Part shown: piece after piece, positions 1-20,218 of the stretch | Layout: the number at the start of each line of letters is the position of its first letter | Numbering within the stretch: position 1 is the first letter of the stretch | Virus record (IMG/VR): IMGVR_UViG_3300030102_000830 | Span: 1-20,218 of that record | DNA length: 20,218 bases | Source of the DNA: a virus | Strand: one strand, 5' to 3' | Made by a program: the position numbers and the translations under genes | Notes under the pieces: model-generated | Databases searched by the model: none | What the model was told of the DNA's origin: nothing | The model's input: only the letters and a program-made list of their open reading frames with translations

Positions 1-326
1 TCATCTGAAAGTTGGGACAGCAGATGTTCTCGTCTTTGTTTTTCTTGAATCTCAAATTGCTCAACTACTGGTTTTAACTTTTCGTTTTCAGCTTTGACAT
101 TCTCATACAAAGATTTAAACTCCTCTTTTTCTTCAAGTCTTTGTTGTTCTTGAAGTCTGAGGTTTTCTTTGAGTTCCTTCAACTCAGCTTCTGCTGCTTG
201 GCTTCTTTGTCTGTATTTCTTGCTTTCTGCAATTAAACTACCGACTTCTGATTGATTATCAGTATTTTCCTGTGTAGGAGTTTCTGCTACTGCTTGTTCT
301 TCTACTTTTACATTTTCTTCGGACAT
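1..326 (-). CDS. Putative phage scaffolding protein, N-terminal part (cut by window edge)
   Basis: Partial gene: 108 codons are visible from an ATG at 326 and the frame is still open at base 1. A strong ribosome-binding site (AGGAGGG) sits just upstream. The visible part is very hydrophilic and rich in Glu, Lys and Gln: an acidic N-terminus of about 25 residues, then a long predicted coiled coil (from roughly residue 35, pattern KKYRQRSQAAEAELKELKEN). This composition, and its place after terminase, portal and head-morphogenesis genes and therefore just before an expected major capsid gene, fit a capsid scaffolding protein that shapes the procapsid and is then removed. No catalytic motif is visible. 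Identification rests on composition and gene order, so other coiled-coil structural proteins remain possible. Confidence 0.7.
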   Translation of the reverse strand, partial: MSEENVKVEEQAVAETPTQENTDNQSEVGSLIAESKKYRQRSQAAEAELKELKENLRLQEQQRLEEKEEFKSLYENVKAENEKLKPVVEQFEIQEKQRREHLLSQLSD

Positions 327-340
327 TCTGCCCTCCTATT

Positions 341-784
341 TTATTTACCTATTTTAATCTTGATAGGTTTGCTTTCATATTTCTTCACATTCCTATCAAC
401 AATTCTTTGCAAGAATACTGCAGACTTATCTCTATTCTTTGGACTTAAATCTGCAATAACATATCCTCTATCTTCATTGGCTTGTACGATAGTTCCATTT
501 TCATATACTAAGGTGGCTCTATCTTTTTTGCCTTCAGGTCTTATTCTTCTTGCTGTTTCACCACTTAATAACATGGTTACTCTATCACTCTTTCTAAATT
601 TTCCTAATGCACCAGTCGCTTTCTTTGCTGCATAATCTTTTGACTTATATTTAAAAATACCATTCTGCATGACACCTTTGTTCATGTCTTTAACAATTAA
701 TCCTCTTGCATGAGATGCTAATTGACCATAGTTGATTTTAGTAAAGTTTGCTATGTCAGATGCTTTCATTATACTGGTATCCAT
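341..784 (-). CDS. Conserved-position hypothetical head-region protein
   Basis: A 147-aa basic protein that I do not recognise. It contains a Lys/Arg-rich centre (around residues 45-85) and a beta-rich C-terminal half with the phrase VYENGTIVQANEDRGYVIAD, which could be a small barrel. It has no signal peptide, membrane segment or catalytic motif. Two starts are possible: ATG at 784 (MDTSIM...), overlapping the upstream gene by 16 bases, or ATG at 769, which makes a TAATG stop/start overlap with that gene and is the classic coupled arrangement; neither has a clear ribosome-binding site. It lies between the head-morphogenesis gene and the scaffold-like gene, so a head or packaging-related role is likely, but this is inferred from position only. 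Confidence 0.75.
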   Translation of the reverse strand: MDTSIMKASDIANFTKINYGQLASHARGLIVKDMNKGVMQNGIFKYKSKDYAAKKATGALGKFRKSDRVTMLLSGETARRIRPEGKKDRATLVYENGTIVQANEDRGYVIADLSPKNRDKSAVFLQRIVDRNVKKYESKPIKIKIGK

Positions 785-1467
785 TCATGTCTGCAATTAA
801 ATCCACCACCATCTGCAAAACTTACAGGTGCTTCTGCTTCTATTTCTGCAATAGTCATACCTTCGCCTTGCATTTCTAATGTTGCCTGACATACATCTCG
901 TGTTACTTCATCATTTGGTCCAACATATTCAAACTTTTGTTCAGGTACATCTTCAAATAACTTTGCAGTAGTTGTTCTTGCAAATCTTGCAAAACTATCA
1001 TTCAATAATGCTACTTGTTGTTTGCTACTTAGTGCTTTACCTACTCCATAGGTTTCAGTAAGTCCTTCCATAATACTCTTAGAACTTGCACCTGTTAATA
1101 ATCCTCTAAACATAGAAGTCTTTAATTCATTAGCATATCGTGTTACTCCTGATGAGATAGTTGATAAGTCTAATATGCTTAATATCTCTATTGCTGTTAC
1201 TGCAGTTACTGTTTGCTTAGTTCGTTGTGTAGCAGTTAATAAATCAAAACTTTTTACTACTTGTTTATCATAACTTCCTTTTACTTTTTCAAGCAAAGCA
1301 GGAAATCCTAATTTAGTTAGGTCATCAACAAAGTCAATCTGTTGGAATGCTTGTGCTAATCCTGCATCATCTAATACGACTAATCCAGCAAGAACTTTCT
1401 CAATCTTATTCAGAAGTTTCTTTTGGATTTTCTCCATGTCTTTTTGATAGAAGTCTAATTCAGCCAT
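769..1467 (-). CDS. Phage head morphogenesis / minor capsid protein (Mu gpF / SPP1 gp7-like)
   Basis: A 232-aa protein. The N-terminal two-thirds is mainly helical. The C-terminal end has the signature of the phage head-morphogenesis family: a segment with DEVTRDVCQATLEMQGEG followed by a Gly-rich turn and FNCRHEWIPV at the very C-terminus, corresponding to the family's usual T-R-x-x-C ... G ... H/F-x-N-C-R-C/H pattern. Members are minor head proteins that bind the portal or are ejected with DNA. The gene starts at ATG 1467 inside a TAATG overlap with the end of the portal gene, so it is translationally coupled to it. The order terminase-portal-head morphogenesis is the standard one and supports the call. 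The usual last Cys of the C-terminal motif is His here. Confidence 0.85.
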   Translation of the reverse strand: MAELDFYQKDMEKIQKKLLNKIEKVLAGLVVLDDAGLAQAFQQIDFVDDLTKLGFPALLEKVKGSYDKQVVKSFDLLTATQRTKQTVTAVTAIEILSILDLSTISSGVTRYANELKTSMFRGLLTGASSKSIMEGLTETYGVGKALSSKQQVALLNDSFARFARTTTAKLFEDVPEQKFEYVGPNDEVTRDVCQATLEMQGEGMTIAEIEAEAPVSFADGGGFNCRHEWIPV

Positions 1468-2792
1468 TATTGTTGTGCTTTAATGATTTGGTCTATTAAT
1501 GTTTCTTCTTGTGCTTGTGGTTGTTCAGCATCTATCTGTTCCACAATAGCAGTAATTTCTTCTTCCTGTAAGTCAGGATTCTTCTTTCTTAAATATGATT
1601 GCCTTGTTTCTAAATCATTTTGGAATGCCCAAGAATAGTATTTGATTTCCTCATCGGTACTCATAGGCACTTCTCTTTCTGCAAAGTCTATACTAAACTG
1701 GTCGCCAAGATTGATACCACCTGATACTTCACAGATTCTTTTAGCAATTTGGAATTGTTGTTTCTCAAATGGTCTGTAGATTTGTTCTGTATCACTTCTT
1801 AGTGCATCCATTAAATCTAATTGACTCATCTTCTTAGATAGTCCACTTTCTTGGCTCTTATCAGTCCAGTTGATTCTTACATTGTTGGATTGTGCAATAC
1901 TATCTACCATATACTTCGTAGATTCAATCATAGCTTGAACATTTGCATTAGGTGTTGCATAATTAAAGTTCGCACCTTCAGGTAATACTAATGCCTTGTC
2001 TTGTCCCATTTGGATTCGTTGTTCAGTATCTAATCCTGTAAAGACAGGTTGTCCTAATTGGAATCTACCATGTAAAGCTAATTCTGTTAGCATAATGTTG
2101 ATACTTCTCATACCATCTACTAAGTCTGATGCACCTTCTCTAAAGAAATCTCTTGTGAATGGATGTCTATGTGCTATGTTAAATGGTAACACATCTCCAT
2201 AAGGGTTTCTATCATCAGGAACTATAGAAGTAATAGCACCTCTTGATGAAATCATAAAGTGTTTCCCTTCCATATCATCGGTATCTTTACTCCAAAACAT
2301 ATATTGTGCATCTTCTGTTCTTGCTTGTAGATGTGATTCTGCTTGATACATAATAGCAAAAGGTTCATCTTCGTTTGGTTTAAAGAATGGTGTAAAGAAA
2401 TGGATTGGTCTGTATTTTAGTTTCTTGTTTACATCATCCCAATGTGTGTATAGTGCTTCTGTACCTAATAAGTAGGTAAGTTGCTCAAATTGTTTCATAA
2501 ACGAATCAAAGTCCCCAATGACTTCATTGTACTTATCATTATATCTTACTGGAGATTGTTGATATACCAATGCTCTTCTTGATATGATGTTTCTTACAAG
2601 ATTGATATACATTGGTGGGATTTGTGAAAGAGATTCACTATCGAAGTATCCTTTAATGTCATTTTCAAGATTGATGCCTTCATAGTAGTCTAACAATCTT
2701 TCTCTTTCTTCCATTTCTTTGTTGTGTCCATCCTCAATGGTTTCCATGAGTAAGTCATACAACATCTTTTCTGTCAAATTATAAATTATCAT
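1467..2792 (-). CDS. Portal protein
   Basis: A 441-aa protein with features of the siphoviral portal family (SPP1 gp6-like class): an N-terminal helical region with a D-Y-Y-E-G-I-N segment (about residues 35-42), then the stretch NLVRNIISRRALVYQQSP (about 65-82), typical of portal proteins where the wing domain begins, a central beta-rich region, and a long helical C-terminal half containing the crown/tunnel part. Twelve copies would form the ring at the capsid vertex through which terminase pumps DNA and to which the tail attaches. It starts at ATG 2792 with an ATGA overlap on the preceding small gene and an AAAGG ribosome-binding site. It is directly followed, with a TAATG overlap, by the head-morphogenesis gene. 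Length and context are normal for the family. Confidence 0.92.
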   Translation of the reverse strand: MIIYNLTEKMLYDLLMETIEDGHNKEMEERERLLDYYEGINLENDIKGYFDSESLSQIPPMYINLVRNIISRRALVYQQSPVRYNDKYNEVIGDFDSFMKQFEQLTYLLGTEALYTHWDDVNKKLKYRPIHFFTPFFKPNEDEPFAIMYQAESHLQARTEDAQYMFWSKDTDDMEGKHFMISSRGAITSIVPDDRNPYGDVLPFNIAHRHPFTRDFFREGASDLVDGMRSINIMLTELALHGRFQLGQPVFTGLDTEQRIQMGQDKALVLPEGANFNYATPNANVQAMIESTKYMVDSIAQSNNVRINWTDKSQESGLSKKMSQLDLMDALRSDTEQIYRPFEKQQFQIAKRICEVSGGINLGDQFSIDFAEREVPMSTDEEIKYYSWAFQNDLETRQSYLRKKNPDLQEEEITAIVEQIDAEQPQAQEETLIDQIIKAQQ

Positions 2793-2977
2793 GATTTATA
2801 CCTTTTATAAAATTTTATCTCATCAGACTGCATATTTTCTATATATCTGTCTGTGAACTCCTTAATGAGTTCTTTATTTTCTTTGTCTTCTTTTATACTT
2901 AATCGGTATCCCCATACCATAGCACTTATCATGCTAACTATAACCCCTAAACAGAATCCTAAACTAAACTCTACCAT
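2789..2977 (-). CDS. Small single-pass membrane protein between terminase and portal
   Basis: A 62-aa protein of unknown role. I chose the ATG at 2977, whose first codons overlap the terminase stop (ATGGTAG), rather than an upstream in-frame start at 3094 that would lie wholly inside the terminase nuclease domain. The protein opens with a hydrophobic segment (residues 3-23, FSLGFCLGVIVSMISAMVWG) that should span the membrane once, followed by a charged helical tail rich in Lys and Glu. Its stop overlaps the portal start as ATGA. A membrane protein at this position is unusual among head genes. It could be a small membrane effector or a packaging-associated peptide; nothing in the sequence decides this. 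Confidence 0.7.
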   Translation of the reverse strand: MVEFSLGFCLGVIVSMISAMVWGYRLSIKEDKENKELIKEFTDRYIENMQSDEIKFYKRYKS

Positions 2978-4164
2978 TCTATTGCCTTTGCTTGTCCCTT
3001 GAAGCCATATCGGTAGTCCATTGGATAACATAAAGCATCCAAAAAGTGTGATAAGGTTTCTGTTTTTAATATTTGTCCATTCTCCATAGTGCAAAGTTCT
3101 AAATCTCTAATCAGATTCTTGCAGTTAGGATTGACAAACAAACGATGCTTACCTGTTGCATCTTCTAACATCTTATTTAAAGCATTGAGTCTGTCCTTTT
3201 GAGTGGGATTAGCTTTCTTACTGATTACTGTGAATCCACTCTCTTGTAATATCATATGGTCAGACTTTGTACTATTACTCGTTCTTGCCTTCCCTGCTGG
3301 GTCAGGAAAACATGGTAAGTTAGGTGCTTTTTGTTGCATTAGCTTTGCCAGTTCAAATGTATTTGAGTTCTGTAATCCGATTTCATCAAACACATAGACT
3401 TCTCCAGCAGTATTCTCGCACATTAGGATAGCAGTCATATAAGATGCTACCCCAAAGTCGATTCCCCAAAACATTCTTGGAGATTTATCCATTACTCTAC
3501 AATGAATATCTCTACTAAAGTTATATGCTGCTCTATTTGCAGCAGTAAGAAAACTTGCAAGATATTCTTGCTCAAAAGTTCTCTTATCTAAATTCTTTTT
3601 GGCATTCTCTACTTCTTCTTCAGAAATAAAGCCACCTTCTAAGGTAGTAAACTGCCAAGACTTATAATCTCCACCTTTAGATTGTCCTTTGACAAACAAA
3701 TCATAAAAGTGGTTTTGTACACCAGTAGGAGTTCCTACGAATAATGCATTACCTTTTGTTTCTGCTAAAGTTGGTTGTATAATCTCTCCCCAAACATTTT
3801 CTTTCATATAACTGTACTCATCCATCACTACCATTGTTGTGGATACTCCACGAAGTGAATCGGGTTTGTCTGCCCCTTTGAGTTCAATCTTTGCCCCATT
3901 GTCAAAAGTAATAGATAGTTCAGTTTCATTAATACTGACATCTTTCTTTGCAAAAATGTCCTTGAGGATACTCCAAGATACCATTTTAGCTTGTCTATAT
4001 GTAGGAAAGACAATCCACCTTCTTTCATTTCTTTTAAGAGGTGTTGATAATAAAAATAAAATGGAGAAGTAAGACTTTCCCCACCTTCTACCACAGGATA
4101 AGATTTTGTATCTTGTCTTGTCTTTAAGAATTTCTTTTCTTGTGGCATCAATCGTCCAATCCAT
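2971..4164 (-). CDS. terL: Terminase large subunit (ATPase/nuclease)
   Basis: A 397-aa packaging motor protein. The N-terminal ATPase domain shows a Walker A variant GRRWGKS (residues 25-31), a Walker B VVMDE (112-116) and the coupling motif GTPTG (144-148). The C-terminal RNase H-like nuclease domain shows its acidic metal ligands: GIDFG (Asp236), FPDPAGK (Asp288) and HFLDALCY (Asp376). It cuts concatemeric DNA and pumps it through the portal using ATP. It begins at ATG 4164, overlapping the end of the small-subunit gene by 17 bases, and it is followed by the small membrane protein and the portal. Length is slightly short for the family (usually 400-550 aa) but all core motifs are present. 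This is the most securely identified gene in the window. Confidence 0.97.
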   Translation of the reverse strand: MDWTIDATRKEILKDKTRYKILSCGRRWGKSYFSILFLLSTPLKRNERRWIVFPTYRQAKMVSWSILKDIFAKKDVSINETELSITFDNGAKIELKGADKPDSLRGVSTTMVVMDEYSYMKENVWGEIIQPTLAETKGNALFVGTPTGVQNHFYDLFVKGQSKGGDYKSWQFTTLEGGFISEEEVENAKKNLDKRTFEQEYLASFLTAANRAAYNFSRDIHCRVMDKSPRMFWGIDFGVASYMTAILMCENTAGEVYVFDEIGLQNSNTFELAKLMQQKAPNLPCFPDPAGKARTSNSTKSDHMILQESGFTVISKKANPTQKDRLNALNKMLEDATGKHRLFVNPNCKNLIRDLELCTMENGQILKTETLSHFLDALCYPMDYRYGFKGQAKAIEW

Positions 4165-4519
4165 CTATATCAAATACCTTAATCGGTTCATCTGAAACAT
4201 CTTTAATTCCTATGCTTTGACTTGGTTTACCCAAGATTCTATCTGCCAAGAAGTTAATTGCAGTCATATTCCCATCTAATGCTTCTTCATATACCTTGCC
4301 AACAACTGCTTCAAGCATGGTTTTTTTATCTTCTAATTCTACATTAGCAAGATTGGTTATATACTCGTTTAGGGCAAATCCTGATTTAGGTCGCCCTTTA
4401 GGGTTTCCTGATTGCCCTTTTTTCCATTGGTATTTCACCAAATTATCGTTTTTCTTTTTATCGCTGTTCTTTCCTTGTTTTACAGCGACCTTTGTTTTGG
4501 ATGCACCCAAACTAATCAC
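4148..4519 (-). CDS. DUF5681-type protein, probable terminase small subunit
   Basis: A 123-aa protein with a Lys/Asn-rich N-terminus and the hallmark KKGQSGNPKGRPKS (residues 33-46) of the DUF5681 family, whose phage members typically sit immediately before terL. The remainder is helical (about 50-105) with a short acidic end, FDIDGLDD. Small terminases recognise the packaging site in DNA and stimulate the large subunit; here that role is inferred from position and the basic DNA-contact-like motif. An in-frame stop lies just upstream, so the start is the GTG at 4519 or a TTG at 4510; neither has a good ribosome-binding site, which is unusual for the first gene of a head operon. The 3' end overlaps terL by 17 bases. 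Confidence 0.75.
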   Translation of the reverse strand: MISLGASKTKVAVKQGKNSDKKKNDNLVKYQWKKGQSGNPKGRPKSGFALNEYITNLANVELEDKKTMLEAVVGKVYEEALDGNMTAINFLADRILGKPSQSIGIKDVSDEPIKVFDIDGLDD

Positions 4520-4671
4520 CCCACTATTTGAAGGTTATGTTGTTCGTAAAAACGAAAGGAAGGTTGCCCTTCTACTATATAGGGAAAAAGACTACAAGAA
4601 ACCCTTAGTAAAGTCTTATAAATGCTTGTAAGTGTTGATATTGTTGATAAAGATTTTTTTTTGAGGACTAC
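4520..4671 (-). promoter_or_regulatory. Leader region of the terminase-head operon with two small hairpins
   Basis: About 150 bases with no gene separate the 4672-4693 terminator from the small-terminase start. On the minus strand this leader can form a hairpin with a GNRA tetraloop, GAAGG-GCAA-CCTTC (4572-4559), followed by a second, TTCGT-TTTT-ACGAA (4556-4543), both close to the poorly initiated GTG start. A near-repeat GACTACAARAAACCC occurs at 4590-4604 and again at 4666-4680, where it overlaps the terminator's T-run and stem. No convincing sigma70 -35/-10 pair is visible; TATAGT at 4577-4582 is a candidate -10 without a good -35. The operon may therefore use a phage-directed late promoter or read-through of the terminator. 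Confidence 0.4.
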
Positions 4672-4693
4672 AAAAAACCCCTCGATTGAGGGG
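4672..4693 (-). terminator. Rho-independent terminator after the 74-aa gene
   Basis: On the minus strand a perfect 6-bp GC-rich stem, CCCCTC-AATC-GAGGGG (4693-4678), is followed directly by six T residues (4677-4672). It lies 37 bases beyond the stop codon of the 74-aa gene and closes a monocistronic unit before the terminase operon. The plus-strand side has only CTTTC after the stem, so termination should act mainly on leftward transcripts. Confidence 0.9.
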
Positions 4694-4729
4694 CTTTCTG
4701 CACTTAACTGATATTAAGAGGTATTACAA

Positions 4730-4954
4730 TTATATTGAAGCAAATTCTAAGGCATCTTCTAAAGATTCAAACTTTCTAATAAATTGTTTATTAGTTGTTT
4801 CATCGATTAGAAAGAACTCTTTATTACTTAATTTGTGTATCATAACATTCTCATCTAATCTATTAGTGCCTTGAATAGCTTTAAACCAAACATTATTAGC
4901 ATCATGTTCTCCAACTACTGAATCTGCTAAAAATATATCTTTTTTAAATTCCAT
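4730..4954 (-). CDS. Hypothetical 74-aa protein, own transcription unit
   Basis: I do not recognise this small acidic protein. It appears to be a compact alpha/beta fold with the pattern HKLSNKEFFLIDETTNKQF (about residues 40-58) and a final acidic helix ending in LEDALEFASI. It has no signal peptide or membrane segment. The ATG at 4954 has an excellent ribosome-binding site (AAGGAG, 8 bases upstream). It stands alone: its own consensus promoter (5136-5164), a leader of about 175 bases with a long stem, and its own terminator (4672-4693). This isolation, between the sigma-like gene and the terminase operon, suggests separately timed or strongly expressed production, perhaps of a regulator or host-takeover factor; function is not shown. 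Confidence 0.8.
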   Translation of the reverse strand: MEFKKDIFLADSVVGEHDANNVWFKAIQGTNRLDENVMIHKLSNKEFFLIDETTNKQFIRKFESLEDALEFASI

Positions 4955-5132
4955 TTTAATCTCCTTTATTTAATTAACACTTAGAAGTTCAATACACCCA
5001 CTTTTGAATAAAGGCTTAATTACAAGAGATGCTTCAAATGATTCGTCTTATTTTACTGAATCTCTACACTTAGTGAAAGAAGCATTGAACTTCTAAATAT
5101 CTAATTTTTAAATAACTTTGTTTAATTAACAC
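4955..5132 (-). promoter_or_regulatory. Long structured 5' leader of the 74-aa gene (candidate cis-regulatory RNA)
   Basis: The transcript from the 5136-5164 promoter carries about 175 untranslated bases. It begins with GTGTTAATTAAA (5132-5121) and ends, just before the ribosome-binding site, with a second copy of GTGTTAATTAAA (4980-4969). Between them are arms TTAGAAGTTCAATGC (5096-5082) and GTATTGAACTTCTAA (4995-4981), which form a 15-bp stem: 13 Watson-Crick pairs, one G-U and one C-G. The 86-base loop contains further pairings: AGAGAT (5065-5060) with ATCTCT (5030-5025), and ATGCTTC (5085-5079) with GAAGCAT (5035-5029). The latter competes with the top of the main stem, so two mutually exclusive folds are possible. 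No known riboswitch class is recognised. Confidence 0.55.
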
Positions 5133-5135
5133 TAT

Positions 5136-5164
5136 AGTATATGGAGTTCTAAAACCAATGTCAA
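5136..5164 (-). promoter_or_regulatory. Sigma70-type promoter of the 74-aa gene
   Basis: On the minus strand a perfect -35 TTGACA (5164-5159), a 17-base spacer and a -10 TATACT (5141-5136). The expected start of transcription falls about 6-8 bases further on, within GTGTTAATTAAA (5132-5121), the same downstream element seen at the two origin-region promoters. The promoter overlaps nothing coding and lies just after the sigma-like gene's stop at 5178. Confidence 0.85.
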
Positions 5165-5177
5165 GAACTTTCGGTAA

Positions 5178-5480
5178 TTATTTTCTACGAAGTAAATGCT
5201 TAATTATGGTGGCTTGTTTTTGTAGTTTTTTGATGGCTCTATTATAGTAAGTCTTACAAGCCGATTCTGATATTCTCATGTTGAATGCTATGTCTGCAAA
5301 AGGTTTCTTATATATACTTCTGTCATAGAAGCATTGATACTCTTGGTCAGTTAATTCTCTACCTGCTACTACTCCAGTAAGTACATATTTTAGTTCTTCA
5401 AGCATTTTTGCTTGTTCTTGTTCTACTTCATCTATTAGGTCCTGATAACTTTTTGCTGTGTTTTCGATATTGTTTTTCAA
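5178..5480 (-). CDS. Sigma-70 region 4-like helix-turn-helix protein
   Basis: A 100-aa protein. After a coiled, acidic N-terminal helix (about residues 10-38), residues 43-88 follow the sigma-70 region 4 pattern: LTDQEYQCFYDRSIYKKPFADIAFNMRISESACKTYYNRAIKKL (split here only for reading), with the two HTH helices at about 59-67 and 70-83. It contains no region 2, so it is not a complete sigma factor. Small region-4-like proteins in phages often act as late-gene or packaging-gene regulators. The start is a TTG at 5480 in a TTGA overlap with the upstream methyltransferase, supported by AAGGAG seven bases before it; the first internal ATG would remove 25 residues. It is the last gene of the early operon, just before the head genes, so a role as the early-to-late switch is an attractive inference. 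Confidence 0.7.
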   Translation of the reverse strand: MKNNIENTAKSYQDLIDEVEQEQAKMLEELKYVLTGVVAGRELTDQEYQCFYDRSIYKKPFADIAFNMRISESACKTYYNRAIKKLQKQATIIKHLLRRK

Positions 5481-6766
5481 AACAATTCTCCTTGTACTTG
5501 AACTCCTTTTAATCTTGCTTCTGCTATATCGCAGTATTCTTGCTCTCTTTCTATGCCTATATAATTGAATCCTTGTTGCTTACAAGCAATTAGTGTTGTT
5601 CCACTACCTGCAAAGGGTTCTAATACTATGCCTTCTTTAGGTGTTACCAGTCTTACTAAATATTCCATTAGTTTTATTGGTTTTACTGTTGGGTGGTAGT
5701 TTTTTTGTGGTGCTTTTTCACTTCCATACTTCCCTGATGCTGAATTAATATCATCTAGATAGTTTCCAATTCCACCACCACCACCTGTTGTTTGTTTAGT
5801 AGATAATTCATCTAATCCCATATTTCGTTCTGCTTTACTTGCTTTGGCACAATAAAAGAATCTTGCTGCACTTCCTGAATCGCCAAAATTTGCTAAACCT
5901 TGTCCTTTATTTACATTAAAACCTGAATTTTTAGAATTAAAAGAAGAACCATCAGAACTCATACCTTTTCTTTGTATTTCAGAATTGTGTTTTAATTTAC
6001 CACTTTTTGTTTCAGGAAATATCTCTAATACTTCTTCACTTCCATCGTGGATTATGTTTGCAGGGAATCTTCCTTCTACAATGGTAGTTCCTATTTTTTT
6101 TATTTCTTTACCATTACCAAATTGATTTCCACTTTGATTAGTAAAATCATTAAAATTATTTTCCCTTTTTTCAGTTCCAACTCTACACTCATCTATGTTT
6201 ATTCCACCTGTGCCATGTTTTAAAACATTTTCTGCTACTGATGTGTTAAATGGTTTTCTTGCCATTACAATAGGTTCGTGTGCAGGTTTTAGTGCAGTTC
6301 CCCAACCTTCCCATTTTGAATTGCCTTTGGTATCTTGTAAATCTATTCTATCAGAATTTAACATATAACCATCTTTGCCTTTTTTATTTTGATAATTTTT
6401 TTTAATTCCAACAACTTCCCTTTTATTACCTTGCAATTTATCTACTGCTTTTCCAATATTATGTGATTTCGGAAAGCCACTACCATATAACCACCCTAAC
6501 ATATCTCTTATTTCAAATCCAGCATCTTCTATATTGACTGCCATTCTGTGATAAGTTCTTGAACCTGCAAAAGATAAGATATGCCCACCTGGTTTTAGGA
6601 CACGATATACTTCTTTCCATAATTCTACTTGTGGAACATCATAATCCCATTTCTTTCCCATAAAGGCAAGTCCATAGGGTGGGTCGGTAACTACACTATC
6701 AAAATAGTTATCCTCAAAGTCTTTTAAAACTTCTAAACTATCTCCACATAGTATTTTATTTGTCAA
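5477..6766 (-). CDS. Site-specific DNA methyltransferase (beta class, DPPY type)
   Basis: A 429-aa amino-methyltransferase that transfers a methyl group from S-adenosylmethionine to adenine N6 or cytosine N4. The catalytic motif TDPPYG is near the N-terminus (DPPY at 28-31). The SAM-binding motif is near the C-terminus (EPFAGSGTT, FAGSGTT at about 385-391, followed by GIEREQEYCDIAEARL). This order, with the target-recognition region between them (about 100-350), is the beta class. The central part contains GGINIDECRVG and GRFPANIIHDG, typical of phage and prophage COG0863-like methylases. The start is a TTG at 6766 in a TTGA overlap; no ATG precedes the catalytic motif. No cognate restriction nuclease is nearby, so it is an orphan enzyme, probably protecting phage DNA or regulating it. 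Confidence 0.9.
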   Translation of the reverse strand: MTNKILCGDSLEVLKDFEDNYFDSVVTDPPYGLAFMGKKWDYDVPQVELWKEVYRVLKPGGHILSFAGSRTYHRMAVNIEDAGFEIRDMLGWLYGSGFPKSHNIGKAVDKLQGNKREVVGIKKNYQNKKGKDGYMLNSDRIDLQDTKGNSKWEGWGTALKPAHEPIVMARKPFNTSVAENVLKHGTGGINIDECRVGTEKRENNFNDFTNQSGNQFGNGKEIKKIGTTIVEGRFPANIIHDGSEEVLEIFPETKSGKLKHNSEIQRKGMSSDGSSFNSKNSGFNVNKGQGLANFGDSGSAARFFYCAKASKAERNMGLDELSTKQTTGGGGGIGNYLDDINSASGKYGSEKAPQKNYHPTVKPIKLMEYLVRLVTPKEGIVLEPFAGSGTTLIACKQQGFNYIGIEREQEYCDIAEARLKGVQVQGELF

Positions 6767-7809
6767 AATAATACCTGCTGTGATGTTCGTTTGCGAATAA
6801 GTTTTTCATATTCAGGATTTAATTCTACTCCAATCCATTTCCTAAATAAATCTTGTGCTACCATCGCAGTTGTTCCACTTCCCATAAAACAATCTAATAC
6901 TATATCATTTTCATCACTACCTGCTTTGATACAAGTTTCGGCTAATTCAGGTGGAAATACTGCAAAGTGTGCTTCTTTATATGATGCTGTTCTCATGTTC
7001 CATACACTTCTTTTATTTCTCATATTATTCGTATAACCTGCTGTGCCACCTTTTTTTAATTTTTTTATTTCATCAGGTCGCATTCCACTCCCTTTTATTG
7101 TTCTTTTTTTTACAGTATTATTTTTTACTGGCTCTAATACTTGATTAAAAAAATATTTAGGTTGTTTTGAAAATAAGAAAATATATTCATGAGATTTAGT
7201 AAATCTATCCTTAACACTTTCAGGCATTGGGTTTGGTTTATGCCAAATAATATCTTGTCTTAATATCCAACCCCATTCTTGTAATGCTATTGCTACTTTC
7301 CAGGGGATTCCCATTAATGATTTTGGTTTATAATTTTTTCCTACTTGAAAAACACCTTCTCTTTTTGTGCCATAACCAGCCCTACCACCTTGTGATGCTC
7401 TTGAATTATTTCCAGCATAACTATCACCAAGATTTAACCATAATGTACCATCATCTCTTAATACTCTATGGACTTCTGCAAATACTTCTACCATATTTTC
7501 TACAAATTCTTCAGGAGTATTTTCAAGACCTAATTGGTTGTCTTTTCTTTTAGCATTACATTTTTTGCATTCATTTTTATATTGAGTTGCTTGTGTTCCA
7601 TAAGATGTTGTTTGTTTTTTTGATTTCTCTCCCCTTCCACCTAAAATTTCAATATGGTCGCAATTAGAATCGCCACCTTCCCATTCAGCAGTTCCATAAT
7701 CTCTTAAAGCATAATAGGGTGGTGAGGTTACACACATCTGAATAGACTTATCAGGAAGTTCTTTTAACTTCTCTCTAACATCGCCTATAAGTGTATAATT
7801 AGTTTTCAT
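6763..7809 (-). CDS. DNA methyltransferase (beta class, SPPY type)
   Basis: A 348-aa SAM-dependent DNA methyltransferase. Motif IV is TSPPYYALRDYG (SPPY at 29-32); Ser in the first position is commonest among N4-cytosine enzymes but also occurs in N6-adenine ones. The SAM site is at the C-terminus (VLDCFMGSGTT, about 304-314, then IGVELNPEYE), again the beta order. A Cys/His cluster (C-x-H near residue 50, CKKC near 85-88) may bind zinc in the target-recognition region. I chose the ATG at 7809, which has an ATGA overlap with the preceding 31-aa frame and gives the usual distance to the SPPY motif; an in-frame TTG at 7833 is a poorer alternative. The tandem arrangement with a second methyltransferase suggests two different modified sequences. 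Confidence 0.88.
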   Translation of the reverse strand: MKTNYTLIGDVREKLKELPDKSIQMCVTSPPYYALRDYGTAEWEGGDSNCDHIEILGGRGEKSKKQTTSYGTQATQYKNECKKCNAKRKDNQLGLENTPEEFVENMVEVFAEVHRVLRDDGTLWLNLGDSYAGNNSRASQGGRAGYGTKREGVFQVGKNYKPKSLMGIPWKVAIALQEWGWILRQDIIWHKPNPMPESVKDRFTKSHEYIFLFSKQPKYFFNQVLEPVKNNTVKKRTIKGSGMRPDEIKKLKKGGTAGYTNNMRNKRSVWNMRTASYKEAHFAVFPPELAETCIKAGSDENDIVLDCFMGSGTTAMVAQDLFRKWIGVELNPEYEKLIRKRTSQQVLF

Positions 7810-7901
7810 AATTCTTTTGGGATAAGCTGCCAAGCCATGTGATGTAGGGTAAGATTTCCTTTCTTAGTTTCATCACAACTATCCCAAACCTTCGTAGCCA
7901 T
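7806..7901 (-). CDS. Putative 31-aa microprotein coupled to the methyltransferase
   Basis: A small frame from ATG 7901 to TGA 7806, beginning MATKVWDSCDETKKG and ending MAWQLIPKEL. Its stop overlaps the methyltransferase start as ATGA, and its 5' end overlaps the preceding gene by 23 bases, which is the packing style of the rest of the operon. An in-frame stop lies shortly upstream, so ATG 7901 is the only usual start. The ribosome-binding site is weak (CAAGA). It has no membrane segment. The frame fills an otherwise empty 69-base gap exactly, which supports it being translated, if only as a coupling peptide; function unknown. Confidence 0.55.
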   Translation of the reverse strand: MATKVWDSCDETKKGNLTLHHMAWQLIPKEL

Positions 7902-8082
7902 GTTTCTTGGCTTTGGTTATAATATCTTTTACTGTTACAAACATTTTTAATCTATGGCAATACAACTGCAAAGATTCTTGTAGGTTTTCTCCAATATCTC
8001 CGATTGCACCTACATATTCTATTTCATATAAATTATTTACTTTACAATATACTAAGATTGAGTTGAGTTCTTTTACTGTCAT
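7879..8082 (-). CDS. Hypothetical 67-aa early protein
   Basis: I do not recognise this protein. It seems to be a small alpha/beta or all-helical soluble domain, with helices at about residues 2-14 (TVKELNSILVYCKVNN) and 32-42, and a short basic C-terminal helix ending KKHGYEGLG. No motif, signal or membrane segment is evident. Its ATG at 8082 directly follows the stop of the upstream replication-like gene (TAAATG, no spacer), so it is translated by coupling within the early operon. The 3' end overlaps a 31-aa frame. The location between replication and modification genes is the only clue to role. Confidence 0.75.
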   Translation of the reverse strand: MTVKELNSILVYCKVNNLYEIEYVGAIGDIGENLQESLQLYCHRLKMFVTVKDIITKAKKHGYEGLG

Positions 8083-8442
8083 TTAAAAGTCCTCTTGTAA
8101 TTCAGGAAAGTGTTGGTCTAACCCTTTTCTTCGTAATCGTTCTATGATTCTTTTATGAGTAGATACATTTTCTTTTAGTTCTTTGTATTGAAACTTAATC
8201 CAATTAACCAACAAGTATTGTGAATCATCTACTTGAATCATACCCATCTTTTCTTTGATTACTTTAGGTATTTCTCCATCATATCCATTACAATAAAATG
8301 CAATACTTTCTTTGTCGTATTCAAAGAAACCATCATGTGAACAACTTGTACTTATGTAATACCAAAGCACTTTTTCGTGAACTGACAACTTTCTAAAAAA
8401 AGTCTTTGAATTTATATCTGCATCTAAAAATCTTTTTCTCAT
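8083..8442 (-). CDS. Replisome-organiser-like (winged-helix) protein
   Basis: A 119-aa protein whose N-terminal pattern, RKRFLDADINSKTFFRKL then EKVLWYYISTSCSHDGFFEYD (residues 2-43), resembles the N-terminal winged-helix domain of phage replisome organisers and DnaD-like initiation proteins, which read R-x-F-x-D ... L-x-x-Y-L-x-x-x-C-D-x-x-G-F-F. The C-terminal DnaD or helicase-loader part of longer relatives is absent, so only the DNA-binding-like domain remains, with a basic helical end (HKRIIERLRRKGL, about 97-109). It starts at ATG 8442 with AGGAG upstream and an ATGA overlap with the nuclease gene. If the resemblance is real it could bind the origin at 12.3 kb; this is inference and the similarity is modest. 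Confidence 0.55.
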   Translation of the reverse strand: MRKRFLDADINSKTFFRKLSVHEKVLWYYISTSCSHDGFFEYDKESIAFYCNGYDGEIPKVIKEKMGMIQVDDSQYLLVNWIKFQYKELKENVSTHKRIIERLRRKGLDQHFPELQEDF

Positions 8443-9071
8443 CTTTTATTCTCCTGTATTTTTAATAATAACTTAAACATCTTCCAACCCCAATTCAAGT
8501 CTTTAATCTTGTAATGGTGTTCTTCGTAAACTCCTTTTTCTTCTTTATCTAATCTAAGAAGGATTGCACCTCTTATATCATAGCCAAGATTTTCTTGTAT
8601 GAGTTGTCTATATGCACCTAACTGAATCAAAAATTCATCATAGACAGCATTAGATGTTTTCCAATCACAGATTACTAACTTACCATTAACTTCACATATC
8701 GCATCAAATGTTCCACCAAATTGATATTCTTCTGATACTAATTTTAATTCTGTTTCATGAAATGTTACATTGTTATTAGCAAACCAATTATAGAATCCAT
8801 AATAAGCAGTTTTAGCTTGTGATATTTCGTCAGGCTGATAACCATCTAATTGAACTGCACCACCCTTGATAAATTCTTCTATCATATTATGTGCTAAAGT
8901 TCCAATTCTACCTGCTTTTTTAAGTTCTGCTCTTGGGTTTAATCCTTGGTCCACCAGTTTAAGATTCCATCCAATTAATGCACCAGTTTTCCATCCAAGA
9001 TTTCCATTAATGATGGTAGTTACAGATTTTAGTCTTTTTCCTGATTCGTTTTTATATATTGTATGTGCCAT
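8439..9071 (-). CDS. PD-(D/E)XK nuclease, RecB/Cas4-like
   Basis: A 210-aa nuclease with the RecB-family signature in order: GTLAHNMIEEFI (His61, Glu65), FGGTFDAI (Asp123), CDWKTS (Asp136 and Lys138) and QLGAY (Gln150, Tyr154). These correspond to the metal-binding and catalytic residues of RecB-type and Cas4-type exonucleases. Standing alone in a phage replication operon, it is likely to process DNA ends in recombination-dependent replication or to degrade host DNA. The ATG at 9071 is preceded by AAAGGAG and overlaps the end of a 29-aa membrane peptide frame. The last bases form an ATGA overlap with the next gene. All catalytic positions are present, so an active enzyme is expected. Confidence 0.9.
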   Translation of the reverse strand: MAHTIYKNESGKRLKSVTTIINGNLGWKTGALIGWNLKLVDQGLNPRAELKKAGRIGTLAHNMIEEFIKGGAVQLDGYQPDEISQAKTAYYGFYNWFANNNVTFHETELKLVSEEYQFGGTFDAICEVNGKLVICDWKTSNAVYDEFLIQLGAYRQLIQENLGYDIRGAILLRLDKEEKGVYEEHHYKIKDLNWGWKMFKLLLKIQENKR

Positions 9072-9141
9072 TTTTTTCTCCTTTTTTAATCCAATAATAA
9101 AACAATAATATTATAAATACTGAAATTATTAATTCAATCAT
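9052..9141 (-). CDS. Putative 29-aa single-pass membrane peptide
   Basis: A frame from ATG 9141 to TAA 9052. It begins MIELIISVFIILLFYYWIKK, which is almost all membrane-spanning, followed by a short polar tail. The ATG has a good ribosome-binding site (AAAGGAG, about 6 bases upstream). Its start overlaps the end of the preceding 106-aa gene by 8 bases and its end overlaps the nuclease gene by 20 bases, so it bridges a gap that would otherwise be empty. It is a different frame from the nuclease gene. The hydrophobic run is unlikely to be accidental given the ribosome-binding site, although AT-rich DNA favours Ile/Phe/Leu codons. Function unknown. Confidence 0.6.
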   Translation of the reverse strand: MIELIISVFIILLFYYWIKKGEKNGTYNI

Positions 9142-9454
9142 TTTTTCTCCTTTTGTAAATGCCTTTTCCTCTTGGTCTTGATTCATCTAAGACATTGTAT
9201 TGTTCTATCCAAGTTTCTTCTCTATTGTATCTCATAGTCATACCTTGAAAAATGTACCATGCTCTACCATATTCTTTGTACCATTCTTCTTCAAATTTAT
9301 TTCTTTCTTCTGTGTAGGCATACAAAGGTTTTACTTTTTTCATTCGTTCTTCAAGTGTACCTGCATACTTACCAAATTGTGCATAGGTAGGGTGGGATTC
9401 TTTCTTGACTTGCTTTCTTTTTTGCCAAGCTATTTCTCTTTTGTTTAGTTCCAT
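9134..9454 (-). CDS. Hypothetical basic 106-aa early protein
   Basis: I do not recognise this protein. It is highly charged and rich in Lys, Arg, Glu and aromatic residues (for instance FEEEWYKEYGRAWYIF, about residues 53-68), probably largely helical, with basic ends (KREIAWQKRKQVKK at 5-18, KGIYKRRKND at 97-106). Such composition suits a nucleic-acid-binding accessory protein, but no defined motif is present. The ATG at 9454 has an AAGGAG site. It lies between the Hjc-like nuclease and the RecB-like nuclease in the early operon, which hints at DNA metabolism; this is positional inference only. Confidence 0.75.
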   Translation of the reverse strand: MELNKREIAWQKRKQVKKESHPTYAQFGKYAGTLEERMKKVKPLYAYTEERNKFEEEWYKEYGRAWYIFQGMTMRYNREETWIEQYNVLDESRPRGKGIYKRRKND

Positions 9455-9473
9455 TTTTTCTCCTTTTTGATTA

Positions 9474-9872
9474 TCAATCGTTATCTAATTCATCTTCACT
9501 ATTTCTTAATTGTAAATCATTAATCTTTTGTTTTAATTCTTCTATTTCTGCTAACAATGAAAGCCAATCAGTAAATTGCATAGTGGCATAAAACTGTGCA
9601 TTCATCTTAAATACATTTACTGGTGTTTTTGCTACTGGACAATCATCATCTATTTGTTCCCACCATTTAGGAATCATTAATTTCTTTTGGTCTTTCACTT
9701 CAAAGTGAAATTGATATGCAGCAGAATCAGGGTTTATATCTATGATGTCCCCTTTGATTGACATTCCACCTGATTGTGGTGTTCGTCTAACATTCGTTCC
9801 TAAGTATTTATTAATTAATTTAGCAACTTCTCGTTCTGCTCGTTTACCTTTGGCTTGTGAATTAATCGGCAT
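9474..9872 (-). CDS. Hjc-type Holliday junction resolvase-like nuclease
   Basis: A 132-aa protein whose first 60 residues match the archaeal-type Hjc fold of PD-(D/E)XK nucleases: KGKRAEREVAKLI (8-20, with the conserved Arg and Glu), VRRTPQSGG (28-36), GDII (41-44, catalytic Asp42) and FHFEVK (55-60, Glu58 and Lys60). The C-terminal 35 residues form a probable coiled coil ending in acidic residues. Hjc-like enzymes cut branched DNA, so the role here is likely resolution of recombination intermediates before packaging, in line with the terminase needing linear concatemers. It starts at ATG 9872 inside the upstream gene's last codons with a GGAG site, giving an 11-base overlap. Confidence 0.82.
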   Translation of the reverse strand: MPINSQAKGKRAEREVAKLINKYLGTNVRRTPQSGGMSIKGDIIDINPDSAAYQFHFEVKDQKKLMIPKWWEQIDDDCPVAKTPVNVFKMNAQFYATMQFTDWLSLLAEIEELKQKINDLQLRNSEDELDND

Positions 9873-10311
9873 TTTTCTCCATCGTGTTTGTAAGTTTTGT
9901 TAAAAATTCTATTCCCCATTTTTTTCCAACATAATACAAGAGTTCACTACAAGTGATTTCTCTTTTCAATTCTTTATATTCAGTATTAATAAATAGTTTT
10001 TTCACAATACCTGATGATATATCAATTTCTTTTTTATCTGATGGTGTGTCATGTTCTACTACCATATATAATGCTTTATTTCCTGTGCTTTGACACCAGT
10101 TCACAACAATATTTTCCAAGGCATATCTTTGACCATCTAATATATCATTACCTTTTCTTTTTACTTCACCAAGAATTAAATATTTGCCCCTGTATTCAAA
10201 ACAGAAATCTATATCTGTTGGTGAAAATTTTTTATACTGACAATTATTAAAGACTATTAATTGTCTTGCTTGATTTTGATTTCTAATACTTCTGTTGATG
10301 TGTTCTGTCAT
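9862..10311 (-). CDS. Putative PD-(D/E)XK endonuclease
   Basis: A 149-aa protein with a PD-(D/E)XK-like core: SPTDIDFCFEYRGKYLILGE followed by VKRKG, that is Asp33/Asp35 then, after a beta strand, Glu49-Val-Lys51. An N-terminal helix rich in Asn, Gln and Arg (residues 5-17) and a helical C-terminal half complete it. The arrangement fits a small nuclease of the restriction-endonuclease-like fold, possibly a VRR-NUC-like or junction-specific enzyme; the exact family is not clear. The ATG at 10311 forms an ATGA overlap with a 26-aa upstream frame and lacks its own ribosome-binding site, which implies translational coupling. It is followed by the Hjc-like gene, so two nucleases are adjacent. Confidence 0.7.
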   Translation of the reverse strand: MTEHINRSIRNQNQARQLIVFNNCQYKKFSPTDIDFCFEYRGKYLILGEVKRKGNDILDGQRYALENIVVNWCQSTGNKALYMVVEHDTPSDKKEIDISSGIVKKLFINTEYKELKREITCSELLYYVGKKWGIEFLTKLTNTMEKNAD

Positions 10312-10388
10312 GTGAGGAGAAAGGGACAGCTACTATTCGATTGTGATATGTTAATTAAACAAAAGAGTATAAGAAGTAACTGCCCCAT
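10308..10388 (-). CDS. Putative 26-aa hydrophobic microprotein
   Basis: A frame from ATG 10388 to TGA 10308 starting MGQLLLILFCLINIS and continuing with a Ser/Asn/Cys-rich end. It resembles a signal peptide or a very short membrane peptide. The ATG has a good ribosome-binding site (AAAGGA, six bases upstream) and the stop overlaps the nuclease start as ATGA, which has no ribosome-binding site of its own. These two facts argue that the frame is translated and carries ribosomes to the nuclease gene. No function can be assigned. Confidence 0.6.
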   Translation of the reverse strand: MGQLLLILFCLINISQSNSSCPFLLT

Positions 10389-10396
10389 TTTTTCCT

Positions 10397-10498
10397 TTAA
10401 AGTAATATTAGCCCCACAAACATAATTCCAAATAATGAAACTAACAAAAAAACAACTAAAAGTAAAAGTGTTATTATTATGTGTTCGTTAGTCATCAT
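10397..10498 (-). CDS. Putative 33-aa single-pass membrane peptide
   Basis: A frame starting in a TAATG overlap with the SSB-like gene (ATG 10498, or the next codon, ATG 10495) and ending at TAA 10397. After MMTNEH it is almost entirely hydrophobic (IIITLLLLVVFLLVSLFGIM and on), long enough to span the membrane once. It fills a gap with no other gene and is followed eight bases later by the 26-aa frame. It has no ribosome-binding site of its own and would depend on coupling to the upstream gene. A role is unknown; tiny membrane peptides in early phage operons can be superinfection-exclusion or host-takeover factors. Confidence 0.6.
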   Translation of the reverse strand: MMTNEHIIITLLLLVVFLLVSLFGIMFVGLILL

Positions 10499-11109
10499 TA
10501 GAATGGTAGGTCGTCTTCATCTACTACTACTGGTTCACTTGGTTTACTTGCAGCAGGTATGGTAGATGGATTTTCACAAGATTCCACCCAACCTTCTACT
10601 CGCTTAAAGTTGTTTACAAATTCATCAGTAGTCCAAGTCATATCATTAGCAATATACAGTTTTACAACATTATTAAAAATCATACCAAATCTTGCACCAT
10701 TGGTGTAAGTAGCATTGGTAGTTTGTACTGCTTCCTTAACTGCTTTATCTGCTTTTAATTTTTCATCGAACTCATTTACACTCTTCTTGATGTTTTCAAA
10801 TACTGGATTAGCAGAATCTTTACTTACCTTTTCAACTTTCCAATAATTACGAAGTTGTCCTTCATCAGTAGTAAATTGTTCCCAACTTAACAAGAAGTCA
10901 TCTCCAGTTGATATTGAGTCCAACTTTCTTTTAAGTGAATCAGTAGCATCTAAGGTACTTACTGTACCATCTTGAATTACTTCATACTTAAAGGTATTGA
11001 ACTTCTTACCTTGCCATTCTTTTTCTTCGTAGACACCACTTGAATTTAAAGTTAATCTAAGTTGTCCACCTACATTTGCCTTTAGGTCTTTTAAATTTAC
11101 AAAAGCCAT
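10498..11109 (-). CDS. Single-stranded DNA-binding protein (SSB-like)
   Basis: A 203-aa protein with a beta-rich N-terminal region (about 1-100, with FNTFKYEVIQDG and NYWKVEKV), an alpha-helical middle and a proline/serine linker ending in the acidic tip VVVDEDDLPF (194-203). A D-D-L/I-P-F C-terminus is the hallmark of bacterial and phage SSBs, where it recruits replication and repair partners. The N-terminal OB-fold cannot be proven by eye, but the tip and its place in the replication operon beside two nucleases support the call. It would coat single-stranded DNA during replication and recombination. The ATG at 11109 has AAGGAG six to eight bases upstream. Confidence 0.8.
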   Translation of the reverse strand: MAFVNLKDLKANVGGQLRLTLNSSGVYEEKEWQGKKFNTFKYEVIQDGTVSTLDATDSLKRKLDSISTGDDFLLSWEQFTTDEGQLRNYWKVEKVSKDSANPVFENIKKSVNEFDEKLKADKAVKEAVQTTNATYTNGARFGMIFNNVVKLYIANDMTWTTDEFVNNFKRVEGWVESCENPSTIPAASKPSEPVVVDEDDLPF

Positions 11110-11129
11110 TATTTATCTCCTTATTTTAT

Positions 11130-11351
11130 TTAATTTAATATTTCAACATTATTACTATCTTCTACATAGATTGGTTTGCTTTTACCATCATATTTAACTA
11201 ATGGTGGGTGATTCCCAATCTTAACAATAGTACCAAATCTATCATCACAATCTTGATAAAATCTATCACCAACTTTAAGTTCATGTAATGGTTTATATTT
11301 TTTTATTTTAAATAAAAACCTACAATTATGTATCTCTTCTGCCTTACTCAT
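11130..11351 (-). CDS. Hypothetical 73-aa protein, possible small beta-barrel
   Basis: I do not recognise a family. Residues 20-70 are beta-rich with the phrases HELKVGDRFYQDCDDRFGTI and GNHPPLVKYDGKSK, resembling a small SH3-like or hint-like barrel; the N-terminus is basic. No signal or membrane segment is present. The ATG at 11351 has an AGGAG site and the gene stands 9 bases after the 74-aa gene and 20 bases before the SSB-like gene in the early operon. Small barrels at such positions can bind nucleic acid or partner proteins, but nothing specific is visible. Confidence 0.75.
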   Translation of the reverse strand: MSKAEEIHNCRFLFKIKKYKPLHELKVGDRFYQDCDDRFGTIVKIGNHPPLVKYDGKSKPIYVEDSNNVEILN

Positions 11352-11360
11352 TATTTTCTC

Positions 11361-11585
11361 CTATTTAATGTGTTCGGCAGAAGTTGGATTGGGTAGTTTC
11401 CTAATGTTCTCATCAGGTCTTTTAGCCATTTCTTCTGCCAAACGATTTTTCTCATTTTCTACTTGTTCACGAATTTTTCTTAAATCGTGTCTAAGTGTAT
11501 TTTCATTATCATTGTCAATTCTATTTCGTTCCATTACTTCAATCAACAATTCTAATTCTTCTAAGGTAAATTTTATGAGTACCAT
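11361..11585 (-). CDS. Hypothetical 74-aa charged helical protein
   Basis: I do not recognise this protein. It starts MVLIKFTLEELELLIEVMER and is predicted to be a long helical hairpin or coiled coil (residues 6-55), very rich in Glu, Arg, Asn and Lys, ending in a proline-containing polar tail. It has no enzyme motif or membrane segment. The ATG at 11585 lies inside the end of a 28-aa membrane peptide frame (13-base overlap) and lacks a strong ribosome-binding site, so its translation is probably coupled to that frame. It could be a small dimeric regulator or accessory factor; this is a guess from shape only. Confidence 0.72.
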   Translation of the reverse strand: MVLIKFTLEELELLIEVMERNRIDNDNENTLRHDLRKIREQVENEKNRLAEEMAKRPDENIRKLPNPTSAEHIK

Positions 11586-11659
11586 TCTCTAACTACCTTT
11601 TTTAAGAACTCCCACATAACTATAATGTAAATACTATACACTAAAATTTCTACCAACAT
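11573..11659 (-). CDS. Putative 28-aa membrane-associated microprotein
   Basis: A frame from ATG 11659 to TAA 11573. It begins MLVEILVYSIYIIVMWEFL, a short hydrophobic helix, and ends in a basic amphipathic tail (KKVVREWYS). The ATG follows the previous gene's stop after one base (TAAAATG) and has an AGGAG ribosome-binding site within that gene's last codons. It overlaps the next gene by 13 bases. It occupies exactly the 75-base gap left between annotated-size genes. Function unknown. Confidence 0.6.
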   Translation of the reverse strand: MLVEILVYSIYIIVMWEFLKKVVREWYS

Positions 11660-11660
11660 T

Positions 11661-12182
11661 TTATTCTCCTATTCCATTTAATATATCACCATGACTTGCA
11701 TACACCGAAGGTTGTGATTCTTCGGTGTATTTTGGTTTCAAGCAAAATTCAGTCATGTGCATTTTAAACATCGCTTCTTCTCTATCACTTGCAGTAGCCC
11801 AAGATGAATTTGCTTTGTATCCTTTTTCTTCTTCAAAGATATGGATGAAGGTGACATAAATTTCTTTCAATGTTTCATTGTCATCAAATTCAAATCTAAG
11901 TTCTTCTACTTTTTGACCTTTGAAAGTGTACTTACCTGCTTTGTCATTGTATTTCCATTCTTCAGGTTCGATTGAAAAATCATTACACATCATTGTGTAT
12001 TTCTTGCAAAGCAATCTTAATGCTTTTCTTGCTTGTGCATTTTCTTGTTTGCTCATAGCAGTCATCCAACCACTTTCTATGTAGATGTCCATATCTTTAC
12101 ATTCAGCAAATTTGAATCTTTGTGCATCTTTGAAAGCAATATCATTTTCATTCAAAAATTGTTTTAGTTCTGTTCTGTTCAT
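11661..12182 (-). CDS. Hypothetical first gene of the early operon (173 aa)
   Basis: I do not recognise this 173-aa soluble protein. I chose ATG 12182 (MNRTELKQFLNENDI...), which has a strong AAGGAG site, over an in-frame ATG at 12206 that lies in the RTGTTAATTAAA leader element at the expected transcription start. It has helical N- and C-terminal parts and a central beta-rich portion (EEWKYNDKAGKYTFKGQKVE, about residues 84-103). Its first ten residues resemble those of the plus-strand gene on the other side of the origin (MN-x-x-ELK-x-x-L-x-E). As the promoter-proximal early gene next to the origin it could be a regulator or replication accessory protein, but no motif confirms that. Confidence 0.8.
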   Translation of the reverse strand: MNRTELKQFLNENDIAFKDAQRFKFAECKDMDIYIESGWMTAMSKQENAQARKALRLLCKKYTMMCNDFSIEPEEWKYNDKAGKYTFKGQKVEELRFEFDDNETLKEIYVTFIHIFEEEKGYKANSSWATASDREEAMFKMHMTEFCLKPKYTEESQPSVYASHGDILNGIGE

Positions 12183-12195
12183 TTTAACTCCTTTT

Positions 12196-12240
12196 TTAAT
12201 TAACATACTTAAGTCTAATCATCTCTACTGTTAATGTCAA
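12196..12240 (-). promoter_or_regulatory. Early promoter (leftward) with shared TTAATTAA start element
   Basis: On the minus strand: -35 TTGACA (12240-12235), a 17-base spacer, -10 TAGACT (12217-12212), then five bases and ATGTTAATTAAA (12206-12195), which covers the expected transcription start. It drives the long early operon beginning at 12182. Core and downstream element match the two other promoters described here. Confidence 0.85.
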
Positions 12241-12426
12241 GGTTTTTTTTCAAATTATTTTTTTTCTTATAATTCTTCTTATGCTTTAACTTTTTATTTA
12301 TCTTTGTCTTTGTCTTGCACCCTTAGTATAACCCTTTGATAAGTCTTGTTATCCACATAGTTATACACAATTTGTTAATATAATTATAACCCTTTATATA
12401 ACCCTTAAATTTTTTTTAAAAAAGAC
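12241..12426. other. Candidate phage replication origin (DnaA boxes, iterons, AT-rich tract)
   Basis: This non-coding region lies between divergent promoters. It holds two perfect DnaA boxes (consensus TTWTNCACA): TTATCCACA at 12349-12357 and TTATACACA at 12361-12369, in the same orientation and 12 bases apart from start to start. Around them are three copies of TATAACCCTT at 12327-12336, 12385-12394 and 12397-12406, two of them spaced 12 bases apart. The flanks are extremely AT-rich; 12241-12318 is almost pure pyrimidine on the plus strand with long T-runs, suitable for unwinding. DnaA boxes, iterons and an AT-rich unwinding zone next to replication genes are the standard components of an origin; use of host DnaA is inferred. 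Confidence 0.75.
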
Positions 12427-12471
12427 TTGCACTTTATTATTTATTGTAGTAATATAAGGTATGTTAATTAA
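12427..12471 (+). promoter_or_regulatory. Rightward promoter of the single plus-strand gene
   Basis: On the plus strand: -35 TTGCAC (12427-12432), a 17-base spacer, -10 TAATAT (12450-12455), five bases, then ATGTTAATTAAA (12461-12472) at the expected transcription start. The -35 is weaker than those of the two leftward promoters. The same start element is used, which suggests coordinated control. Confidence 0.8.
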
Positions 12472-12487
12472 ATTAAAGGAGATTACA

Positions 12488-12841
12488 ATGAACTTAAACG
12501 AATTAAAAAACAAACTTACTGAAGCAAATATTACTACATTCAACACAGAAAATGGTTTTGATGTAGACATTAACAGCAAAAAGAAATTCTTAAATCTTAT
12601 TGCTAAATTAGGTAATCATAACTACATGACATTAAATTCTAATGGAATATCATATTTCACAGAATCAAGCTATCATTCACAAGATAGATACCCAATGAAT
12701 TGTTCAACTCATCTTATGATTAAAACAGTACAACAAATTAATGTATATGGCTATCCATTAGATAGTTCAGTATTAATTGAAGTATGTGCTATGGATAAAG
12801 ATGGTAAATACAATGAAATTAGTTTTTACTTAAACAAATAA
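12488..12841 (+). CDS. Hypothetical protein, only plus-strand gene (117 aa)
   Basis: I do not recognise this 117-aa protein. I chose ATG 12488 (MNLNELKNKLTEANITTF...) with AAAGGAG seven bases upstream; an in-frame ATG at 12461 falls in the transcription-start element and is rejected. The sequence looks like a mixed alpha/beta domain with many Asn, Ser and Tyr residues and no HTH, signal or membrane segment. It is transcribed from the origin against all other genes and ends at a terminator shared with the tail operon. A divergent single gene beside the origin is the usual place for a regulator, but there is no visible DNA-binding motif. Its N-terminus resembles that of the first leftward early protein. 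Confidence 0.8.
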   Translation: MNLNELKNKLTEANITTFNTENGFDVDINSKKKFLNLIAKLGNHNYMTLNSNGISYFTESSYHSQDRYPMNCSTHLMIKTVQQINVYGYPLDSSVLIEVCAMDKDGKYNEISFYLNK

Positions 12842-12861
12842 ACTACCTCTTAGATACAAAG

Positions 12862-12887
12862 AACCCCCTAAAATAAGGGGGTTTTTT
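12862..12887. terminator. Bidirectional terminator between convergent units
   Basis: A 6-bp stem CCCCCT (12864-12869) and AGGGGG (12876-12881) with a 6-base A/T loop. On the plus strand it is followed by six T (12882-12887), giving a strong terminator for the plus-strand gene. On the minus strand the stem is followed by TTCTTTG, a weaker U-tract, and it lies 40 bases beyond the stop of the last tail gene, so it probably also ends tail transcription. Confidence 0.9.
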
Positions 12888-12926
12888 GTTTATGGGGTGA
12901 TTATATACCTTTCAGTATAAAAGTCT

Positions 12927-13691
12927 TTATTGGATTTGCTGTGTCATTTTTAATTGTGTAGAAAAGCGACCATCTGCGATTTCGGTAAATGTCATAGCTT
13001 CAAGTCTAACCCAATGATGATTTGTCCCATCAAACCAAACCATCTTTTTTGCATTAGCTTTATTAAAATTTTGCATAGTAATTAAATCAGATTTAAATGT
13101 GCTTGATATGTTTTGAAATGATATAGTAAATACTTCTTGTCCTGGATTTACATTAATAGCATAAGAAACTCCACCAAGACTTGTATTTATTTCGTTGTTA
13201 TAGTCAATAGTAGATTGAACATTGACATCAGGTTCTATTTCAAAGTTTAGTTTTTTACCAATAAGGATTTCTGATACATTAGATACTGATGCATTAAATT
13301 CAGTAAAGAATTTTGTTCCAGTAGTTTCAGTTAAATCTGTTACTGCCCACCCTGCACCACTTACTGCCGATATAGTTCCTTTGCTTGGTAAACTTATTCT
13401 ATCAATATCTATAAAGAATGTCATAATAGTCCCACTTGCAACTCCATCATCTCCAGTAAAATAAACTGCTGCTGCATCTGCTGTTGCACTACTACCAACT
13501 GCATATTCTATTGCATCTCTATCTGCTACTCCTGAAAGTACAGTTCCGATATTTTGGTCTGATGCTCTTTCATGTGAAGTTAAAGTATCTGATGCAGAAA
13601 ATGTTGGTGTTCCACTATCTGTCATTTGACCTTCTGTAATTGTGTTATCACTTCTATATTGATTGATTGAATCATAAATAAAGTACGACAT
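12927..13691 (-). CDS. Distal tail / tail-tip-associated structural protein
   Basis: A 254-aa protein rich in Ser, Thr, Gly and Asn with many short beta strands, typical of phage structural surface proteins. The N-terminal 60 residues look like an extended or adaptor segment; the remainder could be one or two beta-sandwich domains of carbohydrate-binding type, ending in a strand-rich motif (MVWFDGTNHHWVRLEAMTF, about residues 216-234). No enzymatic site is visible. It begins at ATG 13691, immediately after the stop of the large tail-tip gene (TAAATG), and is the last gene of the tail operon, the usual location for a receptor-contacting or minor tail protein. Receptor binding is inferred from position and composition. 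Confidence 0.65.
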   Translation of the reverse strand: MSYFIYDSINQYRSDNTITEGQMTDSGTPTFSASDTLTSHERASDQNIGTVLSGVADRDAIEYAVGSSATADAAAVYFTGDDGVASGTIMTFFIDIDRISLPSKGTISAVSGAGWAVTDLTETTGTKFFTEFNASVSNVSEILIGKKLNFEIEPDVNVQSTIDYNNEINTSLGGVSYAINVNPGQEVFTISFQNISSTFKSDLITMQNFNKANAKKMVWFDGTNHHWVRLEAMTFTEIADGRFSTQLKMTQQIQ

Positions 13692-15977
13692 TTAAACCTC
13701 TCTACATTGTACTGAAACTTTACCTACTTGTCGTTTCAGATTTGTTATTATAAATTTTTTCCCACTCCAGGCATCCTTGAATAAACGAGTCGGCATTGAT
13801 ACATACGAGTCGAAGGTGTCTGATATTTCATTAAATGGACTTCCAAGTTCTTCAAAAGTAATCTCTCCAAAGTCTATGTAATCTCCAACTTGTAGCATTC
13901 CATATTTTTCAGGATTGACTAAAGTTGCATTTACTGTAGTTTTGTAATCTCCAAATAGACTTTCTCTAAAATTAATCCAACTGGAATTTCTTGAACCTAC
14001 CACATCTGCTACTGCATCATATAATAAATCAAGATTGACTTCTTGCTTTTGAATATCTGCATCACCAAAAATAGTAGTATGAGTTGATGCTGTAAAAGTA
14101 TCTTGTAATAGATATTCATTTTCGGCAGGATGTTTTTTGTAATTTACAAGCAATCTTGTTTCCAAATCTTGTGCCGAAGTAATCCCAAGTTCATATCCAC
14201 TAATATCATTTTGTGATAAATCAACATTAGCAGTAACACTATCTTCAATAGTAAAGTATCGTAATCCTGATACACCACTTATTGCAGTTTGTTGTGCTTG
14301 TGGACTAAACTCAAAAAAGAAACATCCTTCATATTGTAGTTGTTCCATAATACTTTCTAAAGATTCTTGTTCATCTAAAGCTAATCGTGTTTTCCAATGA
14401 GTTGATGTTGGACTGGTTGTAGTAGAATCTCTTAATTCTGCTACTGTTTTAAATCCTGAATTTTCAATATCAGTATCTCCAGTAAAATCAGTTACATTGA
14501 TAATGCTATGTAATAATTCTCTATGAATCGCTACTGGATTATTTAAATCTCCAATAGTAGTTGCAGTAGTATGTTCTGTGAAACTTGGTGTTGTAATATC
14601 TCTACCTAAATATACTTTTTCAATCCCTGCATTAAATTCTTGTGATGCAATCGGCTCATTTGCCAAGTCATTGGTTGCAGTAACTGTTACAAATACATTA
14701 CTTAATACGATTTCAAAATTACTATAATCTCCATTACCACCTTCTGCATTAAATCTAAAACTCAAATATAGCTCATCAGGTAAGGCATTGTTTTCTAATA
14801 TTCCTGATATATCTGTTGATGTTGGTAAAGCTACATTGGTTCTATCAAGTTTATCTCCACTTGAAGAAGTTCCTACTAATTCTATATCTCCACTTGATGA
14901 ACCAAAACTTCCACTTAGTGCATCTGCTAAATTAAAGAATGCACCATCAGTTCCACTTGGACTACCAGTTATGGTTTGACTATAATTACCTGATAACCCT
15001 AATGTAATTGCAGTAATCTTACCAGTTACTTGTGGCATTTGTAATTTAAATACTACACCTTTTGATTCACTACCAAACCCTGCTGTATTAGCATAAGTAG
15101 CATTGTTTCCTGTATTACCATTATAAGCATTATCAAGACTTCCTGAAGTTAAACTTACACCACTTCCAACAAGTGTTGCAGTTACATCATCAGGTAGCAT
15201 CTTAAATTGTCTTGTCATTAATGTTGGAACTTTTAATACTTTGACACTATCTACTGTTGCTATGGTAGTATTGGTATTGACTAATTCTACAAATCGTTTC
15301 ATTCCCTTGTCATAGAACTCTAATTTATCTGTTCCACTTGTTCCTTCAGGGACTATGTACATAAAATCTTTACCATCATTTTTAAGGAATGGACAAGCAT
15401 AGACATCTTGCCCATTTACAAATTCAGTATTGGCAGTATAGTCCCCATAAACCAAAGGGACTATCTTGTTATTGTATTGTGAATTGTCTGCATTTACACT
15501 TCTGCCTTGTGGAATAGACACATTCTGAAATGGTCTGTTAGATATGACATTCAATACAATAGTATTATTTCTATAACCAAAACTGGATACTTTACCACTA
15601 AAGATTTGTAAAGCATTATTTGCAGTATCATCTCCATCTATTTGAGATAATACATTGACATGACCATTGATGTATTCATTTCCTAACAATTCCAATAAGG
15701 TAGTTCCATCTAAATCGATATTGGCTATGTTTAGATTAATATTACCAGTCTTGGTTGTGAATCCTTTTAAATCCAATGAATAAGATATGCTTGGCTTGTT
15801 TAAGATTGCAGGATAATAGTTTATGCTATTGTAAGTAGTAGCAGAAAAACTAAATGCTAAATCAGGAGTATTAGTTGTTAAGATACTTGAATTATTATTT
15901 TTAAATATCTGCACTAACCAATTTTCAGTCATGGTTGGTGATAGCTTTGATTCATAGTTTGAATTAACAAAACTCAT
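13692..15977 (-). CDS. Tail-tip / baseplate hub-like protein
   Basis: The largest protein in the window (761 aa). The N-terminal region (about 1-190) has repeated beta-strand units, including IFSGKVSSFGYRNNTIVLNV and IVPLVYGDY, of the kind seen at the N-terminus of siphoviral tail-tip or hub proteins that cap the tail tube. The middle (about 260-460) is Ser/Thr/Gly-rich and may form an inserted beta-sandwich (ends of the putative lectin- or fiber-like part). The C-terminal third (about 540-761) resembles hub domain structure with DEQESLESIMEQLQYEGCFF. The role is closing the tail tube and starting host contact. It follows the tape measure and chaperone genes in the order usual for siphoviruses. 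It has an ATGA overlap with the upstream gene. Confidence 0.7.
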   Translation of the reverse strand: MSFVNSNYESKLSPTMTENWLVQIFKNNNSSILTTNTPDLAFSFSATTYNSINYYPAILNKPSISYSLDLKGFTTKTGNINLNIANIDLDGTTLLELLGNEYINGHVNVLSQIDGDDTANNALQIFSGKVSSFGYRNNTIVLNVISNRPFQNVSIPQGRSVNADNSQYNNKIVPLVYGDYTANTEFVNGQDVYACPFLKNDGKDFMYIVPEGTSGTDKLEFYDKGMKRFVELVNTNTTIATVDSVKVLKVPTLMTRQFKMLPDDVTATLVGSGVSLTSGSLDNAYNGNTGNNATYANTAGFGSESKGVVFKLQMPQVTGKITAITLGLSGNYSQTITGSPSGTDGAFFNLADALSGSFGSSSGDIELVGTSSSGDKLDRTNVALPTSTDISGILENNALPDELYLSFRFNAEGGNGDYSNFEIVLSNVFVTVTATNDLANEPIASQEFNAGIEKVYLGRDITTPSFTEHTTATTIGDLNNPVAIHRELLHSIINVTDFTGDTDIENSGFKTVAELRDSTTTSPTSTHWKTRLALDEQESLESIMEQLQYEGCFFFEFSPQAQQTAISGVSGLRYFTIEDSVTANVDLSQNDISGYELGITSAQDLETRLLVNYKKHPAENEYLLQDTFTASTHTTIFGDADIQKQEVNLDLLYDAVADVVGSRNSSWINFRESLFGDYKTTVNATLVNPEKYGMLQVGDYIDFGEITFEELGSPFNEISDTFDSYVSMPTRLFKDAWSGKKFIITNLKRQVGKVSVQCREV

Positions 15978-16363
15978 GTATATCTCCTAATTCGTTTAGT
16001 TGTTTTCTTGGAATAACTCGCAGATTGTTTTCCTTTTCTCGTTGCTTCTCTTTTCTTTCTTGTTTCATAAGCATATTGAGATGAACTCATAGACTTAATT
16101 AGTCTTTCAGGTAAATATCTTTCACCAGTCTTTGATGATTTCTTACCTGACTTGGTAGTCCATTTTTGCTTAGTCCATCTTGTTAAAGATTTAGCTGCTT
16201 TGGTTTTACCACCTCTATATCCACCACCTGCTTTTTCGTATGCCTTTACAAGAAGTTGAGATTTTCTTGCACTCCATTGTCCAGGTCTTCCACCTTTACT
16301 TCCTGCCATAATACGATTTTTAATTCGTTCTCTTAATTTAGGTTTGGTGAAATGTTTTGACAT
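15974..16363 (-). CDS. DUF5872-family very basic protein
   Basis: A 129-aa, extremely Lys/Arg-rich protein with the DUF5872 pattern: KLRERIKNRIMAGSKGGRPG followed by QWSARKSQLLV and AYEKAGGGYRGGK, then SLTRWTKQKWTTKSGKKS and the phrase ERYLPERLIKSM. DUF5872 proteins are known from large DNA viruses and some bacteria and phages; their function is not established, and the conserved basic blocks suggest nucleic-acid contact. Here it lies in the tail operon (TAATG overlap with the thioredoxin-like gene, ATGA overlap with the tail-tip gene), not among replication genes. It might be a virion component that enters with the DNA, or a DNA-associated factor made late; both are inference. Confidence 0.8.
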   Translation of the reverse strand: MSKHFTKPKLRERIKNRIMAGSKGGRPGQWSARKSQLLVKAYEKAGGGYRGGKTKAAKSLTRWTKQKWTTKSGKKSSKTGERYLPERLIKSMSSSQYAYETRKKREATRKGKQSASYSKKTTKRIRRYT

Positions 16364-16743
16364 TATTGTCCAATCTCCCTTCTAATGCTATTTAAGATTT
16401 CATCTTCTCTAAATTTCATCGATAAATCTGCTTCAAATCGTTTTACTTCTACACCATATTCAAAGATGATAATAGTAGGCACTACTGATATATCCCATTC
16501 TTTTTGAATGACTGCACCTATGTTTTTATTAGCTAAATCTACATATCCAGTATAGCATTTCTCTAATTTTTCCAATGGTATTTTGTTTGCCCAGTTCCAA
16601 GAAGCATTGACTTCTATGACTGCACAAAATTCGTTTTTCATTAATTGAATATCTTGAAAATTATCCAAAGATACTGATTGAGATTGTAGCCATGATGTAG
16701 ATAGTCCAAGCCACAATAACAACATACTTATCCATTTTTTCAT
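16363..16743 (-). CDS. Exported thioredoxin-fold protein lacking CxxC
   Basis: A 126-aa protein with a signal peptide (residues 1 to about 22: MKKWISMLLLWLGLSTSW) and then a thioredoxin-like fold. The strand CAVIEVNASWNWANKIPLEK (40-59) occupies the place of the usual active-site segment, but the W-C-G-P-C motif is replaced by W-N-W-A-N, so it cannot do disulfide exchange by the normal chemistry. The cis-proline strand VPTIIIFEYG (88-97) is well preserved, with a typical beta-strand and helix after it. It is probably periplasmic or virion-associated and structural or chaperone-like. It lies between the membrane coiled-coil gene and the DUF5872 gene in the tail operon. Similar Cys-less thioredoxin-like proteins are, as far as I recall, common in uncultured marine phages. 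Confidence 0.72.
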   Translation of the reverse strand: MKKWISMLLLWLGLSTSWLQSQSVSLDNFQDIQLMKNEFCAVIEVNASWNWANKIPLEKLEKCYTGYVDLANKNIGAVIQKEWDISVVPTIIIFEYGVEVKRFEADLSMKFREDEILNSIRREIGQ

Positions 16744-16751
16744 AATCCATC

Positions 16752-17048
16752 CTATTTATTGTTCATGTTTAGTAGGGTTTCATTAATACTTCTTGTATCT
16801 TCTTTAATGTCATCTACTTTATCTTCTAATTTTTCTACTTTTTCTTCAGTATTTAAAATAGAGTTACGAATCATTTGGTCTTTCAAATCATATTCGGTTC
16901 TACTGATTGGTGGTTCAGGTAATTGTTTTGCTTCTTCAATATCTGCTTGAAGATTAAACCATAACCCAACTACCATAAATATTGTTACACAAATACTGAT
17001 AAGTGTTTCAATACTGAATGTAAATTTAGTTCCTTTGCCAAGTTCCAC
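16752..17048 (-). CDS. Membrane-anchored coiled-coil protein (possible spanin- or holin-like)
   Basis: A 98-aa protein with one N-terminal membrane span (about residues 13-33, IETLISICVTIFMVVGLWF) and a long charged coiled coil (about 55-96: EEKVEKLEDKVDDIKEDTRS). The topology, with N-in membrane anchor and helical domain outside, is that of an inner-membrane spanin subunit, though the usual Rz length is greater and no partner lipoprotein gene is evident. Other phage TM-plus-coiled-coil proteins sit in lysis or tail modules. I chose a GTG at 17048 because AAGGAG lies eight bases upstream and no ATG is available. It follows the 39-aa basic peptide. A lysis role is inferred; an endolysin was not found in this window. 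Confidence 0.55.
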   Translation of the reverse strand: MELGKGTKFTFSIETLISICVTIFMVVGLWFNLQADIEEAKQLPEPPISRTEYDLKDQMIRNSILNTEEKVEKLEDKVDDIKEDTRSINETLLNMNNK

Positions 17049-17049
17049 T

Positions 17050-17169
17050 TTAATATCTCCTTAATTTTAGTTTTGGTTTCTTTAGTTTTTGTTTAATGCT
17101 TTTCTTTTTCATTCCAAATAGTTTCTTTGGTATGTATGCAAAAGCTGTTGATTTTGTTACATTACTCAT
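17050..17169 (-). CDS. 39-aa highly basic peptide after the tape measure gene
   Basis: A frame from ATG 17169 to TAA 17050. It starts MSNVTKSTAFAYIPKKLFGM and continues with a Lys/Arg-rich helix ending LRRY. Its ATG overlaps the tape measure stop as ATGA, and its stop precedes the next gene's GTG by one base, with that gene's AAGGAG site in its last codons. The fit between neighbours and the coupling signal make it a likely real gene. The strongly basic charge suggests nucleic-acid, capsid or membrane contact; no family is recognised. Confidence 0.68.
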   Translation of the reverse strand: MSNVTKSTAFAYIPKKLFGMKKKSIKQKLKKPKLKLRRY

Positions 17170-18770
17170 AAGTTTAATTTTTCTGCTCTCCTTATAGCTG
17201 GGATGATATGGTCTACTACTGTTTCATCTACCAATGGTGCAGATATATTTATTGTGATGTTATTTCCATTACTTGTAGGACTTGGTAATGGGGTTACATC
17301 AATTCGTTCCATACCACTTGCATTATCTCCTACTACTACTCCATTTCCAATAGGTAGGGTAGTTCTACCTTTTGTGATAAAACTACCACCTGTTGCAAAA
17401 GAGGAAAATAAAGAATCGGTTACTTTACCAATCATTCCACCTGCCCCTGCAGCTACTGCAAGATTAATAGGGAATGGTAATGCTTTCATAATACTTGAAA
17501 TCAATCCTGCTTGTGCTTCTGCTATTTCAGCTTTTACTACTGATATACCTGCTTCTTTAGCAGATTGTCCTTGAATAATTGCTGCTTCAAGGTTTTGTGC
17601 TATTTTTTCTCTATGTGCATCTCGTTCTTCTTTTCTTCTTTGTTTTTCTGCTTCTCTATTTCTTTTAATCAAAGCATCTTGCACAAAAAATTCTGCTTCT
17701 AAATTTCCCATTTTAGCTTGATGGAAATCATCATCCATTTCTTTCATAGCTTCATTGTGTGCTTCGGTATCTTGTCGCACTCTACCTAATCCTAAAGATA
17801 AAGATGCTATTTGGTCGTCTATATTTGTTTCAGGAATTCTTTGTAATCTATCTATAAAATCTCCTACTCCTTCTTCTGCTGCTTTTTTTGCTTCTGTATT
17901 AGTCCTTGCTATTGCAAAAGCTGTATTACCTGTTAAAATATTAAACAAACCTGCTTTTTCAATTAAAGTACCAAGTGTATTACCAAATCCTTGTAATAAA
18001 GGTAATGATTCATCTACCCTTTCAGCAAATTCTGTTACATCATCTGCTACTGCAATTAGAATTGGAGAAAATACTTTACCTATTTCTTCGCTTACATCTC
18101 CAATAGCATTATTCATTTGGTCTAATGAACCTGGTAAAGTTTCACCTGATGCTTTTGCTACTCCACCAAATTGTGTTTCTAATTCACTTAAAATAATCTT
18201 TTGTGCTTCAGCTATCTGTCCTGATTTAGTAAATGCTTTTACTTGTTCTTCTTGTTGCTTTGTTAATTGAACACCAACTCGTCTTAATGCTGTAACCCCT
18301 AAGATTGGGTCATTTAATGCTTTACCAACTTGGATAACTCCTTGTTGTAAGTCTTGTCCCATAGCTTCGGACATATTTAATACTGCTTCTATTGCATCAG
18401 GAAATACTTCTTTTCCTACTTTGGTAAATGTAAGCATTAAGGATTGTGCTTTAATAATTGCTTCATCACCAAATCGTGTTTGCTTTTGCAAAGCAGAAGC
18501 CATACCAGTTAATTCTTTTGCAGTTAATCCTGCTACTCCTGCAGTAGATTTTAAAACTGCATTCAGTTGAGTTTCTGCTAATATCTGCTCTCTTGTTGCA
18601 TTAATCATGCTTCTAAAGCCATCAAGCAACATTCTTGCACCAAAGAAAGATGCAGCTGCACCTGCAGCAGACTTAGCTAACCTACCTAATCCTTTATCTA
18701 CTTTTCCTAAATCTTTTGATGCCTTACTTGCACCTCTTGTCTTAATATCAACTTCGACTTTTCTAGCCAT
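17166..18770 (-). CDS. Tape measure protein
   Basis: A 534-aa protein with the typical tape measure composition: N-terminal helical region with small residues and a hydrophobic stretch (about 30-50, KSAAGAAASFFGARMLLDGF), a core domain like TMP_2/TP901 types (AETQLNAVLKSTAGVAGLTA, then LNDPILGVTALRRVGVQLTK), long helical charged regions (about 290-390), a membrane-like segment (about 425-450, LPFPINLAVAAGAGGMIGKV) and a Gly/Ser-rich C-terminal end with GDNASGMERIDVTP. It sets tail length and is ejected to help DNA cross the envelope; 534 residues predicts a rather short siphoviral tail. It starts at ATG 18770 with GGAG upstream and overlaps the chaperone gene by eight bases. Position directly after the frameshifting chaperone pair confirms the call. 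Confidence 0.92.
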   Translation of the reverse strand: MARKVEVDIKTRGASKASKDLGKVDKGLGRLAKSAAGAAASFFGARMLLDGFRSMINATREQILAETQLNAVLKSTAGVAGLTAKELTGMASALQKQTRFGDEAIIKAQSLMLTFTKVGKEVFPDAIEAVLNMSEAMGQDLQQGVIQVGKALNDPILGVTALRRVGVQLTKQQEEQVKAFTKSGQIAEAQKIILSELETQFGGVAKASGETLPGSLDQMNNAIGDVSEEIGKVFSPILIAVADDVTEFAERVDESLPLLQGFGNTLGTLIEKAGLFNILTGNTAFAIARTNTEAKKAAEEGVGDFIDRLQRIPETNIDDQIASLSLGLGRVRQDTEAHNEAMKEMDDDFHQAKMGNLEAEFFVQDALIKRNREAEKQRRKEERDAHREKIAQNLEAAIIQGQSAKEAGISVVKAEIAEAQAGLISSIMKALPFPINLAVAAGAGGMIGKVTDSLFSSFATGGSFITKGRTTLPIGNGVVVGDNASGMERIDVTPLPSPTSNGNNITINISAPLVDETVVDHIIPAIRRAEKLNL

Positions 18771-19164
18771 TCTTTTCTCCTAAATATTGTCTTACTGCAT
18801 TTAGTTCATTATTAATAATATCGAACATATCTAATTTATAACTATCGGCTTCTTGTAAATTATTAGCCAAAGGTAAGTTGTAATTTTTCATATAGTTATA
18901 TTCTTTCATTATTTCTCTATGTTCATCTGTTATAAACCATTCAGGCTTACTAAATAATGGAATATGAAAATATAGATTTCTGCCTAAAGTAAATTTGCTA
19001 TCTGCAAAAGTTTCTACCAAAGCATATAACTCATCGGTTACATCTTCTATACTTTCATACTCCTTATTTTTCTTTGTTAAGGGGCTTTGTCTTTTATAAG
19101 GAAATTCTAATGTGCTGTGTGGAAATCCCAGTTGAGAAAACCACACATACATTGACAAACCCAC
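18763..19164 (-). CDS. Tail assembly chaperone, T-part (made as GT fusion by -1 frameshift)
   Basis: A 133-codon frame following the G-like gene. It could begin at GTG 19164, but that has no ribosome-binding site, while the frame is entered exactly by a -1 slip at the A AAA AAA heptamer (19176-19170) in the G-like gene: ribosomes slip and continue as I-I-V-G-L-S-M-Y-V-W-F. The fusion would be about 227 aa. The frame is charged and helical in its second half, with aromatic-rich strands before it, consistent with a GT-type chaperone C-terminal part that binds tail tube protein. The end overlaps the tape measure start by eight bases. In lambda-like phages the GT protein loads tube subunits around the tape measure. 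Confidence 0.75.
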   Translation of the reverse strand: MGLSMYVWFSQLGFPHSTLEFPYKRQSPLTKKNKEYESIEDVTDELYALVETFADSKFTLGRNLYFHIPLFSKPEWFITDEHREIMKEYNYMKNYNLPLANNLQEADSYKLDMFDIINNELNAVRQYLGEKNG

Positions 19165-19445
19165 TATGATTTTTTTGAATCGTCAGATAGTCCCATATAA
19201 GACAAGAAGATTTGTTGTAATAATGAATCAATATTAGCCATACCTAATTTCTCATCATCTTTATTTACATAATCTTCAGGTTGTAATCCTGATATTTCTT
19301 CTACCTTTTCCAGTAGTTCAAAATACTTATCTTGATTTAGTTCATCTCCAACAAAAGTCATAGTATTTAACTTCCATAACTCTCGTTTTTCTTTGTAAGT
19401 AGGATTGTTTACTTCCCACTCTTTATCGAACATTTTTACCTTCAT
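19164..19445 (-). CDS. Tail assembly chaperone, G-part
   Basis: A 93-aa protein, mostly helical and acidic, starting MKVKMFDKEWEVNNPTYKEK and ending SKKS. This fits the small tail assembly chaperone (lambda gpG-like) lying between the major tail protein and the tape measure, and the position is conserved across siphoviruses. The ATG at 19445 has an AAAGGAG site. Close to its end the codons TCA AAA AAA contain the slippery heptamer A AAA AAA (19176-19170) in the correct phase for -1 frameshifting; the normal stop TAG follows two codons later. Both the short G and the longer GT product are therefore expected, in the ratio needed for tail assembly. Confidence 0.8.
   Translation of the reverse strand: MKVKMFDKEWEVNNPTYKEKRELWKLNTMTFVGDELNQDKYFELLEKVEEISGLQPEDYVNKDDEKLGMANIDSLLQQIFLSYMGLSDDSKKS
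19170..19176 (-). promoter_or_regulatory. Programmed -1 ribosomal frameshift site (A AAA AAA)
   Basis: Seven A residues on the minus strand, in phase X XXY YYZ of the G-like gene (TCA AAA AAA TCA TAG). A -1 slip leads to codons ATC ATA GTG GGT, directly into the 133-codon frame. The next in-frame stop of the zero frame is only two codons away. The location, immediately upstream of the tape measure gene, is the canonical place for tail-chaperone frameshifting. A downstream stimulatory structure is not obvious by eye. Confidence 0.85.
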
Positions 19446-19456
19446 GTTTTACTCCT

Positions 19457-20218
19457 TTACCAACTTGAATTACTTATACCATCCATGAACTCAAACTTAA
19501 ATGCTGTTCCTGATGCTGCACCACTTGAAGTAGGTTGTACTACTTTAAATGGAATAGTAATAATAGCACCTGTGTCTGCATTTAAATCATAATTCACAGC
19601 AGTTGAATATACTTCTGCAGTAATATTCATTTCTCCTGCACTTGATACTGTACCATCACCTTGTTGTAAGGTTAATGTAGCAGAATCTCCATCTAAGAAG
19701 TCCTGTAATACATTATTAGCACCATCATTAAAGTTTCCATCATACATGAAAGAAATCTCTCCTGTGATGTTGATTGATGGGACACCAAAAGCATATGCTT
19801 CTGCATCTCCATTAGCATCTCTACCTACTCTTGCAACATTGTTTTCAAAAGTAAATGATACTGCTGTAATGATAGCATCAGTTGCTGAACCATTAACATC
19901 AAATTGTTTTGTATCAAAATATGATTCAATTTGTGTTGGTGAAGCACTCATTAGTGTTGGTTCTCCACTATTAGCAGATAATGTTTGTCCAACTTTAAAT
20001 CCTGTTGAACTTGCAAAACCTGAATAGAAAGTACCACTTAATAGCAATCTACCATCAGTCATATCAAAGTTCATTGTCAATGATTGTAATACTGCACTTG
20101 AAATAATCTTATCTTCCCCAGCTGCAGGTCCATATAACCCAATATCAAATAAACTTGGGATACCAGCACTTGAAGCACTTGCACTTGAACTTAAATCAGG
20201 TCTTGATAAAGCATTACT
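19457..20218 (-). CDS. Major tail (tube) protein, 5' end outside window
   Basis: The frame is open from the right edge of the window (codon at 20218-20216) to a stop at 19457, giving 253 visible residues; a TTG at 20080 is not needed as a start because the reading frame continues upstream without a stop. The sequence is rich in Ser, Ala, Gly, Asn and beta strands, with phrases such as GLYGPAAGEDKI near the start of the visible part and IITIPFKVV near its end, and has few Cys or basic residues. This matches major tail tube proteins, many copies of which stack around the tape measure. The next genes are the G/GT chaperones and the tape measure, the expected order, which secures the identification. 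Confidence 0.82.
   Translation of the reverse strand, partial: SNALSRPDLSSSASASSAGIPSLFDIGLYGPAAGEDKIISSAVLQSLTMNFDMTDGRLLLSGTFYSGFASSTGFKVGQTLSANSGEPTLMSASPTQIESYFDTKQFDVNGSATDAIITAVSFTFENNVARVGRDANGDAEAYAFGVPSINITGEISFMYDGNFNDGANNVLQDFLDGDSATLTLQQGDGTVSSAGEMNITAEVYSTAVNYDLNADTGAIITIPFKVVQPTSSGAASGTAFKFEFMDGISNSSW

What the first reader, a model, noticed from the sequence alone, without database searches (positions are those of the whole stretch)
4955..5132. Structured leader with mutually exclusive folds before a lone 74-aa gene
Between a strong promoter and a strong ribosome-binding site lie about 175 untranslated bases bounded by two GTGTTAATTAAA copies. A 15-bp stem (5082-5096 with 4981-4995) closes an 86-base loop with inner pairings, one of which (5079-5085 with 5029-5035) competes with the stem. 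Such a switch-like layout in a phage so compact elsewhere implies a regulatory RNA, or a stable RNA that is itself the product. I recognise no known class.
Basis: partly seen in the sequence, partly recalled or inferred. Interest (0 to 1): 0.72.

Follow-up and report, generated by a model that had tools for sequence, protein, structure and literature searches.

The report
Noncoding RNA cassette in phage accessory slot
In an uncultured phage, an extra 152-base piece that folds back on itself sits between the promoter and ribosome-binding site of a small gene; relatives carry the same gene without it, while other relatives carry longer noncoding RNAs with the same start at the same spot, so it looks like an interchangeable RNA module rather than a built-in switch of that gene.

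Summary
The promoter, ribosome-binding site, two GTGTTAATTAAA copies and long stem are real. The stem is 20 bp (5101-5082 with 4995-4976) and occurs in 0 of 1000 shuffles. The "switch" is not supported: the competing helix has about 0.1% pairing probability and touches four stem pairs, and the loop folds no better than chance (z +0.4).

A relative (L004) has the same gene and promoter in the same place with RBS+ATG directly behind a single GTGTTAATTAAA, so the leader is an insert, not part of the gene. Of 83 promoter-plus-motif cassettes in about 160 relatives, 77 carry an ORF at the motif. Only the window and three relatives (L072, L029, L050) are noncoding. These four share the tag AAAGTTATTTAAAAATT, followed at once by a closing helix whose sequence differs but whose pairing is kept (36/36 cells, 5 of 9 pairs changed on both sides).

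Best reading: a short noncoding-RNA "moron" fused to a protein cassette, having lost the terminator and second promoter that separate the two in relatives. No Rfam match. Its function is unknown, and most of the insert's interior has no detectable homologue.

The parts
5136..5164 (-). promoter, -35 TTGACA 5164-5159, -10 TATACT 5141-5136
   Evidence: 11/12 consensus, 17-nt spacer; near-identical promoters head the cassettes of relatives
5121..5132 (-). first initiator motif GTGTTAATTAAA; transcription start expected near 5130
   Evidence: start position inferred from the -10
5103..5119 (-). noncoding-cassette tag AAAGTTATTTAAAAATT
   Evidence: shared with L072, L029, L050 noncoding cassettes and no coding cassette
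5082..5101 (-). 5' arm of the 20-bp closing helix
4996..5081 (-). 86-nt loop; no more structured than chance; contains block CTTCTTTCACTAAGTGTAGAGA shared with L072
4976..4995 (-). 3' arm of the closing helix; runs 5 nt into the second motif
4969..4980 (-). second motif GTGTTAATTAAA, read as the start of the protein cassette whose own promoter is missing
   Evidence: comparison with L004, L029, L072
4961..4967 (-). Shine-Dalgarno AAAGGAG
4730..4954 (-). 74-aa protein gene of the protein cassette, no known family
4670..4694 (-). terminator of the slot, GCCCCTCAATCGAGGGGTTTTTT
   Evidence: sequence; present in L006 even when the slot is empty

Best explanation
The region is a short noncoding-RNA cassette (an 'RNA moron') in a phage accessory slot, fused end to end with a protein cassette. 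Shown from sequence: the slot upstream of the DUF5681 and terminase genes takes exchangeable cassettes that start with a strong sigma-70-type promoter and the motif GTGTTAATTAAA; protein cassettes continue with RBS+ATG, noncoding ones continue with the tag AAAGTTATTTAAAAATT and a long-range helix that closes the RNA into a domain. In relatives the noncoding cassette ends at its own terminator and a second promoter starts the protein cassette behind it. In the window that terminator and second promoter are missing, so the RNA runs into the second GTGTTAATTAAA and one promoter must serve both. Inferred: transcription starts near 5130, the closed domain forms at the 5' end of a joint transcript, the SD stays open so the 74-aa protein is still made, and the domain may be cut free by RNase III in the helix or RNase E in the AU-rich motif. 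Its effect is probably in trans (on host or rival phage), as expected of cargo in such a slot; no target is shown.
For: Empty site in L004 with the same gene and promoter; 83 cassettes, 75 with an ORF 13-28 nt behind the motif and 2 with the ORF starting in it, only four phages noncoding; those four share the tag (90% over 30 nt with L072, E 7.5e-5; 18/18 with L029); closing helix starts directly behind the tag in all four (0/300, 0/300, 0.037, 0.08 of shuffles) with 36/36 cells paired, 5 of 9 pairs changed on both sides, covariation 0.96 against 0.37 shuffled and at most 0.31 slid; internal block shared with L072 (1/500 shuffles); noncoding cassettes of relatives have own terminator and a following protein cassette.
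Against: The body of the insert has no homologue beyond the first ~30 nt and one 22-nt block. Only four sequences, aligned around helices I had already found. The loop is not more structured than chance, nor are the interiors of the L072 and L029 RNAs. The window copy lacks a terminator, so it may be a decayed remnant. No expression data.
Confidence: 0.55

Rival explanations
1. Cis-regulatory leader: the structured 5' UTR controls translation or stability of the 74-aa mRNA (switch, thermosensor or protective 5' stem).
For: It lies between promoter and SD with no terminator in between, so it must be transcribed as a leader; the helix ends just upstream of the SD.
Against: The same gene has no leader in L004 and L003; SD mostly unpaired, competing helix negligible; no leader terminator; no Rfam class.
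Confidence: 0.2
2. Scar or decayed cassette: a noncoding cassette lost its 3' half, terminator and the next promoter by deletion, and what remains has no function.
For: Missing terminator and second promoter relative to L072 and L029; loop not structured beyond chance; insert found in one contig only.
Against: A 20-bp stem with 13 perfect Watson-Crick pairs in a row would be expected to decay if useless.
Confidence: 0.15
3. Small mobile DNA element (MITE-like) with terminal inverted repeats and a 12-bp target duplication (GTGTTAATTAAA).
For: Inverted repeat inside a 12-bp direct repeat, precise empty site in L004.
Against: The left repeat is not at the edge: about 20 nt lie outside it and match the tag of noncoding cassettes; the doubled motif is explained by two cassettes in tandem; no second copy in the window or in viral contigs.
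Confidence: 0.06
4. Assembly chimera joined at the 12-bp repeat.
For: Single uncultured contig; no second sequence with the same insert.
Against: 12 bases is well below usual assembly word lengths (general knowledge); tag and helix match independent contigs.
Confidence: 0.03

Closest known systems
Phage morons, including the anti-sRNA genes at the PR' moron site of lambdoid prophages (Tree et al. 2014, PMC4104026)
   Same: Accessory transcription units inserted at a fixed site of the phage genome, with proteins and small RNAs both occurring there.
   Different: Those RNAs are 51-60 nt, Hfq-bound, lie beside protein morons and have known targets; here RNAs are about 140 to 620 nt, share a tag and closing helix, and no target or expression is known.
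GOLLD and ROOL RNAs (PMC12286853)
   Same: Large noncoding RNAs of phages, without known function; the L029/L050 RNAs are of similar size and have a conserved 3' region with a variable 5' part, as GOLLD has.
   Different: No match to any Rfam model, which include these families, even at relaxed thresholds; no tRNAs in the window; the window's RNA is much smaller.
Riboswitch or attenuator leaders
   Same: Position between promoter and SD.
   Different: No competing fold of similar energy, no leader terminator, not conserved with the gene.
RNA anti-CRISPRs, Racrs (PMC10651486, abstract only)
   Same: Small noncoding RNAs carried by phages as accessory cargo.
   Different: Racrs mimic a CRISPR repeat; no CRISPR-repeat family matches the insert above chance.

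Membership tests
Phage moron cassette | Own promoter | tested here: met
   11/12 sigma-70 consensus directly upstream
Phage moron cassette | Own terminator | tested here: not met
   No terminator between insert and the second motif; present only in relatives' noncoding cassettes and after the 74-aa gene. The insert plus gene together meet the feature; the RNA part alone does not.
Phage moron cassette | Present or absent between otherwise collinear relatives | tested here: met
   L006 and L008 empty, L004 protein cassette only, others different cassettes
Noncoding-cassette group described here | Tag directly behind the motif | tested here: met
Noncoding-cassette group described here | Closing helix starting directly behind the tag | tested here: met
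Noncoding-cassette group described here | Discrete stable transcript | not testable with these tools
   needs RNA-seq or Northern blot
Any Rfam family (GOLLD, ROOL, riboswitches and others) | Match to the family's covariance model | tested here: not met
   No match at gathering score for the window; relaxed searches give only sub-threshold chance matches
Switch-type leader | Two mutually exclusive folds of similar stability | tested here: not met
   Alternative pairing probability 0.001, about 5 kcal/mol worse; ligand or protein effects not testable here
MITE-like element | Inverted repeats at the element's ends and copies elsewhere | tested here: not met
   About 20 nt outside the left arm match the noncoding tag; no other copy found

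The most novel reading that the evidence does not exclude
These phages carry an undescribed set of interchangeable RNA effectors: one shared 5' module (motif, tag, closing helix) presents unrelated RNA bodies of roughly 90 to 600 nt, swapped in the same slot as protein cargo; the window holds the smallest member, doubling as an mRNA leader.
Probability: 0.25. Interest if true: 0.8.

Novelty: new variant of a known kind. Interest (0 to 1): 0.5.

Why it matters
Accessory genes of phages are nearly always catalogued as proteins. A slot in which protein cassettes and noncoding-RNA cassettes exchange behind the same promoter gives a simple search rule (promoter plus motif with no RBS and ATG) for finding RNA cargo that gene callers miss, and makes the function of such RNAs testable.

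Tried and rejected
Rfam at gathering and relaxed thresholds for window and relatives: nothing. Exact 18-mer of the stem in IMG/VR: nothing. Insert against named phages: only E 0.4 hits in T4 gene 52 and a reverse transcriptase gene, chance. Motif+tag in GTDB genomes: nothing. Looser motif+tag pattern in IMG/VR: the known noncoding cassettes plus unrelated matches. Two further apparently ORF-less cassettes (L093, L119) encode ORFs that start inside the motif. Covariation over the whole L029/L050 RNA: 10 pairs changed on both sides against a shuffled mean of 6.8 (maximum 16), not significant, although the joint fold energy is below all 50 shuffles (-76; shuffled mean -50, lowest -63). AlphaFold of the 74-aa protein: pLDDT 58, no fold match at E <= 0.001. 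Host: listed named-phage terminase hits are below 40% identity and no relative was found in GTDB genomes, so the host is unknown. The idea that TTAATTAAA versus TTAGTTAAA marks a phage-specific operator was dropped: contig 3300026183_000027 has TTAATTAAA in one slot (L062) and TTAGTTAAA in the other (L102).

Full report
Observation. On the minus strand the promoter TTGACA-17-TATACT (5164-5136), the first GTGTTAATTAAA (5132-5121), a second copy (4980-4969), the SD AAAGGAG (4967-4961) and the 74-aa gene (4954-4730) are as described. The leader folds at -36.9 kcal/mol, z -3.1. The competing helix has probability 0.001; forcing it costs about 5 kcal/mol and removes only four inner pairs. The 86-base loop alone folds no better than shuffles (z +0.41). 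The strong signal is one long inverted repeat, not a switch.

The leader is an insert. A relative, L004, has the same gene (68% identity) in the same place behind TTGACA...TATATTATAGTGTTAATTAAATAAAGGAGATTAAAATG, with no leader. L003 has a 99% identical protein in another slot of its genome (next to the gene that borders the 117-aa gene 12488-12841 in the window), also without leader. In L006 and L008 (98% terminase identity) the slot is empty; the upstream gene runs straight to the terminator.

The slot takes cassettes. In about 160 relatives fetched with the terminase and a 761-aa protein I found 83 distinct promoter+TTARTTAA cassettes. In 75 an ORF with RBS starts 13-16 nt (71 cases) or 27-28 nt (4 cases) behind the motif; two more (L093, L119) start their ORF inside the motif. 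The cassette ORFs fall into 48 families. The remaining six sites, in four phages, are noncoding: the window, L029 and L050 (two tandem promoters each; L051 carries the same RNA as L050) and L072. The tag AAAGTTATTTAAAAATT stands behind the motif in all four and in none of the coding cassettes. The L072 RNA is about 260 nt with its terminator, those of L029 and L050 about 630 nt; each ends at a CCCCCTGAAAYATGGGGGTTTTTT terminator and is followed by a protein cassette with its own promoter. The L072 and L029 stretches hold no sense ORF above 42 aa.

The window insert belongs with them. Its first 30 nt match L072 at 90%, E 7.5e-5 in a database of the relatives, and 18 of 18 nt match L029. Directly behind the tag each RNA starts a long-range helix: 20 pairs in the window, 14 in L072 (0/300 shuffles each), 12 in L029 and 11 in L050 (0.037 and 0.08). 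On the ungapped alignment of tag and arms all 36 cells form standard pairs, 5 of 9 pairs are changed on both sides, and the covariation score is 0.96 against 0.37 in shuffles and at most 0.31 when the partner is slid. With four sequences, two of them close, and with arms chosen for having the helix, this is support, not proof. A second block, CTTCTTTCACT-AAGTGTAGAGA, is shared with L072 (1 of 500 shuffles, one of three comparisons). The rest of the insert has no homologue in IMG/VR, named phages or GTDB genomes at the sensitivities used, and no RNA here matches Rfam.

Parsing the window. Read against L072 and L029, the window is [promoter - motif - tag - closed RNA] joined to [motif - RBS - ORF - slot terminator], with the RNA's terminator and the second promoter missing. 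This explains the doubled motif without a target duplication. One promoter must now serve both parts. In the predicted fold the outermost helix (5115-5109 with 4972-4966) ends at the first base of the SD stretch, which stays mostly unpaired, so translation is expected.

Mechanism. Shown by sequence: insert, slot, cassette architecture, shared tag and helix. Inferred: a joint transcript from about 5130, formation of the closed domain, possible release by RNase III or RNase E, and a role in trans. A precedent for small RNAs at moron sites is the anti-sRNA group of lambdoid prophages (PMC4104026); large phage RNAs of unknown function are GOLLD and ROOL (PMC12286853), which these do not match.

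Verdict. The switch reading is not supported; the RNA-product reading is favoured, with a decayed remnant and a plain cis leader as live rivals. The finding gains its interest from the relatives rather than from the window's own leader.

Noticed in passing
L029:3506-4120 and L050:2695-3311 (L051 identical): Two-promoter noncoding cassettes of about 620 nt, conserved in the first 57 and last 250 nt with a variable middle, no Rfam match; candidate large phage RNA.
   Followed up: partly
L072:3790-4052: Noncoding cassette of about 260 nt with closing helix and terminator, fold z -2.5, no Rfam match.
   Followed up: partly
L003:3001-3225 versus window 4730-4954: The 74-aa protein, 99% identical, sits in a different genomic slot in another phage: cassettes move between slots.
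   Followed up: partly
L012:3918, L024:4065, L050:3341, L119:5223: Four protein cassettes carry a small hairpin (GCCGAAAGGC) between the motif and the SD, giving 27-28 nt spacing instead of 13-16.
   Followed up: no
window 5078-5094 (-): AGAAG-TTCAATG-CTTCT resembles a tRNA T-arm (5-bp stem, TTCRANN loop); 0.9% of shuffles have one. It would compete with the long stem while the RNA is being made.
   Followed up: partly
window 12427-12500 (+): In the second slot the motif reads ATGTTAATTAAA, itself an ATG in frame with the 117-aa gene, so the start codon is ambiguous.
   Followed up: no
window 5178-5480 (-): 100-aa protein with a weak sigma-70 region 4 match directly upstream of the slot; might act on the uniform cassette promoters.
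   Followed up: no

Follow-up and report, generated by a model that had tools for sequence, protein, structure and literature searches.

Does a short non-coding gap in an uncultured marine virus of bacteria hold the site where its DNA starts to be copied, and whose proteins would open it? The window analysed here is the entire record of this virus (20218 bases). It encodes terminase, head and tail genes together with an early block of two methyltransferases, an exonuclease, a resolvase-like nuclease, a protein with a weak SSB-like match and a sigma-region-4-like protein. The gene-like ORFs lie on the minus strand, except for one plus-strand gene adjoining the gap, which extends between 12206 and 12488 and separates divergent genes. 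We consider it rather likely that 12259-12378 is the compact replication origin of a marine siphophage of ~29-30 kb, opened by host DnaA, probably with help from a phage protein.

The divergent gap and its box pair

The preliminary description of this DNA had proposed an AT-rich gap flanked by divergent promoters. Both features were recovered, with 27% GC in the bin 12001-13000 and one promoter candidate facing outwards on each strand. The elements of the site and of its surroundings are the following:

8083-8442, minus strand: 119-aa protein with a winged-helix model and a weak Phage_rep_org_N match, candidate phage co-initiator
11661-12206, minus strand: first early gene (181 aa, no family), not found in most relatives
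12212-12240, minus strand: candidate early promoter TTGACA-17-TAGACT, found by the promoter scan, reading away from the site
12259-12318, plus strand: T-rich tract with all CTT in one 3-bp register, candidate unwinding element
12319-12348, plus strand: linker from the tract to box 1 with one AACCCTT, conserved by identity to relatives
12327-12336, plus strand: first copy of TATAACCCTT; AAGGGTT, in opposite orientation, in some relatives
12349-12357, plus strand: DnaA box 1, TTATCCACA, a strict consensus match conserved in relatives
12361-12369, plus strand: DnaA box 2, TTATACACA, which matches TTATNCACA only; TTATCCACA in many relatives
12376-12475, no strand: 100 bp adjoining the boxes with the lowest nearest-neighbour stability in the window (7744-7843 when the window is reversed)
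12385-12394, plus strand: second copy of TATAACCCTT, missing in relatives without the right-hand gene
12397-12406, plus strand: third copy of TATAACCCTT, likewise missing in relatives without that gene
12427-12455, plus strand: promoter-like TTGCAC-17-TAATAT of the right-hand gene, read from the letters and not returned by the promoter scan
12488-12841, plus strand: right-hand gene of 117 aa (126 aa if started at the ATG at 12461), without a family; relatives have another protein here
12862-12883, both strands: terminator-like hairpin between the right-hand gene and the late genes

The two boxes lie on the same strand at a start-to-start distance of 12 (3-bp gap), and the window has no further TTATNCACA site. 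Taken alone, their count is chance-like (2 against 1.7 expected in 20 kb), but their tandem pairing is beyond chance expectation, as a same-strand pair within 23 bp occurred in none of 1500 order-2 Markov simulated windows. The description of two perfect boxes 12 apart is thus accurate for positions and spacing, while the strict consensus applies to box 1 and not to box 2. As for the decamer TATAACCCTT, the window contains exactly three copies, and three within 70 bp were never obtained in 1500 simulations. Among 25 sequences of the family, however, three copies are found in 6 only and at least one in 19, so that the three repeats reported for the window do exist, but their reading as a conserved set of three iterons is not supported. 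The shorter AACCCTT or its reverse complement AAGGGTT is present in 24 of the 25 sequences, at least twice in 21 of them.

Conservation of the element in relatives

Searches with the 181-aa gene (one contig) and with the 119-aa protein (31 contigs) yielded 32 loci, 18 of which hold sequence upstream of the early block, the other 14 falling short of it. Fourteen loci span the region from tail gene to early block and a fifteenth, L010, extends far enough. The pair occurs at the same place, between tail and early genes, in all 15 relatives covering it, and the neighbouring genes differ among them. Each of the 15 has at least one exact TTATNCACA; 12 have two, spaced by 12, 21 or 22 bp, and L006, L018 and L019 have one of the two sites with one mismatch. 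A collection-wide pattern (linker plus box 1) returned 20 stretches with nine new sites, where the second box was present with at most one mismatch in every case. Counting these nine sites, found by a pattern that itself includes box 1, the pair is present in 24/24 relatives, with two exact boxes in 18 and a single mismatch in one box in 6. The spacing is 12 bp in 17 relatives, 21 bp in five and 22 bp in two, which is one or two turns of DNA, as for a one- or two-turn rule.

Preservation of the boxes while the rest drifts had been put forward as a check on the origin, and this is the pattern that we observed. A core of ~120 bp (12259-12378) shows a ten-column identity to the window of 0.81-0.98, against 0.23-0.66 to its left and 0.19-0.47 past 12489; the intervening 12379-12488, which holds the promoter and leader of the plus-strand gene, is less conserved than the core (0.58-0.85). 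The core was not found in the plasmids searched. An RNA element was considered and discarded, all Rfam matches being far below gathering scores. The last three of the 18 loci (L009, L017 and L030) have their first base within the conserved element and do not extend to the boxes, as though assembly tended to stop close to the variable right-hand slot.

The left part of the core is a T-rich tract of ~60 bp, in which CTT occurs in a single 3-bp register in 25/25 sequences (63 bases tested each), with 8/8 CTT in register in the window, 12/12 in the divergent L036 and 3/3 in L006. Since this test was devised after inspecting the sequences and the family members are related, the shuffle values it gave should not be taken as independent probabilities. 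That the register stems from coding was set aside: frames were read by eye in a few family sequences, and the tract lies upstream of both promoters. TTGT and TTATT occur within the tract on the plus strand only. The E. coli box R1 has the orientation opposite to that of the window's boxes, and the window family has only two or three boxes, unlike E. coli oriC. The likeness to oriC lies in a T-rich strand 5' of the boxes carrying TTGT and TTATT, motifs that are described as bound by DnaA in single-stranded form (PMC10797057). The tract also bears a resemblance to the TnnT repeats, on the strand opposite the trios, that are reported as bound by B. subtilis DnaD (PMC10201434), an analogy that may serve as a lead.

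Because the site precedes the early promoter and, in the window, also adjoins the plus-strand promoter, the boxes might act as a transcription switch, with DnaA activating or repressing the divergent promoters and replication starting elsewhere. For lambda, DnaA-box-like sequences protected by DnaA are described downstream of promoter pO (PMC3985674). The -35 element of the early promoter is also present in several relatives, and TTGCAC-17-TAATAT is kept in most relatives with a filled right-hand slot. However, the boxes are about 110 bp upstream of the early -35 with the conserved tract in between, L007, L008, L020, L026 and L028 keep the pair but lack the right-hand promoter, and no other origin candidate was seen in the sequence. 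More generally, the box pair persists where the right-hand slot is empty, no gene being found there in these five loci or in L036. We thus regard a mere switch as unlikely.

Tandem boxes in other viral contigs

Tandem DnaA boxes were then sought in viral contigs at large. A scan for two TTATCCACA with 3-14 bases between them returned at least 120 stretches, compared with 65 in the full scan for the reversed-box control. Since the control gave that many, some pairs may be due to chance, and the argument rests on spacing rather than on count. Same-strand distances up to 60 bp in 120 of these loci (L052-L171) are mostly 11-13, 20-24, 29-34, 40-45 and 52-57, whereas those in the 65 control loci are mostly multiples of three. 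Once reduced to 73 non-redundant clusters, the pairs are spaced by 12-13 bp in 35 clusters, 14-18 bp in 3 and 19-23 bp in 35. This departs from a flat distribution (chi-square p 3e-25), from which the reversed-box control also departs. In a phase test, periods of 9 to 11 fit alike, so that the signal is not specific for 10.5 bp. A scan for out-of-phase spacings (15-17) also gave at least 120 matches, one such locus (L102) being among the 120 loci taken from the first scan. As out-of-phase pairs are also numerous, helical spacing is a preference and not an exclusion. With that meaning, tandem DnaA boxes prefer helical spacings beyond the window's family, in unrelated viral contigs.

The surroundings of these pairs were surveyed at 63 cluster representatives (loci of at least 5 kb), where 129 of 166 neighbouring proteins were scanned (those within 1.1 kb; the 166 lie within 1.5 kb). 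They include terminases, an endolysin, and O-like and DnaD-like replication proteins, and on this basis many of the surveyed contigs are phages. In 17/63 representatives, the pair is contained in an ORF of at least 100 aa. An isolated example is Lactococcus phage AM1, in which three TTATCCACA boxes around 14834-14866 are spaced by 12 and 22; it is a 125-kb phage whose match to the family core is confined to 33 bases at the boxes. The AM1 boxes are located in a 1.6-kb gap without annotated genes (L256:2791-4398), between convergent genes. A predicted origin with DnaA boxes is also described for Pseudomonas phage PseuGes_254 (PMC11512268). The literature searched, most subscription journals lying outside it, listed no study that surveys such tandem boxes in phages.

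The recurrence of this arrangement bears on a second alternative, in which the element binds a phage protein or serves packaging or partition and its resemblance to DnaA boxes is incidental. Conservation of the T-rich tract and of the linker is about equal to that of the boxes, which would fit such a role. Nevertheless, an exact DnaA consensus in two or three copies, at a helical spacing shared with unrelated viral contigs, makes this explanation improbable in our view. Returning to an origin opened by DnaA, we put forward as a tentative and still doubtful extension that tandem-box host-DnaA origins, with boxes one or two turns apart, are common and largely unrecorded in phages, and that the boxes of this marine family act with a new kind of unwinding element, a T-rich tract with CTT in strict 3-bp register, read by host DnaA or by the winged-helix protein. 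Origins of metagenomic phages are mostly unmapped. If the site is indeed an origin, a simple rule, namely a pair of DnaA boxes spaced by 12 or about 21 bp, could help to locate them. The family would also offer a portable origin of ~120 bp from uncultured marine phages, whose replication would be tied to the control of initiation in the host itself. The tract's 3-bp register lends itself to direct testing.

Host functions, a candidate phage partner and known origins

Four contigs of 28.8-30.0 kb represent nearly the whole genome, and these four end at differing genes, as would be expected of a circular map. For two near-complete relatives (29-30 kb, 58 ORFs), no polymerase, primase or helicase was present among the best 25 of 31 Pfam families or among the best 25 of 79 PHROG families, which agrees with what had been noted for the window; both relatives encode a small winged-helix protein akin to replisome organisers. 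The proposed GC-skew check gave the site no support. Cumulative skew follows the coding strand and climbs monotonically over the whole genome, and in none of the four near-complete contigs does its detrended minimum coincide with the boxes; a skew minimum was consequently rejected as proof of an origin. The detrended minimum of the window alone does fall near the boxes, but it was given no weight since the window is a fragment. Regarding DNA stability, one of the six least stable stretches lies no more than about 150 bp from the boxes in G001, G002, G003 and G006, and not in G004.

The pair and its adjoining DNA, kept in relatives, suggest that the virus starts copying its DNA with host machinery. 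We infer a sequence of events in which host DnaA would bind both boxes, which face the same side of the helix, and, together with a phage protein, would melt the adjoining T-rich tract. The candidate partner is the 119-aa winged helix, which may also read the AACCCTT/AAGGGTT elements. Host helicase and polymerase would be loaded at the melted tract, a step that we propose because none was found encoded by the phage, and theta replication would follow. From the preliminary description of a host-DnaA origin, the pair and the missing replication enzymes are retained, whereas the iteron set and the supposed rarity of such initiation are not, and its GC-skew check lends no support; the winged-helix protein, the helical box spacing and the T-rich tract kept in relatives are additions to it. 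The rarity was overstated: reliance on the host's polymerase is no exception among phages, no polymerase, helicase or primase gene being described for pelagiphage Skadi (PMC10504331), and tandem boxes occur in many viral contigs. Skadi and HTVC026P are likewise marine phages that seem to rely on host replication enzymes (PMC10504331). HTVC026P, an isolated pelagiphage of 32 kb, has no annotated polymerase and an annotated DnaD-domain protein, and no tandem DnaA box pair was found in it. A use of the boxes as a decoy titrating host DnaA and stopping host replication is very improbable: many phage copies would, by inference, bring many boxes, but there are only two or three sites per genome at that place, and the T-rich register, the fixed spacing and the position would be left unexplained.

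The fold of the candidate partner is a modelled one. The 119-aa protein, aligned over 16 members, gave a model with a pLDDT of 87.6 and a pTM of 0.81, and the order of its helices and strands and its structural matches are those predicted of a winged helix. Its match to Phage_rep_org_N (PF09681) reaches 14.6 bits, below the curated cut-off of 23.3 (E 0.033). Its best viral matches are unnamed and are followed by replisome-organiser models at E of about 0.03-0.2. VIA Z scores of the model are at most 5.5, to transcription regulators, with a Z of 4.2 to a Rep-DNA entry among many regulators. No solved structure appeared at E <= 0.001 among the fold-library matches listed and none was significant by sequence, nor was there any match in NCBIfam or any relative in bacterial genomes. 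Among known phages, only Pseudanabaena phage Pan5 has a relative (26%). L006, which was found without the 119-aa query, also encodes the protein.

Among known systems, P1 oriR and the iteron plasmid origins with DnaA boxes (F, RK2) similarly combine boxes, short repeats and AT-rich DNA in a compact region, and in the window and its relatives the boxes are close together as in an origin of the P1 oriR type. P1 is listed among plasmid origins with DnaA boxes (PMC4980987), and host DnaA is described as assisting a replicon-encoded initiator in P1 and iteron plasmid origins (PMC4980987, PMC10797057). Differences are nonetheless clear. The annotated DnaA site of P1 spans 18 bp (two adjoining 9-mers), while the boxes of the window family are 12 or 21-22 bp apart; P1 has five 19-bp RepA iterons 21-22 bp apart, compared with poorly kept repeats of 7-10 bp; and no RepA relative was found in the window family, unlike P1. 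In Bacillus, the tract and the boxes are ordered so that the tract is on the side opposite to that of the window. The DnaA-trio reading is not convincing: NTN runs of at least 3 triplets occur 3' of the boxes in 22/25 family sequences as raw counts, but alike runs are found on the other side in many, without clear asymmetry in the family, and 1/73 survey clusters per side is below p 0.05, which is no excess. The window tract is about 30 bp from the boxes versus 0-16 in the Bacillus system, with no trio excess on the expected side. What is shared with the B. subtilis basal unwinding system, as described in PMC8287927, is a tandem pair, its boxes separated by no more than 3 bp, close to a tract in 3-bp register; the window and 17/24 relatives have such a gap (12-bp spacing), the other 7/24 having a spacing of 21-22 bp. 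On the assumption of gaps up to 3 bp, tandem boxes are given there as the box arrangement predicted most often in bacterial oriC, at 57% (PMC8287927), and the activity of a DnaA box at a distance is reported to show helical phasing in B. subtilis (PMC6669920).

The genes around the site deserve separate mention. Portal and capsid have no relatives among known phages, and TerL shows 37-39% among the matches listed to known phages. The region 12427-12841 looks like a cargo slot, in which an alike promoter and leader precede differing small proteins (L006, L011, L015, L018, L019, L029, L031 and L032). An alike leader precedes three window genes (12459-12508, plus strand; 12208-12162 and 4979-4943, minus strand), and the right-hand gene (12488-12841) recurs at 97% identity near terminase genes in L035:3841-4191, as though this cassette were mobile. 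Relatives exchange genes in their early block, where a Mom-like modification gene, nucleases of the NinG-like and endonuclease-VII-like types and methyltransferases come in, as seen at L011:7414-8049, L011:6063-6503, L029:8597-9343 and L036:6972-7637. Finally, the sigma-70 region-4-like protein (5178-5480, minus strand) is conserved in relatives and may be a late regulator.

Follow-up and report, generated by a model that had tools for sequence, protein, structure and literature searches.

A likely programmed −1 ribosomal frameshift, followed by a conserved RNA fold, in the tail-chaperone operon of an uncultured marine tailed phage

The stretch of DNA that we analysed, hereafter the window, is a 20,218-base record of an uncultured tailed marine phage, whose tail-assembly chaperone operon very probably uses a programmed −1 ribosomal frameshift. 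The frameshift would be ordinary in kind, with solid evidence behind it. What we add is a conserved RNA fold just downstream of the slippery site, which probably stimulates the slip.

The tail genes of the record all lie on the minus strand, as does every feature given below. Read along that strand, they run from a major tail protein ORF (19457–20218, cut at the window end; PHROG major tail protein, E=6e-4) through a 93-aa ORF, G, and a 133-codon ORF, T, to a tape measure protein ORF of 534 aa (17166–18770; PHROG tape measure, E=2e-42; TMP_2, E=2e-8). Two short ORFs between a major tail protein and a tape measure are the arrangement by which a lambda-type G/GT pair is recognised. The G-like tail assembly chaperone ORF occupies 19164–19445 and is preceded by the Shine-Dalgarno (SD) sequence AAAGGAG, with a duplex of −8.2 kcal/mol; its frame is intact in relatives. 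The T-like extension in the −1 frame spans 18763–19170, comprising 135 codons after the slip plus a stop, with base 19170 read twice, and its end is overlapped by the tape measure ORF. The gene order extends to related sequences: 26 of 26 have a major tail protein upstream of G, and 21 of 26 have a tape-measure match within 1.5 kb downstream. The same tail module holds a basic DUF5872 protein at 15974–16363 (Pfam E 1e-6, above cut-off), whose PHROG matches are of unknown function, and a thioredoxin-like ORF at 16363–16743, whose N-terminus is signal-like and in which we saw no CxxC (Pfam E 0.055, below cut-off).

Sequence similarity says little about the two short proteins. Neither G nor T had a clear match in PHROGs, Pfam or NCBIfam, or among solved structures (PDB), and hhalign of G to lambda G, HK97 gp13 and the corresponding protein of Rhodobacter phage RcRhea gave no clear match. 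A structure model of G had a pLDDT of 92.9. Its best viral-model match in BFVD (E 1e-4) carried no name; among the 50 rows listed, 7 were named tail assembly chaperone, all at E 0.16–1.5. Tail chaperone ORFs have little sequence in common between phages, according to passages of a review (PMC5009743). The likeness to lambda, which would make G and T tail assembly chaperones, is one of gene order, of the arrangement of frames and of a weakly similar fold.

On the minus strand, the 3' end of G reads GAT TCA AAA AAA TCA TAG TGG. The seven A at 19176–19170 form the slippery heptamer A AAA AAA (19170–19176) in exact −1 phase, as an earlier note on this DNA had described, and a 7-nt spacer (19163–19169) that contains the G stop TAG (19164–19166) separates it from the predicted RNA stem. 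The −1 ORF starting at GTG 19164 is 133 aa long. The same note had a slip entering this frame at ATC ATA GTG and yielding a fusion of about 227 aa; our reading agrees, giving 92 + 135 = 227 aa with the junction KK-IIVGLSMYVWF, and all of its figures proved correct. When we scanned 29 ORFs for seven classes of in-phase heptamer, 23 were found in 6124 codons, and only A AAA AAA at 19170–19176 fell within 12 codons of an ORF end. Chance expectation for ORF-end heptamers is about 1.3, taking the scan rate over 29 × 12 codons. In a single AT-rich genome, such a heptamer taken alone would be weak evidence of frameshifting, and we therefore examined relatives.

A search with the G protein matched 64 viral contigs. 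In all 64, as in the window, a run of 7 or 8 A comes to an end at a codon boundary near the G stop, past which the −1 frame remains open for 131–135 codons. Profile searches with G and T then gave 209 usable loci. Many were repeat retrievals of one contig, and the set reduced to 76 distinct sequences that include all 64 contigs of the G protein search. These relatives were located by protein similarity, and the heptamer was not used as a criterion. All 76 have an in-phase heptamer at the same codon, 72 as A AAA AAA and 4 as C CCA AAA. The earlier note had proposed conservation of the heptamer phase across related phages as a check, and the phase is indeed kept, with a coordinated change of the heptamer itself in the four. 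Conservation of this extent among the sequences compared is far more than chance would give. Divergent seeds added only partial new contigs that start inside T and lack the junction; the count of 76 predates them. In the phages database, searches by DNA or by G protein found no relatives, and a T profile search of genome contigs found none either. For the comparisons that follow, we drew a non-redundant set of 27 sequences under 90% nucleotide identity from 75 relatives plus the window. One row, L197, was dropped as too short, and another, L102, in which T is cut at 36 codons, was dropped from the fusion and RNA sets.

The C CCA AAA form occurs in 4 distinct sequences, which represent 11 loci and have no A-run longer than 4. 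By parsimony the swap is one event, with a single change per column in the first three columns, so that AAA becomes CCC at heptamer positions 1–3. This keeps the X XXY YYZ pattern but destroys the A-run, which favours ribosomal slippage over polymerase stuttering. Codon choice around the site is also restricted. Across the 27 sequences, AAG is used for 0 of 52 slippery lysine codons, compared to 125 of 556 lysine codons elsewhere. The codon before the heptamer is GAA in 15, TCA in 8, GCA in 2 and AAC in 2; AAC precedes C CCA AAA, and GAA, TCA and GCA all end in A before the A heptamer. The amino acid at this position thus varies and the last letter of the codon is fixed. Beyond the heptamer, the 0 frame shows varying residues and ends at one or two codons. 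The −1 reading is mostly R-L/I-I/V/M-G/A-L...YVWFSQ and aligns without gaps directly from the heptamer onward, upstream of any start codon.

T has little that would allow it to be translated independently. At GTG 19164 the anti-SD duplex is +0.3 kcal/mol, a value that does not change if spacers shorter than 4 nt are disallowed, compared to −8.2 kcal/mol for G and −7.3 kcal/mol for the tape-measure start; the earlier note's statement that the downstream frame lacks a ribosome-binding site is thus borne out. Across the non-redundant set, a duplex of −4 or better is present at 26 of 27 G starts and at 1 of 27 first T starts, the latter being a distant codon 44 in the L128 lineage. This lineage is without a T start for 43 codons, and in clade B the first T start does not come until codon 9, which already lies within the conserved part. 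A start that overlaps the G stop, at codon 3, is found in clade A, where it is GTG (TAGTG, as in the window), and in clade C, where it is mostly ATG (TAATG). The earlier note had also held that T is probably made only as a fusion. The missing SD and the lack of an early start in clade B and L128 agree with this; clades A and C, with their overlapping starts, may make some free T by reinitiation. The combination that the note had set against a frameshift, an absent heptamer together with an independent start and ribosome-binding site, was found in 0 of 76 distinct relatives. Two relatives, L200 and L202, have a G start without the usual AAGGAG (anti-SD −3.8 in L200 compared to about −8 elsewhere), and the start chosen for them may be wrong.

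Stimulators of −1 frameshifting are conserved RNA structures that lie about 5–9 nt downstream of the slippery site. In the window, the predicted minimum free energy structure is a two-tier stem-loop with a 3' bulge at 19082–19162, and this form is found in all 27 non-redundant sequences. Its lower stem has a 5' arm at 19154–19162 that pairs with 19082–19087 and 19089–19091, within a 3' arm at 19082–19091. The 5' arm of the upper stem (19141–19153) pairs within the 3' arm at 19109–19122, and an apical helix and loop (19126–19137) closes through pairing of 19134–19137 with 19126–19129. Between the upper and lower stems, the 3' side leaves a single-stranded bulge of 17 nt (19092–19108). The earlier note had suggested searching 19100–19169 for a stimulatory pseudoknot. 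A candidate stimulator is present there, but it is a nested, bulged stem-loop that reaches to 19082 rather than a pseudoknot; since the predicted structures are nested, we rejected an H-type pseudoknot. A GGA:UCC contact between the apical loop and the 3' bulge is possible; it sits in invariant glycine and proline codons. Rfam gave nothing at gathering score in 18900–19400, and one weak chance match fell outside the RNA element. By eye, we found no consistent upstream SD stimulator motif across clades.

The same topology is predicted in different registers in the three clades, with the 5' arm CUUUGU at columns 19–24 in clade B and 17–22 in clade C. In every clade, the predicted upper stem stacks on the lower 5' arm and is followed by an apical helix; roughly 20 bases, most of them unpaired, then precede the lower 3' arm. 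Measured from the heptamer in the consensus folds of the clades, the lower stem begins 7 nt downstream in clades A and C and 8 nt downstream in clade B, and this distance of 7–8 nt is kept despite the change of stem register. An X XXY YYZ heptamer and a conserved RNA structure 7–8 nt downstream, the two sequence criteria of stimulated −1 frameshifting, are therefore both found here. Register shifts that leave the predicted fold in place are a sign of selection for the fold; they also break column-wise tests.

Statistical support for the element comes mainly from a synonymous-codon shuffle scan along the G–T gene in the 27 sequences. The 85-nt window starting 7 nt past the heptamer had a mean z of −3.69, with 26 of 27 sequences at z ≤ −2, and a mean energy of −29.5. 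The other 24 of the 28 windows (those not starting at −20, 0, 7 or 20) had mean z of −0.07 to −1.26 and mean energies of −9.0 to −14.9, and no other such fold was found within the gene. Dinucleotide shuffles of the element gave z ≤ −2 in 27 of 27 sequences, with a mean of −5.2. The sequence of the window itself had z −2.7 (90 nt) or −3.8 (85 nt), and the element is outside the 15 best z scores of 1258 windows scanned across the record, so the case for it rests on conservation.

Pairing within clade B (36 sequences, 24 pairs) was retained in 96.1% of cells, compared to 33–58% with the arms slid by 1–3 columns. Five pairs, in the clade-B equivalent of the upper stem, have changes on both sides, and there are 12 such cells compared to 5.8 in shuffles (0 of 500 as high). 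In the lower stem, 7 of 9 pairs never vary, and the pair 18–93 is broken in 7 of 36 sequences. A tree-aware covariation test over 55 sequences had no pair reaching E 0.05; of the pairs that join the stem arms, the best was 27–63, used in clades A and C, at E=5.1. Owing to the register differences between clades, the consensus fold of the whole alignment retains only 6 pairs. In a tree-aware energy test, 0 of 200 nulls matched the element, which had the largest deviation of 25 windows (z −5.65). This test is liberal, since 5 of 22 windows (those not starting at −24, 0 or 7) also had 0 of 50 nulls, and we therefore place weight on the synonymous-shuffle scan. A covariance model built from clade B recovered the element from all 11 of the clade A and C sources at E 2e-10 or better, with scores that are partly sequence because the model includes the heptamer. 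It gave no match at E up to 1 in four cultured-phage loci, and one chance match at E 0.15.

The two frames could instead be fused during transcription, by a polymerase that stutters on the A-run and so yields mRNAs with an extra or missing A. Most relatives do carry runs of 7 or 8 A, and polymerase slippage on 9-A runs is known in bacteria, as noted in parts of the review cited above (PMC5009743). However, the runs here reach 7–8 rather than 9 or more, the exact phase kept in all relatives is unneeded by a polymerase, and an RNA fold 7–8 nt downstream is as expected of ribosomal stimulators. On account of the C CCA AAA variant, at the same codon in 4 of 76 distinct relatives, we rejected transcriptional slippage, which we regard as highly improbable. 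It is also conceivable that T is a separate protein, made by termination and reinitiation at the start that overlaps the G stop. Clades A and C, which have GTG or ATG at codon 3, would permit this, but the earliest start is codon 9 in clade B and codon 44 in L128, there is no SD, and conservation of the −1 frame begins ahead of the start codon. Reinitiation would also leave both the heptamer and the RNA fold unexplained. As the only route to T, it was rejected on clade B and L128, and as an account of the locus we consider it quite unlikely, if a little less so than polymerase stuttering.

A different doubt concerns the fold itself: the frameshift could be real and the RNA structure have another role, for example in mRNA stability or as a translational pause. 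Stable folds do occur elsewhere in the window, and the rank of the element among the 1258 z scores fits such a role. Against it, the element stays 7–8 nt from the heptamer in every clade though the register changes, and this is the sole such fold in the G–T gene. We therefore think a role other than stimulation unlikely, while granting it appreciably more weight than either alternative to ribosomal frameshifting.

Under programmed −1 ribosomal frameshifting, most ribosomes would read G and stop at TAG 19164–19166. A fraction would reach TCA AAA AAA, with both P and A sites occupied by tRNA-Lys, as they meet the RNA fold 7 nt downstream; both tRNAs would then re-pair one base back on A AAA AAA, and reading would resume as ATC ATA GTG GGT to give the 227-aa G–T fusion. 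In lambda, a minority of ribosomes change frame; G attaches to the tape measure, and T to the major tail protein, as the corresponding passages of the review describe (PMC5009743). By analogy, G would bind the tape measure here and the T part would recruit the major tail protein, with the slip rate setting the G:GT ratio. Passages of the same review report that A_AAA_AAA slips less than A_AAA_AAG in E. coli (PMC5009743), which makes a strong downstream stimulator plausible. On balance, we favour the view that a family-specific two-tier stem-loop of about 80 nt, with a long 3' bulge and lying inside the T coding sequence, sets the G:GT ratio, and that it has been kept through changes of register between clades (alternative 5' arms, same 3' arm) and a change of heptamer. 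Where a start codon overlaps the G stop, the element could also gate free T as a third product.

Similar to lambda G/GT, the order here is major tail protein, G, T and tape measure, T overlaps the start of the tape measure gene, and an in-phase heptamer lies near the G end (in lambda, G GGA AAG at roughly 6 codons from the end). Lambda also has a stable predicted fold after its heptamer, with z −3.2 at offset 0 (one sequence, z about −3). Unlike lambda, there is no sequence similarity, the heptamer is another one, and the tape measure has 534 rather than 853 aa. HK97 (gp13 and frameshifted tail protein) has an annotated −1 frameshift that likewise lies between the major tail subunit and the tape measure, but gp13 has no sequence similarity to G here. 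RcRhea has a tape measure related to that of the window (44% identity over 36%), an annotated joined chaperone, and G GGA AAC in phase at its G end; however, its G is not detectably similar and it has no comparable downstream fold (z −0.9 to −1.5). For Corynephage phi16, a tail-gene frameshift with a downstream RNA stimulator has likewise been proposed, but with an internal SD, GGGGGAA and an H-type pseudoknot in one phage, in contrast to the family-conserved nested bulged stem-loop seen here (PMC5506516). E. coli dnaX shares the lysine-codon A heptamer and downstream stem-loop, as excerpts of the review describe (PMC5009743). It uses A AAA AAG and an upstream SD, which differs from the lack of a consistent upstream SD, by eye, in this family.

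The G/GT frameshift is a textbook case of translation setting stoichiometry. The founding papers on tail-chaperone frameshifting are reportedly those of Xu, Hendrix and Duda (2004, 2013 and 2014). Judging from sections of other reports, such frameshifting is common and a stimulator has been proposed before (PMC5009743, PMC10885494, PMC3711429, PMC5506516), and 6–7% frameshifting has been measured in phage tail chaperone cassettes (PMC3711429). Our literature search, at the level of listings and abstract openings, found no paper on a frameshift in this phage group. In this uncultured phage family, slippery site, spacer and putative stimulator can be compared across many sequences, and the swap from A AAA AAA to C CCA AAA, together with the register changes, supplies natural variants for testing stimulator design. 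Ordinary gene calling will miss or split the predicted G–T fusion in contigs of this kind. Two protein families that go unrecognised by Pfam, PHROGs and NCBIfam can now be named as likely tail assembly chaperones.

Other parts of the window hold further features of note. At 4669–4702, between the ORFs 4730–4954 and 4148–4519, a perfect hairpin (GCCCCUC..GAGGGGU) followed by a U-run resembles an intrinsic terminator. A long hairpin at 11336–11383 (z −5.5) encloses the AGGAG and AUG of a 73-aa ORF (11130–11351), with CAUU paired to AAUG, and could regulate translation of that ORF. Two adjacent ORFs with overlapping ends at 5477–7833 carry DPPYG and SPPYY motifs and resemble DNA methyltransferases.
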